This document shows positions 1-64,000 of a stretch of DNA of 64,000 bases, in pieces (position 1 is the first letter of the stretch; every line of letters starts with the position of its first letter). The stretch comes from a bacterium (GTDB taxonomy: Bacteria; AUK180), in NCBI GenBank assembly GCA_023144005.1, contig JAGLGN010000024.1:36588-100587 (forward strand). The letters run 5' to 3'. The notes below the pieces were generated by a model, which was not told the DNA's origin, did not search any database, and worked only from the letters and a program-made list of their open reading frames with translations. The position numbers were made by a program, and so were the translations under genes.

Positions 1-1164
1 TTCATAATTCCAAACAAATTCATCCATTCAAACTATGGAAAAGGATTGAAGAAAGTGATTCTTAAAAGGAATATCCGTGTAATAACAGACTTTGGCGACA
101 TCCAGATTTTCTCTAATGCGACAAATTATCCATGTATTCTAATCATTAGAAATAATGAGAAATGGGATTCTTTTAAATATAATAAAGTAAGTCATATTTT
201 ATCCGAAAGGTTCTCGTACAATGTACTTGAGATTAATCAGAAAACACTAAATACTGATTCTTGGTTGCTAATATCGGAACGTGAAGGCAAAATAGTAAAG
301 AAAATAGTTTCAGATAACATTCCCTTAAAGAAAATATCTATCGCAATAACCCAAGGAATAAGAACGGGCTTGTTAACAATTTTCTATAATAACATTAATA
401 AGGAATTTGTTCGCTTAAGAAAAATAGAAAGGAAGTTAATCAAACCAATTTTCCATGGAAAAAATGTGAAAAGGTATTATTCAACAGTTGATTTTAACAA
501 TGATATAATGTTGTTCCCCTATAAAGACGACTGTAAATCACCTATTGATATCAATGAATTTCCAAATACTAAAATGTATTTAGAGGGATATAAAGAAAAG
601 CTGTTATCTAGAAAGGATTCGGGTAAAGTATTTAGGAATGTTAACAAGAAATGGTTTGAATTTTGGGATTCGAAGTACATTTCGTTTACATCACCAAAAA
701 TCGTGTTCCCCGACATATCAAAGGCCAATAACTTCTATTTAGATGAAGACGGGATAGGGTATTTAAACACTTGTTATGCTATTATTTTAAAAGAAGCAAG
801 TATGTATAGGTTCGTTCTGGGAATATTAAACTCAACTTTAATTGAGTTTTTTATAAAGAAAAACAGTCCTTACATTAGAGGGGGATATTACCGCTATAAG
901 ACAAAGTATATTGAGAAAATACCAATTCCTTATATAGATAATTCTGACTTGAATTTCATCCCATCGTACAACAAGATAGTTGATTATGTAGATCGGATGC
1001 TTCTGTTCCAAGGGAAATATCATTCAGCAAAGACGGAACAGGACAAAGAACTCTATCAGAAACAAATTTACGTCTTAGATAGGAAGATCGATGACCTTGT
1101 TTATAAATTGTATGGATTGACGGATGAAGAGATTGAGATTGTAGAGGGAAAATTTAAGAATTGA
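1..1164 (+). CDS. Type IIG-like N6-adenine DNA methylase, 3' part (cut by window edge)
   Basis: The frame is open from base 1, so the gene starts outside the window; a TTG at 46 is only an internal codon. The first residues read FIIPNKFIHSNYGKGLKK, the segment that normally follows the NPPY catalytic motif of Eco57I/TaqI-type adenine methylases. The rest resembles a TaqI-like C-terminal target-recognition domain: a KPIFHGKNVKRYY segment (about residue 145 from base 46), then LGILNSTLIEFFIKK and KIPIPY near the end. The catalytic domain and any nuclease domain lie to the left and cannot be judged, so a BREX PglX-like or stand-alone type IIG enzyme are both possible. The stop overlaps the next gene by 4 bp (TTGA), implying co-transcription with the SIR2 gene. 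Base composition is strongly A+T-rich. Confidence 0.8.
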   Translation, partial: FIIPNKFIHSNYGKGLKKVILKRNIRVITDFGDIQIFSNATNYPCILIIRNNEKWDSFKYNKVSHILSERFSYNVLEINQKTLNTDSWLLISEREGKIVKKIVSDNIPLKKISIAITQGIRTGLLTIFYNNINKEFVRLRKIERKLIKPIFHGKNVKRYYSTVDFNNDIMLFPYKDDCKSPIDINEFPNTKMYLEGYKEKLLSRKDSGKVFRNVNKKWFEFWDSKYISFTSPKIVFPDISKANNFYLDEDGIGYLNTCYAIILKEASMYRFVLGILNSTLIEFFIKKNSPYIRGGYYRYKTKYIEKIPIPYIDNSDLNFIPSYNKIVDYVDRMLLFQGKYHSAKTEQDKELYQKQIYVLDRKIDDLVYKLYGLTDEEIEIVEGKFKN

Positions 1165-2126
1165 GAAGCAGAAGAGAAAAACCAATTGATTTCTCATCAG
1201 AAGAATACAGAGAATTTGTGTCCAAGGTTAAAGTTGAAGGTGCATATTTCTTTATTGGTGCGGGTTTTGCCAAATTATTGGATTTTCCATTATGGTATGG
1301 ATTAGTAAATGAGCTTGTTCAATATTTCTGGGAGAATCGCAGTCAAATTAAACGAAAAAAACTTACATTTAGCCATATAGAGAGTCTGAAGAATAATCAG
1401 AGATATGCATATGTCATGGATTATCTCTTTTCGCTAAATAAAGAGTTGTTTTACAGTGGAGTAGAAGAAAGCCTAGGAAAAGAACTCAAATCCGAGGCGA
1501 AAGAAAAAATTTATTTCCTTCGAAAACTTTGCAGAGCCCGCTTTCCAGATAAAACTCCAAAATATCCTATATTGACAACGAATTTAGATACATCTATCGA
1601 AAAATGTTTTAACATTTCTAATGTTAATTATTCTCAAGAGACATTTATTGATGATGTGACAAGTCAGATATTTTATCTACATGGGAGAATCCATTCACAA
1701 AAATGTGATGATAGGGACCGAAGAAAAGACTGGATATTGACTCAAGAGGATTATTTGAATCAATATCTAAGTGAAATCAGTAAATTAAATGTATTTCTTC
1801 AAAATATATTTAATAAGAAAACAGTTATCTTTGTTGGTTATGGTTTAAAGGAATTCGAAATTCTTCAGGCGATTGCGAAAAGAAATTCAATTGCAGAGAA
1901 AGAATTCAGAATTCAGCATTACGCATTTCAAGCGATTTATAAATTAAACGAAAACGAAGTAGAAGTAAATGAAAAGGTCTTGAAAGATCGGTTCAATATA
2001 CATTTATTGAAATTTGGCATTGAACTATCAGGATGGGATGGACTAATGCATAATTTTAGTTATTTAGTTGATGCAATATGTGATGAAGAATATCCAGAGC
2101 CAGGAGATAGTAAAAGTGAGCAGTAA
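1161..2126 (+). CDS. SIR2-family defence protein (putative NAD+ hydrolase)
   Basis: A 321-residue protein starting with TTG that overlaps the methylase stop. SIR2 hallmarks are visible in order: GAG at residues 33-35 in FFIGAGFAKLL, the TTNLD motif with the catalytic-type Asn at 141, FYLHGRIH with the catalytic-type His at 174, and FVGYGLKEFEIL (about 224-236), the usual second nucleotide-contact segment. Related bacterial SIR2 proteins (ThsA, DSR and SIR2-associated systems) cleave NAD+ during phage infection; that activity is inferred here from the family. There is no extra N- or C-terminal domain apart from a short tail, so a sensor or partner must be separate. The next gene, a TIR protein, overlaps its end by 11 bp, which points to coupled translation and a joint role. 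Confidence 0.85.
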   Translation: MRSRREKPIDFSSEEYREFVSKVKVEGAYFFIGAGFAKLLDFPLWYGLVNELVQYFWENRSQIKRKKLTFSHIESLKNNQRYAYVMDYLFSLNKELFYSGVEESLGKELKSEAKEKIYFLRKLCRARFPDKTPKYPILTTNLDTSIEKCFNISNVNYSQETFIDDVTSQIFYLHGRIHSQKCDDRDRRKDWILTQEDYLNQYLSEISKLNVFLQNIFNKKTVIFVGYGLKEFEILQAIAKRNSIAEKEFRIQHYAFQAIYKLNENEVEVNEKVLKDRFNIHLLKFGIELSGWDGLMHNFSYLVDAICDEEYPEPGDSKSEQ

Positions 2127-5100
2127 AGTATTTATATCGTACTCGAGTAAAGATAAAGAATTTGTAAAAAAACTTATAAGAGAATTGAACAGGAAAAAAG
2201 TAAATATCTGGATAGATGAGTTTGAGATAAAAGTAGGTGATAGCATAATTGAAAAAATCACGGAAGGCTTATCCGAAAGTTCATATTTGATTATTGTGCT
2301 TTCAAAGCATTCTTTGAAAAGTAAATGGGTTGAAAAAGAGCTAAAGATCTCGTTAATGCTTCAACTCAACAAGGGAGCAATAAAAATCTTCCCGCTATTG
2401 TACAAAATAGACTTTGACGAAATCCCACTATTTTTGCAAGACATTAAAGGATTAAAAATTGATGATGAAATTTCTGAAAACGCTATATCTGGGTTGATAG
2501 AACCAATATTACACTCTCAAAAAGGTGTAAGCGTTCTAGAATTGCAAAGTACCTTTTTTCGGGGGGCGGAATATATTGATGAGATTCTACTTGAAGAGAA
2601 TCCTTCAATAAAGAAAGTTAATGTGGTAATCGAATTACTATCAAAGGATTCTTTTAGGAATTATTTTCTAAAGAGAGTGAATAGTGTTGAGTGGTTGAGT
2701 TTATTGCAGAAACTAGGTTACTTTAATCCTATAAATATTCCAAATGTCGAAGAGCAAGTAATTCGAGGGCAAAAAACGAGAATGATTCCATTTTGGCGGC
2801 CCTTGACTTATTTGGAGCTTCTATCATCCAGACCTTCAAATGATAGACGAATTCAGGATAGTTTGGTAGGAATTATAAAAGATGTAAGTGAATATATTTA
2901 TACTCATGAAGAGAAATATGATAATAGAATCTTCTGGTATTTCATAAAAATATTAAGCAATTTACCAGAAGAGCTAATCACAAATGATGTTATTGAGCTT
3001 ATTCCAAATTGGGTTAGACTAAATTGGGATCGTCATTTAATCTCTTCTGAAATAATGGAGAACTTGTTACCCAAATTGTTAAATGAAAATCAGAAAAAAG
3101 CTTTAAAACTTATTCAAATTATAACTAGTGTTGTAAAGATCAAAGAGGAGAAATCAGTGTTTTCTCCAGGATATTCTTTTGAATTGCTTCTAGATAAATA
3201 TTGGCTTGAAGAAGGATTCAAGAAAAACTCAGAATTGATTACAGAGAAATGTGGAGTTCATGCAATAAAGAAAATATTAGAAAACATTGATGTAATTTTA
3301 AGGAAAAGTGAAACAAGTATATATTTCGATGAGGATGAAAAGGAATTAGTATTTAAAGAAAGGAAAACTCATTATATGCTATCCTATGAAAGTAGGCAGG
3401 TCGATATTAAAAAAAATGAGATTGATAATATATTTAGTGATATATTGGAAAAGGAACCCTTGAGGGTTCTATCTTCTTCCAAGGAATTCAAGTATATTAA
3501 TTCAAAGGTTCATAAATTGATGAGAAATCATTTCGGTCTTGGAACTTGGAATAGTTTTTGGGACGACAAGGAATATGCACTTGATTCATTAGATGTATTA
3601 ACGAAAATAATAAAAAATTTAGCTCTGGAAATTGTGAATATGGAAGAATACTTGGATGACCTGTTTAAATTACTTCCGGAATTTCTAATAGAGAATTATT
3701 TATATTACCCGAAATTTGCATTATATATTATTGGCTGTAATGTCAAAGCTTTCTCCGAAGTGTTTGTGCAATTTGTCGGTGAGAAGTATTTGTATATATT
3801 CGAATCAACTGAATTTCACGATGAAATCCGACACATTTTGGAAGGTCTTCAGAATTATAAAGAGGAAATATTAACAGGAAACATTTTAGAAAAGTTGGAA
3901 ACTCTTATTAACAAGATACCACAGTATCATTATTATCTTGATGATCCTGATGGCTATGGAGAAGACGTTCGGCAACGTTACTATAATGCTCTTTCATGGT
4001 GTCCCAAATATGAAAAAATGATTACAAAAGAAACTAAATTGGCACCAATAATTGGCAAAGCAATAGTTACAACAGGTATCCCCGAAAAAGATCAGTACAT
4101 AATATCAATTGAGGAGCTTAATCGAAAGAACAATAATGAGATTTCAAAAATATTGAAGAATAAGAAAACATCAAATAGTGAGTTCTGGCGGATATTTGAA
4201 ACAGCAATATCAATAGAACCTTTTAAATATAGTATTGACATGAAACCTTTTCGGAAAGCTCCATATTGCCAGTTAGAAGCTCTTTTTAACGGATTTGAGA
4301 AGGCAATAAAGGATGGAAATAGGGATAAGATTAAATTCGAAAATCTATTGAACTTTATTCAAGAAATGCTTGAAGATGAGGAATTTTGGCTAGATAAGTA
4401 TAACACTAAGAATTATTGGGGCTCCTCTAAGCATACCGATGTTTTAAGAGAGATTTACGACTTGTTATCCAAAATACTGCATGAGACCACAGAAATTTAT
4501 GCCAATTACTCTGAAATGATTATAGACATATTGTCTAGATTACTAAAATCGGAACTTTCAGAGATTGGCTTGAAGAGAAATTTGGAAGTAACAGGGGACA
4601 GAGACATTCTAAACTTCATTATGTTAAATAACTCAGCTTCTGTACTTAGAGTGGGATTTTTCCTGCTATTAAAGCTAATGAATTTGAAGAATCCCAAATA
4701 TTCTGAAAATATAAGACATCTCAAAGGGATTCTGCTAAAAGAAATGGATATTTTGATAAAAACAAAGAACGTGGTGGGATATTCAATACTTGGATATTTT
4801 GCTACAAATTTTCTTGCAATAGATAAGGAATATATTGAAAGGCATGTAAATAGTGCAATGCGTCTGAATGATATTGAAATATGGAAGTACTTTATGGAGG
4901 GATATATTTGCCGTTCACTATTGAATGAAGATTCATATCTTCTTATGAAAGAGAATCTGTCTTATGCACTGGATAATATGGACATTATTGAAGTAAATTC
5001 AAGAGAACGCTTGATTCAGCAGCTATCACTGTACTATTTATGGGGATATGAAGGCACCTCATCAGGTTTATTATATAATCTGCTTATGAAAAATAATCCT

Positions 5101-5634
5101 GAATACATAACAGAACTGCTATATTATTTATGGTCATTGAAAGATGAAATTCTCATGAGGGATAGAGAAAGGGGAGAAAAGGGAGGATCGAGGATACTAG
5201 AAATCTGGAAATGCATTTACGAGGAGTATAAGGAAATCCCGAAAGAAGAATTGACAGATGATCAGAAAAAGATGCTATCAGTTTTGGGAAATCTTGCGGT
5301 TTATTTGGTTGAGCTTAAGAAGTCATTTAAATTGCTCAAACTATCAGCCCCTTGGAGTGATTATTATTATAACTCCCACTACTTCATAGAATATATAAAT
5401 AATTTAAAAAATAAAGGTAATAATCATACAGAATCTGCAAAGTACATAAGTGAAATCTATTTAGCGATGCTTGCTGAGTCAACGCCAACATACTACGAAG
5501 AACACATAATCGAAATAGTTGAATACCTGTATCGAAATCCACCCTCAAAGAAAGATGCAGATAGGATTTGCAATATTTATGGAGAAAGGGGTAATAACTT
5601 CTTGAAACCAACTTATGATAAATATAATAAATAA
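2116..5634 (+). CDS. TIR domain protein with about 1000-residue helical C-terminus
   Basis: The preferred start is GTG 2116, with AGGAG at 2102-2106, giving 1172 residues; upstream in-frame codons to 2068 lie inside the SIR2 gene and add a non-conserved leader. The N-terminus is a TIR domain: SSKVFISYSSKDKEF (2-16), IWIDEFEIKVGDSI (31-44) and SKWVEKEL (69-76), the last carrying the Glu of TIR NADases at about residue 75. From about residue 150 onward the protein is a long, Leu/Ile/Lys/Glu-rich, mostly helical chain with recurrent Trp- and Tyr-rich turns, likely an alpha-solenoid. I see no P-loop, so it is not an ordinary STAND/NACHT TIR protein. It probably senses a trigger through the solenoid and degrades NAD+ through TIR. 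The next gene begins 9 bp downstream behind AAGGAG. Confidence 0.8.
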   Translation: MSSKVFISYSSKDKEFVKKLIRELNRKKVNIWIDEFEIKVGDSIIEKITEGLSESSYLIIVLSKHSLKSKWVEKELKISLMLQLNKGAIKIFPLLYKIDFDEIPLFLQDIKGLKIDDEISENAISGLIEPILHSQKGVSVLELQSTFFRGAEYIDEILLEENPSIKKVNVVIELLSKDSFRNYFLKRVNSVEWLSLLQKLGYFNPINIPNVEEQVIRGQKTRMIPFWRPLTYLELLSSRPSNDRRIQDSLVGIIKDVSEYIYTHEEKYDNRIFWYFIKILSNLPEELITNDVIELIPNWVRLNWDRHLISSEIMENLLPKLLNENQKKALKLIQIITSVVKIKEEKSVFSPGYSFELLLDKYWLEEGFKKNSELITEKCGVHAIKKILENIDVILRKSETSIYFDEDEKELVFKERKTHYMLSYESRQVDIKKNEIDNIFSDILEKEPLRVLSSSKEFKYINSKVHKLMRNHFGLGTWNSFWDDKEYALDSLDVLTKIIKNLALEIVNMEEYLDDLFKLLPEFLIENYLYYPKFALYIIGCNVKAFSEVFVQFVGEKYLYIFESTEFHDEIRHILEGLQNYKEEILTGNILEKLETLINKIPQYHYYLDDPDGYGEDVRQRYYNALSWCPKYEKMITKETKLAPIIGKAIVTTGIPEKDQYIISIEELNRKNNNEISKILKNKKTSNSEFWRIFETAISIEPFKYSIDMKPFRKAPYCQLEALFNGFEKAIKDGNRDKIKFENLLNFIQEMLEDEEFWLDKYNTKNYWGSSKHTDVLREIYDLLSKILHETTEIYANYSEMIIDILSRLLKSELSEIGLKRNLEVTGDRDILNFIMLNNSASVLRVGFFLLLKLMNLKNPKYSENIRHLKGILLKEMDILIKTKNVVGYSILGYFATNFLAIDKEYIERHVNSAMRLNDIEIWKYFMEGYICRSLLNEDSYLLMKENLSYALDNMDIIEVNSRERLIQQLSLYYLWGYEGTSSGLLYNLLMKNNPEYITELLYYLWSLKDEILMRDRERGEKGGSRILEIWKCIYEEYKEIPKEELTDDQKKMLSVLGNLAVYLVELKKSFKLLKLSAPWSDYYYNSHYFIEYINNLKNKGNNHTESAKYISEIYLAMLAESTPTYYEEHIIEIVEYLYRNPPSKKDADRICNIYGERGNNFLKPTYDKYNK

Positions 5635-5643
5635 GGAGCAAAA

Positions 5644-6774
5644 ATGAATCTGAATGTCTTCCATGATAAGGCATTGAAAATACCAATTAATTATGCTGGA
5701 AATATTATTAATCAATTGGACAAGCAATACAAGAAATACTTCGATTTCCTAGAAACAAACAAAAACCATGAATTGTTTAAAGAAGTGTGGAAAGAAATAA
5801 GAACTATCAGAAATATTTCAAAAGTAATTATCAAATCAATAGAATATTTCTATCATGGCAAAAAGAATGAGGGATATCGTGGTGTCAAGCATATATTTGA
5901 TAAATACCAACACCATGCTGCATATCTATTGAAACCAGTCACGGGTCCTTTATTTCGTATCCGTATAAGCTCGAATTATTCTCTCGATATTTGTGACCTC
6001 CTTCATATTCCTTTTGAGAAAAGATACTTAATTTCTAATCAGAGATACAGTATTTCAGGAATCCCGTGCTTATACTTGGGGAGTTCAATGTACGTGTGCT
6101 GGGAAGAGATGGCGCGACCCAACTTTAATGACATTCATTGCATTTGCCTAGTTCCCAAGGAAACTATTTCGATACTTGATTTTAGTAAGACACCTCTTGA
6201 TTATATCAAAGATTTTGATCTTAGGAATCGTCCTTCAGAGAATGGAATACCACCAGAAGAAATTAAATATGCAATTTCTTACTTCATATTTTTCCCACTT
6301 ATAATCTCCTGCTGCTTAATACCCCAATATCGTAATTCAACATTTTTTCCAGAATATATAATTCCACAATATCTTATGGAATATCTAATCCACTCAGATA
6401 TCGACGGTGTTTCATATACATCAGTGAGGAAAAATAGTGAAAATTCTGATAGCAGATTATGCGCAAATTACGCATTTCCAAGCAAAACGCCGAAAAAGAA
6501 AGGAATAGACAGAAAACTTATGGAGAAGTTCTACACCACAACGCCATATTCATATTATTGTTCGTTTTTGGAAACAATGCATTTCAAATCAACACCCTCA
6601 AGGAGGGATAATCAGGGATGGCGATTGTATTTAACATCAAATACAGGTGCTGCACATTATGAGTTTACGGAATTTCACTTATTCGAAAGCTTTATGATAG
6701 AAAAATATAGGCGTGATAAATACTACTTAAACCGACAAACATGGAAGAAGGCATTAGAAGGAGTTAATAAATGA
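5644..6774 (+). CDS. RES domain protein (putative NAD+-degrading toxin-like enzyme)
   Basis: A 376-residue protein, preceded by TAAGGAGCAAAA. Residues 1-100 are a helical region, possibly the HEPN/RES N-terminal type. The RES core follows: LFRIRI (103-108) with the conserved Arg, RYSISGIPCLYLGSS (134-148), CWEEM with the conserved Glu at 154/155, and IIPQYLMEYLIHSDIDGVSYTS (239-260) with the conserved Ser. RES toxins such as MbcT break down NAD+ and normally sit beside an Xre/MbcA-type antitoxin. None is visible here; instead the stop overlaps the start of an OLD-type ATPase gene (ATGA). This makes it more likely an effector of a multi-gene defence operon than a classical toxin-antitoxin toxin. 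The 110 residues after the core are unassigned. Confidence 0.8.
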   Translation: MNLNVFHDKALKIPINYAGNIINQLDKQYKKYFDFLETNKNHELFKEVWKEIRTIRNISKVIIKSIEYFYHGKKNEGYRGVKHIFDKYQHHAAYLLKPVTGPLFRIRISSNYSLDICDLLHIPFEKRYLISNQRYSISGIPCLYLGSSMYVCWEEMARPNFNDIHCICLVPKETISILDFSKTPLDYIKDFDLRNRPSENGIPPEEIKYAISYFIFFPLIISCCLIPQYRNSTFFPEYIIPQYLMEYLIHSDIDGVSYTSVRKNSENSDSRLCANYAFPSKTPKKKGIDRKLMEKFYTTTPYSYYCSFLETMHFKSTPSRRDNQGWRLYLTSNTGAAHYEFTEFHLFESFMIEKYRRDKYYLNRQTWKKALEGVNK

Positions 6775-8327
6775 TACAAGAAATAGTACTAAATAATAAC
6801 AAAGGGATCAAGAAATTAAAGCTATCTAACTTAGGAAAGATAAATGTCTTTGTAGGTAGAAACAATTCCGGAAAAACTGCCATATTAAATGCAATACTGG
6901 AAAAACACCTTATTCAAGCAATGGAGGCTATGTTTAATATAGGAATTTACCAGGAACTGTATGCTAGTTTGGACGACAAGTCTAAATTTGATTTTGAATA
7001 TTTTTATCAGTTTATGAAGTCATTTGAAAAATACTTCAAGCAGAATATAGGAGAATTTTCATTCAATCGAAATCGAGAATCGGAGGCAACCTTTCTAATT
7101 CAAAGACTTAAAGGTTTCGTTGGCATATCTAATTCAAAAGTTCGAAGTGATTATTTGGGTAAACAAACAAAATTTAATACTACTCTTAAGAATGAATTTC
7201 AGAAAAATAATACGGTAGTATTCTTTGATTCAAAAAGGGCTTTAGCCGATGAATTTTCAATTTCCAATTCGTTCAATTATGTAGATATTATTAATCCAAA
7301 ACAATTGGATGGAAAAGAATTCCTAACTTATTTACACTACGGTCGCAACCGGAAGAAGAGCTCATCTGAAAATAAAATATTTGCATTTATCAATGATTTG
7401 TTCGCAGAAATCACGCAAAATGCTGAATTCGAAATGGACTTAGAAGAGCAAAATCACAATACTAAGAATATTATTCTGTATTTCAAAGAAAGGTATCAAG
7501 ATGATAGTTATCCTTCAAAATATTGTGGAACTGGATATAAAGAGATTCTTCTCCTATTATTTGCGGCAGCAAATCCGAAATTCAAAACAGTTATCATAGA
7601 TGAACCAGAGAATTTTCTCCATCCTGAATTCCAGAGAAAGTTATTAGCTATTTTTAAAGATAAATCAGATAAACAGTATTTCATTGCCACACATTCTTCG
7701 GTTCTTTTAGATGAAAGATATGTTGATAGGATATTTCAAGTAAATAACTCTGGAGAAATCACTGCTGAAGAGATAACAAGCAAAGCGATCGTTCTAAATG
7801 AATTAGGATATTCACCAATCGATAATTTGACATCAGATTTGATAATTTTATGCGAGGGACCTTCGGACAAAAGAGTAATTAACGAAGTATTAGAAAAAAT
7901 GGAATTAACCGACAAATATAGTGTAAAATATTTGTTCTTGGGCGGTGATATCATGTCTCAAGTTGATGTCGATGTAGTTCTTCAGATAAGCAAAACAATC
8001 GCAATAATTGATTCAGATCCAGGGAGTAGAAAGGAAAGAAATCGTTTTAAAGAATTGTGCAAGGAGAATGGAATCCCATGCTATCAAACAAAAAGGTACG
8101 CCATTGAAAACTACTTCACAGTAGAAGCATTGAGGGAAGCGTTTGGTAGTAAAATTCCTTCAGAAATTGAAGAAATCAATCCAGATGAAAAACTGGAAAA
8201 GCAGATCGGGATTAACGTAAAAAAAGGTAATCAGAAGATTATTAAGGCTATGGCTATCGAGGATATCAAGGGAACGGATATCTATGAAGGTTTCTTTTTA
8301 AGAGTAAAAGAATTATTGGAGAGATGA
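6771..8327 (+). CDS. OLD-family ATPase with C-terminal TOPRIM domain
   Basis: 518 residues. The ABC/SMC-like ATPase half shows Walker A GRNNSGKT at 29-36, a signature-like GTGYKE at 253-258, Walker B VIIDEPENFLHP (Asp277, Glu278) and an H-loop FIATHSS (His308). The TOPRIM half shows LIILCEGPSDK with Glu362 and IAIIDSDP with Asp414/Asp416, the acidic triad of OLD nucleases. GajA of Gabija and the OLD nucleases share this plan. It begins inside the stop codon of the RES gene, so the two are translationally coupled. No UvrD-like GajB gene is next to it, so it is not a standard Gabija. It may act as a DNA-cleaving or DNA-sensing arm of the operon. Confidence 0.85.
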   Translation: MIQEIVLNNNKGIKKLKLSNLGKINVFVGRNNSGKTAILNAILEKHLIQAMEAMFNIGIYQELYASLDDKSKFDFEYFYQFMKSFEKYFKQNIGEFSFNRNRESEATFLIQRLKGFVGISNSKVRSDYLGKQTKFNTTLKNEFQKNNTVVFFDSKRALADEFSISNSFNYVDIINPKQLDGKEFLTYLHYGRNRKKSSSENKIFAFINDLFAEITQNAEFEMDLEEQNHNTKNIILYFKERYQDDSYPSKYCGTGYKEILLLLFAAANPKFKTVIIDEPENFLHPEFQRKLLAIFKDKSDKQYFIATHSSVLLDERYVDRIFQVNNSGEITAEEITSKAIVLNELGYSPIDNLTSDLIILCEGPSDKRVINEVLEKMELTDKYSVKYLFLGGDIMSQVDVDVVLQISKTIAIIDSDPGSRKERNRFKELCKENGIPCYQTKRYAIENYFTVEALREAFGSKIPSEIEEINPDEKLEKQIGINVKKGNQKIIKAMAIEDIKGTDIYEGFFLRVKELLER

Positions 8328-8420
8328 GAAATCATAATGTGAAAGGGGTTCTTTGAAAGCAATTGGTCAGGATTGAAGCAACGCTTTACTTGCACCGTGG
8401 ATAGATAAAAGGAGGAGAAT

Positions 8421-9173
8421 ATGTGGGAACATCACGTCGCGTTTTCAAGACCAGATGAAGAAGCTAAAATCTGGAGATACATGAACATACCAAAGTTTTT
8501 ATCTATAATAACGAGGAATCAACTTTTCTTTCCGAACTTATCTACATTCGATGATCCCTGTGAGGGACTAACTCCAGCAGAGACAAGAAAAGATTATGAA
8601 ATATTTTTTGAGCCCTATATTCATAGTGAAGATGATCAAGAGAGAGTGAACAAGCAAATTGAGAGCTTGATGAAGTTGCCTAGCGCTAATAAAGATTTGT
8701 ATTATGTATCTTGTTGGCATTTGAACATAGGAGAGTCTGATGCGATGTGGAGGCTGTATTCAAAACTTGGCGAAGGAATAGCTATTCAATCCACTTATGA
8801 TAGATTCAGAAGAAGCCTAAATAGTGCAGAAATTCCGATTCACATTGGGATGATCAAATATATAGACTATTCAAAAGAGAAAGTCCCAATTGGCAATATA
8901 TTTTTTCCACTTTTACGAAAACGATTAAGTTTTATACACGAGCAAGAAATAAGGGCTGTGGCACAAATTGAGAGGGAAGATCAAAAGGGCTTTACCGCCC
9001 TCACCGCTCGTGGAATTTATTTCCCTATCGATTTAGATATCTTAATTGATTCTATTTATATCTCTCCAAAGTCTCCTTTATGGATAAAGGAAATGGTGAT
9101 GGACATACTTGAGAAATATGAGATCAAGAAAAACGTAATTCAATCTGATTTATATTCAGAGAATCTATACTAA
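8421..9173 (+). CDS. DUF2971 domain protein
   Basis: 250 residues with a strong ribosome-binding site (AAGGAGGAG at 8409-8417). The sequence follows the DUF2971 pattern: IWRYMNIPKFLSII (15-28), LFFPNLSTFDDPCEG (34-48), YYVSCWHLNIGESDAMWRLYS (92-112) and IHEQEIRAVAQI (about 172-183). The biochemical role of this family is not established, but its members are frequent in accessory and defence-rich regions. It lies 93 bp after the OLD gene, so it may be the distal part of the same operon or its own unit, and 11 bp before the next gene, with which it is surely co-transcribed. Confidence 0.7.
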   Translation: MWEHHVAFSRPDEEAKIWRYMNIPKFLSIITRNQLFFPNLSTFDDPCEGLTPAETRKDYEIFFEPYIHSEDDQERVNKQIESLMKLPSANKDLYYVSCWHLNIGESDAMWRLYSKLGEGIAIQSTYDRFRRSLNSAEIPIHIGMIKYIDYSKEKVPIGNIFFPLLRKRLSFIHEQEIRAVAQIEREDQKGFTALTARGIYFPIDLDILIDSIYISPKSPLWIKEMVMDILEKYEIKKNVIQSDLYSENLY

Positions 9174-9184
9174 AAGGAGGAAAG

Positions 9185-9736
9185 ATGGCAATTGAATTAT
9201 TTAAAAATCAACAAATTAGTTGTCATGATCACGGTTATGTTAGGAAAAACGTGGAAAAGAGCGAATACCATCTTCATAAAACTTTTGGAAACAGAAAAGA
9301 TCAATGGGTAAAGATCTACCCCTTCCGAAAAGAGAAACTTGAATTTCCCAAAAACATTGACCTTGAAGAGAGAAAGTTAATCAAAAAGAAATTGGATAAA
9401 GAAATAGAACAAAATCCAGAAAAAATACAAAAGATATTTGAAAAACTCTATGATCAAGTAAAGCAATTGAAATCTTCAATGTCGGATGAATCTCTGATAA
9501 AATTCGCGAATGAGTTAGCAACTGAGTTGGGGCTTTCGAAGGCGATGAGTGTGTTTAAGAAGTCCTTGAAGAAATATATAGAATTTAGTACTACACATCA
9601 GGACAGAAATAGGACATACTATATTTCCCAGAAAATTTCAGCTCTAGACCCCAAAATTACAGTTGGAGAGGGTAAAATTGTTTATTATAAAAGCACCAAA
9701 TATAACGGGAGAAGGAGTAAGGGCAAAACTTACTGA
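9185..9736 (+). CDS. Hypothetical protein, defence-island associated
   Basis: 183 residues starting 11 bp after the DUF2971 stop with AAAGGAGGAAAG before the ATG. I do not recognise a family. It is basic and Lys/Glu-rich with a probable helical middle (about 60-140) that contains LIKFANELATELGLSKAM, reminiscent of a helix-turn-helix-like stretch but not convincing. The C-terminus is very basic (YNGRRSKGKTY), compatible with nucleic-acid binding. Co-translation with the DUF2971 gene suggests a two-gene unit. Confidence 0.55.
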   Translation: MAIELFKNQQISCHDHGYVRKNVEKSEYHLHKTFGNRKDQWVKIYPFRKEKLEFPKNIDLEERKLIKKKLDKEIEQNPEKIQKIFEKLYDQVKQLKSSMSDESLIKFANELATELGLSKAMSVFKKSLKKYIEFSTTHQDRNRTYYISQKISALDPKITVGEGKIVYYKSTKYNGRRSKGKTY

Positions 9737-9763
9737 AATCTGTACTTGATCTTCTACTACAAT

Positions 9764-9870
9764 GGTATCGGCTCTTTACTTTTTACTCTTTTTGAATCCA
9801 AAATTTGATAATATATTTGCAAAGTAGGAGATGAATACAATTGACAATGGACAATGGACAGTTGACAATG
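9764..9870 (+). repeat. Dispersed intergenic repeat, copy a, plus 'ACAATGG' words
   Basis: The stretch 9737-10033 holds no gene. From 9764 it carries a roughly 60-bp sequence (GGTATCGGCTCTTTAC...TTTGAATCC...ATTTGATAAT) that recurs at about 11347 and 11549, followed by TTGACAATGGACAATGGACA, a word-like quasi-tandem repeat also seen at 11421, 14862, 27103 and 53395. It lies between convergent genes. Confidence 0.7.
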
Positions 9871-10033
9871 AATAGCAAGTGGAGCCTGCGAATCAGCATA
9901 TCAGTAAAACAAGGAAAACGGATGATCAGCGCACAATGAAACATGGAGAGATTCAGATTGTGAAGGATAGGTTACTTAGATATCGAGTAAGTTTGAATCT
10001 CTCGATAGTAACGGCTTCAATTGACTCCTAAAT

Positions 10034-11218
10034 CTAGCTATTTTCATTACTTGCTTCCCAATTCATCTTTTTCAACACATCTATATATTTTTCTAATGCC
10101 TTGCAGAAGAATTCTGCTTTTTCTACATTACTAAACAAATATCTCTCATGCAATCCGCTTTTTGTCCTTATTTCAAAATCATAATACAATGCTATTGGAA
10201 CCTTGGGATTGTACTTATATCGATTATCCGGTTTTCCGTTCTTATTTACATATGTCCATGTATGGTCAACAACTTTGGAATCCTTAGGTACAATAGATCT
10301 TTCGTGAAAATGTACTGATTTATGAATGATTTCTATATCCCGGAAGTCAATTAAACCAAATTCATCAGAAAATGTATCTTTCATTAGAATAAATCCGGGA
10401 TAGATAAATAAGTGCCCGCCATTTGCATTTCCCATTCTTAACGCCTCGTAATCACATTTTACTATTTCAAGATTATCATGTGAGAAACGAACAGGAGTAA
10501 GTGTTACGAAATAATCAGCCTTTGTTCTATCTACCTTCTGATTAGCTGTTTGAGAAGTCCTAACATCCCATATTCTTTCCATATTTGATGCATTTAGAAA
10601 GGTTTTCTTCAAGGTTATATAATCATTTTCAATTTCTTTATCGAAGTTAACGTCAATCTTCATGTTGAATTCAGAATATACTTTTTGAGCTTCTTCAACC
10701 AGTTTCATTTTCTCATCAAAGTCCCTTTTGAAGGATTTGAATATAAATCCAAATAAGAATATATGTGAAAATAATAAGGTGCTCTTAGCAATTCTGAGAT
10801 TTTCAATAGCGTCATCTCTTTCCTCAAATAACTCAGTTTTAATTTCTTGTGCATTAATTATTGATTCTTTGAGACCAAATAACCCATCTGATGTAATCAA
10901 CTCCGGATTATAACTCCTTATTTCAATTAGATCACTCTCATCATTGAGTTGTCCAATATCAGAAGATTCACTTTTATTAGGAAACCCATTGTTGCTTCCG
11001 TCACATGCGTTATTAACATCGTCATTCTTTGGAAAATCTCCAATTTTGGTTCTATTATATATTCCACTACCAGGAATTCCTGTGTTTAAATAAGCACCAT
11101 TTTTACCTATATTTGTACTGAGTCCCTTTATTCCTATAGTGGCACTCATTCCCGACTTACTTAGATTCAAATAGAATCCAGGTAAAATCCTAATTTTCTT
11201 TCTGAATTTTATCCCCAT
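10034..11218 (-). CDS. DUF4236 domain protein
   Basis: The preferred start is the ATG at 11218 (MGIKFRKK), because GGAGG lies just upstream; an earlier in-frame ATG at 11242 lacks such a site. The protein has about 394 residues. Residues 1-55 match the DUF4236 pattern (FRKKIRILPGFYLNLSKSG, then a glycine-rich NIGKNGAYLNTGIPGSGIY), usually at the N-terminus of small proteins of unknown role. A hydrophobic segment follows about residue 160 (LLFSHIFLFGFIF). The last 150 residues are an unassigned, probably beta-rich domain. The gene faces the defence genes tail to tail and has similar A+T-rich composition, so it may belong to the same accessory region. Confidence 0.7.
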   Translation of the reverse strand: MGIKFRKKIRILPGFYLNLSKSGMSATIGIKGLSTNIGKNGAYLNTGIPGSGIYNRTKIGDFPKNDDVNNACDGSNNGFPNKSESSDIGQLNDESDLIEIRSYNPELITSDGLFGLKESIINAQEIKTELFEERDDAIENLRIAKSTLLFSHIFLFGFIFKSFKRDFDEKMKLVEEAQKVYSEFNMKIDVNFDKEIENDYITLKKTFLNASNMERIWDVRTSQTANQKVDRTKADYFVTLTPVRFSHDNLEIVKCDYEALRMGNANGGHLFIYPGFILMKDTFSDEFGLIDFRDIEIIHKSVHFHERSIVPKDSKVVDHTWTYVNKNGKPDNRYKYNPKVPIALYYDFEIRTKSGLHERYLFSNVEKAEFFCKALEKYIDVLKKMNWEASNENS

Positions 11219-11346
11219 GGTTTCCTCCATCTTTCCGATCAACAGTAGTTAATTTCACATGTAGTGATAGTCATAATTCCCGCTGCATCTGTGTGATGAT
11301 ATCACAATTTCACTTCCTTTTCAATTTCTTCTTTTTCCATATTCAA

Positions 11347-11440
11347 GGTTTAAAGTATCTTCTTTACCATTTTTTGAATCCGAAATTTGAAAATATTATT
11401 TAAATCAAGTAGATGAATACAATTGACAATTGACAGTGGA
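11347..11440 (+). repeat. Dispersed intergenic repeat, copy b
   Basis: The gap 11219-11636 has no gene. This copy shares TTTTTGAATCC.AAATTTGA.AATAT and the tail GATGAATACAATTGACAAT with the copy at 9764. It is followed to 11548 by word-like repeats made of CAAGTGCACAAGTGACAAG and CCCAGTGGACCCAGTG units, and a third diverged copy begins at 11549. Confidence 0.7.
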
Positions 11441-11548
11441 CAATTACGCTACGCAGAGCACAAGTGCACAAGTGACAAGAGCACAAGCTATGCTTCGCAG
11501 TGACCCAGTAGCCCAGTGGACCCAGTGTCCCAGGGACAAGCTACGCAA

Positions 11549-11612
11549 GGTACCGTGTCTTTGCTTTTTACCTATTTGAATCCGAGATTTGATAATAATT
11601 TAGCAAAATGAT
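11549..11612 (+). repeat. Dispersed intergenic repeat, copy c, just upstream of a gene
   Basis: Shares GGTACCGTGTCTTTGCTTTTTAC and TTTGAATCCGAGATTTGATAAT with the copy at 9764. It ends about 25 bp before the ATG at 11637, so it could supply the promoter region; GATAAT would be the -10-like hexamer, but no clear -35 is seen at 16-18 bp. Confidence 0.55.
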
Positions 11613-11636
11613 AGAGTATTCTGAGAGGAGGTAGGG

Positions 11637-11990
11637 ATGGAGAAGAAACCTTTTAACTGGGTGAAACTGATAGTAGCAGTTCTTTTGCTGATGTGTTCAA
11701 TTGCAATGCCCGTATACTCGATCATCTTCGTGGGATTCACGGTAATGATCCTGGTAAATTGGGGAATTGGAGCGGTAGTAGGATTCTTTCTGATATTCTT
11801 TTTGTACAAGATCCCATCGAAAAAAGTTCAGACGATAATGTGGTTTACACTGTTCGCCCTCTGGATCATATTGTCGGCTATCTTTAAGATGGATGTTTTT
11901 GTGAGTAATAGCGGCTTCCTTTTCGGAATAGTGATTTCCGGGCTGGTCTGTAAACAGAAAGCACAGGATAAAATGAAGAATGAAGAATGA
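11637..11990 (+). CDS. Small multi-pass membrane protein ending in a microsatellite
   Basis: 117 residues with a strong Shine-Dalgarno (GAGAGGAGGTAGGG). There are about four hydrophobic segments: LIVAVLLLMCSIAMPVYSII (11-30), a second at about 31-55, TIMWFTLFALWIILSAIF (66-83) and FLFGIVISGLV (93-104). Function unknown. The last codons (KMKNEE, stop) are encoded by the first copies of a 7-bp tandem array, so slippage in the array would shift frame and change only the C-terminal tail. Confidence 0.65.
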   Translation: MEKKPFNWVKLIVAVLLLMCSIAMPVYSIIFVGFTVMILVNWGIGAVVGFFLIFFLYKIPSKKVQTIMWFTLFALWIILSAIFKMDVFVSNSGFLFGIVISGLVCKQKAQDKMKNEE

Positions 11991-12079
11991 AGAATGAAGA
12001 ATGAAGAATGAAAAATGAAGAATGAAGAATGAAGAATGAAGAATGAAGAATGAAGAATGAAGAATGAGAAATGAAGAAT
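11975..12079 (+). repeat. 7-bp tandem repeat (GAAGAAT), 15 units
   Basis: Fifteen consecutive units can be counted, with two imperfect ones (GAAAAAT and GAGAAAT). The first two units overlap the end of the membrane-protein gene. Reverse-strand reading frames through it give only HSSFFIL-type repeats and are not genes. Confidence 0.9.
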
Positions 12080-12101
12080 GACGCTGCGCAGTGCACAAGC
12101 A

Positions 12102-12160
12102 ATGCTGAGCTTGCTCAGCAAGTGTGAAGTGGAAGTCTGAAGTATAAAGTAAAGAATCGA
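12102..12160. repeat. Hairpin plus GTGAAG-word module
   Basis: GCTGAGC-TT-GCTCAGC is a perfect inverted repeat followed by AAGTGTGAAGTGGAAGTCTGAAGT words. The same hairpin with the same tail recurs at 13768. Modules of the same plan with a different hairpin occur at about 12219 (CGTTC...GAACG) and 26978 (GTTCGGCACGAAC). Confidence 0.75.
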
Positions 12161-12218
12161 GAAAAGACAATATATGAGAGATAGACTGGATGCCACGCTT
12201 TCGCTCTGCATGACATGA

Positions 12219-12275
12219 TCGTTCTCGCTATGAACGAAGTGTGAAGTCTGAAGTGTGAAGTGTAAAGTGGGAAGG
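12219..12275. repeat. Hairpin plus GTGAAG-word module, variant
   Basis: CGTTCTCGCTATGAACG can form a 5-bp stem and is followed by AAGTGTGAAGTCTGAAGTG words ending in TAAAGTGGGAAGGCACAAG. Confidence 0.6.
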
Positions 12276-12281
12276 CACAAG

Positions 12282-12400
12282 AGGTAAATACCAGATGGAT
12301 TCCCGATCGGAGTCGGGAATGACGAAAAATAGTGAAAAGTGGGGGAAACACAAGAGGTAAATACCAGATGGATTATCGAATCAAGTTCGATAATGACAGA
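12282..12400. repeat. Two dRS3-like dyads in tandem
   Basis: Two similar blocks, each ACAAGAGGTAAATACCAGATGGATT followed by a dyad and AATGAC. The first dyad is ATTCCCGA...TCGGGAAT, the second ATTATCGAA...TTCGATAAT: the arms differ but remain complementary. The plan resembles neisserial dRS3 repeats (ATTCCC-N8-GGGAAT), although a relationship is unproven. A third member lies at about 27042. The remainder of the gap 11991-12465 is word-like repeat with no gene. Confidence 0.7.
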
Positions 12401-12465
12401 TACAGGGATTATTTCCTTCCCAAACTAGCCTCCAACCTCTAACCTCTAGCCTCTTCATATATTTG

Positions 12466-12494
12466 TTGATTTAGAAACAAATTTAAACTATAAT
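12466..12494 (+). promoter_or_regulatory. Sigma70-type promoter
   Basis: TTGATT (12466-12471), a 17-bp spacer and TATAAT (12489-12494), 27 bp upstream of the ATG at 12522. Confidence 0.7.
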
Positions 12495-12521
12495 AAAGCG
12501 AATCGGGGGTACATTGAACCT

Positions 12522-13757
12522 ATGAAACGATTACTGGTATTCTTTTGTTTCACAATCTTAAGCATTACTATGTTCGGACGAACCATAATAGCGGTACAGG
12601 ATTTTACCGTAACGGATGTTCCTGAAAGCGCTGGAATGGTGTGTTCCGAAGAGATCAGGAACGTTCTAGTCAATAACGACACCTTAGAGGTCCTGGACAG
12701 GGGATCAATGACGGCGATCATGGCGGAGCAGAACCTCCAGCAGTCCGGCTGTACCGACGCTGCGTGTGCCGTTGAACTGGGTAAACTTCTGGCTGCTAAC
12801 ATGATAATCTTCGGATCCGTTACCAAGCTCGGTAAAACCTATTATTTGAATGTCAAGGGTGTGAATGTGGAGACGGCAAGGATAACTTTCTCAAAGAGCA
12901 GTCACAAAAAAGGTGAGATCGATGCGGTCATTGAGATGGCTCATAACATCGCTGTCGAGATCGACAACGAGAACTTCGGTGGTGAACAGGAAAAGGTCAC
13001 TGCAGAGAAGGAAGAATTGAAGGCGGCGAGTACAGGGGTATCTCCGGCAAAGGACCTTTATCCGCGGATGATGACGATACCGGCAAAGAAAGGAAAGAAA
13101 GCCGAAAAGATCCCGTCATTTGCCATTGGCGTTTATGAGGTTTCTAACCACCAGTATTTCGAGTATCTGAAGGATAGATCGAACGAACTTGCGAAAAAGG
13201 CCGCCAAAACGGGTGATAAGGAACTGTCCAAAAAGGCGAAGCGTCTTCAGGAGATGATGACATGGAAAAGATGGAAGGAGCCCGAGAAACCCGCCGCTGA
13301 ACTTAGATACGAAGAGGTTTTGGACTACTGTGAATGGCTTTCGACGAAAATGGGAAACACCTTCAGGCTGCCCACCGTAAAGGAATGGATCCACGCAGCT
13401 TCGGGTGAAAATAAAGACTTCCTCTACCCCTGGGGAGATGATTTTGACGGCACACGGTGCTGGTACAGGCTGAATACCGAGGATAAGATACAAGAGATAG
13501 GAAAACTCCCGCCCACCGGGTATGGCCTTTATGACATCATCGGGAATGTATGGGAATATACAAGTGACATCAAATACAATCAGAAGGACATTGAAAAAAA
13601 ATCAAAATATCCCCAGCACGAGGTCTATGTAAAAGGCGGATCATATCATTCGTATGTGGATGAGATGCACCTTAAATATGAAAAACTCCTTCGGATCAGA
13701 AGTTACTACAACAACGTTGGTTTTCGGGTTTTGATGGAAAATCCGAAGAAACGATAG
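12522..13757 (+). CDS. CsgG-like domain fused to a sulfatase-modifying-factor domain
   Basis: 411 residues with a signal peptide (MKRLLVFFCFTILSITMFG). Residues 20-150 form a CsgG/TolB-like assembly domain with IIAVQDFTVTDV, EVLDRGSMTAIMAEQ and a striking QQSGCT-DAACAVELGKLL motif (about 82-100). Residues 175-410 form an FGE/SUMF1-type C-type-lectin-like domain: FAIGVYEVSNHQYFEYL, RLPTVKEWIHAASGE, YPWGDDFDG, IGNVWEYTSD, VKGGSYHS and a closing GFRVL. The GFRV ending lacks the Cys of true formylglycine-generating enzymes, so it is probably a binding or scaffold domain. It likely acts in the periplasm or at the outer membrane. The same QQSGCT domain occurs at the C-terminus of the barrel protein at 29932. 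The gene is monocistronic with its own promoter. Confidence 0.75.
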   Translation: MKRLLVFFCFTILSITMFGRTIIAVQDFTVTDVPESAGMVCSEEIRNVLVNNDTLEVLDRGSMTAIMAEQNLQQSGCTDAACAVELGKLLAANMIIFGSVTKLGKTYYLNVKGVNVETARITFSKSSHKKGEIDAVIEMAHNIAVEIDNENFGGEQEKVTAEKEELKAASTGVSPAKDLYPRMMTIPAKKGKKAEKIPSFAIGVYEVSNHQYFEYLKDRSNELAKKAAKTGDKELSKKAKRLQEMMTWKRWKEPEKPAAELRYEEVLDYCEWLSTKMGNTFRLPTVKEWIHAASGENKDFLYPWGDDFDGTRCWYRLNTEDKIQEIGKLPPTGYGLYDIIGNVWEYTSDIKYNQKDIEKKSKYPQHEVYVKGGSYHSYVDEMHLKYEKLLRIRSYYNNVGFRVLMENPKKR

Positions 13758-13767
13758 GCGAATCGAA

Positions 13768-13865
13768 TATGCTGAGCTTGCTCAGCAAGTGTGAAGTGTG
13801 AAGTCTGAAGTGTAAAGTGGATAAGTACAATGAACAATTAATAAATGAACAATGAACAATGACCA
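13768..13865. repeat. Hairpin plus GTGAAG-word module and AACAATGA words
   Basis: A second copy of GCTGAGC-TT-GCTCAGC with AAGTGTGAAGTGTGAAGTCTGAAGT, followed by GAACAATGAACAATGACC words. It fills the gap between convergent genes. Confidence 0.7.
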
Positions 13866-13951
13866 GTAAGTAGCCCAGTAGCCCCAGTGGAACAGTTTTT
13901 TAAAGCGAAAAACGAATGTGTTTTATAAATATTCAATTATCAATAGTATTT

Positions 13952-14752
13952 TCATAGTTTCTTACCTAATTTTTTAGCAATATATAGAACGGCAAGATAT
14001 GGTCTTGTTACTACACCGTCATATTCATTCTCAATCAAAGTCTTGATACCAGAAAACAGTGCTAATCTTCTTTTTTCATCTAAACATCGGTGATCAGAAT
14101 ATGTATTAAGGAGTTTGATATATTGATCTGTTTTATATTCTTCCGTCCAGGAATACCGCTTCACCAGTACTTTTTCAAACAAACCAGTTTTGTTTATGTA
14201 ATTCACTGTAGATTTGATCTTGTTTTCGGTGGGTGGTCCATTGCAGGGATCTCTCCATTCAGGTATGACGTTCCGGTACACCTTTTGTACCGCTTGAAAA
14301 AACCCAGTGTATGGAGTCGGATGAAGATTAGAAAAAATAGCTATATATCCGGAATCTTTTAGTATTTGAGTTGCTTTGCGGTAGCCAATCTCTGGAGATA
14401 TCCAGTGAAATGCCGTTGCAGAAATGACAATATCAAACGAATTCATCTCAGGCTTCCATTCTTCAAACGATATTGGATAGACATGCACCCGTGAGTATTT
14501 TTGACAATTATTTTTACATAATGCAACCATATTTTTTCCAATATCCAAACAAGTCATGTAATAGCATCGTTTGGCAAAAGGGATCGTAGCCTGTCCTGTC
14601 CCACACCCGATTTCAAGAATTCTTCCATCTTCAGGAATACAGGAAATAGAAATAATATCTTCAATTAATTTATTGGGATAACCCGGGCGTACTTCATCAT
14701 AATCCTTAGCAGTCTGATCAAAGACAATTTTACGAGAGGATTTCATATTCAT
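13952..14752 (-). CDS. Class I SAM-dependent methyltransferase
   Basis: 266 residues. The Methyltransf_11/25-type fold is clear: FDQTAKDYDEVRPGYP (11-26), the SAM-binding motif ILEIGCGTGQATIPFA (about 44-59), CLDIGKNMVALCK for the acidic loop, and FDIVISATAFHWI (about 105-117). The substrate cannot be told from sequence; relatives act on small molecules. The start at 14752 (MNMKSS) or the ATG two codons later are equivalent; no clear ribosome-binding site is present. It is isolated between repeat-filled gaps, with no obvious operon partner, and its composition is A+T-richer than the neighbours, so transfer is possible. Confidence 0.75.
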   Translation of the reverse strand: MNMKSSRKIVFDQTAKDYDEVRPGYPNKLIEDIISISCIPEDGRILEIGCGTGQATIPFAKRCYYMTCLDIGKNMVALCKNNCQKYSRVHVYPISFEEWKPEMNSFDIVISATAFHWISPEIGYRKATQILKDSGYIAIFSNLHPTPYTGFFQAVQKVYRNVIPEWRDPCNGPPTENKIKSTVNYINKTGLFEKVLVKRYSWTEEYKTDQYIKLLNTYSDHRCLDEKRRLALFSGIKTLIENEYDGVVTRPYLAVLYIAKKLGKKL

Positions 14753-14861
14753 ACTATTGGCTCATTTTGATTTCGGTGACAAATAGGGACGGTCGATGCA
14801 TTTCTTGCAAATTTATCTTTTGGATGTTTCGTATTTAGCTTGGATAAGGTATTAAGAGTAA

Positions 14862-14893
14862 TTGTCAACTGTCAATTGTCCATTGTCAATTAT
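14862..14893. repeat. Word-like repeat (TTGTCAA/TTGTCCA units)
   Basis: AATTGTCAACTGTCAATTGTCCATTGTCAATTA is the reverse-strand form of the ACAATGG words at 9838, 11421 and 53395. The rest of 14753-14919 shows nothing recognisable. Confidence 0.7.
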
Positions 14894-14919
14894 ATTCTCA
14901 TCGCGTGACGCGTCCAGCG

Positions 14920-16014
14920 TTACGAGATGGGAATATAGAGAGTCTGTCCCGGTCGTATCTTTTTGGCGTTTGAGATGTTGTTGATGCGCATTAATTTCTT
15001 GTAGCCCAGATTGAATTTTCTTGAGATCGCATAAACGGTATCGCCTTTTTTGATCTTGAGTTTGATGACCTTTCCGTCCGCTCTGTTCTGACTTTTCAGT
15101 TTTTTCAATTTGGTATAGTACTTTTCCGGTACTCTGATATAATTAGTTCCCTTAAGCAGATATCCGTGCTTATACTCGGGATTGAGCTTCTTTAATGTCT
15201 TTCTGCTGAAATGGAGTTTATATGCGATCTCTTCCAATTCCCAATATCCTTTCATGGGATACTGTACATAGACTTCGTCGTCTTCGTTGTCGATCCTTGC
15301 GAATTCATATTCGTTGAAAAGTTGTATCAATGCTTTGATCTTGACTAAAAATGACCTGGTCTCCCTGGGGAGTTCGTCATAACATTCCGGAATGCCGTAT
15401 TCGCGGATCTTGCGCTTGAGTCCGTATTCGCCGTAATTATATGCCATGATAACGAGATCCCAATCTCCAAGCATTCGGTATAGTTTTTTGAAGTAACTCA
15501 TAGCCGCCTGCGTGGACTTGTCGGGATTAAGCCTCTCATCTATCCACCAATTGACTCTGAGCCCGAAGCTTCTCGCTGTGTGCGGCATAAATTGCCAGAC
15601 CCCTACAGCTCCCGCATGTGAACGGGCGTTGGGATTGAAATAGCTCTCTACAAAGGCTACAAAGGCCAGCTCTTCCGGCAGGTCATTCTTTCTGAATATC
15701 TCTTTGATCTCGGTGATCTTATGCTGTCTTTTTAAAAGGACTTCAACCTGCGCTCTTCCCTGAGGGTTATTTGAAAAGAAGTTCTTCCATTTCCTGACAC
15801 CATGTGTTTCGGAATAGAGCGGAAATCTCTTATCCTCATGAATGAAGAGCTCTGCCGCCTTGCTCAAGTTAAGTTCAAGCTTTATTTCCGCCGGTTGTGT
15901 TTTGAAGCTGAACTCCGGATTGATCATATAGTTACCGGAGAAAAAACACGACGAAAAGCTAAGTAGTAGAAATAAGATTATTAAGGACTTGATCGATCTT
16001 GTTATTAAATTCAT
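14920..16014 (-). CDS. mltD: Membrane-bound lytic murein transglycosylase D with LysM
   Basis: 364-365 residues; ATG 16014 is chosen, with a GTG one codon earlier. The N-terminus is a lipoprotein signal (SLIILFLLLSFSSC) with lipobox FSSC. The SLT domain follows: LPEELAFVAFVESYFNPNA with the catalytic Glu in FVESYF, GAVGVWQFMPHTARSFGL and MAYNYGEYGLKR. A LysM domain ends the protein (KIKKGDTVYAISRKFNLGYKKL ... RPGQTLYIPI). It cleaves peptidoglycan glycan strands at the inner face of the outer membrane. The start lies about 55 bp inside the end of the TPR gene upstream, so the two are co-transcribed and probably translationally coupled. One LysM is fewer than the two or more in many MltD proteins. 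Confidence 0.85.
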   Translation of the reverse strand: MNLITRSIKSLIILFLLLSFSSCFFSGNYMINPEFSFKTQPAEIKLELNLSKAAELFIHEDKRFPLYSETHGVRKWKNFFSNNPQGRAQVEVLLKRQHKITEIKEIFRKNDLPEELAFVAFVESYFNPNARSHAGAVGVWQFMPHTARSFGLRVNWWIDERLNPDKSTQAAMSYFKKLYRMLGDWDLVIMAYNYGEYGLKRKIREYGIPECYDELPRETRSFLVKIKALIQLFNEYEFARIDNEDDEVYVQYPMKGYWELEEIAYKLHFSRKTLKKLNPEYKHGYLLKGTNYIRVPEKYYTKLKKLKSQNRADGKVIKLKIKKGDTVYAISRKFNLGYKKLMRINNISNAKKIRPGQTLYIPIS

Positions 16015-16744
16015 CACTGTTTGTATAGCGTTTCGCTATCTGTAATTCCTCTCTTGCATTATCTGCTTTGTTGTTCTTGTAATAGGAGACCCCGATCACA
16101 TAATGAGCTAAAGCGAACAGAGAAGAGAAGTCCCCCTTCTTGGGGATCTGCTCCAACGCTGTTTTCTCGTTTATTATGGCTTCTTCAAGTTTTCCTAATT
16201 TCATTTGTGCATAGCCCAGGTTGATCAGAACATTGTATGTGGTTGTAAGCTGTGAGTTCTCAAGGATATCCTTATAGATCTCTTCGGCTTTCTCCAATTG
16301 CGTTTCTTCCTCAAGGTAGATAGAGGCGATATTAGAGCGGACCACATCGGACTTGTCCGGATGTTCCTTCAACAGGGCTTCGTAGATATTGATCGCTGCT
16401 TTGTGATCGTCTGAAAGGAAAAAGGCATAGCCCTTCATCATCTTTGTTGTAAAAGAGGCCTTACCCGTCTTTTCCACCTTATCGATGAGTTTGATCGCCT
16501 TCGAATATTGTCCGGATGCAAGAACAAGGTTCAAGAGTGCCATGAAGCCCTGTTCGCTGAAGCTGTTCGCGACAGATTTCTCCAGTACATCGATGGCCTG
16601 ATCAGTTTTTCCATCTGAGACAAGTCCGGAAACATCCTTGAGGACGGATTCCTTCTGTCTTGTTTTGAGGATACTGATTATCTGATAGACCACCCAGGCT
16701 AGAACTATCCCTAATAAGGTGTATAGCGCAATTTTCAATACCAT
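15959..16744 (-). CDS. Membrane-anchored TPR protein
   Basis: 261 residues. One N-terminal membrane helix (KIALYTLLGIVLAWVVYQII, 4-23) is followed by TPR-type helical pairs: TDQAIDVLEKSV, YSKAIKLIDKV, DHKAAINIYEALLKEHP, LEKAEEIYKDIL, LEEAIINEKTALEQIP and NARE-ELQIAKRY. It likely faces the periplasm or cytoplasm as a protein-interaction scaffold; the partner is unknown, though its tight coupling to mltD suggests cell-wall work. It has its own promoter whose -10 box lies only 8 bp before the ATG. Confidence 0.75.
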   Translation of the reverse strand: MVLKIALYTLLGIVLAWVVYQIISILKTRQKESVLKDVSGLVSDGKTDQAIDVLEKSVANSFSEQGFMALLNLVLASGQYSKAIKLIDKVEKTGKASFTTKMMKGYAFFLSDDHKAAINIYEALLKEHPDKSDVVRSNIASIYLEEETQLEKAEEIYKDILENSQLTTTYNVLINLGYAQMKLGKLEEAIINEKTALEQIPKKGDFSSLFALAHYVIGVSYYKNNKADNAREELQIAKRYTNSDEFNNKIDQVLNNLISTT

Positions 16745-16752
16745 AACCTTTT

Positions 16753-16782
16753 ATTTTATCACATTTGTTATGCAGATGTCAA
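16753..16782 (-). promoter_or_regulatory. Promoter for the TPR-mltD unit
   Basis: On the minus strand TTGACA (16782-16777), an 18-bp spacer and TAAAAT (16758-16753). Only 8 bp separate the -10 box from the ATG at 16744, so the transcript would be leaderless or nearly so. Confidence 0.65.
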
Positions 16783-16788
16783 ATACAT

Positions 16789-16817
16789 TTGAAAATCTTT
16801 CTTAATAATGATAAAAT
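16789..16817 (+). promoter_or_regulatory. Promoter for the M50-trpS-scpAB operon
   Basis: TTGAAA (16789-16794), a 17-bp spacer and TAAAAT (16812-16817), 20 bp before the ATG at 16838, which has TTGGAG as ribosome-binding site. It is divergent from the TPR-gene promoter. Confidence 0.65.
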
Positions 16818-16837
16818 AACAAAATTGGAGTAATTAA

Positions 16838-17527
16838 ATGGAATCTGTCTTAGTGATAATATCACAAGTACTCATTTTGCTGGTGTCAATATCCTTTCAT
16901 GAGTCGGCTCATGCATATGCCGCGTATAAAATGGGGGACCCCACAGCGAAGAATCTTGGTAGAATAACAATGAATCCCATAAAGCACATCGATCTATGGG
17001 GAACCATTATTCTTCCTATTCTGATGTTGTTCCTAATGCGTATTCCATTAGGTTACGCAAAGCCCGTCCCTGTGAATCCCAATAATTTTCATGACCGGAA
17101 AAAAGGCGAGATAATAGTATCACTTGCCGGGCCGGGATCCAATCTACTGCTTGCTGTTTTCGCTGCGGTGATATTACGGCTCCTGCTCCGTGCTTTGAAA
17201 CTGGACCATTATGCCGATCCGCAATTGCTGAAATCGATGCAGCCGCTCTTTATGCTGCTTTTCTATTTCTATCTGATAAATCTCTTTCTCGCGATCTTCA
17301 ATTTGATACCGCTTCCTCCTTTGGACGGTTCGCATGTACTTAGAGAGTTCCTTTCATATAAGGCAAAGGCTGTGTTTGACAGGATAAGGCCTTTTTCTTT
17401 CATTATCATCCTTGTTCTTCTCAATGTCGGCATATTAACCTCGATCATGTATTTCTTTGTAAATGTCCTCTCTAAGCTATTTCTGGGGAACGATATGGGC
17501 ATGATCAATTATATCCTGGGAGCATAG
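16838..17527 (+). CDS. Site-2 protease family (M50) membrane metalloprotease
   Basis: 229 residues, about five membrane segments. The zinc motif HESAH lies at 21-25 inside the first helix region, and the third ligand is in NLIPLPPLDGSHVL (about 155-168). GRITMNPIKHIDLWGT and GYAKPVPVNPNNF are typical of the short M50 proteins without PDZ domain (YwhC type), whose substrates are mostly unknown. It is the first gene of the operon, one base before trpS. No signal of regulation beyond the upstream promoter. Confidence 0.9.
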   Translation: MESVLVIISQVLILLVSISFHESAHAYAAYKMGDPTAKNLGRITMNPIKHIDLWGTIILPILMLFLMRIPLGYAKPVPVNPNNFHDRKKGEIIVSLAGPGSNLLLAVFAAVILRLLLRALKLDHYADPQLLKSMQPLFMLLFYFYLINLFLAIFNLIPLPPLDGSHVLREFLSYKAKAVFDRIRPFSFIIILVLLNVGILTSIMYFFVNVLSKLFLGNDMGMINYILGA

Positions 17528-17528
17528 C

Positions 17529-18560
17529 ATGAGAAAGAAAGTATTATCAGGAACAAGGCCGACCGGTGATCTGCATATCGGACATCTGATCGGCGCATTG
17601 AGCAATTGGGTGAAACTTCAAAAAGATTACGATGCCTATTATTTTGTTGCGGATATACATTCTTTCACCAATAATCTTTCCACAGACAAGAAAGGCTTTT
17701 ATTACAGCATAGTCAAAGATATGCTGGCAGCAGGTCTGGATCCCGAAAGATCCACTATCTTTGTTCAATCAGAAGTGCCGGAGCATGCCGAGCTTGCCAC
17801 TTACCTTTCGATGGCTACTCCTTTGAGCTGGGTCGAAAGATGCCCCACATTCAAGGATGCCATCAGGGACCTCAGGGCACAGGGTGTGGTAACAAGAGAC
17901 AGCCGTGGACAGGACAGCAAGGCCGGTGATGAGGTTCAGGAAAATGTGGTTTCGGTTGGACTTCTTTCATATCCCATATTAATGACATCCGATATAGTAC
18001 TGTATGACGCTGATTTTGTACCTGTCGGAAAGGATCAGATGGCTCATCTGGAGATATCCAGAGAGATAGTCAGAAGGTTCAATCACCTTTTTGGCGAGAC
18101 CTTTGTTGAGCCGGAAGGGCTTCTTACAAAATTTCCACTACTTCTGGGGCCGGATAGAAGAAAGATGAGCAAGTCATATGGCAATTGCATCTCTCTTAAT
18201 GAAGAAGCGGATGTAATAAACAAGAAAGTGATGTCCATGATCACCGATCCCGAAAAGATAAGAAAGGACGATCCCGGGCATCCCGAAATATGTAATGTCT
18301 TCACCTATCACAAGATATTCGGGACCACTGAGCTCGACCGGATCTCAGCCGAATGTGCTTCTGGCGAATTGGGCTGTGTCGCATGCAAAAGAAATTGCGC
18401 GCAAACCCTTTCGAAAATACTCTCGGAGCATCAGGAAAAACGCGATGATCTGAGTGATGCAGAGATCCGCCGCATACTGGACCGCGGACGGGAGAAGGCG
18501 AGAGAGGCCGCCTCCGCGAAAATTGATAAAGTAAAAAAGAATATGGGGCTGATCATATAA
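17529..18560 (+). CDS. trpS: Tryptophan--tRNA ligase
   Basis: 343 residues, normal for class I TrpRS. The HIGH signature is HIGH at 16-19 (SGTRPTGDLHIGHL) and the KMSKS loop is RKMSKSYGN (about 213-221). KSYGNCISL and GKDQMAHLE are also family-typical. It charges tRNA-Trp in the cytoplasm. Near the C-terminus CASGELGCVACKRNC contains clustered cysteines as seen in some TrpRS that bind an iron-sulfur cluster; that is an inference. The stop TAA overlaps the ATG of scpA by one base. Confidence 0.95.
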   Translation: MRKKVLSGTRPTGDLHIGHLIGALSNWVKLQKDYDAYYFVADIHSFTNNLSTDKKGFYYSIVKDMLAAGLDPERSTIFVQSEVPEHAELATYLSMATPLSWVERCPTFKDAIRDLRAQGVVTRDSRGQDSKAGDEVQENVVSVGLLSYPILMTSDIVLYDADFVPVGKDQMAHLEISREIVRRFNHLFGETFVEPEGLLTKFPLLLGPDRRKMSKSYGNCISLNEEADVINKKVMSMITDPEKIRKDDPGHPEICNVFTYHKIFGTTELDRISAECASGELGCVACKRNCAQTLSKILSEHQEKRDDLSDAEIRRILDRGREKAREAASAKIDKVKKNMGLII

Positions 18561-19312
18561 TGTACGAGATACATACAACAGGGTTTGAAGGCCCGTTAGA
18601 CCTCCTTGTCGACCTTGCCAGAAAGCATGAGGTCGATATTCTCCACATACGGATACTCGGCATCATAAACGGCTTCGTCGATTATGTTGAATCGGTCAAG
18701 GATATGGAAATTCAACTGACCGCGGATTTCCTTTCGATGGCGTCATACCTTGTTCTTTTGAAAACAAGATTGATGCTTCCAAAAACAGAAGAAGAGGAAG
18801 AAGAGGCCATGTCGGAAGTAAGCGACCTCCTGGATGTCATAAAAAAATATGAGCTGATCAAAGAGGCGTCAACCGAATTGGTCGAATACAGGGATCTTCA
18901 GGATAAGATACATTTCAGATTCTCGCAGAATCTGGAGGGGTATATTGATTCCTCCAACCTTTCGATGGATGAGATGGACCCTTATGTCCTTACCAAGATA
19001 GTGATAGATTTCCTGGAAAGATCATCCGGAGAAGAGGCTTTCGCGCGCATTGCCCGGGATAAATTCAATATAGAAGATAAATTGATGGAGCTCTTTGAAT
19101 ATTTTAAGAAGCGTGAATATGCGGAATTCAGCGAGATGGTGGAGGGTGAGGAGAAAAGTGAACTGGTAACAGCATTTTTCGCCCTCCTCATTCTGATCAA
19201 GAGACAGCTTCTGACCTTCACTCAGAAGGAGAATTTCGCTAATATCTACCTTCACTCTCAGATCGGCGATGATTCGGTATTGGACATGGAGGTGGTTTCG
19301 GATGAGCTATGA
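18560..19312 (+). CDS. scpA: Segregation and condensation protein A
   Basis: 250 residues. The N-terminus FEGPLDLLVDLARKHEVDILHIRI (9-32) and the LTADFLSMASYLVLLKTRLMLP helix (about 53-74) are diagnostic for ScpA kleisin. It bridges the SMC head and neck with ScpB in the condensin complex that compacts and segregates the chromosome. The C-terminal winged helix is around 195-245. It overlaps trpS by one base and scpB by 11 bp, the usual scpAB arrangement. Confidence 0.92.
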   Translation: MYEIHTTGFEGPLDLLVDLARKHEVDILHIRILGIINGFVDYVESVKDMEIQLTADFLSMASYLVLLKTRLMLPKTEEEEEEAMSEVSDLLDVIKKYELIKEASTELVEYRDLQDKIHFRFSQNLEGYIDSSNLSMDEMDPYVLTKIVIDFLERSSGEEAFARIARDKFNIEDKLMELFEYFKKREYAEFSEMVEGEEKSELVTAFFALLILIKRQLLTFTQKENFANIYLHSQIGDDSVLDMEVVSDEL

Positions 19313-19886
19313 CAATACAGCAGAAAATATAAAAAGGGTTGAAGCGGTTCTCTTCGTTTCAAACAAATCCATCTCCCTTAAACGCCTGGTCGAGGTATTG
19401 GCAATGCCGCCTGATGCTATCGTTTCTTCCATCGCGGAATTAAATGCCCAGTATTCCAAGGCAAGAAACAGCTTTTTTATTGAAGAAGTCGCCGGCGGAT
19501 ATGTTTTCGCTACCCGTCCGGAATATAATGACCTTATCCGGGGATTCTATAATCTTGAAGAGAAATTCTCTTTGACGCAGTTGAATCTCGAAGTGCTTTC
19601 AATAGTCGCCTATCATCAGCCCACAACGAGAATAGAGGTTGACGCGATAAGAGGGAATATTGACTCGACATTTCATGTCAGAACCCTTCTGGAAAAGGGC
19701 TTTGTGAAGATAATCGGAAGAAAGAAAGTGCCCGGAAGTCCGTTTTTATATGGAACTACAAAACAGTTTCTGACCATTTTTGGTTTGAAATCCCTGAGCG
19801 AACTCCCGAAAGTTGATGAGATAAAAGAAGAATTTAAGATAAAGGAAAGAAAGCATGAAACTGATACGCTTCCTGGTTTTGAATAA
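19302..19886 (+). CDS. scpB: Segregation and condensation protein B
   Basis: About 194 residues. The start is ATG 19302, preceded by GGAGGTGG, and overlaps the scpA stop; upstream in-frame codons are out-of-frame scpA sequence. The ScpB winged-helix pattern is clear: IKRVEAVLFVSNKSISLKRL, LTQLNLEVLSIVAYHQPTTR and VRTLLEKGFVKIIGRKKVPG, then a FLYGTTKQFLTIFGLKSL segment. It dimerises and binds ScpA in the SMC complex. It overlaps the following pseudouridine synthase gene by 32 bp. Confidence 0.92.
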   Translation: MSYDNTAENIKRVEAVLFVSNKSISLKRLVEVLAMPPDAIVSSIAELNAQYSKARNSFFIEEVAGGYVFATRPEYNDLIRGFYNLEEKFSLTQLNLEVLSIVAYHQPTTRIEVDAIRGNIDSTFHVRTLLEKGFVKIIGRKKVPGSPFLYGTTKQFLTIFGLKSLSELPKVDEIKEEFKIKERKHETDTLPGFE

Positions 19887-20655
19887 TATTGATTCCAGAA
19901 GGAATTGTCTGAAACTTCTCGATAATGAGAAGGTTATGGTAAACGGAAAGATCTGCCGTTCAACCGCATTTGAGATCGACCCGAATTCCGATCATATTAT
20001 AGTGAACGGCCTGCCGCTTCGAGGATTGCCGGAGATGTTCTATATTGCCTTGAATAAACCGAGAGGTGTTGTAGTTACCAAGCATGACCCCGGAGAAAGG
20101 GCGACCATATACGATTATCTTTATGATAAGGGTATGTTCCGCGTCGCAGCCGATGCACGTTGGTCCGGGCTTTCAGAGCGGAAGATCTATGCAAAATTCA
20201 AGACCTTTCTGAAATCCAATCTCCTCTATGCCGGCCGTCTGGATATCAATACGATGGGCCTGCTCATTGTCACGAATGATTCAGAAATGATCAATCGATT
20301 GACACATCCCTCTTTCGGCAAAGACAAGGTCTATAGAGTGAAGATATCTCATCATCTGAAACAAAAAGAGATAGATACCTTTAAAAAAGGCATATATCTG
20401 GCGAATGAGAGCGGTAAGAGATCAAAATTTACCTGCAAATTCATACGGATCACATCACAAAGAAGTGATACGGTTGTGGTAATATCGGTGAGATCCGGTG
20501 AGAATCGTATCATTCGCCGTGCATTCAAACAGATGGGCCATCCCGTGATCACTCTCAAAAGAATTGAACATGGCGGAATACGCCTGCAGGGGATCAAGAT
20601 CGGAGCGTATCGTTTCTTAACGGAAAAGGAGGTGACCCAATTAAAGGCAAAATGA
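19855..20655 (+). CDS. rluB: Pseudouridine synthase, RsuA/RluB family
   Basis: 266 residues. A small S4-like N-terminal region (LLDNEKVMVNGKICR) is followed by the catalytic domain: FYIALNKPRGVVVT, the catalytic LYAGRLDINTMGLLIVTND with Asp130, THPSFGKDKVYRV, and GENRIIRRAFKQMGHPV. It converts uridine to pseudouridine in rRNA. The scpA-scpB-rluB order is common in bacteria, which supports the symbol, though RsuA/RluE specificity cannot be excluded. A 25-residue insertion (about 98-123) sits just before the catalytic motif. The last codons contain a perfect anti-SD match for the next gene. Confidence 0.85.
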   Translation: MKLIRFLVLNNIDSRRNCLKLLDNEKVMVNGKICRSTAFEIDPNSDHIIVNGLPLRGLPEMFYIALNKPRGVVVTKHDPGERATIYDYLYDKGMFRVAADARWSGLSERKIYAKFKTFLKSNLLYAGRLDINTMGLLIVTNDSEMINRLTHPSFGKDKVYRVKISHHLKQKEIDTFKKGIYLANESGKRSKFTCKFIRITSQRSDTVVVISVRSGENRIIRRAFKQMGHPVITLKRIEHGGIRLQGIKIGAYRFLTEKEVTQLKAK

Positions 20656-21302
20656 TCATCGCGATCGATGGCCCCGCGGGAAGCGGCAAGTCAACTATCG
20701 CGCGTCTTCTTTCAGAGAAATTGGACCTTCCGTATATAGATACAGGGGCATTCTACCGCTGTGCGGCTCTGCACTCATTGAGAAATCCCGGGTCATCAGA
20801 AAAGGATATCTCCCTATTTGTCAATGAGATGCGTATCAGGATTGGTACTCCGAACGACCCGGCGGTCATTATTCTTAATGATGAGGATGTTTCCGAAAAG
20901 ATCAGAACGCCTCAGATAGCTATGGAAGTATCAAATATCGCGGATATGAAGAATGTCCGCATCGAGATCAATAATAAATTAAGAGCTTCGGCAGAGGCGA
21001 CGGGAGGCATACTGGAAGGAAGAGATATACAAACTCTGGTCTGCCCTCAAGCGGATGTGAAGTTCTTTTTAACCGCGACACCGGAAACAAGGGCGAAGCG
21101 GAGATTAGGGGATTATGAAGGAATGAAAATCGATAAAACCCCGGAAGAAGTGCTGGCTGATATTAAAAGGCGTGACAAGAGGGATTATCAAAGGGATTAC
21201 GGCCCTCTGAAGAAAGCCGATGATGCCGTGGAGGTCGACACCTCCGATATGACGCTTTCTCAAGTTGTTGACAGAATGCTTGAGATCATCAGGGGGAGTT
21301 GA
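20652..21302 (+). CDS. cmk: Cytidylate kinase
   Basis: 216 residues. The P-loop is GPAGSGKST (7-15), followed by YIDTGAFYR (27-35), the CMP-specific segment, and ILEGRDIQTLVCPQADVKFFLTA with the usual DRD/RDI-like motif. It phosphorylates CMP and dCMP. The ATG overlaps the rluB stop (ATGA). A long Shine-Dalgarno match (AAAGGAGGTGA, 20626-20636) sits 15 bp upstream within rluB, farther than optimal. Confidence 0.93.
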   Translation: MIIAIDGPAGSGKSTIARLLSEKLDLPYIDTGAFYRCAALHSLRNPGSSEKDISLFVNEMRIRIGTPNDPAVIILNDEDVSEKIRTPQIAMEVSNIADMKNVRIEINNKLRASAEATGGILEGRDIQTLVCPQADVKFFLTATPETRAKRRLGDYEGMKIDKTPEEVLADIKRRDKRDYQRDYGPLKKADDAVEVDTSDMTLSQVVDRMLEIIRGS

Positions 21303-21325
21303 TTTAAAATGAGTTATACTGTACA

Positions 21326-21961
21326 ATGAACACATTTGATTATTATATTTATCACTTAGCGGGTATATTAATAAGGTTCTTTGTTAGACTATTATTGAAT
21401 TTCAGGATATTGAGGCTTGAAAGGCGTTTTTCCATCAGGAATAAAGTTCTAGTGGTTTCGAACCATCAAAGCCTTCTAGATCCTCCTCTTATCGGCGCCT
21501 TCCTCGATGAACTGAAACTTTCTTATTTTGCAAAATGGGAGCTCTTCCAGGTTCCTTTTCTGGGTAAGTTTATCAGCATGATGGGTGCTTTTCCTGTGAA
21601 AAGGGGAACGGCAGATCTGGAAGCGATACGCACAGCGACCTCCATTTTACAGAATAACGGAAGATTGATCATGTTTCCCGAAGGTACACGAACCCTTGAC
21701 GGTTCGATCAAACCATTTAAAAAGGGTGCCGGATTCCTCGTCGCGAGGACACAATGTAATGTTGTTCCGGTATTGCTTGAAGGATGGTTCCAGGTTCTGC
21801 CTAAATACGGCCGCCGCAGGTTAAGATACCCTGTACGGGTCGTTGTGGGAAAGATGATAACATATGAAGAGTTAATGGCAGCGGTCCCCAAAAGGAACGA
21901 TTACACTGCCATTTCCGAATATTTATACGAGAAGGTGAAATCCTTGTCGACGGAGGTATGA
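21326..21961 (+). CDS. plsC: 1-acyl-sn-glycerol-3-phosphate acyltransferase
   Basis: 211 residues. The acyltransferase motif I is NHQSLLD (46-52, His47 and Asp52) and motif III is FPEGTR (about 112-117); a hydrophobic segment lies at 12-24. It makes phosphatidic acid from lysophosphatidic acid at the inner membrane. It follows cmk by 23 bp and lacks a good Shine-Dalgarno; a TATACT hexamer lies 5 bp before the ATG without a recognisable -35. The cmk-plsC-S1 order is widely conserved. Confidence 0.9.
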   Translation: MNTFDYYIYHLAGILIRFFVRLLLNFRILRLERRFSIRNKVLVVSNHQSLLDPPLIGAFLDELKLSYFAKWELFQVPFLGKFISMMGAFPVKRGTADLEAIRTATSILQNNGRLIMFPEGTRTLDGSIKPFKKGAGFLVARTQCNVVPVLLEGWFQVLPKYGRRRLRYPVRVVVGKMITYEELMAAVPKRNDYTAISEYLYEKVKSLSTEV

Positions 21962-21965
21962 TTGT

Positions 21966-24032
21966 ATGATTGACAATCCAGCACAAGCGAAAAGAGGTGA
22001 CATTGTAGATGTAACGGTAGTAGTTATTACATCGGATAGTATTATGGTTTCCACGGATCTTAAACATGATGGCGAGATCCCTACTTCGGACTTTACTGAA
22101 AGAGAATTAAAGGCATTAAAACCCGGTGCGACCCTAAAGGTCATGGCGCTTAGAGGCGGCAAAGACGGACTTTATATTTTTTCCAAGAAAGCAGCGGAGA
22201 AAGAAGAGAACTGGGAAATGGTCTATAAGACTTATAAGGACAAAGCTCCCATTTTAGTTGACTTCAAAAAGCGCGGAGAGCACTTCATATTCTGGGGAAA
22301 ACAACCCAGAAAGAAAAAGATGGTACAGGGATACTGGGGAAAATATCTTGAATTTGAGGTCTTCATCTCAGATTACGATGTTTCAAAGGAAACTTCAAGA
22401 AAGAACAAGGATCTCGTGGGATTAAAGCTTCCAGTGAAGGTCGTTGGACTTCAGAGAAGAGAAAAGGTCATTATCGCGTCCGAAAGGCTTTTCATGATGG
22501 AAGAGCAGTACAAAAAGAGATCTGAACTTCTGGAAAGTCTCGATATCGGTGTTATCGTTGAGGGCCGTGTGATCAAATCCTCTCCTAAAGAGAAAGCTTT
22601 TATAGTTGATCTTGGCGGTGTTATCGGAAAATTGAAATATGAAAATGTTTCATGGGACAGATATCAGAACCCGAGAGAGATCATCGAGCACAGAGAAGAT
22701 GTGAAACTGGTCGTTATAGATTTTAATAAAGAAGACAAAGAGGTCTGGCTGAGTCTCAAGGACCTGACAGATGATCCATGGGAAGATATTGAAGATAAAT
22801 TCCGCATAGGGGAAGTAGTTGAAGGTGCTGTGTACAGGATATTTGATTTTGGAACGGTAATAAATCTTTCCGATGAATTCAGAGCTCTTATTCCAAATGA
22901 CGAACTTACCCTGACAAGGATCGTGAGGAACCCCTCTGAAATGGTTTCTGTGGGTGAAACACTTAAAGGGATCGTCAAAAGGATCGATATTGACAATCGG
23001 AAGATCATCGTCTCCGTCAGAGATTATGTTCTTGAAAAATACAATGTAGGCGATGTCGTTAAGGGAAAGGTCGTGAAGGTTGAAAAATACGGTGCTTTCA
23101 TTGAGCTTGAGCCCGGTGTCACCGGCCTTCTGAAGGTCGAGGATATCTCCTGGAGTCAGAAGTTCAGGAACGCCAAACAGATGATCAAAGAAGGCGAGAT
23201 CGTGGAAGCGAAGATACTTGCCATTGATTCGCGCAAGCGTCAGATCGATTTCGGCGTAAAGCAGATACTGCCTAATCCATGGGATGAGATCGAGGAGAAA
23301 TTCCCTGTCGGTTCCAAGGTTACGGGAAAGATCGTAAAGATCATCGATGCGGGCGCCTTTGTCAATCTGGACGAGAACTTCGACGCATTCCTGCATTTTT
23401 CAAAGGTACCTTCAGACGAAGGTCAGGATTGGAAAGAGAAGATATCTGTGGACCAGGAAGTGGAAGGAACTATCATTCACATTAATGTAAGGGACAAACG
23501 CATACAGATCTCATTGATGAAAGAGGAACATATCGAAACAAAAAGGGCTGAAAAAGCCGATGTGAAGAGCTATATGGACGCTTCCGACAGTAGTGAAGAA
23601 GAGGTTACCATGGGCGATACAATGTCAGAGGAATTATTCGCCGCCCTCAAGCAGAAGGCTGAGCAAAAATCTGATGCTCCCGCTGATAAGAAGAAAGCAA
23701 AGAAAGAGAAGAAAGCAATCGTAGAGGAAGTCAAAGAAGAAGAGAAGGAAGAAATAGCAGAAGAAGTGAAAGAAGAAGTCAAAGAAGAAGAGAAGGAAGA
23801 AATAGCAGAAGAAGTGAAAGAAGAAGTAAAGGAAGAAGAAACGAAAGAAGATGTAAAAGAAGAAGAGAAGGAAGAAGAAGTGAAAGAGGAAGTGAAGGAA
23901 GAAGAAGTGAAAGAGGAAGTGAAGGAAGAAGAAACGAAAGAAGACGAAAAGGAAGAAGAGAAAGAAGAAGAGGAAACGAAAGAAGACGAAAAGGAAGAAG
24001 AGAAAGAAGAAGAAGGTGAGAAGGAAGAGTAG
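21966..24032 (+). CDS. rpsA: S1 RNA-binding domain protein (ribosomal S1-like) with acidic tail
   Basis: 688 residues, against about 560 for E. coli S1. Six S1-type OB folds can be traced: about 6-80 and 90-175 (diverged), then clear repeats at about 190-260 (GVIVEGRVIKSSPKEKAFIVDLGG), 280-355, 365-440 (GDVVKGKVVKVEKYGAFIELEPG) and 450-525. The extra 150 residues at the C-terminus are almost only Glu, Lys and Val (EEVKEEEKEE units), encoded by a degenerate purine-rich repeat. S1 binds mRNA on the 30S subunit and helps start translation. The position after cmk supports the assignment. The tail is unusual and may be length-variable. Confidence 0.85.
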   Translation: MIDNPAQAKRGDIVDVTVVVITSDSIMVSTDLKHDGEIPTSDFTERELKALKPGATLKVMALRGGKDGLYIFSKKAAEKEENWEMVYKTYKDKAPILVDFKKRGEHFIFWGKQPRKKKMVQGYWGKYLEFEVFISDYDVSKETSRKNKDLVGLKLPVKVVGLQRREKVIIASERLFMMEEQYKKRSELLESLDIGVIVEGRVIKSSPKEKAFIVDLGGVIGKLKYENVSWDRYQNPREIIEHREDVKLVVIDFNKEDKEVWLSLKDLTDDPWEDIEDKFRIGEVVEGAVYRIFDFGTVINLSDEFRALIPNDELTLTRIVRNPSEMVSVGETLKGIVKRIDIDNRKIIVSVRDYVLEKYNVGDVVKGKVVKVEKYGAFIELEPGVTGLLKVEDISWSQKFRNAKQMIKEGEIVEAKILAIDSRKRQIDFGVKQILPNPWDEIEEKFPVGSKVTGKIVKIIDAGAFVNLDENFDAFLHFSKVPSDEGQDWKEKISVDQEVEGTIIHINVRDKRIQISLMKEEHIETKRAEKADVKSYMDASDSSEEEVTMGDTMSEELFAALKQKAEQKSDAPADKKKAKKEKKAIVEEVKEEEKEEIAEEVKEEVKEEEKEEIAEEVKEEVKEEETKEDVKEEEKEEEVKEEVKEEEVKEEVKEEETKEDEKEEEKEEEETKEDEKEEEKEEEGEKEE
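23700..24028 (+). repeat. Degenerate GAAGAAG-type coding repeat in the S1 gene
   Basis: An almost pure purine stretch encoding repeated EEVKEE/EEKEE units. Two longer direct copies of AAGAAGTGAAAGAAGAAGT and of GAAACGAAAGAAGACGAAAA blocks are visible. Antisense frames here are artefacts. Confidence 0.8.
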
Positions 24033-24045
24033 GAGTTCTATTCAT

Positions 24046-24801
24046 ATGAAGGACTTCTTTCTTCTGAAAGACCTGAATATCTCCGGCAAGCACATCCTGC
24101 TTGCCGGAATTTCTAAGACCAATACCCTGGACATATTACGGTCAAAAGCGAAAAGGGGCAATTACGATTTCAGAGTTAAGGTTATTGACCATAATGGTGC
24201 CCAGATCAATAAGTACAAAGAAAAATTCGCGGATCTGTCGGATCATTTTGATTTTTCCGCCGCGGACCTTTCGGATATTTCATTCATTGAGGATGAGGTT
24301 TACGATATCGCCGTCCTGCCTTCCATTTTATCCTCGCTTAACATGAGGCCTTTGAAGGCCATTCAGGCGATGTTCGAGGTCCAACGAGTATTGTCTTCCG
24401 ATGGGCTCGTAATAATTCAGGAGAAGATATCGATTGAGCACAATAATCGCCCGGAATACGCTTTTTTAAACTGGTATAGAAGCCGAAAGAATTTGCTCTA
24501 TAATCTTTACAAGAATAAGACAGAGCCGCTGAAATCGCATTTCTATCTTGAGGACCTGAAGTTCGCTTTGAAAGCGCTGGGTTTGAATATAGATGAAACG
24601 AATGTTCTTGAAGGCGAGCTTATTTCCGGAGATGAAAAACAGCGTCTTTTCAATGAGATGCTTCCCGCCGATATCCAAGAGGAGAATGATCCTTTTTCCC
24701 GGGTTATCTCGATCATACGGACGGAATTCGACGAAATGAAGAAGAAACCATCGAATTTCCCGCCGTATTCCATTATAAAATGCTCAAAGAAATTGCCTTA
24801 G
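24046..24801 (+). CDS. Methyltransferase-like protein
   Basis: About 251 residues from the ATG at 24046 (MKDFFLLKD), which has AGGAG at the preferred distance; an in-frame ATG at 24016 lies inside the S1 gene. The first part looks like a Rossmann methyltransferase: KHILLAGISKTNTLDILR, a VKVIDHNGAQINKYK strand-acid segment, YDIAVLPSILSSLNMRP and VQRVLSSDGLVIIQEKI, the usual 'report' strand. The glycine-rich SAM loop is poorly conserved, so catalytic activity is uncertain. A perfect 11-bp hairpin lies 36 bp after the start. It overlaps the next gene by 22 bp. Confidence 0.55.
   Translation: MKDFFLLKDLNISGKHILLAGISKTNTLDILRSKAKRGNYDFRVKVIDHNGAQINKYKEKFADLSDHFDFSAADLSDISFIEDEVYDIAVLPSILSSLNMRPLKAIQAMFEVQRVLSSDGLVIIQEKISIEHNNRPEYAFLNWYRSRKNLLYNLYKNKTEPLKSHFYLEDLKFALKALGLNIDETNVLEGELISGDEKQRLFNEMLPADIQEENDPFSRVISIIRTEFDEMKKKPSNFPPYSIIKCSKKLP
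24082..24108 (+). other. Perfect 11-bp stem-loop inside the 5' coding region
   Basis: TCCGGCAAGCA (24082-24092), loop CATCC, TGCTTGCCGGA (24098-24108). It has no T-tract, and lies 50 bp past the stop of the S1 gene, so it could act as an attenuator or 3'-end stabiliser. Confidence 0.7.
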
Positions 24802-25790
24802 GCCTGCTTTCCGATCCCGATACCCTCAGTTTTTGCGGACTCCTGGGCAAAAAAGGCCAATTATTAAAGAAAACAGCTTATGTATTGTCTCCCTGGGACC
24901 TTGAATTGCCGTCTCCATATAGGAGCTACAATAAGCAAAAGAATATTAAGATAATTATCGTTTTGTTCCCGCATCTCTTTATGGATAGGGAAGGTATAAT
25001 AAAATTGAAAAACGCCCTTGTATCTGTGGGCGGAGTGATCGTCCTGATCGACCATTTCCACAGATCATTGCGCAATCCCGTAGATTTTCCGAATGTGACA
25101 GGCGAAAACGGAAGCAACATTTATGAAGGGGTCTTCACGATAGAGAATATCCGCAAGGATTTCAATCGTTTGAAATTCACCTTGAAAAAGAAAGACCTCA
25201 AAGACGGTCTATGGTTAGTGAAATTATCCAATCAAGTACTCTTGAATGTTGACAGAAATGCGGATTATGACCTCACCGTCTATCCATTCTCTTCTGTGAT
25301 GAGGTCAAAGGAAAGCCGATTGATAATGGAGATGATGCAGGCTACCGGGAGTGAAGCCGTTCTTTTTGACGGTAAGCCCTTGACCACGGGGATCAAAACA
25401 TATGATCTTTATGGCAACGCGCCGCATATTTGCTGTAAGAAGCTCCTTCTCGCGCCGCATCTGCTGAACGCCGCAAAGAGCGAAGGAAAGGTTAAAAGAG
25501 CCCTTCAGAATTGGCCGGGAAATACAATATTCATACCTGTTCTTGACGATGATCATATCAGGACGAAGATGGAGTTTCATGTCGTTTCCGAAGTGAATGA
25601 AAAGATCTTTGTGTCCACCGGCATACAGAAAAGAGATCATGGATTCATCTATCAGCAGGAAAAGGACAAGGATGGCATGCACGGTGAATATTATATACTG
25701 GGTATAAAGAAATTGAGGAAAATATTTAATAAAAAGGGTACGGATACAGGCATTTGTATCCCCCCGTTCCACATATGGAGGTATGAATGA
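24780..25790 (+). CDS. Hypothetical protein
   Basis: 336 residues. I do not recognise the family. It is an alpha/beta protein with strands such as IKIIIVLFPHLF and GGVIVLIDHFHRSL, an unusual CCKK pair (about 218-221), and a C-terminal acidic-basic region. No signal peptide or membrane helix is seen, so a cytoplasmic protein is likely. It starts 22 bp inside the methyltransferase-like gene and its stop overlaps the lipoprotein gene by 4 bp, so the three travel together at the end of the housekeeping operon. Confidence 0.6.
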   Translation: MLKEIALGLLSDPDTLSFCGLLGKKGQLLKKTAYVLSPWDLELPSPYRSYNKQKNIKIIIVLFPHLFMDREGIIKLKNALVSVGGVIVLIDHFHRSLRNPVDFPNVTGENGSNIYEGVFTIENIRKDFNRLKFTLKKKDLKDGLWLVKLSNQVLLNVDRNADYDLTVYPFSSVMRSKESRLIMEMMQATGSEAVLFDGKPLTTGIKTYDLYGNAPHICCKKLLLAPHLLNAAKSEGKVKRALQNWPGNTIFIPVLDDDHIRTKMEFHVVSEVNEKIFVSTGIQKRDHGFIYQQEKDKDGMHGEYYILGIKKLRKIFNKKGTDTGICIPPFHIWRYE

Positions 25791-26746
25791 AAATGCGAAA
25801 TTTAATGAGAGTTATGATCCTTTTGCTGGTGCTGGTGACTTTCTTGTCCTGCGGAGATAAGGAAGGTGATTCCTATGTTATGGATGACAGCTCAGTTACA
25901 ACGGCAGCCGCAATGGGCATTTCCGCTCTGCCGCTGAAGGATGCGGTGAGTTATATCAGATTTAGCGAAAATACTATGAATTACGGCGAAGGTATGGTCG
26001 TGAGTGGATATGCTGAAGTTGTATATACCTTACAATATACCGGAATAAGCGATTCCGGAAATGCTATCATAGAAGTGAAATTAAATTCAGTGGACCTCTC
26101 TATCCCTCAACAGAACGATACATTTGAATACAGTTCCGAAGAGGAAGCAGATGAAGATAAGCTGGGTAAAGATGCCCTCTTCGGCTACAATATACTTCTC
26201 TCAAAAACTGCTAAAATGGAATATCATCCCGAAAAAGGATGGGTTTCAGTGCTTAACTGGGAAGAACTTTTCGATTACGGCCGGACAAAATTCATGCTCT
26301 TTCCCGCAAAAGAAGATCAATATCGCGAAGGCTTTCTTTATGTTGTGTCTCAGATAGCGGATATTCCCTTTGTTGAGAGAAAGGATGCCGCTCCCGGTTC
26401 GCCTTTCAAGGTCATATCCCGCTCTCCCATAGAGGACGGCCTTGATATGGTTTTCGAGTATCTTTTTAAACCTGTCAGCAATGACAGAAAGAAAGCTGTT
26501 TATAAGTTAAGCGGTTCGGTTGTTGAGAACGCGGTCTTTTCAACCACTGATCAAGGTGTCAAAATTGATGTTGATCTCTCCGATACCACATTTTCGGGCG
26601 AAATTGTATTTGACCTGAAAACGGGAGTTATGAAGGAGTGGAAATATAAAGTAAAGGGCACAAGGAATATGACTTATTCAAAGGATGATAAAACACAATC
26701 ATTCAGCATTAAATACGACGATGTCGTTTCGGTGAAAATACAGTAA
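25787..26746 (+). CDS. Lipoprotein of unknown function (DUF6263-like)
   Basis: 319 residues. The N-terminus is a lipoprotein signal (MILLLVLVTFLSCG) with Cys at about 22. The mature part is beta-rich with repeated V/I-Y-T/S strands and an acidic loop (SSEEEADEDKLGK, about 115-127). Weak resemblance to DUF6263-type lipoproteins was noted from pattern only. Its start overlaps the previous stop (ATGA). Likely attached to the inner leaflet of the outer membrane. Confidence 0.6.
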   Translation: MKMRNLMRVMILLLVLVTFLSCGDKEGDSYVMDDSSVTTAAAMGISALPLKDAVSYIRFSENTMNYGEGMVVSGYAEVVYTLQYTGISDSGNAIIEVKLNSVDLSIPQQNDTFEYSSEEEADEDKLGKDALFGYNILLSKTAKMEYHPEKGWVSVLNWEELFDYGRTKFMLFPAKEDQYREGFLYVVSQIADIPFVERKDAAPGSPFKVISRSPIEDGLDMVFEYLFKPVSNDRKKAVYKLSGSVVENAVFSTTDQGVKIDVDLSDTTFSGEIVFDLKTGVMKEWKYKVKGTRNMTYSKDDKTQSFSIKYDDVVSVKIQ

Positions 26747-27075
26747 TCACAGTGTAAAGGGAAGTGTGAAGTGTGAAGTCTGAAGTGTAAAGTGGGAAAC
26801 GCAAGAAGTAAATACGAGATGGATACTTCGCAAAAAGCTCAGGATGACTCAGAAATATTAATAACATTCGAAGATGTGTGGAGAATATTTCCGTTTGATT
26901 ATAACGGGGCGTAGAGTGTACAATTGTTTCACAATTTTCAACTCTCCGCTTGGTACTTTTACATCGGGACAGACGGTCGTTCGGCACGAACGAAGTGTGA
27001 GGTGTGATGTGTCACGTGTGAAGTGAGGATAGGAAAGGGGATGGATTCCCAATCGAGTTGGGAATGACAGATATG
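26747..27075. repeat. Repeat-filled gap: GTGAAG words, composite repeat (copy B, left part), dRS3-like dyad
   Basis: 26758-26800 holds GTGAAG words. 26818-26850 is the GATGGAT...CTTCGC...AGCTCAGGATGAC module also present at about 53235 (reverse). 26869-26985 is composite-repeat copy B, homologous to 35740-35850. 26978-27020 is a GTTCGGCACGAAC hairpin with words, and 27042-27065 is the dyad ATTCCCAA...TTGGGAAT. No gene. Confidence 0.75.
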
Positions 27076-27130
27076 TGTCTATTTTATCTCGCAATTGTTC
27101 ATTGTCAATTGTACATTGTTCATTGTCCTT

Positions 27131-27215
27131 AGGGGTGCGGCGTGATATGATTGTAACAGAATAAGTAATGGGTTAAACGAAATATTGATTTTCCGGTTAC
27201 GGATGTGTTTCTTTT
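27131..27215 (+). repeat. Composite repeat, right part (copy B)
   Basis: GTGCGGCGTGATATGATTGT...AATGGGTTAA.CGAAAT...TTCCGGTTACGGATGTGTT recurs at 36033-36112 and, in its last third, at 35920-35953 and (reverse) 52741-52775. The flanking 27080-27128 contains ATTGTTCATTGTCAATTGTA words. 27216-27346 shows nothing else. Confidence 0.75.
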
Positions 27216-27346
27216 CCACATTCTCCGATTAGCCTCTATCCTCAATTTATAAATCAGAGCATTAAAGGCAAATCCCGTAGGGAATTTCTTGACTTTTCAT
27301 TTAATAAAGTCCATAATTTATGATAAAGTAAGAAATAGGAGTTCAT

Positions 27347-29935
27347 ATGAAGAAAACCGTCGTGTTTTTACTTCTTTTGGCTATCTGCGTATCAGCTAAT
27401 GCGGCTTTTGAGAATGTATATTCCGGCCGTCTTCCGATGGCGAATTTTAAACAATTTAACAGAATAGAGGAAACTGTGGTATCAGGGAATCACAGATACC
27501 TTTTTACCACCTACAGCGGCTTCGGATATATGTCGCTGGATAGTGGGCTTTCAATTACAGACTTCACCCTCTGGGGATATAAAGGAGAGGTGAAATCTTT
27601 ACAGGGGAAGGATGATGATGTAATATTTCTGTACGGCCCTGGATCCGCTGATATTGATGCCGGCGTTTATAAGGTTGACGGCGGCGGGACTCAGTCCTTC
27701 TACCAGTCAAATGATGAACTCTTCGGAATGACTACGGTTGATACCTATACATATCTCATTCGCGGAGGAGCTAGCTCCTTTACCGCGAAGATAACCATCC
27801 TGGACTATTATAATTATCTGTCGCATGAATTTACAGAGGTCCTGGATTCAATGCCCCACAGTGATAACGGTGATGCGACAGTAATTCAAAATCCGATGGA
27901 AAAATTTATCTTTTATGTTCAGTTCCCTTCTCACCCCGTGATGTATTATGTGGATATCCGGCCGTCCGTCGGTAAACGACTCAATCCGGATGTAGGCATA
28001 TTTAAGAATGTCGGAACTGACAATATACTCACTTGTGCCGTATCGCACAACAATTCTGCTCCAAGAATGATGCTGACCCGCAGCGACGGCCTTTTCGAAA
28101 TATTGAGTATTGACCCCGCTACCGGATCCGCTACAATTCCCCTTCAGATAACTACAGCTTCCTATTTTGTTGAAACCGGTAATGAGGATGCGGTATTGCA
28201 CACTGCCGGTACGCAAGAGGATTTCTATCTTGTATGCAGTCCCAGGGATGCGGTCTTCAGATATGACGGTGCGACAGCCGGGTGGGATACAGCTTCAGTG
28301 GGTGATAATATCGATGGTATTTACGGTGATCCGGAAAATCATTACATCTTTGTTTCCACTTCCATGAATGATTTCTTTGCATACCGGGGTTGGGCATTCC
28401 CTTCAACGGATCTAATAATTAATAATGATAGTACCACACCATTGGATACTCCGGTCGCTGTACATGAGGAAGATGATTACTATATGCTATGTTCGATGTG
28501 GGGAAATGTTCAGCTCTCAAATACCCCGTTTATCGGGCAAAGTGTTTTCGGAACATTCAATGCTTACACTCCACAGATACACGGCATAAACGAGGTCCAC
28601 TCCTCTTTGTCCGGCTGCATGGAAAGCGGAGGCGATAGATTCGGCCTGCTGAACTCGGATGGTGTGACAATGGGAACCATTGATAAGGTACATGATGTTT
28701 TTAATTTCAATTCACGGAAACCTCTTTACGCTGAGGGTGCCGCATTACAAAAACCCATGTTATTTATTAACGGGGAAATGTGGATCGCGGAAGAGACCGG
28801 CATAGGGATATTGCCCGTAGGCGCGGACACATATTCCCAGGTGATCGAGCTTGATCCTGTACTGGGCAGGCCAGCGACGCTGATCTATGATGATGTCAGG
28901 GGTGTTGTGTTGGGTGGATATCTTAACAATTTTTTCGCAATTGCCGCTGATACAAAAAATATGCTTTGCAATGACCCCTTTCCGAACATTGGAATGTGGG
29001 GCCCGCTTTGGAGGACACTGGTTTATAATAAAACTGATCAGCATTGTTATTACAAGACCACTTCTGCCGCCGGAGGCGGGGATATTTGCGTGACATCTCT
29101 TGCAAATTACAACAGTCCGAATTTTTCCGATACCTTCACGCATTCGGTGGATGTGTACAATATGGAGATCTTTGATTCCGGCGTGCTTGCCTTTACGGAT
29201 TCCAATAAAGTGATCCATTTTGGAAAAATGGGCACCAATGCCGTATTTCAGCAAATTGAACAGGCCAGCTATCCCGCCCCTACTTCCGATCAGGGTTTCC
29301 AATTGTACGGCGGCAATTTCATGCTGATCTATCAATTTAACAGGGGTGACTATTCGGTATGGAGATTTACAGATCTCCAGCCGCCTTTTAATGTCATCGC
29401 AGACGCTCTTTCCCACATGGCGATCAAGGTGCGCTGGGAAGACCCAAATGACAATACGCTGTATTTTGAGATCGAAAGACGACTTTACCCTGCCGGTACC
29501 TGGGAGCTTGCGGGTACAGCTGCGTCTGATGTATTGGAATTCGTTGACTCAGGGCTTCAACCGGCTACCGAGTATGAATACCGTGTAATCGCGTTTTCCG
29601 ATCTTGGGCCGTCAAATCCATCAACAACAGCGCTTGCGCAAACCGGGCCTACAGGAAACTTGGATATGCTTCCATATCCGAACCCTACTTCCGGTACGAT
29701 CACATTGGAAGGCTGTGCCGATTCAGGGCGGATCTATCTCTATTCACCGGATGGGTCCTGTTTTGGCGATTGGGGTACAACTGCTGAGAGCTTCACTTTT
29801 GATATAAGAGAAATTTCTGACACAGAGCTATTGAGTGGAAAGTATTTCCTTATATATAAGGCATCGGAACAGGCCGGCGCGGAGGAGATGTTGATATATT
29901 ATGTGAGGCCTGAGGATTTCGGAGGTTCCAAATGA
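27347..29935 (+). CDS. Secreted protein with Fn3 domain and YPNP-type C-terminal sorting tail
   Basis: 862 residues with a signal peptide (VVFLLLLAICVSANA, 4-18). The first 650 residues are beta-rich with Tyr/Asp/Gly-rich repeats, compatible with a beta-propeller. Residues about 680-765 are a fibronectin type III domain (PPFNVIADALSHMAIKVRWEDP ... ATEYEYRVIAFSDLG). The tail MLPYPNPTSGTITLEG ... LLSGKYFLIYK has the form of type IX secretion/FlgD-like C-terminal domains. Probably exported and surface-bound. It overlaps the next gene (ATGA), which encodes an outer-membrane barrel. Confidence 0.75.
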   Translation: MKKTVVFLLLLAICVSANAAFENVYSGRLPMANFKQFNRIEETVVSGNHRYLFTTYSGFGYMSLDSGLSITDFTLWGYKGEVKSLQGKDDDVIFLYGPGSADIDAGVYKVDGGGTQSFYQSNDELFGMTTVDTYTYLIRGGASSFTAKITILDYYNYLSHEFTEVLDSMPHSDNGDATVIQNPMEKFIFYVQFPSHPVMYYVDIRPSVGKRLNPDVGIFKNVGTDNILTCAVSHNNSAPRMMLTRSDGLFEILSIDPATGSATIPLQITTASYFVETGNEDAVLHTAGTQEDFYLVCSPRDAVFRYDGATAGWDTASVGDNIDGIYGDPENHYIFVSTSMNDFFAYRGWAFPSTDLIINNDSTTPLDTPVAVHEEDDYYMLCSMWGNVQLSNTPFIGQSVFGTFNAYTPQIHGINEVHSSLSGCMESGGDRFGLLNSDGVTMGTIDKVHDVFNFNSRKPLYAEGAALQKPMLFINGEMWIAEETGIGILPVGADTYSQVIELDPVLGRPATLIYDDVRGVVLGGYLNNFFAIAADTKNMLCNDPFPNIGMWGPLWRTLVYNKTDQHCYYKTTSAAGGGDICVTSLANYNSPNFSDTFTHSVDVYNMEIFDSGVLAFTDSNKVIHFGKMGTNAVFQQIEQASYPAPTSDQGFQLYGGNFMLIYQFNRGDYSVWRFTDLQPPFNVIADALSHMAIKVRWEDPNDNTLYFEIERRLYPAGTWELAGTAASDVLEFVDSGLQPATEYEYRVIAFSDLGPSNPSTTALAQTGPTGNLDMLPYPNPTSGTITLEGCADSGRIYLYSPDGSCFGDWGTTAESFTFDIREISDTELLSGKYFLIYKASEQAGAEEMLIYYVRPEDFGGSK

Positions 29936-31380
29936 GAAAGTTAAGCATTGCCTCATTATTGATCATCTTTCTGATATTTGCTTCAACTGTTTTCTCCTCA
30001 TATGAAAGTAACGGAGAAATACTCATTCTCACCGATCCCCTGGACTTCTCACTTGCGGGCGGCATTGTCAGTGACAATGCTTTGGCCGCATCCAGTTTTA
30101 ATCCATCGCTGATCACATTAGGCAACGCGAAGTATTTTGTCCGCTTTTCCTATTTTTCAGGGATCTTTGACAATACAGGGATTCAGGATATTCGTATCGG
30201 AGGAAATCCGATCGGTGGACTTTCTCTTATGCTGAATGTCAAGATGTACGATAGTCCTGATTTTACCCGCGTGGATGAGTGGGGACAAGTACTTGAGTGG
30301 AACTATGATCCTCCCTCAACTGAAACCATAAGACTTGCTGCGGCATACGACATCGCTGCGGGATTCCGTGCCGGGTTCGAGATCATGAATTATCACACCG
30401 CTTTATTACTTATCGACGGGGATACAGTAAGAAAAGACATTATGTTTCCCTCGCTCGGCATTTCCTGGATCAAAGAAAATTATTCTTTAGGGCTTGCTCT
30501 ACAGTATATCGATCCCATTTACAATGGTGATGAGCAGGAATCTGCGCCCACTTCAATTAACTTTCAGGCCGGCGCTAAATTCATGGACGAGTCCTTGAGG
30601 TTTAATGTGATATTAGGCCAGATCGTTGAAAGAAAATCAGATAATATGAGGATCGGCCTTGCCGCCGAGTACCGCATCATGGATATGGCCTATTTACGCC
30701 TTGCCTTTGTAGGATACTCGTATTTAATGTCAGGGCCTAATGTCGGCATCGGGGTCAAGTACCGCGGTGTTGATGTCGACTACAATGCTTCAATTACCAA
30801 GGATAAGGTGCTCCATCATCTATCTCTCGGATACGGCTTCGGACAGAAGAAAGAGATAGTGGAAGAGGAAAGACCCAGGCGTGTGAAAAAGGCCAGGAAG
30901 CCGAAATCAGTTACAAAGAAGAAGAAAAAGAAAAAAGGTGAGACAAACATCAAGAAACCTTTAGAGAAGATGCTTGTCGCTGTTCTGGATTTTGAAGGGA
31001 AGAACATGGAAAGCTCCGATGCCGGTATTATTACCGATTTCGTTTCTCAGGAAATGCTCAATTCCGGCTATTTCAAAGTTCTTGAAAGAGGCGCGATCAA
31101 TGACATAATGTCAGAGGTCAACTTCCAGCAATCCGGATGTACTTCAGCGGAATGTGCGGTACAGATCGGTAAGATCCTGGCCGTGAAGAAGATGGTCGTC
31201 GGCAGTGTTTCAAAATTGGGCAAGAAGTTCTTTATCACGGTAAGAATGGTGGATGTGGAAACGTCGCAGATCGATCTTGCGACTTCGATCGGCGCGAATG
31301 TTCCTCTTGAAGAACTTCCCGGCCATGTCGGACGCCTCATTGAGCAGATGGTTGAGAAGCTCTTTGCGGAAGAAGAATAA
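29932..31380 (+). CDS. PorV/PorQ-like outer-membrane barrel fused to a CsgG-like domain
   Basis: 482 residues with a signal peptide (SIASLLIIFLIFASTVFS). Residues 35-300 form a beta-barrel of the PorV/UPF0164 kind: DPLDFSLAGGIVSDNALAASSFNPSLI is its typical N-terminal segment. A very basic linker (about 306-340, RRVKKARKPKS and poly-Lys) leads to a CsgG-like domain (LVAVLDFEGKNM, FKVLERGAINDIM, QQSGCT-SAECAVQIGKIL, GSVSKLGKKFFITVRMVD). That domain is the same as at the N-terminus of the 12522 protein. A barrel with a periplasmic multimerising domain suggests a secretion or assembly role together with the upstream exported protein. Confidence 0.75.
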   Translation: MRKLSIASLLIIFLIFASTVFSSYESNGEILILTDPLDFSLAGGIVSDNALAASSFNPSLITLGNAKYFVRFSYFSGIFDNTGIQDIRIGGNPIGGLSLMLNVKMYDSPDFTRVDEWGQVLEWNYDPPSTETIRLAAAYDIAAGFRAGFEIMNYHTALLLIDGDTVRKDIMFPSLGISWIKENYSLGLALQYIDPIYNGDEQESAPTSINFQAGAKFMDESLRFNVILGQIVERKSDNMRIGLAAEYRIMDMAYLRLAFVGYSYLMSGPNVGIGVKYRGVDVDYNASITKDKVLHHLSLGYGFGQKKEIVEEERPRRVKKARKPKSVTKKKKKKKGETNIKKPLEKMLVAVLDFEGKNMESSDAGIITDFVSQEMLNSGYFKVLERGAINDIMSEVNFQQSGCTSAECAVQIGKILAVKKMVVGSVSKLGKKFFITVRMVDVETSQIDLATSIGANVPLEELPGHVGRLIEQMVEKLFAEEE

Positions 31381-31388
31381 AATGGTAT

Positions 31389-31408
31389 GGGGCTGCAATA
31401 GCGGCCCC
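31389..31408 (+). other. Intergenic stem-loop
   Basis: GGGGCTGC-AATA-GCGGCCCC, an 8-bp stem with one T-G pair, 9 bp after the barrel-gene stop. No T-tract follows, so termination is uncertain. Confidence 0.6.
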
Positions 31409-31469
31409 GAGCTTATAAGAGATGCCAATTATTTATTGGAAGTTTACCTTGCCCCGGTAGAAAATATAT

Positions 31470-33296
31470 ATGGATGAAAGAGAAGCTTTAAGAGATGTTA
31501 TCTTCACCCTTATTGAAAAGGGTATCTTCAAGGATATTGACCTTGGCCTGCCTTTTTATATATTCATTATGGATGATAAGGGAAATGAGTATATCCCCAT
31601 ACAATACAAGGAATGCAAGACCGCTGATGATAAAGTTGAGCATAAGGGCTGCGCTTCCTTCTGGAAGAATCAAATGGAATTGGGAAGGATGATGGATGAT
31701 GTTATTTATGCTCAATGCCCCATCGGATTCGGCACACTCCTCATTCCTTTGAGGATCAATGACCATTATGTCGGCATCATAGGCGGCTGTATCCCGAAGA
31801 AGAATATCCCCAAGCGTGCCATAGAGAAGTCCTTGGCATTATTCAGAGGCATTTCACGAGTCATTGAGCTGCTGGGCAATAACGGATTCTACTATACGAA
31901 TATGATAGAGCATCTTACGGCGTTTATTCAGGAAGTTCACTCCGGTTACTCGATAGATGACCCGAATTCTATTTTCTATTCACCGATAAATACGGTTCAG
32001 AATATCCTCAGGGAATTTAAAAAGATCCTCGGAGAAGTGGAATTATACCTCTTTTTAAAAGGGGATGAGAAAAATTCATATCTCTATATCAACGATAAGG
32101 AGAGCAAGACCTTATCGGGTTCGGAAGGCATTGATTATTTCATTAACAATATCAAATACGGTGAACAATTGGGCCCGGAAAATCCGCTTTTTGGAATTGG
32201 CGGCAAACCCGGTCTCCTTTTCCCGGTTTCCTCCGGAAGCAGCAAGAGCGGATATTTGTTCATTGAGCATTTACCGAAGGTAAGCGAGAATGAAGATGTA
32301 AAGAAATATATCGAGCTGATGCTTCTTCTCTTCTCTTCGATACATGCGAATTCTGTAATATTCTCTCAGATAAATAAGCGGGGCCGAACCCTTTATGAAC
32401 AGGAAGTGGTCAATTTCTTTAAATTGGAAAGACTCGTCTATCAGCATTATTACCTGATCAGCGACGATATTCAAAAGAATGTCTCGGAAATGCTGGGAGA
32501 AGAGTTCTCTGTATATGTGAAGGACAATATTGATGAAAGGGACGGCGTTTTCCGGCTCTACCTTTCAGAGGGGATTTCGGACCCTGAGTATTTAACAAAG
32601 CCACAGCTTGAGGAAAAAGGGTATTCAGAACATAGAGAATTGCTCTATTTCCGTTCCAGTTCAAAAATGAAGAAAGCACAATCCGCGCTGCTTTATGATC
32701 TGGTTTTTTCAGATATTACCTTTCACGGTATCCGCAATATTTATCATTCATATATCTATACGATCATAAACGGTTTTGAATTCAAGGATCCATTCAAGGT
32801 CGGAAAATCGCAGAGGATAATTGAAATGTGTGAATTGCTGGGCAGTCATTTGAAGCTCAAGGCGGAAGATCTGGAAATGATCAGATTTGCCGTATATTTT
32901 ATGGATGTGGGGATGATAGGGGTTCCCGAAGAAATATTTGAGAAGAGAACCAAACTGACTGCTGCGGAAAAGAAAAAAATACAGAGGCATTCATTGCTGT
33001 CAAAATCACTTCTGGAGGATTTCCCGCATTTCCATCAGATCGTTTCCATCATAGAAGATCATCATGAGAAATGGGACGGCAGCGGCCATCCTACGGGAAA
33101 GAAGGGAGAGGATATCTCCACTTTATCACAGATCATTCAGCTGGCGGAAACATATGTATCTCTTCTGCATCATCGCAAACACCGAAGCGCGCTTACTCGC
33201 GAGGATGTCCTTAGAATAATCGATGAGGAGAAGGGGAAGGCCTTCGATCCCAAGATCGTAGAGGCCTTTGAGGAGGTATTGCAAAGTGACCTATGA
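31470..33296 (+). CDS. PocR sensor plus degenerate HD-GYP protein
   Basis: 608 residues. Residues about 5-130 resemble a PocR-type ligand sensor (GLPFYIFIMDDKGNEYIPIQY, KGCASFWKN, GFGTLLIPLRINDHYVGIIGGCIP). A GAF-like region may follow. The C-terminal HD-GYP domain (about 455-605) is recognisable from IGVPEEIFEKRTKLTAAEKKKIQRHSLLSKSLL and HHEKWDGSGHPTGKKGEDI, but the HD pair reads MD (FMDVGMIGVP, about 477-478), GYP reads GHP, and the later metal-binding ADxYDA reads AETYVSL. It is therefore probably not an active c-di-GMP phosphodiesterase, but may bind the nucleotide. It overlaps the glycosyltransferase gene by 11 bp, suggesting control of polysaccharide synthesis. Confidence 0.75.
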   Translation: MDEREALRDVIFTLIEKGIFKDIDLGLPFYIFIMDDKGNEYIPIQYKECKTADDKVEHKGCASFWKNQMELGRMMDDVIYAQCPIGFGTLLIPLRINDHYVGIIGGCIPKKNIPKRAIEKSLALFRGISRVIELLGNNGFYYTNMIEHLTAFIQEVHSGYSIDDPNSIFYSPINTVQNILREFKKILGEVELYLFLKGDEKNSYLYINDKESKTLSGSEGIDYFINNIKYGEQLGPENPLFGIGGKPGLLFPVSSGSSKSGYLFIEHLPKVSENEDVKKYIELMLLLFSSIHANSVIFSQINKRGRTLYEQEVVNFFKLERLVYQHYYLISDDIQKNVSEMLGEEFSVYVKDNIDERDGVFRLYLSEGISDPEYLTKPQLEEKGYSEHRELLYFRSSSKMKKAQSALLYDLVFSDITFHGIRNIYHSYIYTIINGFEFKDPFKVGKSQRIIEMCELLGSHLKLKAEDLEMIRFAVYFMDVGMIGVPEEIFEKRTKLTAAEKKKIQRHSLLSKSLLEDFPHFHQIVSIIEDHHEKWDGSGHPTGKKGEDISTLSQIIQLAETYVSLLHHRKHRSALTREDVLRIIDEEKGKAFDPKIVEAFEEVLQSDL

Positions 33297-34995
33297 GCCG
33301 CTTCTGTCCTTCATTCTCGGCCTGGTATCCTTTTCGGGATTAAGCTTCATCACGCATAATCTCCATTTAAAAGTGCAGCACAAATTGGGAAGAAGGGCGG
33401 AGATCATCCTAAGGAAGGCATCATTTCTATTCTCCTTTGTTCTATCGTTTCTCCTTTTGAAACTATTCGGCATAGAGATCCCTTATTGGCCTGTGATCCT
33501 CGTCTGGGGTACATTCCACTTCATCATATCTTATATCCGAATGTCGAAATGGCTGAGATTTTCTCTTTATGCCCTTTCGCTTGCTATCCTCTGGCGGTTT
33601 TCCGGCCTGAAGATCGGCTATATTCTCAATGATGAGCTTTTTCCTCTCAGCCCCTTCATCTCAATAATCTATTTCATGGTGATCATGTATTTCTTTTCCT
33701 ATCTGTCGGAATTGAGCGGATTCGCGAATGGAATATTCTTTGTGATCACACTTTCGTTCTTTATCGGTGTGAAATTCTTTCTGGGAGTAGGCATTGAGGA
33801 GCTGAATCTTCTCTCTTTCCTGCTTTCGATCTCATTCGGTGTATTTTTCTTTGAACTGGTGATCCCGCATTTCCGGCTCGACCGGTCGGAAGGAAGATTC
33901 CTGGGATTCCTGATCGCCTTATTCTCAATTTACTCGAATACAGAAATGATCCTTTTTGAAGCGCTGCTTCTTCCCATCGCCATTTTACTTGTGCTGATCG
34001 CTGTGTACTTTTACCTCTTTTACAGAAGTTTCAGAAAGAAAACGCAGAACAAGCATGAAGATTATATTGTTCAATATTCTCGATACGATGTTTTTCTTTT
34101 TGTATATCTTGTGCTTTTTAATATTTCGCTGATAGCCATTCTATTAAGGGAATGGGGAGTCGGCCACTCCATTGTTATCCTGCTTTCCCTTATCTTTCTG
34201 GTAGGTGAGTTCTTCTTATTCCAGAATTTCTTGAAAGGCAAGAAAATTCCGTTGAAAAAGAACGAAGCCCGTGTGAAGATCCTGGGATTGGAGGTGGACA
34301 ATCTGGATTTCTATGGTGTCCTGGACAGGATCAATGATGCTATCGTCCAGAATGATAAGCTTTTCGCGGTTACACTCAATCCTGTAATGATAATGAACGG
34401 CCTTGAGAATTCTAAACTGATGAAGATATATTCAAAAGCAGGCCTGGTGATCCCCGATGGGATCGGTGTTGTCTGGGCTTCGTTTTTTCTGGGAACGCCA
34501 CTGGAGGAAAGGGTCGCCGGAGTTGAGATCGTGGAGCATATTCTGAACCATCCGCCAAAAGACGATTTCCGTGTGCTGCTTTTTGGCGCCAAAAGAGGCA
34601 TAGCTAAGAGAATTAAGAGGGAATTCAAAAAGAAATTCCCTAAGCTTGAAATAGATGTTCTCGACGGATATTCAAATTATAATGAGAAAGAGACCCTCAG
34701 AATGAAGATCCGAGAGGTCGGCTATGACCTTATTCTTGTGGCTTTGGGTTCTCCCGCGCAGGAATCCTGGATCGACAAAGAATTCGACAATACGGAAAAA
34801 GGTGTGTTTATTGGTGTCGGCGGTTCCTTTGATATCATATCAGGGATCAAAAAAAGAGTTGACAAGAAGTGGCAGAAACATGGATTAGAGTGGTTTTTCC
34901 GCATCTTCGCTGAGCCACACAAGCGCCTCAATCAATTCTTCCAGCTCGGCAGTTTTGTCTTAAAGATATTCATAGAGCGCCTTGAGGAATTCTGA
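33286..34995 (+). CDS. Polytopic membrane domain fused to WecG/TagA-family glycosyltransferase
   Basis: About 569 residues from GTG 33286, with AGGAGG at 33271-33276; an in-frame TTG at 33268 is less likely. Residues 1-320 contain around nine hydrophobic helices. Residues 325-565 are a WecG/TagA/CpsF domain: VKILGLEVDNLDFYGVLDRI, VTLNPVMIMNG, LVIPDGIGVVWAS with the family Asp, LFGAKRGIAKRI, DLILVALGSPAQESWI and FIGVGGSFDIISG. Such enzymes transfer N-acetylmannosaminuronate or N-acetylmannosamine to lipid-linked sugars. The membrane part could be a transporter, polymerase or anchor; it is not the usual architecture. It directly follows the degenerate HD-GYP gene and precedes nth by 2 bp. Confidence 0.82.
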   Translation: MTYEPLLSFILGLVSFSGLSFITHNLHLKVQHKLGRRAEIILRKASFLFSFVLSFLLLKLFGIEIPYWPVILVWGTFHFIISYIRMSKWLRFSLYALSLAILWRFSGLKIGYILNDELFPLSPFISIIYFMVIMYFFSYLSELSGFANGIFFVITLSFFIGVKFFLGVGIEELNLLSFLLSISFGVFFFELVIPHFRLDRSEGRFLGFLIALFSIYSNTEMILFEALLLPIAILLVLIAVYFYLFYRSFRKKTQNKHEDYIVQYSRYDVFLFVYLVLFNISLIAILLREWGVGHSIVILLSLIFLVGEFFLFQNFLKGKKIPLKKNEARVKILGLEVDNLDFYGVLDRINDAIVQNDKLFAVTLNPVMIMNGLENSKLMKIYSKAGLVIPDGIGVVWASFFLGTPLEERVAGVEIVEHILNHPPKDDFRVLLFGAKRGIAKRIKREFKKKFPKLEIDVLDGYSNYNEKETLRMKIREVGYDLILVALGSPAQESWIDKEFDNTEKGVFIGVGGSFDIISGIKKRVDKKWQKHGLEWFFRIFAEPHKRLNQFFQLGSFVLKIFIERLEEF

Positions 34996-34997
34996 GC

Positions 34998-35654
34998 GTG
35001 GAGCTCTCCTCTCTCGAGAAAATATTAAAAATACTGGAAGGCGAATACCGCAAATGGCAGCCGCCGGTCCTCGCATATCAGAAAGCCCGCGGCTATGAAC
35101 CGTTCAGGGTACTAATTTCTACGCTATTATCCCTCAGAACAAAGGATCAAGTAACAAAAGATGCTACCGGGAAATTATTCTCAAAGGTGAAAAATGTAAA
35201 GCAGCTTCGGGCGGTTCCCGTGGAAGAAATAGAAAAATTGATCTATCCAGTGGGCTTTTACCGCACCAAGGCGAAGAATATCAATAAGATCTGCGGTATT
35301 CTTCTTGAGAATTATGATGGCAAGGTGCCAGATACGATAGAAGAACTTGTGAAACTTCCCGGGGTCGGCAGAAAGACGGCGAATCTCGTCGTGACAGAGG
35401 GCTTCGGCAAAGAGGGGATCTGTGTCGATATACATGTTCACCGTATCTCGAATCGCTTCGGTTTTGTCAAAACCAAAACCCCGGATGCCACGGAAATGGT
35501 TCTCAGGCAAACATTACCCAAAAAATGGTGGCCCAAATACAATGTGATCCTCGTCTCCTTCGGCCAGACAATATGCGCTCCCGTATCCCCATTCTGTTCC
35601 AAGTGCCCCGTTGCCGATCTTTGCGAACGGGTGGGTGTACAAAAGAGGCGGTAA
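34998..35654 (+). CDS. nth: Endonuclease III
   Basis: 218 residues, GTG start. The helix-hairpin-helix KLPGVGRKTANLVV carries the catalytic Lys126, and CVDIHVHRISNRFGF carries Asp144. The four cysteines of the [4Fe-4S] cluster are 193, 200, 203 and 209 (C-X6-C-X2-C-X5-C). It excises oxidised pyrimidines and cuts abasic sites. It begins 2 bp after the glycosyltransferase stop and is the last gene of the unit. Confidence 0.95.
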   Translation: MELSSLEKILKILEGEYRKWQPPVLAYQKARGYEPFRVLISTLLSLRTKDQVTKDATGKLFSKVKNVKQLRAVPVEEIEKLIYPVGFYRTKAKNINKICGILLENYDGKVPDTIEELVKLPGVGRKTANLVVTEGFGKEGICVDIHVHRISNRFGFVKTKTPDATEMVLRQTLPKKWWPKYNVILVSFGQTICAPVSPFCSKCPVADLCERVGVQKRR

Positions 35655-35715
35655 AATTGGGGACGGTGGTAGAAAAAGTAGAAAAAAGAGAAATCAGAAT
35701 CACAGTAGGGACAGG

Positions 35716-35735
35716 GCTTGACCTGTCCTTCTGAG
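35716..35735. other. Short hairpin after nth
   Basis: GGACAGGGCTTGACCTGTCC forms GGACAGG-GCTTGA-CCTGTCC, a 7-bp stem. No T-tract. It may help end the nth transcript or be another repeat dyad. Confidence 0.45.
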
Positions 35736-35739
35736 AGAG

Positions 35740-35953
35740 TGCGGATATTATTTTACAGTTGATTCTACCGGGGCGAAGAGTGTACAATTGTTTCACAATT
35801 TTCAACTCTCCGCTTGGTACTTTTACATCGGGACAGTCGAACGCCGGCGGCGTACGGCGTGTCCCATATCTTACTTCGCTCCGGCGTTCTATAATTTTCT
35901 CGGCTGATTCTAATGAAAAAAACGAAATAACTATTTTCCGGTTACGGGTGTGA
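35740..35953 (+). repeat. Composite dispersed repeat, copy A
   Basis: The most continuous copy in the window. It contains TGTACAATTGTTTCACAATT, CAACTCTCCGCTTGGTAC, ACATCGGGACAG, an inner GAACGCC...CCGGCGTTC dyad around 35839-35889, and the right end ACTATTTTCCGGTTACGG. Homologous to 26869-26985 plus 27180-27215, and (reverse) to 52741-52908 plus 53179-53215. No plausible protein. Confidence 0.8.
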
Positions 35954-35969
35954 ATATTGGCTTCGTTTT

Positions 35970-36190
35970 CACCTTGTACATCCTACCTCGTACTTCGTAC
36001 CTCGTACCAAATCTGCTTTGACCAGATTTTATGATGCAGCGTGATATGATTGTGACAGGAGAATTAATGGGTTAATCGAAATAACGAATTTACGGTCACG
36101 GATGTGTTGCATTTATCCTTCCCCAATTGTTCACTGTTCATTTCTTAATTATTCATTTCTCCACTAACCTCCAACCTCGAACCTCTATCC
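35970..36190. repeat. Word repeats and right-end fragment of the composite repeat
   Basis: 35970-36009 contains CCTACCTCGTACTTCGTACC words. 36033-36112 matches 27131-27215. 36113-36190 holds TTGTTCACTGTTCATT and CCAACCTCGAACCTCTATCC words. No gene in 35655-36251. Confidence 0.7.
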
Positions 36191-36212
36191 TTTGCGAAGC
36201 GCATTCTTTTCT

Positions 36213-36241
36213 TTGCAAATCGCTTTTGAATGTTGTATAAT
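36213..36241 (+). promoter_or_regulatory. Promoter for rpe
   Basis: TTGCAA (36213-36218), a 17-bp spacer and TATAAT (36236-36241). The ATG is 10 bp downstream, so the mRNA leader would be zero to a few bases. Confidence 0.7.
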
Positions 36242-36251
36242 ACAGGGTATT

Positions 36252-36890
36252 ATGGCGAAACTTGCACCATCTATCCTTAATGCCGACTTCAAGATTCTGG
36301 GGGAGCAGCTGCGGATCCTGAAACAGGGTTCTGTTGATACCCTTCATATCGATGTTATGGATGGTCATTTTGTGGATAATATTTCCTTCGCTTTTCCCAT
36401 ACTCGAGTCCTTGAAGGACTCGGATTTTTCCCTGGATATACACTTGATGATATCCGACCCGATGAAGTATGTTGAGCGTTTCTGTGAATATGGCGATATC
36501 GTAACGATACATCTCGAAGCCTCGCCGCAACCCGTTGAAACATTACGGTATATTCGACAAAAATGTACAAAAGCGGGTATCGCCATTAATCCCGATACGC
36601 CCATTGACGCCTTATTACCCCTTATGGGTGAATTTGACTTAGCCCTGATTATGAGTGTATTTCCGGGCTATGGCGGTCAATCCTTCATGCCTGAAACTCT
36701 CGAAAAGGCACAATTATTGCAAGAATATAAGATAAAACATGGTTTTATGATGGAAATTGACGGCGGTATCACCATTAATAATCTGGAAAGCGTGCTAAAT
36801 GCCGCGGAGTTTGATTATATTGTTATGGGAAGTGCTGTCATGAAAAATAATATCAAAGAGAATTTAGATCAAATTAGGAGGATCTTATGA
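36252..36890 (+). CDS. rpe: Ribulose-phosphate 3-epimerase
   Basis: 212 residues from ATG 36252 (MAKLAPSILNADF); in-frame codons upstream to 36192 precede the promoter and are excluded. Family motifs are APSILNADF, LHIDVMDGHFVDNI with the metal-binding His and Asp, LDIHLMISDP, IVTIHLEA, MSVFPGYGGQSFMP and MEIDGGITINN with the catalytic Asp. It interconverts ribulose 5-phosphate and xylulose 5-phosphate. The stop overlaps the next gene (ATGA). A terminator-like hairpin is embedded in the coding sequence at 36405. Confidence 0.95.
   Translation: MAKLAPSILNADFKILGEQLRILKQGSVDTLHIDVMDGHFVDNISFAFPILESLKDSDFSLDIHLMISDPMKYVERFCEYGDIVTIHLEASPQPVETLRYIRQKCTKAGIAINPDTPIDALLPLMGEFDLALIMSVFPGYGGQSFMPETLEKAQLLQEYKIKHGFMMEIDGGITINNLESVLNAAEFDYIVMGSAVMKNNIKENLDQIRRIL
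36405..36423 (+). other. Terminator-like hairpin inside rpe
   Basis: CGAGTCCT-TGA-AGGACTCG followed by GATTTTT. An 8-bp stem and a T-run look like an intrinsic terminator in the sense direction, but inside a coding region. Confidence 0.5.
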
Positions 36891-37819
36891 AGAAACTCTT
36901 TTTTGCCGCGTTACTGATCCTTATGAGCATTCCGATGTTCGCTGCGAATGTCCTGATCACGGAAGTCGCCCCCACGGGCAGTCTGGAGTTTTCAGAGGAC
37001 TGGATCGAGATAGAAAATTTCGGCGTTGCCGATGTCGTTTTAGATGAAACCTATGTGCTGGAATTATCCCATGGGAACACCGTGGCCCTTCTTTCAGTCG
37101 GAGAGAGCATAACCCTTACAACAGGGGATATTGCGGTGATCCACTTTTCCCCAGGGTTGAATGATCAGCTGATGAATGAGAATAATCCCGGATACTGGGA
37201 TATTTATCTGGGGACCGCATACAATCTTTCCGCGCAATACCAGGTTATTTCATTGAAAGAGGACGCCTCTGCTTATGAGGATGTTGTTTATTATGCAGCT
37301 TCGGACAATACCTACTCCGACACATTACTTACGACAGTAGTATCCGATAATGAATGGAACACGGTTACAAGGCCGGTTTATTATTATGTGGGCAATGGCC
37401 TTCAGAGAGTAAACTCGACCGACAGCGATACCGCTTATGATTGGAAGACCATTTCAACGAATGATCTTACTCCGGGTAAGGAGGATTTCGTTGATGTTTC
37501 CACTCTCGCAGTTGAGCTCTGTCAGAATTATCCCAATCCCCTTGATCTGAAGAAGGCGCCTTATACTACTCTTAAGTATTATTTGCCGCTGGCTGTGGAG
37601 ATCTTGGAATTGAAGATATACACCATCTCCGGAGATATTATAAAAACGGTGATCAATGAAGATCACCTTTCATATGCCGCCTTGATCACCCCAGGGTACC
37701 ATGAAGTTACCTGGATAGGGGATAATGATCAGGGAAATGAAGTGCAGACCGGTAATTTCCTCATCGGCCTGAATGCTGACGGAAAGAAAAGGGTCAAAAA
37801 AATGACCTTCATCAGGTAG
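36887..37819 (+). CDS. Secreted lamin-tail-like protein with FlgD-like C-terminal tail
   Basis: 310 residues with a signal peptide (LFFAALLILMSIPMFAA). Residues 20-120 match the lamin-tail domain pattern (VLITEVAPTGSLEFSEDWIEIENFGVADVVL ... GESITLTTGDIAVI). The C-terminal 95 residues are a FlgD Ig-like/type IX-like tail: CQNYPNPLDLKKAPYTTLKYYLPL, LKIYTISGDIIKT and GYHEVTWIGDNDQGNEVQTGNFLI. Probably exported to the cell surface. It is coupled to rpe by a 4-bp overlap and is followed 10 bp later by the PorV-OmpA gene. Confidence 0.78.
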   Translation: MKKLFFAALLILMSIPMFAANVLITEVAPTGSLEFSEDWIEIENFGVADVVLDETYVLELSHGNTVALLSVGESITLTTGDIAVIHFSPGLNDQLMNENNPGYWDIYLGTAYNLSAQYQVISLKEDASAYEDVVYYAASDNTYSDTLLTTVVSDNEWNTVTRPVYYYVGNGLQRVNSTDSDTAYDWKTISTNDLTPGKEDFVDVSTLAVELCQNYPNPLDLKKAPYTTLKYYLPLAVEILELKIYTISGDIIKTVINEDHLSYAALITPGYHEVTWIGDNDQGNEVQTGNFLIGLNADGKKRVKKMTFIR

Positions 37820-37829
37820 GGAGAATATT

Positions 37830-39914
37830 ATGAAAAAGATAATCACACTCCTTCTTTTACTCTTTGTTTTGGTGATACCCTATACAACGGAAGTATCTGA
37901 AGGCCATGAGAAGGCCGGCTCAGCTATGCTTGGCGATTTTTTGAAGTTGAACTGGGATCCCGCTTCATATGCGATGGCGGACGCTTATTCCGGATTTTCC
38001 GATAACTTCGGCGGATCCATCTTCATCAACCCAGCAGGTATTGCCAGGTTGAAGAACAGTCAGTTGTCATTGAATACGCTCTACATTCCCTTAGCAGGAA
38101 TACAGAGTTTCTTTGCCGGAGTGGAGCAGAATTTCGGTATTGAGGCCTCAATGGCGATCGGCGGTGCCTATGTAGATTGGGGTGAGGAAGATGAAACCGA
38201 TTCCACAGGTTATGTCGTTGACACCTTCAAGAATAAGAATACAATGGCTTTCATCTCATTCGGTTCAGCATTGGGATCGGGCCTTTATCTTGGCTTTACC
38301 GCCAAGTTCATTGATCAGACCCTTTTTAACGATTATCAGAAGACCTTTCTTGCCGATGTCGGTATTCAGTTCATTCCCGAAGTATTTAAAAAGATCGGGA
38401 TCGGTGCTTCCGTTACAAATATCGGTATTGCGAATGCAATGGCATATAATGAAGCATCTTTGAAAGCTCCCACTACATTCCATTTGGGCTGGGTAGTAAA
38501 ACTGATTGATACGATGGGCTCGGGACTTTCCCTCTCATTCGACAATACCATGCCTGTTGACGGAACATACAAATTAAGTTTGGGCGGTGAGCTGAATTTA
38601 GGTAATACAATAATCCTCCGAAGCGGCTGGAAGGCCTTAGGATGGGATATACCTGAATTTACCTTCGGTTTCGGATTGGTATTTTCCGATGCGGTGAAAC
38701 TGGATGTCGCCTATTCGGACAAAGGCAATCTTGGGAAATATCAGCTGGCATCCATCACGATGATCTTCGGCAAAAAGACCAAATCAAAAGATTGGTCCGA
38801 CGATATGGAATCCATACATGAGCGTATTGATACAAATGTTTCCGCCATCGATATCAATAGTGAATATATTGACACGAACACCGTGATGATGACTGAAACA
38901 GAAGAGGATATTGAAGCTCTGAAGAAGGAGCTCAAAGACCTTAAGGATATACTTGCCACTTCTTCCGCATCTTTGAAAAAGGCTTTAGAACAGCAAAAAG
39001 ACGACCTTGAGAAGCAGAAAGCTGAAGCAGAAGCGAAGCTCAAGCTGACACAAGAGGAATTAGCGCGAAAAGAGGCACAAGCTGAAGCAGAAAAAGAAGC
39101 TCTTCGCCAGAGAATGGCCCAGGAGCAGAAGATCGCTGTTGAAGAAGCTGCGAGAAAAGCTGCCGATGAAGCTGCCGAAAGAATGAGAAAGGAATACGAA
39201 GCCAGGATGAATAAGGTCAAGGAAGAGATCTCACAGGACAAGCATATCGAATTGGTTGAAGATAAAAGAGGTATCGTCCTTAATCTTCAGGGTATCAATT
39301 TCGCATCCGGCAAGGCCAGTATACCACCGTATGCTTTTGCTACTCTGGATCGTGTGGGAAGGGTTCTGGGACAGTATCCCGACGCGTCTATCCGGGTTGA
39401 AGGCCATACCGACAGTCTGGGTTCGCCTACTTACAATCAGAAACTTTCTGAATCAAGGGCCCGTTCGGTCATGATGTACCTCGTAGACAAGCAGGCGATA
39501 TCACCCAGGAAGGTCGAAGCCGTCGGATACGGAGAATCCACGCCGATCGCGGATAACTCAACACCAGAAGGCCGTTCGCGTAACAGAAGAGTTGAGATCA
39601 TCATCATGGGAACGGAAAAAAAGGAGCCCGTGAAGAAGGTGGCCCCAGCATCTACGGATCCCACAAGCTCTTTGACCAAGGGAGCCGCAACGGTCTATGT
39701 GGGCTCATATGATGTTGACAGCGATGCCGTGAACGAGGTTAAAAAACTCCAGGAGCACGGATATTCACCTTCTTATGTAAAGGTCAAGATCAAAAAAGGC
39801 GATACCGAATCGATAATCTACCGCGTCAAGATGGGAAGTTATTCGGAGGCCTCTGCCAATAAGCTAGTCGAAGATCTCAAACAGAAAGGATTTGATGCCT
39901 GGATAAAAAAATAA
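37830..39914 (+). CDS. PorV-like barrel, coiled coil, OmpA and SPOR fusion protein
   Basis: 694 residues with a signal peptide (IITLLLLLFVLVIPYTTE). Order of parts: a PorV/UPF0164-type barrel (about 25-310; AGSAMLGDFLKLNWDPASYAMADAYSGFSDNFGGSIFINPAGIA is typical); a long coiled coil (about 360-470, Glu/Lys/Ala-rich); an OmpA C-terminal peptidoglycan-binding domain (about 478-590; INFASGKASI, VEGHTDSLGS, ESRARSVMMYL, RNRRVEI); and a SPOR domain (about 620-694). It would link an outer-membrane barrel to peptidoglycan twice. PorV carries substrates in type IX secretion; here the barrel may serve the YPNP-tailed proteins nearby. I know of no standard protein with all four parts. Confidence 0.8.
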   Translation: MKKIITLLLLLFVLVIPYTTEVSEGHEKAGSAMLGDFLKLNWDPASYAMADAYSGFSDNFGGSIFINPAGIARLKNSQLSLNTLYIPLAGIQSFFAGVEQNFGIEASMAIGGAYVDWGEEDETDSTGYVVDTFKNKNTMAFISFGSALGSGLYLGFTAKFIDQTLFNDYQKTFLADVGIQFIPEVFKKIGIGASVTNIGIANAMAYNEASLKAPTTFHLGWVVKLIDTMGSGLSLSFDNTMPVDGTYKLSLGGELNLGNTIILRSGWKALGWDIPEFTFGFGLVFSDAVKLDVAYSDKGNLGKYQLASITMIFGKKTKSKDWSDDMESIHERIDTNVSAIDINSEYIDTNTVMMTETEEDIEALKKELKDLKDILATSSASLKKALEQQKDDLEKQKAEAEAKLKLTQEELARKEAQAEAEKEALRQRMAQEQKIAVEEAARKAADEAAERMRKEYEARMNKVKEEISQDKHIELVEDKRGIVLNLQGINFASGKASIPPYAFATLDRVGRVLGQYPDASIRVEGHTDSLGSPTYNQKLSESRARSVMMYLVDKQAISPRKVEAVGYGESTPIADNSTPEGRSRNRRVEIIIMGTEKKEPVKKVAPASTDPTSSLTKGAATVYVGSYDVDSDAVNEVKKLQEHGYSPSYVKVKIKKGDTESIIYRVKMGSYSEASANKLVEDLKQKGFDAWIKK

Positions 39915-40501
39915 AGTATCTCCTAATTACGATACTGATGCTGTGGGGGGCTGTGCTCCCCACAGCAGATCAACTTTCACGATCAAAAATACTCTATTTC
40001 AGCGGCAAGATCACATATGCACTCAGTGAAATTGAGGATGCCTTCAAACGCACCGACGCGCCCTTTGAGGTAAAGGTGTGGTATGCGCGGCTTCTCTCCG
40101 AGACAGGAAGGCATAAGGATGCTCATGATATACTTGTTCAGCTTGATCCTATCAAGGAAAGCGAGCGTATAGGGGTGTTGTTCCTAAAAAACCTTCTGAG
40201 ATGGAAAATGATCCGTCAGGCGAAGATGTACATTCCCAAACTTGATACGGGAACTCCGCAATACAGTGAGGTATGCGGTGATCTCTTCTTCTCTGACAAA
40301 AAATACCGCAAAGCCCTGAAAAACTATTTATCCGCAGTAGAGCGGGGCGGAGAAAAGGGCATGCTGTATTACAAAGCCGCCAAAGCAGCCTATTGCCTGA
40401 GAAAACGAGATGATGCCAGGGACTACATATCACTTTCGCGAAAACATGCGAAATCGCGGATGATATTGCTTAATCTTTCGCGTTTTGGAAAATTATTATG
40501 A
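39899..40501 (+). CDS. TPR-like envelope protein, probable non-AUG start
   Basis: The first ATG in frame (39938) would remove half of a signal peptide. The open frame upstream reads LDKKIKYLLITILMLWGAVLPTA, a good signal sequence, beginning at CTG 39899 with AAGGA at 39886-39890; no ATG, GTG or TTG exists between the upstream stop and 39938. With CTG the protein has 200 residues and overlaps the OmpA gene by 16 bp. The mature part has TPR-like helices (KITYALSEIEDAFKR, RHKDAHDILVQLDP, RQAKMYIPKLD, YRKALKNYLSAVE). Function unknown, probably a periplasmic scaffold. Its stop overlaps thrC. Confidence 0.6.
   Translation: MDKKIKYLLITILMLWGAVLPTADQLSRSKILYFSGKITYALSEIEDAFKRTDAPFEVKVWYARLLSETGRHKDAHDILVQLDPIKESERIGVLFLKNLLRWKMIRQAKMYIPKLDTGTPQYSEVCGDLFFSDKKYRKALKNYLSAVERGGEKGMLYYKAAKAAYCLRKRDDARDYISLSRKHAKSRMILLNLSRFGKLL
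39939..39967 (+). other. 10-bp stem-loop at the start of the TPR gene
   Basis: TGCTGTGGGG (39939-39948), loop GGCTGTGCT, CCCCACAGCA (39958-39967). It would bury the ATG at 39938-39940, 25 bp after the OmpA-gene stop. No T-tract. Confidence 0.7.
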
Positions 40502-41703
40502 AAAAATTCTCTTATAGATGTGTAAAATGCTCATCAGAATACCCTTCTTATCCCGACAAAGAAATGCTGACCTGCCCTTCATGCGGTTCAAATCTTGATG
40601 TGATCTATGATTATGGAAATATCGATATTACCGGACCCGCCGATATTTTTGATATGTTCATTTATCCGCAGCTTCTTCCCGTAGATGTGGACAGGTCCTT
40701 GCTCCGTCTTTCGATCGGCGGTACTCCATTGATACCAAGCCGCCTGCTTTCCAATTTGTTCTTCAAGGACGATTCAAGAAATCCGTCCCTTTCATATAAG
40801 GACAGAGCCAGTGCCATCGCTGTTTTGAGGGCATCTGAGCTGGGTTCAGACACCATCGTCACCGCATCTACCGGAAATGCGGCCGCTTCACTTTCTGTTC
40901 TCTGTGCCGCCGCAGGATTAAAGGCGGTCATTTTTGTCCCCGAATCCGCGCCGGAAGGGAAACTTCTGCAGATACTGATGCACGGCGCTCAGCTGGTGAA
41001 GGTAAAAGGAACATATGATCAGGCCTTTGACATGGCGACAGAGTATTCAAGCTACTGCGGAGCCTATTTAAGAAGCACAGGTATAAATCCAATGATGACA
41101 GAGGGAAAGAAGACCTCTGCTTTCGAGATATATGAACAATTTGGCCGTAACACGCCTGACAATATTGTTGTTTCCGTAGGCGATGGCTGTATTATCGGCG
41201 GTGTTTACAAGGGCTTTTGGGAATTGAAGGAGCTTGGCATGATAAACCGAATTCCAAGGATCTTCGGTGTACAGGCCGAGGGTTCCTCCCCGCTCGTAAA
41301 GGCATTTGAGAATAATTCTATGGAATTTACGCCTGAATCAGCCGATACCATTGCCGATTCAATTTCTGTCGGCTATCCGCGTGACGGGTATAAGGCGCTT
41401 CGGGCGGCCTATGAAACGCAGGGAGCATTTATTTCAGTATCCGATACCCAGATCATGCAGGCCCAGTATGACATGTCAAAGAACGAAGGGATCTTCTGCG
41501 AACCCGCCGCTTCCGCCGCATATGCGGGCTATTTGAAGCTGAAACCGGAGGGTGATACCGTTGTCATGGTAACGGGGAACGGACTGAAAGACCCCCAATC
41601 CGCCGATAGGAGTAATGAGTTCTCTTTTATGACCACTTCATTTGAGAACTACTCCATGGAAGATATTTCCAAGGGACTGAACCTCCCTTTATTTGACTTT
41701 TAA
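40498..41703 (+). CDS. thrC: Threonine synthase
   Basis: 401 residues. An N-terminal zinc-ribbon-like segment has Cys8, Cys11, Cys26 and Cys29. The PLP-binding Lys101 lies in SLSYKDRASAIAV, followed by TASTGNAAASLSVLCAAAGLKAVIFVP (phosphate-binding loop) and VVSVGDGCIIGGVYKGF. It makes threonine from O-phosphohomoserine. The protein is of the archaeal/Thermus-like short class rather than the E. coli type. No other threonine-pathway gene is nearby. The ATG overlaps the TPR stop. Confidence 0.9.
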   Translation: MKKFSYRCVKCSSEYPSYPDKEMLTCPSCGSNLDVIYDYGNIDITGPADIFDMFIYPQLLPVDVDRSLLRLSIGGTPLIPSRLLSNLFFKDDSRNPSLSYKDRASAIAVLRASELGSDTIVTASTGNAAASLSVLCAAAGLKAVIFVPESAPEGKLLQILMHGAQLVKVKGTYDQAFDMATEYSSYCGAYLRSTGINPMMTEGKKTSAFEIYEQFGRNTPDNIVVSVGDGCIIGGVYKGFWELKELGMINRIPRIFGVQAEGSSPLVKAFENNSMEFTPESADTIADSISVGYPRDGYKALRAAYETQGAFISVSDTQIMQAQYDMSKNEGIFCEPAASAAYAGYLKLKPEGDTVVMVTGNGLKDPQSADRSNEFSFMTTSFENYSMEDISKGLNLPLFDF

Positions 41704-41722
41704 TTAACATATATATTATAAT
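41693..41722 (+). promoter_or_regulatory. Promoter upstream of the 41731 gene
   Basis: TTGACT (41693-41698), an 18-bp spacer and TATAAT (41717-41722), only 8 bp before the ATG. It overlaps the end of thrC. Confidence 0.7.
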
Positions 41723-41730
41723 TTATAAGG

Positions 41731-42534
41731 ATGAAGAGAGCAATCGTATTTGCCCTTATTCTTTTTGCCGCATTTCTCTTCTGTGAAGAGGGTCAAGAGT
41801 TCCGCGAAGAAATCAGAATTTCATATGTAATTTACGAGGGATTTTATCTTGGCGAAGCCGAGGCGAAAGAGAATATAGAGCTTATGAAGAGCTTTGACTT
41901 CAAAGGCCTTAAGATCGTCAAAAAGAAGGTAGCGGGACAGATAAAGTTCGGAATAAAGGTAGGCGAGACCGATTCATACACCAAGAAAACCGCCATTGTC
42001 AAAAGGCTTAAGCAAAATCGCTTTGGCGCTTTGGTCTATCAGAAGAAGCGTACAGTGAAGATCCCAATTACGGCTAAGGAGAAGGAGAAGAAGAAAGAAG
42101 AAGCTGATCCTGAGCAAGTTAAGAAAAAGAAGACGAAGGCCCTGAATACTAAACTGCAGCGTCGTAATAAATTAAAAAAAGCCGGCCTTATTAAAAAGGA
42201 TAAAAGAAAAATTCCGGTCGAGTCATTCGTTTCCGCAGGGCTTGCGGTGGCTTTAGGCGGTGCTTCATATATGTTCTATTCTCAGGCGGATGACCATTAC
42301 TCCGACTATATGGCCGCCTCCGATCCTTCAGAACTTCTTGGTCTGTGGGACGGTGTCAAGGTGAACGAAGAGCGATTCAAGGTCTATATGTCAGCTTCAA
42401 TATCTCTTGGAGTGTTTTCCGTGTATCAGATGATATGGGGCGGCAAGGCCCGGCCCGACCATACTTCACCTTTTGCTCTCGGGCTTTCTAAGAGGAGGCA
42501 TACGGCATGTTTAAGTTTGAAATTAACGTATTGA
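41731..42534 (+). CDS. Exported basic protein of unknown function
   Basis: 267 residues with a signal peptide (IVFALILFAAFLFC). Residues 25-115 resemble a SPOR-like fold (ISYVIYEGFYLGEAEAKENIELMKS, IKVGETDSYTKKTAIVKRLKQNRF), then a strongly basic stretch (about 118-165; many KKKK/KEKEK), then one or two hydrophobic segments (FVSAGLAVALGGASYMFYS; ASISLGVFSVYQMIW). The mix suggests an envelope protein with a peptidoglycan- or membrane-proximal role. It overlaps the next gene by 28 bp and heads the unit running to the giant repeat protein. Confidence 0.55.
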   Translation: MKRAIVFALILFAAFLFCEEGQEFREEIRISYVIYEGFYLGEAEAKENIELMKSFDFKGLKIVKKKVAGQIKFGIKVGETDSYTKKTAIVKRLKQNRFGALVYQKKRTVKIPITAKEKEKKKEEADPEQVKKKKTKALNTKLQRRNKLKKAGLIKKDKRKIPVESFVSAGLAVALGGASYMFYSQADDHYSDYMAASDPSELLGLWDGVKVNEERFKVYMSASISLGVFSVYQMIWGGKARPDHTSPFALGLSKRRHTACLSLKLTY

Positions 42535-43619
42535 TCCTCATCCTCCTTATTTCGATCTTCGCCTCCTGCACCTTTGAGAGGAGAAACCCGCTTGATCCGT
42601 TATCCACAGTTTCACAGAGTGCGCCATATGATGTAATGATCTCGGGTGCATCGGAATTCATGAATTACGGTGAGACGGCAGCGTTGTCTGTTTCAGCGAC
42701 CGACCTCGAAGGGGATGCGATCACATTTACATGGAGCTGCGTCGGCGGGACCTTTTCAAATACACAGGGCGCATCAACCGTATTTACAAGCGGCTCCGTA
42801 TTTGGTGATTATAATATTATCTGCCGGGCAAAAGATGAAGTCGGATTATATACCGATGTAGCGGAATTCGTTCATATCGGCATGACGGCCTATGGTATTT
42901 TAACCGTTGATGAAATATGGAAAGGCACACATAATCTTACAGGTGATATCATTGTACCTCAGGGGAGGACGCTGACGATAGCCGACTCCGCTTTATTAAA
43001 GATCTCCGCATCGGACGGCTCTAATCTGGGCAGTTCCACGGCGAAGATCGAGATGATCATTTACGGTGCGCTTCACATACAGGGAAGCGAGACCTCACCG
43101 GTCTCAATTGAAGGGGTTTCCGCCACAAGTGATTGTTGGATGGGCATATATATCAACGGCACCTTCTCGGTGTCAGATCTGGTTCTGGCAAACGCGGTCT
43201 GCGGAATAAATTCCGCTTCCTTACCGGCGGGAAAATATGAGTTTTCTCAATGTGAGACGGCTGTACAGCTGGGTTCTGCATCTTCAAATATTTCAGACTC
43301 ATCATTTATTGAGTGCGGAACAGGTATTTATGCTTCCGGCTCTTCGTTATTAATAAGAGATACCCTTTTTGATAATTGCGTCAAAGGTATCGTAAACATA
43401 AATGGGACCGCGGACCTGGGAACATCCCTTGATCACGGTAATAACAGTTTTATCTGCAGCGAATATTCATTCGTGAATATTTCGGCCGCAAATATTGATG
43501 CTCTGGGAAATTGGTGGAATTCCCTGAACTCGACAGTGATCGATTCTGCCATTTATGATGATGATGAAGGAGGAAACGGATGGGTAGATTATTCAGACTT
43601 CTTATCTTCACAGCCCTGA
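42507..43619 (+). CDS. Lipoprotein with PKD-like and right-handed beta-helix domains
   Basis: 370 residues. The lipobox is FASC (VLILILLISIFASC). Residues 40-125 look like a PKD/Ig-type domain (AALSVSATDLEGDAITFTWSC ... GDYNIICRAKDEVG). Residues 130-350 are a parallel beta-helix (ITVPQGRTLTI-like start, ISDSSFIECGTGIYASGSS, IRDTLFDNCVKGIVNINGT) ending in LGNWWNSLNSTVID. Likely surface- or periplasm-exposed carbohydrate-binding. The stop lies 40 bp inside the next gene. Confidence 0.7.
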   Translation: MFKFEINVLILILLISIFASCTFERRNPLDPLSTVSQSAPYDVMISGASEFMNYGETAALSVSATDLEGDAITFTWSCVGGTFSNTQGASTVFTSGSVFGDYNIICRAKDEVGLYTDVAEFVHIGMTAYGILTVDEIWKGTHNLTGDIIVPQGRTLTIADSALLKISASDGSNLGSSTAKIEMIIYGALHIQGSETSPVSIEGVSATSDCWMGIYINGTFSVSDLVLANAVCGINSASLPAGKYEFSQCETAVQLGSASSNISDSSFIECGTGIYASGSSLLIRDTLFDNCVKGIVNINGTADLGTSLDHGNNSFICSEYSFVNISAANIDALGNWWNSLNSTVIDSAIYDDDEGGNGWVDYSDFLSSQP

Positions 43620-46600
43620 TCCTGGCGGTCGGCTCAGGCATCGATGCCGCTCCCGCGATGGAATGGGGGAAGATGATCGGCGCCGTCGGTGAGGCTCCAG
43701 CGCATTACAGAAAAGATGACAACTTCCCTGTAGATTTCATCGTGATCCTGAAGATCAGCGGTGATTCGCTTTACAAAGTCGATACCTATACCGCTACATT
43801 ATCAGTTGACCCCAGTTTTACTATTCCCCCAGGAGAAGTTGCCGCGAAGGAGATCTCAAATCTCTATCCCGGCGGTGAAAAATATATTTACTGGGCTGTT
43901 ACTCCTCCCGCTCTTGGCGGTGCCCTATTTGATTATGCCAATGCCCTGCAGATCAGCGCCACCTATGTAATGAACGGATCGGTATACTCAAACGGTACCA
44001 TTTCAAAAGATGTCTGGGTCACCGAGTCCTTTTCCACTCCTCAATTTTCCGTGACCAATAATATCGTAGGAGATCTTCTCCCAGGCGGTTATATTGAGGT
44101 AGTTCAAACGGTAGAAATAACCGGAGGAAATAATAATCAGTTGGCATGGGGCAATTTTCTGGATTCCTATGAGCTTCTTGAACTTATAGATATTCATTCC
44201 GATGTTCCAGGCCACGATGACCCTCAGACCTTTTCCCCGTTTCCCGCTCCTTTGGGGACATATAATATAACATACAAGTTCTATATCAACCCGCATGCGG
44301 CTTCGTCTCTTGTATCATTCAACAATTATTTCCTGGGCGATACAGGTTCACAATGGCGCACGCAGGATTCAGAAATTCTCGGAACCGGCATCCCCGCCCT
44401 TGAGATATATCCACAGGGCTTTCAGGGCAGGATCGTTGAATGTAACAGCGGTATCGGGATACCCAACATTCCTGTATCTGTCTATACGATGGCAGATGTG
44501 CTTTATGACTCGAGGCCTTCCACATTATCTGACGGAAATTATTTTTTCGGTGTCAAAGACACGGGGACTTATAAATTGTATTTCAATGATCCTTCTCATG
44601 CCGGATATTTACCGGAATATACATCCTATCTTGATGATAATGGCGGAGCGGGACACAGCATTACCACTGACCTGATCATAGAGGTTAACAGTTGTCTGTA
44701 CCATTACAACGGAGGTACGGTGTACTTTGATGCCGAGATATACAGGAATGGGGATCAGATCATTATAACCGTTGAGGACCTTGATCTGAATGTTGACGGG
44801 GCTGTCAGTGAAAGTGTTCTTGTCACTCTGACTTCAGATTCGGGGGACAGTGAAAGTGTCATGCTGATCGAGGTCGCCCCGGATTCCGGAATATTCAGAA
44901 ACAGTATCACCGCCACCGTTTCGGCGGTTGTTACTGAGAACGGCCACCTGAATTGTTCCAATGGGGATAATATTCTGGTCGATTACTATGATCAGAAGGA
45001 TTACACCGGTTCTGCTTTACATGTTTACGATACGGCGGTCTTTTATGATACTACCACTTCACATCTGAATTATTTTGATATTGACGGCCAAATGGTCCTT
45101 TCGTACGCCGTGGGTAATACGGTTTATTTGAAACTTATTGATCCTGATCAGAATATCAATAATACCATCGCGGAAACCCTTTCTCTAACGCTGATAAATG
45201 ATTCGGGAGATGATACCGAGAATATTGTCCTGGTTGAAGAAAATACGGACAGCAGCACCTTCACTTTTTCTCTTTTATCTGCTCCGGTACCCTACAGCGC
45301 GGGAAATATGATCGTGAATGCCAATCCCGGCGATATTCTTCATGGTTATTACACGGATCCCAATGATCCGTCGGATACGACAACTTCACAGGTATATTTC
45401 ATTTCTCCTTCGTCTTCTGTAATTCAGATCACTGACGGGATCATACCAAGAGTTAAGCTTATAGCCGATGAAGATCAGGTCTTTTTGAAGGTAAATGATC
45501 TTGACCGTAACAGAGATGATTCATCCTTGGATACTTTGAATGTTCAATGTAATATGAGCATTTCCGGTGATGCGGAAATATTTCAGCTTACCGAAACGGG
45601 CATTTCTTCCGGAATCTTCACAAATATCCTGCCTATAACACTCACGAACGCCGCGGCTGTTTCCTCGGACCTCATTCTTCAGAGCTCCGCCGCGGATACC
45701 TTGACCGCATTGTATGTAGATCTTCATGATCAATCCGATACCTCTTCCATTACCGCTCTTATCGGTGTCGCCGTACCGTCCGGTATTGTGTTCCTGGATT
45801 TCCTTTCGGCGGATGCAACTTTCTATTACACCGGACAGAATGTTTTTATCAGTTTATCAGATGCTGACGAGAACTTAGATCCCAACTCGGTAGAGGATCT
45901 GGAGATCACACTTGTAACTTCTGTTTCCGCGGATTCAGAGACCATCCTGCTTACCGAGACCGGTATTTCAACAGGCGTCTTCGAGAATATCGCGGGTATA
46001 CCCATAGTAAATTCCACCGCTGTTCAGGGAAACGGTATCATTGAATCCGATCCGACGGAAACCCTGACAGTGAATTATATTGACCCTTCGGATGCTTCCG
46101 ATACTTGTCTTGACAATGCAGAGATATATGAAGATCAATGGGTGAGCGATCTTGACTTCATTTCCGATACCGGCGCGCTTATCGAAGGTGTGCGTATCGG
46201 TGATATGGATGCCTTTTTACGACTTCAGGATATTGATCTGAATTTATCACCCGGCGTTATGGACACTTTTGCGATCTCAGTATATTGTACCGTCACCGGC
46301 GATACGGAGACGGTAGATCTGACAGAAACATCTGCCGATTCGGGAGTATTTGAGTCTCCCGCCTTGAACCTTACTCTGATCCCGGGCGCTCCCTTCGATG
46401 GCGCCCTCACGGTGATCTCGGGAGAGTTCATCGCCTCCACATATATCGATCCCGGCGACGCTACCGATACTTCTCATGATGAGTTATTCACTGTTGCGCC
46501 TTCTTTTGCCTCGCTCGCGCTCTATGATAAATGGGGCGAGCTGAGCGATGCCTTTGATGTGGGCGATACGGTTACGATAGAGATCAATGATCCCGATAAC

Positions 46601-49600
46601 GGCCTTTCCTTCATTGCGAAGGACAGCCTCGATATCGTTATTTTGAATATTTCCACATCGGATACTGAGTATCTGGAGTTGATAGAAACCGCCTCGAATT
46701 CAGGAATTTTCAGGGGCGTCCTTCCATTGGATTCCGGCCCACTCTCTTCCAATAACGGGATCTTGACCGGATTCAACGATCAGACCGCTGATGTACATTA
46801 TGAAGATATTTATGACAGTTCCGATACCGCTGCCGATGAATTCCTTATTAAAGAATCCTCCGACAGTATTTTGAATACCACCGACAATACGGGCTTTATT
46901 GTCAAGAATTCATATTTCCTCGGCGAGAAGATCTATATTCGGATTATCGATGATGATAATAACAGAGACCTTTCGGCTATAGAAAATATCGCCGTGACAC
47001 TGAATGTCCAGACGACAGGGGACAGTGAAACCCTTTACATCAATGAGACGGAGATATCCTCAGGGATCTTCTTTTATTCACTTGGGATACTCAGTCAGAA
47101 AACCGCTGCCATAGCGGGTGACGGCATTTTGCAGACGGCAAACAGTGATACGGTTACAGTTTCATATTCCGATAGATATCACACGGATGACAATTCTATG
47201 GCGTATGCCTTTATTTCTCAGGCGAACAGCCGTATCAAATCACTCCATTTCCATAATGACCTTTCCTGTGATACCTTTTCCGGAAACAATACGGTATCTC
47301 TTACACAATCAGTAATTCAATGGACGCAAACCCCTGCATTCGCGGAGGATTTTATTATTTCCGGCATTATTGAAGGCGTTCTGCACCTTTCCGGCGACGG
47401 AATGGTAGGCAAGCTCATAGTGGAGAAGATATTGACTTCAGGCGATACTCAGGTAATAGGGATCTCGGATGATTTTACATTGACCTCCATGTCCGATATC
47501 TACATGGTCTCATTATTCCCCGCGGTATCAACTATTTCTGCAGGAGAGCGTGTGCTTGTAAAACTGGTATTCACCGGAGGTGTACCGACGACTTACTTCG
47601 ACTCCCGTATCAGCGATTCCCGCATAGAAATTCCAACCGTGACCTATGTTAATGTTGAAAGCGCCATGTCATATAAAGAAGATTTTGCTACCGATCCCGC
47701 GGGTACTTCCGCCAATTTGGATTTCTATCCGGGCCAGACCATTTGGGTCCGCGCTGCGGTATCAGACCCTTTCGGCTCATATGACATCATGGATTCTACC
47801 GGCGCGAGGATAATTTCCCCATCTCTGACTGTTGATACCAATATGATCATGGTCAGCGACGATGGTATTTCACTTAAAAAATTCCAATATCCTGTACCGG
47901 CGGTAACACCGGGAAATTACAGCATCAATATAATGGGAGTTGAATCTAATCTTGTAACTGATAGCTCTTCTTTCACTATATCCGTTTCTACATCCGTTTC
48001 TCAAGTATCCTTTACCGATGAATTCGGGATAGATAAGGGGAATTATATCCCCGGAGACACAATATATATAACTCTGGAAGACGAGGATTCGAATCTCGCT
48101 CCTTCTTCTTCTGATTCAGAGGTGATGACGCTCTTGAACCTTACATCTGCGGATACCGAAAGTATCGTGGGCTGGGAGCTTTCTCCCGGCATATTCAAGT
48201 TCTCCATTATATCCGCCCTTACACCGGTTTCTGTAGGTGACGGCATTTTACAGGGCGATCCGGGAGATGTAATTTACGTCCAGTACTCTGATCCCTGGGA
48301 TTCCGGAGATATCTCATCCGATACGGCCGTATTCATTCTTTCCTCGGCCTCTTCTCTTGATATTGAGAATTCAAATAATGTCTCGCAGGCAATATTCAAG
48401 GTCGGACAGAAATTCTATATTCGCGGCGACGATCTTGACGAGAATGTCGATGATCTGATATTAGACGATATTCAAATTACCGCTGAATCCCTTATAGGAG
48501 GAGACAGCGAGACCTTTGTCCTTGATGAGACCGGTATGGCCACGGGGATATTCCTGTCTGCATTGAATGAGTTTACGGCAGCAGCTTCCGCGGTGGGAGA
48601 CGGTGTTATGACCGTATCCTCTCCTGATTCTGTTGTGTTCTCATATTCTGACAGGGATGACCCTTCTGATACTTCTTCGGTAATCATTGCCATCAGCTCT
48701 ACGGTTCTGGGAACCCTGGAGATGGATTCCGCATTATATCTTGAGGGCAATACCATAAATATTTCTCTTTTCGATCCCGATCTCAACTCCGATATAAATA
48801 CCGCGGAGTCGGTAGATGTTTATATTTCGGGTGGAACCGGTGATACTGAAAAGGTGACGCTCAATTCTCTTGGTATTAATTCAGATACCTTTACGGGGTC
48901 AATATCGGTGATAGAGGATAGGACTCCCTCTATATATACCGTGTATGACGCTATTTTCCACGCATCAGGAGACGGTTATTCCGATACCATTACATGCTCA
49001 TATGACGACCTTTCCGTTCCCGGCCAATCTCATCAGCTGATATATTCCTATTCGACCTTTCAGGGAGTTCCCCTTTATGAGATCGAAAAGGAGCAAAAAT
49101 ACGATATACGCGCTCAGGGTCTTGATCAGGAATATACCGTATATTTCAGAAATTTCTCTACCACAAAGGGTTCCGGCTGTGATATCAATGATCTGCTTGC
49201 TACCGGACTTGCTTTCAATTCCGCGACCGATGGCGGTGCGCTCAGCGGCAATACCGTAACATGGGTCATTGGAGAGATCGTTCCATCTATAGGCCAGGAT
49301 TCGGTAACTTTGATCGTTGATGTACAATTCTCGCTTTCAGACGGCGACACGGTAAGCAATTATGCGGTAATTGATGACGGCACTAATTACGAGACCAGCA
49401 ATATCACTGTATTTACCGCCGGGTACTTCCCTTATCTTGAGATCATTGATATAAATGATGACCCCGATCCTGTAAATGCCGGTGAAAGTATTTCATATAC
49501 CATTACCGCGGAGAACTGCGGAAATACTCCCGCCGTGACATTCATAGGGGAGTTCTCAGTGCCCGATCTTACATCATGGGTATCCGGCGGCACGCTGGCC

Positions 49601-52174
49601 GGGAATACCGTGAGTTTCCCGATCGCGTCATTAAATGTGGGTGATACCGTATCTATGAATTATATCGTAGAGGTCAGTACATCGGTATCAAACGGCACAA
49701 TATTGACGCAGCACAGCCGCGTTACGGCATCCAATGTGCTGGAGGATGCCAGGGATGAAGAGGATACACTTGTGAATTCTCAGCCCGCGCTCTCCATTGT
49801 CAAATCCGTTGACCCCTCAATGGCGGATATAGGCGCCGCGGTCACATATACGCTCGTAGTACAGAACATAGGGACTGATACCGCCTATAATACGGTATTG
49901 GAGGATCAGATACCATTTGATACGACATTCTCATGGGCCGACTCCGGAGGTGTGTTTGCCGCCGGTGTCTGCACTTGGGCCCTGGGCGATATCCTGCCGG
50001 GTGAGATCGTTACGGTCAATTTCGCGATTATCATAGCCGTCAGCGCTGATTATGGCGATGTGATCTGGAATTCTGCCCGCGGCATATTTGACGGCGCGGG
50101 TGCATATACTTATTCCAACAGCATCTCCTTCGATGTTAATGTCTTCCCGATATTATCGCTTACTAAATCTTCGACAGAAACGGTCGTTGCAGGCGACACC
50201 ATTGCCTTCGCCGTGATCCTGGAAAATACCGGAACGGACACAGCACTTTCCATGAGTGTTTATGATACCGTACCCGCCGGAATGACATTCCAATCCTCTA
50301 TTCCCGCCCCCTCTTCTTTCTCGGGTGATGTTTACAGATGGAATCTCGCTTCTCTCGGCATAAGCGACACTTATCTGATACAGATAATGATGACCGCTGA
50401 TATTACCATACCCAATTCCACCGGCCTGACGAATAGAGCCGATCTTGTGACATCTTACGGAAATGATGATTACGATACCGCTGACTATACGGTCCTGAAT
50501 ACGGCTTCGCTCTCACTTGACAAGAGCGCGCCTTCTATTGTGGAATGCGGAGATACCTTCGTCTATAGCATTGCATATCAGAGCACCGGAGCGGATACAC
50601 TCACTTCGGTGGTCATATACGACACCATACCGCAGCCTCTTTCATGGGTTTCGGGCGGTACATATGACGGTACCGGTGTCAGCTTCAATATCGGAGAAAT
50701 AGAGCCGTATTCCACGGTGAACACGGTCTCATTTGTTGTTTCTGTCCCCGCATCGTTCACAAACGGCTATTCGATAGCTAATATCGCGAACGGCAATTCC
50801 TTTGAAAGCGGGGATTCATTTAGTGATTATACATACACGGTAATATCGTCCACGCCTGTACTCTCGATTGAAAAAGAGGTGGATAAACTTGCCGCTTCTC
50901 AGGGTGATCCGCTGATCTATTCATTCGTCATCACAAATACAGGGACAGATACCGCATTGAGCTCTGTAATTTCTGATACGATCTCCATCTTCCTGAATTA
51001 CCTGTCCGGCGCCGACACGGTTACCGGATCTTTGATACAGATCGATGTTGGCGATGTTCTTCCGGGAGAAACGGTAAGCGAGAGCTTCATTGTAACAATT
51101 GATATCGCCACTCCAATGGATACGATAGTATATAATTCCGCCGCTCTGACAGCCGTAAATTCCGATACCGTATTTTCAGATACCGTAGCGACAACGGTCG
51201 GACTTTATCAGGATCCCGCTTTGGATAATTTGCTTCTGCCCGTATCCATTGATCAGGATGATACCGCGACGGTCTATGTTTCCTACTCAAATCAGGGTGA
51301 TGATATCTCAGATACTTTCAATGTAACGGTGGAATTCCCTGATTATTTCATTCCTACCGCGCCGGGCGCGACTGTTGAAGCCGGAAAGATTACCTACGAG
51401 ATCCCTTCCATGGCGATCTCCGCTTCAGATACTCAGAGCTTTGTTATCGCTTATTCCACACCGGCTTCGGTCATTGAGACCTCTGTTCTCTTCCGGGCTT
51501 ATGTCACTCCTGTCGGAACGGAAAAGGATACGGTGAACAATACGGCCATCTCCTCAATCATGCTTTATAATGATATCGCCGCTATTTATATTCTGGATAA
51601 GAATAATATAAGCCGCCGCACGCTTCTTCCGCCGGTCAGGTTCATACCCGCCAGTGATGAAGAATTCATACTTACCGGACATACGATATCTCCGAACAGC
51701 GATGGCTTCAAGGACAGTATCACTCTTTATTGGGAGGCCGCTGAGATCCTGATAGACGGAAGAGATGACCTTGGAAATATACTCGCGGACGGTGATTATA
51801 AGGTTGTTTTGCGGATCACTCCCGCCTCGGGTGAGATGAGAGAATATATAGAGACGATACATATCTATTCAGCGCCTGAGGACCTGATATCGAGCATTAA
51901 GCTTTATCCGAATCCTTCCTATGGAGCGGATCAGATGATCTTCTCCTATATACCGAATTACGATTGTTCCGTGAAGATCACGATCTATGGTGTTGCGGGA
52001 AATAAGATAAATTCATATTTCTCTGAGGACTCCACCAAGGAGCAGATGATATGGGATCTTACCAATTCTTCAGGGGAGAAGGTCGCTTCGGGTATATACT
52101 TCATCATCATAAGAGCTGAGTATGAGGGTAAAAGGGAATTATTCGGGCCGTTCAAGGCCGCGGTGATCAAATAA
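43580..52174 (+). CDS. Giant secreted repeat protein (2864 aa) with DUF11 repeats and FlgD-like tail
   Basis: Start ATG 43580 has GGAGG just upstream and a signal peptide (LFRLLIFTALILAVGSGIDA). After a beta-rich N-terminus, about ten copies of a roughly 130-residue unit run from about residue 390 to 1790, each with a D-x-D-x-N core (VEDLDLN, LSDADENLD, LEDEDSN, LFDPDLN) followed by GDSE...LTETGISSGIF and a PSDTS turn. A different segment of about 240 residues interrupts them between copies 7 and 8. Residues about 1850-2660 hold at least five DUF11-type repeats (VKSVDPSMADIGAAVTYTLVVQNIG). The end has SPNSDGFKDS and LYPNPSYG ... SGIYFIIIRA, a FlgD/type IX-like tail. Asp-rich repeats suggest calcium binding and an adhesin or surface-layer role; this is inference. 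Confidence 0.85.
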   Translation: MGRLFRLLIFTALILAVGSGIDAAPAMEWGKMIGAVGEAPAHYRKDDNFPVDFIVILKISGDSLYKVDTYTATLSVDPSFTIPPGEVAAKEISNLYPGGEKYIYWAVTPPALGGALFDYANALQISATYVMNGSVYSNGTISKDVWVTESFSTPQFSVTNNIVGDLLPGGYIEVVQTVEITGGNNNQLAWGNFLDSYELLELIDIHSDVPGHDDPQTFSPFPAPLGTYNITYKFYINPHAASSLVSFNNYFLGDTGSQWRTQDSEILGTGIPALEIYPQGFQGRIVECNSGIGIPNIPVSVYTMADVLYDSRPSTLSDGNYFFGVKDTGTYKLYFNDPSHAGYLPEYTSYLDDNGGAGHSITTDLIIEVNSCLYHYNGGTVYFDAEIYRNGDQIIITVEDLDLNVDGAVSESVLVTLTSDSGDSESVMLIEVAPDSGIFRNSITATVSAVVTENGHLNCSNGDNILVDYYDQKDYTGSALHVYDTAVFYDTTTSHLNYFDIDGQMVLSYAVGNTVYLKLIDPDQNINNTIAETLSLTLINDSGDDTENIVLVEENTDSSTFTFSLLSAPVPYSAGNMIVNANPGDILHGYYTDPNDPSDTTTSQVYFISPSSSVIQITDGIIPRVKLIADEDQVFLKVNDLDRNRDDSSLDTLNVQCNMSISGDAEIFQLTETGISSGIFTNILPITLTNAAAVSSDLILQSSAADTLTALYVDLHDQSDTSSITALIGVAVPSGIVFLDFLSADATFYYTGQNVFISLSDADENLDPNSVEDLEITLVTSVSADSETILLTETGISTGVFENIAGIPIVNSTAVQGNGIIESDPTETLTVNYIDPSDASDTCLDNAEIYEDQWVSDLDFISDTGALIEGVRIGDMDAFLRLQDIDLNLSPGVMDTFAISVYCTVTGDTETVDLTETSADSGVFESPALNLTLIPGAPFDGALTVISGEFIASTYIDPGDATDTSHDELFTVAPSFASLALYDKWGELSDAFDVGDTVTIEINDPDNGLSFIAKDSLDIVILNISTSDTEYLELIETASNSGIFRGVLPLDSGPLSSNNGILTGFNDQTADVHYEDIYDSSDTAADEFLIKESSDSILNTTDNTGFIVKNSYFLGEKIYIRIIDDDNNRDLSAIENIAVTLNVQTTGDSETLYINETEISSGIFFYSLGILSQKTAAIAGDGILQTANSDTVTVSYSDRYHTDDNSMAYAFISQANSRIKSLHFHNDLSCDTFSGNNTVSLTQSVIQWTQTPAFAEDFIISGIIEGVLHLSGDGMVGKLIVEKILTSGDTQVIGISDDFTLTSMSDIYMVSLFPAVSTISAGERVLVKLVFTGGVPTTYFDSRISDSRIEIPTVTYVNVESAMSYKEDFATDPAGTSANLDFYPGQTIWVRAAVSDPFGSYDIMDSTGARIISPSLTVDTNMIMVSDDGISLKKFQYPVPAVTPGNYSINIMGVESNLVTDSSSFTISVSTSVSQVSFTDEFGIDKGNYIPGDTIYITLEDEDSNLAPSSSDSEVMTLLNLTSADTESIVGWELSPGIFKFSIISALTPVSVGDGILQGDPGDVIYVQYSDPWDSGDISSDTAVFILSSASSLDIENSNNVSQAIFKVGQKFYIRGDDLDENVDDLILDDIQITAESLIGGDSETFVLDETGMATGIFLSALNEFTAAASAVGDGVMTVSSPDSVVFSYSDRDDPSDTSSVIIAISSTVLGTLEMDSALYLEGNTINISLFDPDLNSDINTAESVDVYISGGTGDTEKVTLNSLGINSDTFTGSISVIEDRTPSIYTVYDAIFHASGDGYSDTITCSYDDLSVPGQSHQLIYSYSTFQGVPLYEIEKEQKYDIRAQGLDQEYTVYFRNFSTTKGSGCDINDLLATGLAFNSATDGGALSGNTVTWVIGEIVPSIGQDSVTLIVDVQFSLSDGDTVSNYAVIDDGTNYETSNITVFTAGYFPYLEIIDINDDPDPVNAGESISYTITAENCGNTPAVTFIGEFSVPDLTSWVSGGTLAGNTVSFPIASLNVGDTVSMNYIVEVSTSVSNGTILTQHSRVTASNVLEDARDEEDTLVNSQPALSIVKSVDPSMADIGAAVTYTLVVQNIGTDTAYNTVLEDQIPFDTTFSWADSGGVFAAGVCTWALGDILPGEIVTVNFAIIIAVSADYGDVIWNSARGIFDGAGAYTYSNSISFDVNVFPILSLTKSSTETVVAGDTIAFAVILENTGTDTALSMSVYDTVPAGMTFQSSIPAPSSFSGDVYRWNLASLGISDTYLIQIMMTADITIPNSTGLTNRADLVTSYGNDDYDTADYTVLNTASLSLDKSAPSIVECGDTFVYSIAYQSTGADTLTSVVIYDTIPQPLSWVSGGTYDGTGVSFNIGEIEPYSTVNTVSFVVSVPASFTNGYSIANIANGNSFESGDSFSDYTYTVISSTPVLSIEKEVDKLAASQGDPLIYSFVITNTGTDTALSSVISDTISIFLNYLSGADTVTGSLIQIDVGDVLPGETVSESFIVTIDIATPMDTIVYNSAALTAVNSDTVFSDTVATTVGLYQDPALDNLLLPVSIDQDDTATVYVSYSNQGDDISDTFNVTVEFPDYFIPTAPGATVEAGKITYEIPSMAISASDTQSFVIAYSTPASVIETSVLFRAYVTPVGTEKDTVNNTAISSIMLYNDIAAIYILDKNNISRRTLLPPVRFIPASDEEFILTGHTISPNSDGFKDSITLYWEAAEILIDGRDDLGNILADGDYKVVLRITPASGEMREYIETIHIYSAPEDLISSIKLYPNPSYGADQMIFSYIPNYDCSVKITIYGVAGNKINSYFSEDSTKEQMIWDLTNSSGEKVASGIYFIIIRAEYEGKRELFGPFKAAVIK

Positions 52175-52178
52175 TATC

Positions 52179-52619
52179 GTGAAACTGTTTTTGATAAGAC
52201 ATGGTGAAGCCTTGCCGTCATCGGTAGACAGCGACAGGCCCCTTTCAGATAGGGGAGTTAAGCAAGGTGAAACCCTGGCTGCCATCCTGAAAGAACATCA
52301 TGGTTTTCAACGCGTCAAGATATATCATTCTCCAAAATTGAGAGCGGAGCAGACCGCATCCATCATAAGCAAGGCCTTTCTTTCCACACCGCTCTTAATG
52401 TCCAATGAGCTTCTTCCGAATTCTGATCCGGATATCTGGTATGCTTTACTTGATTCAATGGAAGAGGACATCGTGCTTGTCAGCCATCTGCCCTTTATTC
52501 CAGCGCTTTTTGAATTACTTGCCGGTGAAAATGATGATCTCACTTTCCCAACCGCCAGTTGTCTCTTATTGGAGAGTTCTGAAAACGGATGGGCTCTGAT
52601 AAGGCAGGATATGTCCTAA
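52179..52619 (+). CDS. sixA: SixA-type phosphohistidine phosphatase
   Basis: 146 residues, GTG start 4 bp after the giant gene. The phosphoglycerate-mutase-like motif LIRHGEA has Arg7 and His8; RAEQTASII and VSHLPFIPALFELL (second His) complete the active site. It removes phosphate from histidine in phosphotransfer proteins. No histidine kinase is nearby. The final residues are normal for the family. Confidence 0.85.
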   Translation: MKLFLIRHGEALPSSVDSDRPLSDRGVKQGETLAAILKEHHGFQRVKIYHSPKLRAEQTASIISKAFLSTPLLMSNELLPNSDPDIWYALLDSMEEDIVLVSHLPFIPALFELLAGENDDLTFPTASCLLLESSENGWALIRQDMS

Positions 52620-52908
52620 AAAACGTTCACAGGTTACGCTTCGCAGTGCACAAGTGACACGCTTCGCAGTGGACCCAGGGACAAGTGGACCCAGTGGAAC
52701 ATGCTACGCAGTGCACAGGTGGACAAGGAAAAAAGAGACACAGCCGTAACCGAAAAATCGTTATTTCGTTTCTTTCATTAAAATCACTCGTTAAAATACT
52801 AGAACGCCGGAGCGAAGTAAGATATGGGACATGTCGTACGCCGCAGGCGTTCGTCTGTCCCGATGTATAAGTTCAAAGCGGAGAGTTGAAAATTGTGAAG
52901 CAATACGA
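52620..52908 (-). repeat. Word repeats and composite repeat, copy C (reverse), left part
   Basis: 52625-52735 is made of CAGTGGACCCAGTGG and CGCTTCGCAGTGCACAAG words. 52741-52908 is the reverse complement of composite copy A, including the GAACGCCGGAG...CAGGCGTTC dyad and GTCTGTCCCGATGT. Copy C continues at 53179 after an inserted element. Confidence 0.8.
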
Positions 52909-53178
52909 GTGCTCTGATTCATAAATACATTAACAATGGCTGTGGCTATTTTGCTCCGTATTCAAGGCACGAGGAACGCTGCATACCCAGCGCGGTATGT
53001 AAGCGACGAGCAACGCAGAAGACAGAAAAGAGCTTCAGCCCGAAGGGAATATCATCTTTGGTCAATTTATTCCTCTCTCTTCGCTTACGGACCACAAATG
53101 GTACGCTACGCTCATTGTTCGTTGGAATTGACTCAAATCTAAACATTCCATTGTCATTGTATTTATGGATCAGAACAC
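52909..53178. mobile_element. MITE-like element, 270 bp, inserted in composite copy C
   Basis: The ends are 31-bp imperfect inverted repeats: GTGCTCTGATTCATAAATAC + ATTAACAATGG (52909-52939) and the complement of 53148-53178, which reads GTGTTCTGATCCATAAATAC + AATGACAATGG. Interior has no convincing protein. A second, partly rearranged pair of copies lies at 63260-63804. Sequence on both sides rejoins the composite repeat (CTCTACGCCC, CTCCACACATCTTC). No target duplication could be defined. Confidence 0.8.
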
Positions 53179-53430
53179 TAAACTCTACGCCCAGTTAAAA
53201 TCAGACGAAAATAATCTCCACACATCTTCTGGTGTCATCCTGAGCTTTTCCGCGAAGGATCCATCCCATTTTCATGTGTGATGTGTGAGTTGAAGAAGAT
53301 TGTTAAAATGTTCAAAGGTTGAAAAGTTCAAAAGTTCAAGGTTGAGAAGTAACAAGTAGAGGTTGGAGGATAGAGGCTGGAGGTTAGTTGAGAAACTGTC
53401 AATTGTCCATTGTCAATTATATTTTGCACT
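53179..53430. repeat. Remainder of composite copy C and word repeats
   Basis: 53179-53221 continues copy C up to CCACACATCTTC. 53228-53268 is the reverse of the GATGGAT...AGCTCAGGATGAC module (also at 26818). 53300-53345 is AAAGGTTGAAAAGTTCAAAAG words, 53350-53385 AGAGGTTGGAGGATAGAGG words, and 53395-53425 TGTCAATTGTCCATTGTCAA words. No gene in 52620-53472. Confidence 0.7.
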
Positions 53431-53472
53431 TGTGCCCTTGTCCCTAGGACACTGGGTCCACTGGGCCCCTTG

Positions 53473-54198
53473 CTATTCCGCTCTTCTGACAAGAAGGATG
53501 CGGCCGCAATTCTGGCAGTACTCGATCTTATCCATCATTTTAATATTTACTCTGACCTGCGGGGGAACACCCATATTACAGCCGGTACATGTTTCACCGT
53601 TCAGGTAAACTATGGGATTTGAGGTAAATCTCTGTTCCAATTTGTTATATCTGTTCGTCATTGTAGGGTTAATGGAAGCCAATTTTTCCGCTTTCTCCGC
53701 ATTCCCTGTCTCTAATCTCTTCTCGAGATTCTCTAATTCACTGTGATGACCGGCGATCTCTTTATTGATCTTCTCAAGATTCGTGTTCTTTCTCACTTCC
53801 AGCTCTTTGAATGTACGCCTGTATTCTTCGTTCTCTTCCATCAGCGCAAGTATATTGTCTTCCACTCTGTTCTTTTCTTCTTTCAGTTCGTTTACCTTGT
53901 CTTGAAGTTTAAAATACTCGTCATTTGTCTTCATTGTCGGAATGCTGGATTCAAGATTCCTTATGTGATCCTCGATCTCAACCACTTTGTTCTCATTCTC
54001 AAGGAGTTTCTTATGTTTTTTGATCTTCTCTGCTTCCTTCTCTTCGAATTCTACCTCAATGCGTTCGATCTCATCCTCATAGGTCTTGACATTTACAAGT
54101 ATCCCGTCTTTTTTGAGTTGCGCCTCACCGATATCATCGTTAAGCATTTTGATACGATATAGAATTTCTAAGATCTCTTTGATTTTTTCAATTGCCAT
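53473..54198 (-). CDS. C4-type zinc ribbon coiled-coil protein (DUF164 family)
   Basis: 241 residues. Residues 5-185 are a long coiled coil rich in Glu, Lys and Leu, with IPTMKTNDEYFKLQDKVNELKEEK typical of the family. The C-terminus is a four-cysteine zinc ribbon: TCTGCNMGVPP (CxxC at about 210-213) and YCQNCGRIL (CxxC at about 231-234). Family members are widespread and proposed to bind nucleic acid or translation factors, but the role is not settled. GAGGAC upstream can serve as ribosome-binding site. It is divergent from the tRNA-tig block. Confidence 0.85.
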   Translation of the reverse strand: MAIEKIKEILEILYRIKMLNDDIGEAQLKKDGILVNVKTYEDEIERIEVEFEEKEAEKIKKHKKLLENENKVVEIEDHIRNLESSIPTMKTNDEYFKLQDKVNELKEEKNRVEDNILALMEENEEYRRTFKELEVRKNTNLEKINKEIAGHHSELENLEKRLETGNAEKAEKLASINPTMTNRYNKLEQRFTSNPIVYLNGETCTGCNMGVPPQVRVNIKMMDKIEYCQNCGRILLVRRAE

Positions 54199-54361
54199 AT
54201 AAGTCCTCGTTTTTTGTTTTTGAATAGATTATTTCTGAATTTTGTTTATGCTGACACAGGGACGGATAAAACTCTTTTTCCCCGCTAAACCGCATTGAGA
54301 GTGTGCCCTCCAGGGCTGCTTTCGATTTTATATATATTCATAGCATCACTAACATGTTAAG

Positions 54362-54434
54362 TGGGCCCGGCAGGATTCGAACCTGCTACCACCCGGTTAT
54401 GAGCCGGGAGCTCTGCCAAGTGAGCTACAGGCCC
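54362..54434 (-). tRNA. tRNA-Met (anticodon CAT)
   Basis: A 73-nt cloverleaf: acceptor GGGCCTG/CGGGCCC with one T-G pair, D-arm GCTC, anticodon loop CTCATAA, T-arm GCAGG-TTCGAAT-CCTGC, discriminator A. CCA is not encoded. With anticodon CAT it could be elongator Met or the lysidine-modified Ile type; the sequence alone does not decide. Confidence 0.9.
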
Positions 54435-54443
54435 CAAAGATTT

Positions 54444-54471
54444 ATTATATCAAAAAAATATTGAAATGCAA
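54444..54471 (-). promoter_or_regulatory. Promoter for tRNA-Met
   Basis: Minus strand TTGCAT (54471-54466), a 16-bp spacer and TATAAT (54449-54444), about 9 bp upstream of the tRNA 5' end. Confidence 0.65.
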
Positions 54472-54512
54472 TAACAATACAAAAATAATAGCCCTAAAAT
54501 GGCAAATATTTA

Positions 54513-54541
54513 TTGACAAGATAAATATTTTTTGTTATAAT
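54513..54541 (+). promoter_or_regulatory. Consensus promoter for the tRNA cluster and tig
   Basis: A perfect TTGACA (54513-54518), 17-bp spacer and TATAAT (54536-54541), 18 bp before tRNA-His. It is the strongest promoter match in the window. Confidence 0.85.
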
Positions 54542-54559
54542 TTCTGACTTAACACATGT

Positions 54560-54633
54560 GGTGGGTGTAGCTCAACTGGTAGAGCAACGGATTGTGGTTC
54601 CGTAGGTCGTGGGTTCAACTCCCATCATCCACC
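54560..54633 (+). tRNA. tRNA-His (anticodon GTG)
   Basis: Acceptor GTGGGTG/CATCCAC, preceded by the extra G(-1) at 54560 expected of tRNA-His and ending with C73. Anticodon loop TTGTGGT, T-arm GTGGG-TTCAACT-CCCAT. Confidence 0.93.
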
Positions 54634-54642
54634 CCAGAGAGT

Positions 54643-54718
<76 letters not shown>

Positions 54719-54728
54719 TTTTTTTCCT

Positions 54729-54809
54729 GCGAGAGTGGTGGAAATGGCAGACACGCAGGACTTAGGATCCTGTCCTTTCAGGGTGTGGGTTCAAGTCCCA
54801 CCTCTCGCA
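54729..54809 (+). tRNA. tRNA-Leu (anticodon TAG)
   Basis: Acceptor GCGAGAG/CTCTCGC, anticodon loop CTTAGGA, a class II variable arm (GTCCTTTCAGGGT) and T-arm GTGGG-TTCAAGT-CCCAC, discriminator A. A run of T's follows at 54810-54819, possibly a pause or weak terminator before tig. Confidence 0.92.
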
Positions 54810-54845
54810 TTTTTTTTTTGCGAATACTGTTCCAAAGGAGAAATT

Positions 54846-56165
54846 ATGGACTATTCTAAGCAGCAGATCGAAGATTATCTTATAAAATATACAGCGACTC
54901 TTTCACAAGACCAGATCAAAAAACAGAAAAAAGACCTGATCGATAAGATAATTTCAACTCAGGTTATCCCGGGATACAGGAAGGGAAAGGCACCGTCATA
55001 TATTGTCGCTTCCAAGTTCAAAGAATATATCGAAGAGAATATTCAGGAACAGACATTGACAAAACTCTATGATAAAATAATAAAGGACGAGAAAAAGGAT
55101 CCTCTGCACTTCGAGCTTGAGGAATATGACCTCGAAAAGGGTCTATTGGTCATCAATATCGAATTCATGCCGGAATTGGATGTCAAGGATTACAAGGGCC
55201 TGGCGATAGAAGAGGTCAAACTTGAATTACTCAAAGAACATGTAGATAAGGCATATTCGGATATCTTGAAGAATTTTTCCTCATGGCAGGACTATGAAGG
55301 CCCGGTAGAGGATGAGGTTCTGATAGAGCTTGAGGATTATTTAGAGGAAGTTCCGGGAGAAGAGCCTAGAAAGATGGATAAATTTCCTGTCATATATTCC
55401 GAAACAAAGGAGCCTAAGGAGTTTTACGGTGAATTGAAATCCTTAAAAAAAGCCGATGTAAAAGAATTCGTATTGGATTTCAAGGAAGACGCTTCTGAAA
55501 GGTTTAAAAATAAGAAGGTGAAATATTCCTTCAAGGTCGGCGCGCTTAAGAAAAAACTCTCCCCCAAAGAGGATGAAGAGCTTTTTTCAAAGATGGTCGA
55601 AGGCGCCAAGTCGAAAGAAGATGTGATGAAGAAGCTCGGAGACGATATCAAAAAGAATTCAGAGCTTGAAATGAAACGCAATTCCGTTGATAAGATATAT
55701 TCGGTTCTGATCGAGAAGAATCCGTTCACCGTACCGCCGAGGTATCTGGAAAGGATGAAGGACGAGGTGTATGAATCAGAGAATGAGAAATATAAAAAGA
55801 ATTACGGCATGAGCATGGAACAGCTGAATATTTCCAAGGATTCCATGACCGATGATATCGTCAAAGGAATAAGGATCAATCATATCAGAAAGCATATCCT
55901 GGATCTGGAGAAGCTCGAGGTCACAGACAGCGATATTGATGAGCAATTTCAGATGATAGCTGACTCAAACAATATTTCACTGGATGGCGTCAAGAGTTTT
56001 TACAATACAAATAAATCATATTTGGATAATGTGAAAAATGACCTCTTGTCTCAGAAGGTGGATGATCTGCTCTATTCCAGCGCGAAGATCAAGAAAGTTA
56101 AACCGAAAGTTGAGAAAAAAGAAGAACCTTCTGCTCCCAAGCAAGAAGAAAAAACCGGAAAATAG
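54846..56165 (+). CDS. tig: Trigger factor
   Basis: 439 residues from ATG 54846, which has AAAGGAG at 54834-54840; the open frame upstream runs through tRNA-Leu and is not coding. The ribosome-docking signature GFRxGKxP appears as IPGYRKGKAP (about 39-48). A PPIase-like middle domain (about 150-245) and a long helical C-terminal chaperone region follow, ending in a Lys/Glu/Pro tail. It binds nascent chains at the exit tunnel. It heads the run tig-clpP-clpX-lon, a common proteostasis operon. Confidence 0.9.
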   Translation: MDYSKQQIEDYLIKYTATLSQDQIKKQKKDLIDKIISTQVIPGYRKGKAPSYIVASKFKEYIEENIQEQTLTKLYDKIIKDEKKDPLHFELEEYDLEKGLLVINIEFMPELDVKDYKGLAIEEVKLELLKEHVDKAYSDILKNFSSWQDYEGPVEDEVLIELEDYLEEVPGEEPRKMDKFPVIYSETKEPKEFYGELKSLKKADVKEFVLDFKEDASERFKNKKVKYSFKVGALKKKLSPKEDEELFSKMVEGAKSKEDVMKKLGDDIKKNSELEMKRNSVDKIYSVLIEKNPFTVPPRYLERMKDEVYESENEKYKKNYGMSMEQLNISKDSMTDDIVKGIRINHIRKHILDLEKLEVTDSDIDEQFQMIADSNNISLDGVKSFYNTNKSYLDNVKNDLLSQKVDDLLYSSAKIKKVKPKVEKKEEPSAPKQEEKTGK

Positions 56166-56174
56166 GGGGAATCT

Positions 56175-56792
56175 ATGAAAGATAAAGAAAAGAACAATGT
56201 GAGAAATGGAATGCTGATACCTTATGTGATCGAGCAGGGCCCCGGCGGCGAAAGGGCTTATGATATCTATTCGCGCCTCCTAAGGGACAGGATCATATTC
56301 CTGGGAACGCCGATCGATGATTTTGTGGCTAATGCCGTGACCGCGCAGCTTCTTTTCCTGGAGATGGAGAATCCCGAAAAGGATATTTATCTGTATATCA
56401 ATTCTCCCGGGGGATATGTTACTGCCGGCCTTGCCATCTATGATACTCTGCAGTATATCAAGCCGGATGTCGCGACCGTTTGTATCGGGCAGGCGGCCAG
56501 CATGGCAGCCGTGATCCTTTCTTCCGGCGCGGAGGGTAAAAGGTACTCCTTGCCCAATTCAAACATACTCATCCATCAGCCCTTGGGTGGCGTTCAGGGC
56601 CAGGCGACCGATATCGAGATCCATGCCGAAGAGATCATTAAGACCAAAAAACGCCTTAATGCGATCTTAGCGAAAAATTCCGGGCAGGATGTTGACAAGG
56701 TTTCCAGTGATACCGACAGGGATTACTTTATGACCGCCGATGAAGCCAAGGAATACGGACTTATCGACGAAGTTATCACACAGAAAAAATAA
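56175..56792 (+). CDS. clpP: ATP-dependent Clp protease proteolytic subunit
   Basis: 205 residues. The catalytic triad is Ser109 (GQAASMAA), His134 (ILIHQPLGG) and Asp183 ([11 protein letters not shown]). [18 protein letters not shown] is the usual oligomer-interface segment. It forms the protease barrel that works with ClpX encoded 3 bp downstream. The ribosome-binding site AGGGGGAA precedes the ATG. Confidence 0.96.
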
Positions 56793-56795
56793 AAT

Positions 56796-58013
56796 ATGAA
56801 AAAGTGCGAAGTTTGCGGTAAATCATTTCAGGACAAGGATACTATTATGTATCATGGGAACCATATTTGCAAAAATTGCTTTGTGAAGGTATTGGAGCTT
56901 GACCGTATACAGCAGGATCCCAAGAAGAAGGTTTCCAATCCTGAAGAATTCATTCTCCCTAAACCCAAAGAGATCAAGGAGAATCTGGACAGATATGTTA
57001 TCGGACAGGAAGAGGCGAAGATCACGATCTCTGTGGCGATATACAATCATTACAAAAGACTTCTGCACAATTTCAATCGTAAGGAAGAAGATGTTGAGAT
57101 AGAGAAATCCAATATCCTCTTCATCGGAGCCACGGGTTCGGGTAAGACGCTGCTCGCCCGTACAATAGCCAATTTTATTCATGTTCCCTTCGCGATCGCG
57201 GATGCCACCACCTTAACGGAAGCGGGATATGTCGGGGAGGATGTTGAGAATATTCTTGCCCGTCTTGTATCTGCTGCTGATGGCGACTTGAAGCGCGCTG
57301 AAATGGGGATCATATATATTGATGAGATCGATAAGATCACCAGAAAGAGCGAGAACCCCTCGATCACAAGGGATGTTGGAGGCGAAGGCGTTCAGCAGGC
57401 GCTTCTGAAGATCATTGAGGGGACGGTGGCCAATATTCCGCAGGGCCTCAGAAAACATCCGCATCAGGATTACAGGCCGATAGACACAACAAATATCCTT
57501 TTCATTCTGGGCGGTGCTTTTGACGGGATCGAGAAGATAATCGCGTCCCGGCTGAACAAGAAGGTGATCGGTTTTACGGCATCTGAATCATCGGAGTTCA
57601 CCACGGACCTGCTCATTCAGAAGGTGGAAAGCGAGGATCTGATCAAATACGGTATCATTCCAGAGCTGGCAGGAAGGATCCCCGTCCGAACAGGTTTTTC
57701 AGAGCTTACCGAGGCAGATCTGGTAAGGATACTTTCCGAACCCACCAATGCGATTATCAAGCAATACAAAAAACTCTTTGAATTGGATAAAATGCTCCTG
57801 GAGTTCTCAAAAGAATCCCTGGAGGAGATCGCCCGCCGCGCCCGCTCAAAGAAAATGGGTGCCCGCGGATTGAGGTCTATTGTGGAAGAGCTCCTGAAAA
57901 ATCTCATGTTCGAAGCCCCTTCCATCAAGAATATCGAAAAGATAATAATTTCCGAAGAAGTGGTCAAAGGCAAGAAAAAACCTGCGATACTTAAAAAGGA
58001 CAAAACTAAATAA
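56796..58013 (+). CDS. clpX: ATP-dependent Clp protease ATPase subunit ClpX
   Basis: 405 residues. The N-terminal zinc-binding domain has Cys4, Cys7, Cys25 and Cys28. The AAA+ domain shows Walker A GATGSGKT (about 110-117), Walker B IIYIDEIDK (about 169-177), GYVGEDVEN, and RGLRSIVEELL near the end. It unfolds substrates for ClpP. It starts 3 bp after clpP without its own Shine-Dalgarno, so translation is probably coupled. The stop overlaps lon by one base (TAATG). Confidence 0.96.
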   Translation: MKKCEVCGKSFQDKDTIMYHGNHICKNCFVKVLELDRIQQDPKKKVSNPEEFILPKPKEIKENLDRYVIGQEEAKITISVAIYNHYKRLLHNFNRKEEDVEIEKSNILFIGATGSGKTLLARTIANFIHVPFAIADATTLTEAGYVGEDVENILARLVSAADGDLKRAEMGIIYIDEIDKITRKSENPSITRDVGGEGVQQALLKIIEGTVANIPQGLRKHPHQDYRPIDTTNILFILGGAFDGIEKIIASRLNKKVIGFTASESSEFTTDLLIQKVESEDLIKYGIIPELAGRIPVRTGFSELTEADLVRILSEPTNAIIKQYKKLFELDKMLLEFSKESLEEIARRARSKKMGARGLRSIVEELLKNLMFEAPSIKNIEKIIISEEVVKGKKKPAILKKDKTK

Positions 58014-60346
58014 TGGAAAAAAAGCAGATAACGCTCCCCTTGATCCCGCTGAGAAATATGGTGGGATTCCCACGAACGATCTTTCCGTTCCTGGTTGGAA
58101 GAAATAAATCGATCTTAGCCCTTAAGGCGGTTAAGAACGGAAGCCTGATATTCCTTTCTTCACAGAAAGACGGCGCATTAGAGGAGCCCGGGATTAAGGA
58201 TATTGAACCCTTCGGTATTGTCGGAAAGGTCTTGAAGAAAAAGAATGAATTTGATAATACGGTAAAGGTCCTCATACATTCTCTTGAAAAGGCGCGTATC
58301 CTGAAATTGATAGCAAAGGAACCCTATTTTCTGGTCAAGGTGGAATATGTTCCCTTCAAAGGCAAGATCACTAAAAAAGTAATAGCGACCGCAAAAGAGA
58401 TCGTGGAAACCTTCGAGCACCTCCTGCATCTGTCGATGGGGAATTCCCCCGCGGACGAGGAAATGCTGGAAAGGATCCGTATCGAGTCAAATCCGGTACA
58501 GATAGCGATGAATGTCGCCTTCCAGTTGCCGATCCCGTATAAAACAAAACAGCGTCTTCTGAATATCGATAAGATCGGTGAATTCCTTGACCAGCTTTTA
58601 TCCGTGATAAATAGTGAATATGAGATCGCGGAACTGCAGACAAAGATCCGTGATGATGTAAAACATAAGATCGACGACGCGCAGAAGCGCATCCTTTTGA
58701 ATCAGCAGATTGAATCAATCAAAAAGGAACTCAATGAGATCGATGGCGGCGGCGGTGAGATAGATGAATTAAAAGATAAAATACTTGATGCCGGTATGCC
58801 GAAAGAAACAGAGGAGAAGGCCCTTAAGGAATTGGGCAAATTGGATTATACTCCCAGCTACTCTCCCGAATATACAGTTATTTTGAATTACCTGGATTGG
58901 ATGACCTCTATTCCCTGGAAGAAGCATACGGATGATTCGCACGATATTATTAAAGCGAAGGCCATACTTGAAGAAGACCATTGGGGTCTGGAGAAGATCA
59001 AGGAACGCATACTTGAAGTCCTTGCGGTTCGCCAATTATCCGATGTGAAAAAAGGTCCGGTCCTTTGCTTTGTCGGCCCTCCCGGTGTGGGCAAGACCTC
59101 ATTGGGAAAGTCAATAGCCCGTGCAATGGATAGAAAATTCGTTCGAATTTCCCTGGGCGGTGTAAGGGACGAAGCCGAAATACGGGGACATAGAAGGACA
59201 TATATCGGAGCCCTCCCGGGAAAGATACTGCAGACCATGAAGCGCGCCGATGTTGTTAACCCGGTTTTTCTCATGGATGAAATAGATAAGCTTGCCTCTG
59301 ATTTCCGCGGAGATCCCGCGTCTGCCTTACTTGAGGTCCTTGATCCCGAGCAGAATTTTATGTTCAATGACCATTATCTGGATGTGGATTATGACCTTTC
59401 GAAGGTGTTTTTCATTACAACGGCAAATAATATTTACTCTGTTCCCGAACCCCTGCGCGACAGGATGGAAGTGATCTTTCTTTCAGGATATACCTCTTTG
59501 GAGAAGTATCATATCGCTAAAAATTATCTGATCCCCCGTCAGGTGAAGGAGAACGGCCTCAAGCCGGAGCAGATCAAATTCTATAAATCCGGAACAATGA
59601 AGATAATAGAATCCTACACACTTGAATCCGGTGTCAGAAATCTTGAAAGGCAGATCGGAAAGATCTGTAGAAAGTTAGCCACAAAGATCGTAGAGAACGG
59701 CGGACCGCTTCCGGAAGCCGCTTTGATCAAGAAAGACAGTGTACGGGAATATTTGGGAGTTAAAGAGTACCGCTCATCCAAATTAGACAAGAACAATCGT
59801 ATCGGCGTTGTCAATGGCCTGGCGTGGACCAGATACGGCGGCGTTCACCTTTCCATTGAATCGGTAATGACCCCGGGCACAGGAAAGATCGCCATCACAG
59901 GCCAGATCGGAAAAGTGATGAAAGAATCTGCACAGATCGCCTTATCATTGATAAAGGCCAATCATAAGAAACTTGGAATAGACCCCTCCAAATTCAAGAA
60001 ATTCGATATGCATCTTCACATTCCCGAGGGAGCCATTCCGAAAGACGGGCCTTCCGCGGGTATCACCATAGCGACCTCAATGCTTTCTACTTATATAAAT
60101 AAGCCGGTACGCTGGAATTGCGCTATGACAGGTGAGCTTACCTTGAAGAATAAGGTGCTCCCCATAGGCGGGTTAAAGGAAAAACTCCTGGCTGCCCTGC
60201 GCATCGGGATCAAACATGTTATCATTCCGCAGGAGAACATGGTAACATTATCGGATATTCCGGCTGAGATCAAGGATAGACTTGAGATCACCCCTGTTTC
60301 CAATATCGCTGATATCTGGGAGCACCTCTTTCAGATCACCCTATGA
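58013..60346 (+). CDS. lon: ATP-dependent protease Lon
   Basis: 777 residues, close to E. coli Lon (784). The N-terminal substrate domain begins LPLIPLRNMVGFPRTIFPF. Walker A is GPPGVGKTS (about 354-362), Walker B VFLMDEIDK. The protease domain has the catalytic Ser in KDGPSAGIT (about 680) and a Lys about 43 residues later (GGLKEKLLAALR). It degrades misfolded and regulatory proteins. The stop overlaps the RNA methyltransferase start (ATGA). Confidence 0.96.
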   Translation: MEKKQITLPLIPLRNMVGFPRTIFPFLVGRNKSILALKAVKNGSLIFLSSQKDGALEEPGIKDIEPFGIVGKVLKKKNEFDNTVKVLIHSLEKARILKLIAKEPYFLVKVEYVPFKGKITKKVIATAKEIVETFEHLLHLSMGNSPADEEMLERIRIESNPVQIAMNVAFQLPIPYKTKQRLLNIDKIGEFLDQLLSVINSEYEIAELQTKIRDDVKHKIDDAQKRILLNQQIESIKKELNEIDGGGGEIDELKDKILDAGMPKETEEKALKELGKLDYTPSYSPEYTVILNYLDWMTSIPWKKHTDDSHDIIKAKAILEEDHWGLEKIKERILEVLAVRQLSDVKKGPVLCFVGPPGVGKTSLGKSIARAMDRKFVRISLGGVRDEAEIRGHRRTYIGALPGKILQTMKRADVVNPVFLMDEIDKLASDFRGDPASALLEVLDPEQNFMFNDHYLDVDYDLSKVFFITTANNIYSVPEPLRDRMEVIFLSGYTSLEKYHIAKNYLIPRQVKENGLKPEQIKFYKSGTMKIIESYTLESGVRNLERQIGKICRKLATKIVENGGPLPEAALIKKDSVREYLGVKEYRSSKLDKNNRIGVVNGLAWTRYGGVHLSIESVMTPGTGKIAITGQIGKVMKESAQIALSLIKANHKKLGIDPSKFKKFDMHLHIPEGAIPKDGPSAGITIATSMLSTYINKPVRWNCAMTGELTLKNKVLPIGGLKEKLLAALRIGIKHVIIPQENMVTLSDIPAEIKDRLEITPVSNIADIWEHLFQITL

Positions 60347-61104
60347 GCCGCAGCGAGAAATTCACACTTAAACGGGCGCAGAAATTACACGAGAGGAAAG
60401 CCAGATATTTAGAAGGCCATACACTTGTCGAGGGTGTGAAGATCATTAAGGATATTTACAAGATCACCCCCGCGACGATCTTCATCGATTCAGCGCAGTC
60501 GAACAAATTGAAGGCTCATATCGACCATTTTGGAAATCGTAAGGGTGTTCACATCGTGTATCTTTCTCCAAAAGAGATCTCACAATTATCTGTCACAAAA
60601 AAGAATCAGGGCATCATTGGTGTCTATCCCTTCAAGATCCCGCATGAAGCGATCGCGCCGGATTTCGGAAACGCCCTGCTCTTTATTAATAATCAGGACC
60701 CTTCGAATATGGGCAATATCATTAGAACTGCTGTGTGGTTCGGGATCAAGGACTTATACCTGTACCAATGTGTTGATCCTTTTAATCCGAAGGCCATCCG
60801 TTCTTCAGTCGGCAGCCTTTTCAAGATCAGGTTTAATGCGGTGAAAAATCTGCATGAATTTCTGTCAAGTTCCAATGCCAAAAAGATCGGCATCACGGAG
60901 AAAGGCCAGGGGCTTCTCAGCGAACATCATTTTGCCGATGACGCAATTTACATTTTTGGAAATGAAGGCAGTGGAATTCCTGCTGATATCTTGAATATAT
61001 GCGATACGAAAATTCAGATCAGCGGATCCGGACGCATTGATTCTTTGAACCTTCAAACCTCTTTCGCGATATTCGCATATGAGATGTTCCGAAATTCCAA
61101 ATGA
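60343..61104 (+). CDS. TrmH/SpoU-family RNA methyltransferase
   Basis: 253 residues. An N-terminal substrate-binding part (RKARYLEGHTLVEGVKII) is followed by the knotted SPOUT domain: DPSNMGNIIRTAVWFGI (motif 1), IFGNEGSGIP (motif 2) and SLNLQTSFAIFAYEMFR (motif 3). Members 2'-O-methylate 23S rRNA (RlmB-like) or tRNA; the exact target cannot be read from the sequence. It is coupled to lon and tatD by 4-bp overlaps on both sides. Confidence 0.88.
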   Translation: MSRSEKFTLKRAQKLHERKARYLEGHTLVEGVKIIKDIYKITPATIFIDSAQSNKLKAHIDHFGNRKGVHIVYLSPKEISQLSVTKKNQGIIGVYPFKIPHEAIAPDFGNALLFINNQDPSNMGNIIRTAVWFGIKDLYLYQCVDPFNPKAIRSSVGSLFKIRFNAVKNLHEFLSSSNAKKIGITEKGQGLLSEHHFADDAIYIFGNEGSGIPADILNICDTKIQISGSGRIDSLNLQTSFAIFAYEMFRNSK

Positions 61105-61847
61105 TAGATACGCATTGCCATCTTGATTCAAAACAGTATTCCGATCTTCCTGCAGTGCTTGATCTCGCGGGGGAGCATGGATTATCTCACATAATAGTAC
61201 CTTCATTGACCCGCCGTTCGTGTTCATCCATACAAGAACTTTCCGAGAAGCATTCCATCATCGTTCCCGCCTATGGTATTCATCCGGAAGAGGGGAAAGA
61301 TGAAGAGTTAAATACCCTGGAACAATTTCTGACCCCGCTTCTTAAAGATACTGTTCTGGGTGAGGTCGGCTTGGATTATCACAATATTTTCTGTCCGGTA
61401 AAAAAACAGAAGCAGCTGCTTGAACTTCAATTATCCATCGCGGCGAAGTTGTCAATACCGGTGATCGTACATTCAAGGGACGCATATGAAGATACCAGGG
61501 ATATTGTCAGGAATTTTGACCTGCCCCGTGTTGTTTTCCACTGTTTTCCCTATGGCAAACAAGAGGCTGGCGAACTTCTGGATCTTGATTATTATTTGTC
61601 CTTTACCGGCATAATCACCTTCAAGAACGCTTCCGAAATGAGAGAAGTGGTAAAATATGTCCCCATACAAAAGCTCATGGCGGAAACAGATGCACCGTAT
61701 CTTACGCCCGCTCCTTACCGGGGCAAACTGAATATGCCGCATTATGTCGAATATGTCATCCGCACCATAGGTGAAATAAAAGAGATCGATTTTTCCGATG
61801 CGGATGAACAACTCACGGCTGTCGCCCGTCAATTTTTCTCCTTATAA
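61101..61847 (+). CDS. tatD: TatD-family metal-dependent DNase
   Basis: 248 residues. Metal-binding residues are in IDTHCHLDS (His5, His7), LGEVGLDYH (Glu), IPVIVHSRDA (His), VVFHCFPYG (His) and MAETDAPYLTP (Asp). TatD enzymes act as 3'-5' exonucleases and in quality control. The ATG overlaps the methyltransferase stop. It ends the proteostasis operon. Confidence 0.9.
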   Translation: MIDTHCHLDSKQYSDLPAVLDLAGEHGLSHIIVPSLTRRSCSSIQELSEKHSIIVPAYGIHPEEGKDEELNTLEQFLTPLLKDTVLGEVGLDYHNIFCPVKKQKQLLELQLSIAAKLSIPVIVHSRDAYEDTRDIVRNFDLPRVVFHCFPYGKQEAGELLDLDYYLSFTGIITFKNASEMREVVKYVPIQKLMAETDAPYLTPAPYRGKLNMPHYVEYVIRTIGEIKEIDFSDADEQLTAVARQFFSL

Positions 61848-61848
61848 T

Positions 61849-61877
61849 TTGTAATTTATCCGAAAAGCAGTTAGAAT
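61849..61877 (+). promoter_or_regulatory. Promoter for the GH18 gene
   Basis: TTGTAA (61849-61854), a 17-bp spacer and TAGAAT (61872-61877). The GTG start is 5 bp downstream with no Shine-Dalgarno, implying a leaderless mRNA. Confidence 0.65.
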
Positions 61878-61882
61878 TAAGT

Positions 61883-63268
61883 GTGAAAAGGGAATTATAC
61901 CTGGCAATATTTCTTATTCTGATACATGTTTCGGTATTTTCCGTATCAATTCATCAATTGGAATCCGGGGATCATACCCCGTATAAAGCAGAGGGTTCCA
62001 GGTTATTCACCACACAGACGGAGGCCTCGGCTTTGAAAGGGACGGTCTTTGGGTTTCTTCCCTATTGGGAGGTTTCTACCGCAAATATCCGTTTTGACCT
62101 TCTTTCTCACATAGCATTGTTCTCCTATCATTTCGATCCTGCCGACGGCGCGATCATTGAGCGCAACGGCTGGCCGAACCTCTCTTTGACAAATACCGCG
62201 CATGCTGCGGGAGCCAAGGTCATCCTCTGCGTTACGAACTTTTATTCAGCATATGATTACTCAGGTTTTCTTGACAATACCACTGCCAGAAACAATTTGA
62301 TCGCTGCGCTGATCTCCGAAGTTGAAACCACTGGCCTTGACGGCGTGAATATCGATTTCGAGGGTATCAGTTCGAGCCAGAAAAGTGCCTTTGTCTCATT
62401 CATCACTTCTCTGAACGACGGCCTGAAGAGCTCTGATCCTTCATATGAACTCTCCCTTTGCGGACCCGCGGTTGATTGGAGCGGCGCTTATGATTATGAC
62501 CTGTTGGCACTGAACTCGGACGGTATATTTATAATGGCATATGATTATCATTGGAGCGGGGGTTCTCAGGCGGGCCCGGTAGCGCCTTTGTCGCCCAGTG
62601 TATTATGGGGGGATTATTCGGTGCAGTGGACCATCGAGGATTATATCGACTGGGGCATTTATACAGATAAATTTATTCTGGGATTACCATATTATGGCTA
62701 TGATTGGCCGGTAGATGCGGATATTGTACCGGCGGATACTCTTGGCAATGCTACCGCAAGAACATATTCATACGCTGTCGATTCGTCGCTCATCCACGGT
62801 AATCTTTGGAATACCGATTCCAATGTGCCGTATTACAAATACATTGACGGTGATTATCGGCAATGCTGGTACGATAATAAGTTCTCCATTTCCAAAAAGA
62901 TCGATATGGCAGATAATTATTCCCTTCAAGGTATAGGCATCTGGGCATTGGGATATGAAGATGACAAGGAAGAACTTTGGGACCTTATTGAGAGTAAATA
63001 CGGTTCCAATGAAGCTGTCAAAGCGCCTCTCATATATCCTAATCCCACCCGTGGAGATTTCCGATTGGATACCGAGGATTTTGAATATGTTGATATTACC
63101 GTCAGGGACATAAGCGGTGAGAAGATATTTTCAATGGAAAATGTTGAAAGTTCGACGATCATCGAATTAAAGAATAAGGACGGTGAATATCTCCCACCGG
63201 GAGTGTATATTGTTACTATCGTCAGGTCCGGCCAGGCCTTTCACGCCAAAGCAGCCCTGGTGTACTGA
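61883..63268 (+). CDS. Secreted GH18-family hydrolase with YPNP-type C-terminal tail
   Basis: 461 residues, GTG start, signal peptide (LYLAIFLILIHVSVFSVS). The GH18 barrel includes GFLPYWEVS (57-65), the catalytic motif DGVNIDFE (153-160; Asp158 and catalytic Glu160, with Asn in place of the second Asp as in spore-wall YaaH-type enzymes), MAYDYHW and LGLPYYGYDWPV. Likely acts on chitin or peptidoglycan sugars. The tail (about 375-461) has LIYPNPTRGDFRL, VDITVRDISGEKIF and LPPGVYIVTIV. The last codons and the TGA stop lie inside the inverted repeat of a MITE-like element starting at 63260, so the original C-terminus may be slightly altered. Confidence 0.82.
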   Translation: MKRELYLAIFLILIHVSVFSVSIHQLESGDHTPYKAEGSRLFTTQTEASALKGTVFGFLPYWEVSTANIRFDLLSHIALFSYHFDPADGAIIERNGWPNLSLTNTAHAAGAKVILCVTNFYSAYDYSGFLDNTTARNNLIAALISEVETTGLDGVNIDFEGISSSQKSAFVSFITSLNDGLKSSDPSYELSLCGPAVDWSGAYDYDLLALNSDGIFIMAYDYHWSGGSQAGPVAPLSPSVLWGDYSVQWTIEDYIDWGIYTDKFILGLPYYGYDWPVDADIVPADTLGNATARTYSYAVDSSLIHGNLWNTDSNVPYYKYIDGDYRQCWYDNKFSISKKIDMADNYSLQGIGIWALGYEDDKEELWDLIESKYGSNEAVKAPLIYPNPTRGDFRLDTEDFEYVDITVRDISGEKIFSMENVESSTIIELKNKDGEYLPPGVYIVTIVRSGQAFHAKAALVY

Positions 63269-63804
63269 TTCATAAATACGATGACAATGGAATGTTTAGA
63301 TTTGAATCAATTCCACCGAACAATAAGCGTGGCGTACCCTTTGTGGTCCGTAAGCGAAGAGAGAGGGATAAATTGACCAAAGATAACATTCCCTTCGGGC
63401 TGATGCTCTTTTTTCTGTCTTCTGCGTTGCAAGTGCTCTGATTTAAAATCCGCTGACAATGGAATGTTTAGATTTGAGGCAATTCCAACGAATAATGAGC
63501 ACGGCGTACCCTTGGTGGTCCGTGAGCGAAGAATGAGGAAGAAATTGACCAAAGATGATATTCCCTCCGGGCTGAATCTCTTTTGCCGTCTTCTACGTTG
63601 CTCGTTGCTTACATACCGCCGTGGGTATGCAGCGTTCCTCGCTCCTTGAATACGAAACAAAATAGCATCAGCCATTGTTATCGGATTTTGAATCAGAGCA
63701 CTATTGTCCCTTACATACCGCTGTGGGTATGCGGCGTTCCTCACGCCTTGAATACGGAACAAAATAGCATCAGCCATTGTTATGGTATTTATGAAACAGT
63801 ACAC
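63260..63804. mobile_element. MITE-like element, outer copy (split by a nested copy)
   Basis: 31-bp inverted ends: GTGTACTGATTCATAAATAC + GATGACAATGG at 63260-63290 and the complement of 63774-63804. Removing the inner copy (63433-63701) leaves about 276 bp that align with the element at 52909-53178 in reverse orientation. The reading frame on the minus strand (63307-63897) across the copies is not a gene. Confidence 0.8.
63433..63701. mobile_element. MITE-like element, inner nested copy, 269 bp
   Basis: Its own inverted ends are GTGCTCTGATTTAAAATCCG + CTGACAATGG and the complement of the right end, GTGCTCTGATTCAAAATCCG + ATAACAATGG. Interior matches the outer copy in the same orientation. 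Confidence 0.8.
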
Positions 63805-64000
63805 TATGTCCCGATGGAAGATTGAGGTTTTTCTCCATAATAATAATTCCTTTGTTCTCTTCCTATTCACTTTTCTAGTCTCCTTTCTCTGCTTCATCTC
63901 TCACCCACCTCGAGCACGGCGCAGCCGTGCGCCCAAACGAGAGTTCCGGAAGGAGTGCGCGATCGTTAGAGCTTTTAGAGGCAGGAACGAATGTTCGAGG
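63805..64000. other. Right-edge non-coding segment
   Basis: Begins with TATGTCCCGATGG, a word also in the composite repeat. A perfect hairpin GCACGGC-GCA-GCCGTGC lies at 63914-63930. No gene is recognisable before the window ends. Confidence 0.5.

Follow-up and report, generated by a model that had tools for sequence, protein, structure and literature searches.

A separate SIR2 gene and a TIR-bearing sensor gene as a probable DSR1-derived anti-phage unit among stacked defence genes of an uncultivated bacterium

The window analyzed here, that is, the whole stretch of 64,000 nucleotides at C17:36588-100587, comes from a genome of 2.67 Mb in 38 contigs and opens with a run of defence genes on the forward strand. 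The run begins with the 3′ part of a gene encoding a Type IIG restriction-modification enzyme (1-1164), recognized by a profile match and its domains, followed by genes encoding a SIR2 effector subunit of 321 aa with a TTG start (1161-2126), a TIR-sensor subunit of 1172 aa with a GTG start (2116-5634), a RES-domain protein of 376 aa (5644-6774), and an OLD-like AAA ATPase-TOPRIM protein of 518 aa (6771-8327). The Type IIG and SIR2 genes overlap by 4 bp (1161-1164), and the SIR2 and TIR genes by 11 bp if the latter starts at the GTG at 2116, which is the most likely start and has GGAG upstream; a gap of 9 bp separates the TIR and RES genes, and the RES and OLD genes overlap by 4 bp. The five genes of the original prediction and each of its four junctions were confirmed when the open reading frames, domains, overlaps, and gap were recomputed. 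Beyond the span first noted, another stacked gene begins 93 bp past the OLD gene and encodes a DUF2971 protein (8421-9173, forward strand), a candidate single-gene defence in PADLOC (PDC-S31); it is followed by an ORF of 183 aa (9185-9736) to which no function was assigned. Farther downstream (11944-12095), AATGAAG-type 7-nt units are repeated in tandem, and spurious ORFs cross the repeat.

The GC content is 31.8% in positions 1-8327 vs 44.3% in positions 14000-64000. In a congener (G001, locus L098), the counterparts of window positions -14587 to -9983 and 12457 to 13838 stand only 607 bp apart, which shows that a block of about 22.4 kb (-9982 to 12456), including the defence cluster, is absent there and that the site is variable. 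Since this block also holds two more large genes to the left of the cluster, it extends beyond the defence genes proper. A promoter scan returned 64 sites vs 56.7 in shuffled sequences, a result that says little about internal promoters.

SIR2_2 (1.4e-15) is the sole Pfam family found in the 321-aa SIR2 protein, and the TIR protein carries a TIR_2 domain (1.5e-24; residues 5-111, window 2128-2448). Both proteins match the same PADLOC Dsr1 profile (PDLC04166, 1227 positions), the SIR2 protein at positions 27-253 (E 7.6e-26) and the TIR protein at positions 699-1225 (E 6.8e-70). In BLAST, residues 158-1171 of the TIR protein, comprising its DSR1-type C-terminal sensor region (window 2587-5628), align with residues 302-1355 of the fused DSR1 from genome G121 (E 1e-88, 28% identity over 1087 columns), and the SIR2 protein aligns with residues 12-280 of the same polypeptide; these alignments place the TIR domain at about the position where SIR2 stands or ends in fused DSR1. 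The match to the NCBIfam Dsr1 model was weak (18.6 bits vs a cut-off of 1400), and a fused protein reaching 1792 bits in PADLOC gave only 51 bits with that model. An AlphaFold model of the TIR-sensor protein from a two-row alignment, of low confidence (pLDDT 49, pTM 0.32), shows a mostly helical sensor.

The pair therefore resembles DSR1 in having an N-terminal SIR2 part like that of the Dsr1 profile, with its catalytic Asn and His, and a large C-terminal sensor region, in the same order and with nearly full-length homology. Unlike DSR1, it is cut into two overlapping genes, and its sensor subunit has gained a TIR domain. Because it is not a single polypeptide, we call it a split DSR1-derived variant and not DSR1 proper. 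DSR2 shares with it a SIR2 NADase with conserved Asn/His and a C-terminal phage sensor, but is encoded by one gene (about 1005 aa), and the C-terminal region of DSR2 shows limited similarity to that of DSR1 (PMC10973363). We consider it probable, at roughly 0.7, that window positions 1161-5634 encode a DSR1-derived anti-phage unit of two genes, one for a separate SIR2 protein and one for a sensor of about 1040 aa with a TIR domain at its N-terminus. This reading draws on the homology, the split itself, the recurrence of the pair, the kept overlap, and the intact catalytic residues. The gene order indeed differs from that of DSR, as had been predicted; that prediction missed that the SIR2 and TIR proteins together make up a split DSR1.

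A second TIR-bearing pair was found in a metagenome assembly of the same family (G004), with SIR2 and TIR-sensor proteins of 312 and 1190 aa (43% and 37% identity, respectively). Its genes also overlap by 11 nt, if the start is the ATG at TIR-protein residue 6, and it is flanked by housekeeping genes, with no Type IIG, RES, or OLD genes. A UPF0489 gene, missing from the window, lies 48 nt downstream of the G004 pair (L024:8849-9943). Because the pair recurs without the other three genes and both members are homologous to parts of DSR1, the SIR2 and TIR genes are, as judged from sequence, one system rather than two independent effectors. The 11-nt overlap points to coupled translation of the two genes and to a defined complex.

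Related loci show how the DSR1 parts are arranged elsewhere. Fused DSR1 is present in G147 (1238 aa, 1792 bits, PDLC04166 positions 1-1223) and G121 (1360 aa), and further fused copies in G017 and G537 are interrupted by contig ends. At the G017 locus (L026:977-6795), the gene immediately preceding the fused DSR1 likewise encodes a Type IIG enzyme. TIR-less split pairs, in which a SIR2 gene is followed by a DSR1-type sensor gene, occur in four genomes (G302, G495, G394, and G540) and on a Vibrio coralliilyticus plasmid, pOCN014 (WP_040122581 and WP_040122582, matching Dsr1 profile positions 5-301 and 311-1213, respectively); their genes overlap by 4 or 8 nt, apart from G540 with its 2-nt gap. 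The fused form and the TIR-less split form are therefore spread over unrelated taxa, with the Vibrio plasmid as one example. The TIR-less pairs are like the pair in the window in having a separate SIR2 gene, followed by a mostly overlapping sensor gene, and differ from it in the lack of a TIR domain on the sensor.

The sensor was found in 8 of the 386 genomes of the first sample, the window's own included, and in 4 of 398 genomes of one other phylum. Among the loci whose ORFs were read, which cover the hits in the 398 genomes only in part, the TIR domain stands on the sensor only in the window genome (G000) and G004, so that the TIR-bearing pairs number two, both from one family of uncultivated bacteria. 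In a sensor tree these two form one clade (100/100); the split forms do not, and the order from fused to split to TIR-bearing is not resolved by the tree. The DSR1-type sensor is linked to another N-terminal region in G247 and G403, and to a separate upstream gene in G519. At L042:6400-9459 and L071:4688-8212 it is fused to another N-terminal region in place of SIR2, and at L086:2781-6315 its SIR2 is replaced, apparently by a separate gene of 235 aa; Pfam gave no family for the L042 protein or the small L086 gene. As these loci pair the sensor with a non-SIR2 N-terminal region, the DSR1 sensor seems to be a module that can be reused. A contig scan with two short peptide patterns returned only the G004 locus, which is not evidence of rarity. 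Scans of viral contigs for the TIR protein, the sensor, and SIR2 came back empty, as did a tblastn search of phages with the sensor. No TIR-bearing split form appeared among the profiles or in the literature searched (partial coverage, with few subscription papers), and that literature had neither a split nor a TIR-bearing DSR1.

The predicted catalytic residues are intact in both NADase-type domains. The glutamate of the WxxxE stretch in bacterial TIR NADases is catalytic; in alignments to 7uxr and AbTIR (7uwg), Glu75 of the TIR domain falls on this residue, and it is kept in the G004 copy. Among solved structures, those nearest to the TIR domain are bacterial TIR enzymes, AbTIR being one. 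In the SIR2 protein, N141 and H174 are invariant in all 11 SIR2 sequences compared and align with N133 and H171 of DSR2, the double mutant of which serves as an inactive control (PMC10973363).

The C-terminal domain of DSR2 is the sensor, binding the tail tube protein of the phage, and its SIR2 domain carries out the destruction of NAD+ (PMC10973363). By analogy, the sensor subunit in the window should detect phage and activate SIR2 in trans. We infer that the SIR2 and TIR-sensor subunits would form a defined complex, and that the sensor would bind a phage component, which would free the SIR2 subunit, in trans, from inhibition and let the TIR domains assemble; NAD+ would then be depleted by SIR2, and probably by TIR as well, and the phage would cease to grow. 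The TIR domain is read most simply as a second NADase on the same sensor. TIR domains need oligomerization, and SIR2 in DSR2 and ThsA needs a destabilized assembly (PMC10973363). It is a tentative proposal, held at somewhat under even odds, that one phage sensor controls two NAD+-consuming enzymes with opposite modes of activation (release for SIR2, assembly for TIR), or that a TIR signal gates SIR2 in a DSR1-Thoeris hybrid. No description of a DSR1 trigger was found in the literature searched. According to a review, phage inhibition by DSR1 does not involve cell death (PMC10952713), so we do not claim abortive infection.

A Thoeris-like coupling, in which the TIR domain of the sensor makes a cyclic ADP-ribose-type signal upon phage sensing and thereby activates the SIR2 subunit, is unlikely, though the most probable of the alternatives. 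In Thoeris itself, a TIR protein that makes the signal works with a SIR2 NADase; the window likewise has a TIR gene beside a SIR2 gene, the TIR domain matches the ThsB_TIR profile, and SIR2 matches the ThsA profiles weakly. However, the SIR2 protein, with just SIR2_2 in its 321 aa, lacks the SLOG/STALD domain that forms the signal-binding part of ThsA, which makes such a signal less likely; its stronger match is to Dsr1, and the existence of TIR-less split pairs shows the TIR domain to be dispensable for SIR2-sensor pairing. The missing SLOG/STALD domain also rules out identity with Thoeris. Both systems have two genes, one SIR2 and one TIR, but ThsA has SLOG, ThsB carries no DSR1 sensor, and the pairing in the window follows DSR1 homology. 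The short Argonaute systems SPARTA and SPARSA likewise place a TIR or SIR2 NADase module on a sensing partner; unlike the pair described here, they have one kind of NADase per system and sense via APAZ/Argonaute.

It is slightly less probable still that the TIR domain is noncatalytic and acts in docking or oligomerization, with SIR2 as the sole effector. TIR domains self-associate, and this one stands at the place of SIR2 in fused DSR1, from which it could contact the separate SIR2 subunit and link it to the sensor; nevertheless, both copies keep the predicted catalytic Glu, and the nearest solved structures are enzymes such as AbTIR.

The Type IIG, RES, OLD, and DUF2971 genes are likely to be independent defence genes stacked around the split-DSR1 pair. 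Sequence to the left of the window supplied the remainder of the gene first described as a methylase: its start lies at C17:34629 (window -1958), and its complete product has 1040 aa. Eco57I, N6_Mtase, and TaqI_C domains are present, and the enzyme is a Type IIG restriction-modification protein and not a methylase alone. PADLOC profile PDLC03604 matches residues 9-1034 with 549.8 bits, in keeping with nuclease, N6-adenine methylase, and specificity functions in one protein, the nuclease being assigned solely from this full-length profile match. Judged from these matches, it makes a complete system of its own.

The RES domain scored marginally above the cut-off (1.4e-5). Ten loci with RES relatives were read from the 386-genome sample, plasmids, and phages: G332, yopC of SPbeta, the P2-like phage Cartapus, one unannotated phage contig, and plasmids of Chryseobacterium, Paenibacillus, Hymenobacter, Priestia, Ruminococcus, and Acetoanaerobium. 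None of the ten had relatives of OLD, SIR2, or the TIR-sensor by tblastn, a search of limited sensitivity for OLD, as its control recovered only two of five other OLD loci in the same genome. A small HTH gene adjoins RES in SPbeta (yopB-yopC) and on the Priestia plasmid; in the window, no HTH family was found in the genes adjoining RES, and a RES-Xre toxin-antitoxin identity is ruled out in the absence of an adjacent Xre/HTH antitoxin. The OLD-like protein has AAA_21/AAA_15 domains and a weak OLD-like TOPRIM match below the cut-off (0.0013), and its sequence displays Walker A (GRNNSGKT), Walker B, and the TOPRIM acidic motifs (CEG and DSD). Since the gene after OLD encodes DUF2971 and not a GajB helicase, identity with Gabija is ruled out. 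RES and OLD may form a pair of their own, of which no second example was found.

The prediction had allowed for either a single composite system or a stack of two or three, and stacking is what the evidence supports. A single five-gene system is very improbable: the junctions are tight throughout, the low GC content is shared, and all genes lie on one strand, but in G004 the SIR2/TIR pair stands apart from the other three genes, OLD, SIR2, and TIR-sensor genes are missing near all ten RES relatives, and the Type IIG enzyme needs no partner to be complete. The proposal of three independent NAD+-depleting effectors in one operon likewise finds no support, as SIR2 and TIR are homologous to parts of DSR1 and the RES relatives read lack OLD and DSR neighbors. 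SIR2 and TIR domains are known from many separate defence systems (PMC10952713), but chance adjacency of two unrelated genes can practically be dismissed, being refuted by homology: both halves align in the same order to one fused DSR1, the pair with its 11-nt overlap recurs at about 40% identity, and unrelated taxa repeatedly have split pairs that lack TIR.

A naturally split DSR1 allows the effector and the sensor to be studied apart. The added TIR domain would place two NADase domains on one sensor that are thought to be oppositely activated, SIR2 by loss of assembly and TIR by oligomerization (PMC10973363). SIR2 and TIR on a single sensor would make a testable and unusual combination.

Follow-up and report, generated by a model that had tools for sequence, protein, structure and literature searches.

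Orphan MITE families exist, and sharing of ends with an autonomous element is a supporting feature of a MITE only; ERIC elements are known to duplicate a TA target. RUP, a MITE of Streptococcus pneumoniae derived from IS630-Spn1, is short and non-coding, carries terminal inverted repeats and is inserted at TA, and the Correia/NEMIS elements of Neisseria are small MITEs with terminal inverted repeats in which size variants result from an internal block (PMC2229807). REPINs present compensatory changes on both sides of a hairpin and insert into existing REPINs (PMC3116915).

In a stretch of bacterial DNA of 64,000 nucleotides (the window), we characterized an element with the following parts:

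52909-53178, plus strand: the MITE copy under study, 270 bp, or 272 bp with A52908 and T53179 included on the outside
52909-52939, plus strand: left terminal inverted repeat, a 31-bp arm
53148-53178, minus strand: right terminal inverted repeat, a 31-bp arm

This element is likely to be one copy of a large, genus-restricted, non-autonomous and palindromic MITE family of ~270 bp that is moved in trans and includes self-nesting lineages. The family is a new orphan MITE family and a variant of a known MITE kind; two measured properties are unlike those of a textbook MITE, namely the co-evolution of its arms without the interior, and self-nesting at a fixed site by inner lineages found almost only there.

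By anatomy, the family resembles ERIC and RUP, a comparison that draws on PMC2229807 and PMC10969869. ERIC/IRU resembles it in being an imperfect palindrome of high copy number that is mostly intergenic, has a TA-type target and lacks an identified mover; ERIC, however, is 127 bp long and occurs in enterobacteria and vibrios, and is set apart here by size and host, and the reviews searched do not describe insertion of ERIC into itself at a single internal position. RUP likewise is short and non-coding, has terminal inverted repeats and is inserted at TA, but its ends are common to IS630 of the same genome; IS630 was not detected in either of the two genomes studied here, the genome that holds the window (G000) and its sister genome (G001), and the family was therefore not filed as RUP/IS630. 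REPINs and their RAYTs (Pseudomonas and others) share with the family the compensation between hairpin arms, clusters formed by insertion into copies, and the presence of RAYT-type genes. In contrast to REPINs, the MITE is ~270 bp long and presents variable ends and a conserved interior, and the Y1 genes found here carry other ends, for which reason the family was not filed as REPIN. Correia/NEMIS elements are also small, with terminal inverted repeats and size variation via an internal block, but that block is a 50-bp sequence rather than a full element copy.

Anatomy and Coding Status of the Element

The first-pass annotation had assigned this element 31-bp imperfect inverted ends with 26 of 31 agreeing positions; the ends are real, but the count is 27 of 31 paired (by eye, without the outer A/T), and 28 of 32 positions are complementary between 52908-52939 and 53148-53179, where the flanking A/T is included. 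The ends of the family read GTGnTCTGATTCATAAATAC. As single-stranded DNA, 52909-53178 presented a fold well above that of shuffled sequences (z = -4.3; 0/200), and its identity to the nearest copies was at most 91%. An alignment of 60 full copies yielded omega values of 0.87-1.49 across all six frames, indicating no coding constraint; a coding function was accordingly rejected, even though a frame of ~77 aa is open in many copies. The family thus combines short length and terminal inverted repeats with the absence of a transposase gene of its own, as is typical of a MITE. An open frame of 2864 aa (43580-52174), with a C-terminal sorting-type domain recognized by eye, ends just upstream of the element, and four tRNA genes, one of them on the opposite strand, are located nearby at 54362-54809.

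Family Size and Distribution

A whole-genome search of G000 recovered the copy in the window as well as dozens of others that are full and 86-91% identical; out of 158 candidates, at least 40 places in the genome were scored. The sister genome, the sole congener examined, presented 217 candidates, while 58 further genomes presented only one match, of 26 bp, in a distant lineage. The MITE end alone matched 112 times in G000 and 143 times in G001, and did not match in five other members of the family and class; a reversed-pattern control gave 0 matches. Given the matches in G000 and G001 and the near-absence of matches in the other genomes tested, the family appears to be confined to one genus among the genomes examined. 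A search of a plasmid collection with the MITE yielded no match, and none was found in viral contigs searched with the end consensus. Fifty-four of 60 copies were intergenic; 11 of these 54 were located between convergent genes, as compared to 56 of 361 gaps, which represents no clear enrichment.

Insertion Sites and Target

The joined flanks of uniquely placed copies were searched in the other of the two genomes, and several insertion sites were found to be empty there. This comparison of occupied and empty sites, which the first-pass annotation had proposed, together with the many dispersed copies, the matched ends and a gene frame restored by removal of the element, bears out the initial description of the element as MITE-like and inserted. 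The restored frame is that of a gene split at G001 C9:18921, where the left flank ends with GTG TTA and the right flank starts with TA GGC GGA; when the element is cut out together with one TA, the frame again encodes LSVL-GGLSMLGNNF, and the intact orthologue in G000 reads ...LTLSVLGGLSMLGNNF.... Two copies in G000 (C18:3811 and C35:39775) split genes that are intact in G001. Three disrupted reading frames are recognizable.

The empty orthologous sites show that the MITE inserted at TA-like targets. Exact TA..TA flanks were present in 6 of the 35 copies with unique flanks, as compared to ~0.2 expected. The A and T directly beside the element were the most conserved bases, above the outer T and A (p = 0.005). 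As a test of target duplication, these data comprise exact TA..TA flanks in a minority of copies, one clean coding case and weakly conserved outer bases. The insertion chemistry is ambiguous because TA sites fit a 2-bp duplication and a blunt insertion of an A...T-ended element alike; blunt insertion may thus be an alternative to a 2-bp TA duplication.

The Composite Repeat and Its Shared Ends

The element is located within a second repeat, two uninterrupted copies of which are present in the window:

52771-52907, plus strand: composite repeat to the left of the MITE that interrupts it
53179-53330, plus strand: right part of the composite repeat, which resumes past the MITE
35739-35918, minus strand: empty (uninterrupted) composite copy
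26818-26975, minus strand: empty (uninterrupted) composite copy

These empty copies confirm the earlier reading that the MITE interrupts this composite copy, whose sequence continues on the other side. The same reading had been used to order the two families by age; here the insertion stands, but it is not a private event of this copy, as about ten composite copies in the two species carry the MITE at the same position and the orthologous composite locus in G001 is occupied as well. The flank reads ATACGA...TAAACTCT in most occupied composites, in both genomes, versus TTG.TACACTCT in empty ones. Given the shared position and flank and the occupied sister locus, insertion of the MITE into the composite took place before the two species separated. 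Composite and MITE were probably then copied as a unit after one insertion into an ancestral composite. Empty composites were also considered as a source for reading the target duplication; this was rejected because of differences of several bases between the flanks.

The terminal ~19-30 bp of composite-type repeats match those of the MITE; the interiors are unrelated. Members of this second family, built of CACAAGTGACAAG and AGAGGCTAGAGG blocks and carrying MITE ends, were located as follows:

G000 C13:63344-63559: composite-type repeat with MITE ends
G001 C55:53327-53562: composite-type repeat with MITE ends
Window, ~27261: composite-type repeat with MITE ends

Because of these common ends, both families were probably active together and may depend on a single mover. 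Another repeat, CCTCCGTCCCTGGAGAAT^CTGGGTGGGTGGAGGGAG, contains the MITE at one and the same position, but in either orientation:

C35:41468, C2:49901 and C16:112928 in G000: repeat with the MITE in one orientation
C13:166643, C15:124444 and C25:79676 in G000: repeat with the MITE in the other orientation
G001 C131:3810: repeat with the MITE

The two orientations may reflect either a targeted site or an inversion across the MITE's own ends.

Co-evolution of the Terminal Arms

The two arms of single MITE copies share private variants (e.g., ATTACCTTG at C6:4863 and CCTAGATCCG at C34:46488). Pairing between arms within a copy averaged 26.5 of 30 positions, as compared to 24.5 (sd 0.18) when right arms were shuffled among copies. 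Fifteen of the 30 terminal pairs were altered on both sides, in 84 cells, versus 27 cells in shuffles and at most 27 with slid partners; these two controls use no tree. A parsimony count, for which the tree was built from the MITE interior alone, assigned 48 compensatory changes of the terminal stem to the same branch, as compared to 0-1 in slid controls and 4 in the 66 pairs of the interior, a large contrast between ends and interior, although the absolute count may be inflated if element interiors recombine independently of the ends. These counts show that the terminal arms co-evolve and that the interior paired region does not, and the most conserved part of the MITE is its interior rather than its ends. 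Compensatory changes between hairpin arms are a feature shared with REPINs, and arm co-evolution indicates that the MITE ends are either under selection or copied from one another.

These data also bear on whether the repeat could be a structured RNA or terminator kept for a host function at mRNA 3' ends and duplicated by recombination. While the strong fold and the 54 of 60 intergenic copies are consistent with such a function, covariation occurs in the terminal stem alone, with almost none in the interior stem, the position relative to convergent genes is not clearly enriched, an Rfam search of the MITE sequence yielded no match, and insertions disrupt genes; a conserved host RNA is thus highly improbable, and a mobile MITE is the preferred reading.

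Self-Nesting at One Internal Site

The copies related to the element in the distal part of the window, together with the corresponding site in the element itself, are arranged as follows:

63705-63804, minus strand: left half (A) of an outer copy that a nested MITE splits in two
63433-63701, minus strand: inner nested MITE copy, 269 bp, with TTCAAAATCC end type
63260-63430, minus strand: right half (B) of the outer MITE copy, the end of which forms the final codons and the stop codon of the gene at 61883-63268
53007-53010, plus strand: internal self-insertion site GTAAGCGAC^GAGCAACGC, empty here and filled by a nested MITE in the G001 orthologue of the element

The first-pass annotation had listed two further copies at 63.3-63.8 kb; their interior is indeed shared with the element under study, but they are not side by side, as the outer MITE at 63260-63804 is interrupted at internal position ~100 by the 269-bp MITE, all on the minus strand. 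Across G000 and G001, the same A-AB-B order was read from the sequence at no fewer than 19 clusters whose inner copy is full, a set that includes complete, contig-end-cut and partly collapsed nests. The deepest nest has three levels (A-A-AB-B-B; C27:15790-16606), and the end of C35 presents two A halves ahead of a cut MITE copy. Nearly every nest checked has its inner copy at position ~100, in GTAAGNNAC^GAGCAACGC (the internal site is also written as GTAAGNNACGAGCAACGC); G001 C55 has a shorter outer half. Contig C35 was read in its entirety, and 3 of its ~9 full-length loci were nested, despite the MITE family covering only ~1.4% of the sequence. Tandem duplication was rejected as the origin of the A-AB-B order, since it would give AB-AB instead.

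Inner copies form a few clades while outer copies are scattered among solo copies, and the inner lineages were seen almost only inside other MITE copies. Targeted insertion would be the best account of these nests, with spread by gene conversion as a live rival. Under the latter, nests had a single origin or a few origins and were then spread by gene conversion or homologous recombination, rather than by repeated targeted insertion. Inner clades with characteristic junctions of their own (CTATA|..|TTG, ATTA|..|CTG and ATGA|..|TAG) would fit such a spread, as would mosaic MITE copies (e.g., C18:35568) and the replacement of a left half in G001 C25. Outer copies, however, differ from each other up to 2-4 bp from the junction and are placed among unrelated solo copies, and terminal repeats delimit the two-level inner unit present in G000 C2 and G001 C12, which makes spread by conversion rather unlikely. 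Under targeted insertion, a few MITE lineages would have become specialists on the internal site of related copies, and this would have produced Russian-doll nests, which may later collapse through recombination.

The G001 locus orthologous to the element under study contains the composite repeat and the MITE, into whose internal site another copy of 269 bp is nested, and the left half is replaced; the nested copy at this locus thus differs between the two species, being present in G001 and absent in G000. MITE nests can be mistaken for tandem repeats and interrupt assemblies. C28, C35 and C36 in G000 and C80, C50 and C31 in G001 each have a contig end that falls within nested MITEs, and nests are therefore probably under-counted in both assemblies.

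The gene at 61883-63268 terminates within the MITE, as the terminal repeat GTGTACTGA provides its last two codons and stop (63260-63268). A contig of G001 begins with a MITE end near the matching point, suggesting that the orthologous site is occupied in G001 too.

Search for the Mover

Searches of G000 and G001 with DDE_3 (PF13358), the IS630 model NF033545, DDE_Tnp_1 and DDE_Tnp_1_2 yielded no match above the cut-off, while the same profiles do give matches in control genomes; PF13358 had no match at all, and NF033545 had one sub-threshold match of 38 residues, within a Y1 gene. An IS630-type transposase, as would accompany an IS630-derived MITE, was thus not found in either genome. The full-length relative with a transposase and the same ends that had been suggested as a check did not turn up at the sampled end-bearing loci, nor was an autonomous element found at ~40 further end-bearing loci; at the sampled loci, the MITE ends were shared only with another non-coding repeat. 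Larger elements bounded by MITE ends were also considered and rejected, as only pairs spanning 216-236 bp and deletion derivatives were seen. It is possible that the mover was missed, as these searches covered part of the genome and some of the transposase families.

Y1 matches, mostly of RAYT size, numbered five in G000 and six in G001, and include the following:

G000 C25:41164-42015, C25:45044-45895, C33:42687-43535, C13:248725 and C1:21647: RAYT-like Y1 genes
G001 C82, C79, C94, C145 and C64: RAYT-like Y1 genes

Most of these genes lie within inverted ends of GGGGACGGTNGTTGC...GCAACNACCGTCCCC type, and most of those inspected were flanked by their own GGGGACGGT...ACCGTCCCC-type inverted ends. 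Nearby MITE ends face outward and no inspected Y1 gene was bracketed by them; the palindromic ends that REPINs share with an adjacent RAYT gene thus have no counterpart here. The Y1 genes were rejected as the mover on the basis of shared ends because their own flanks differ, and were retained as a rival on mechanism. Under such a REPIN-like mechanism, elements would be moved as folded single strands by host RAYT-type Y1 transposases, with the fold being recognized or one arm re-copied from the other. Consistent with this are the Y1 matches in both genomes alongside none of the tested DDE families, the compensatory changes and insertion into existing copies known for REPINs (PMC3116915), and the MITE site data, which are compatible with insertion without strict target duplication. 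The distinct ends of most Y1 genes, however, and conservation of the MITE in its interior, as opposed to the ends in REPINs, make movement by these enzymes unlikely.

Our preferred reading is that MITE copies would be moved in trans by a transposase that requires two matching ends and reads the symmetry or fold of these ends more than their exact sequence; this mover would be distinct from the tested IS630/IS5-type enzymes and may be lost or unrecognized. A bolder version, which we regard as quite unlikely, is that the two ends are regenerated from each other at each transposition, or are recognized by shape, via a folded single-strand intermediate, and that some lineages are obligate self-parasites; if so, end sequences would drift freely yet stay matched, and some lineages would insert solely into the internal site of their relatives. 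The co-evolving arms and the self-nesting, taken with the empty and occupied sites of the two sister genomes, make the movement of orphan palindromic repeats such as ERIC testable by comparison and assay. Internal deletion derivatives of ~120-145 bp that keep both MITE ends were observed in G000 at C19:2236-2378, C7:13791-13913 and C35:13953-14095.
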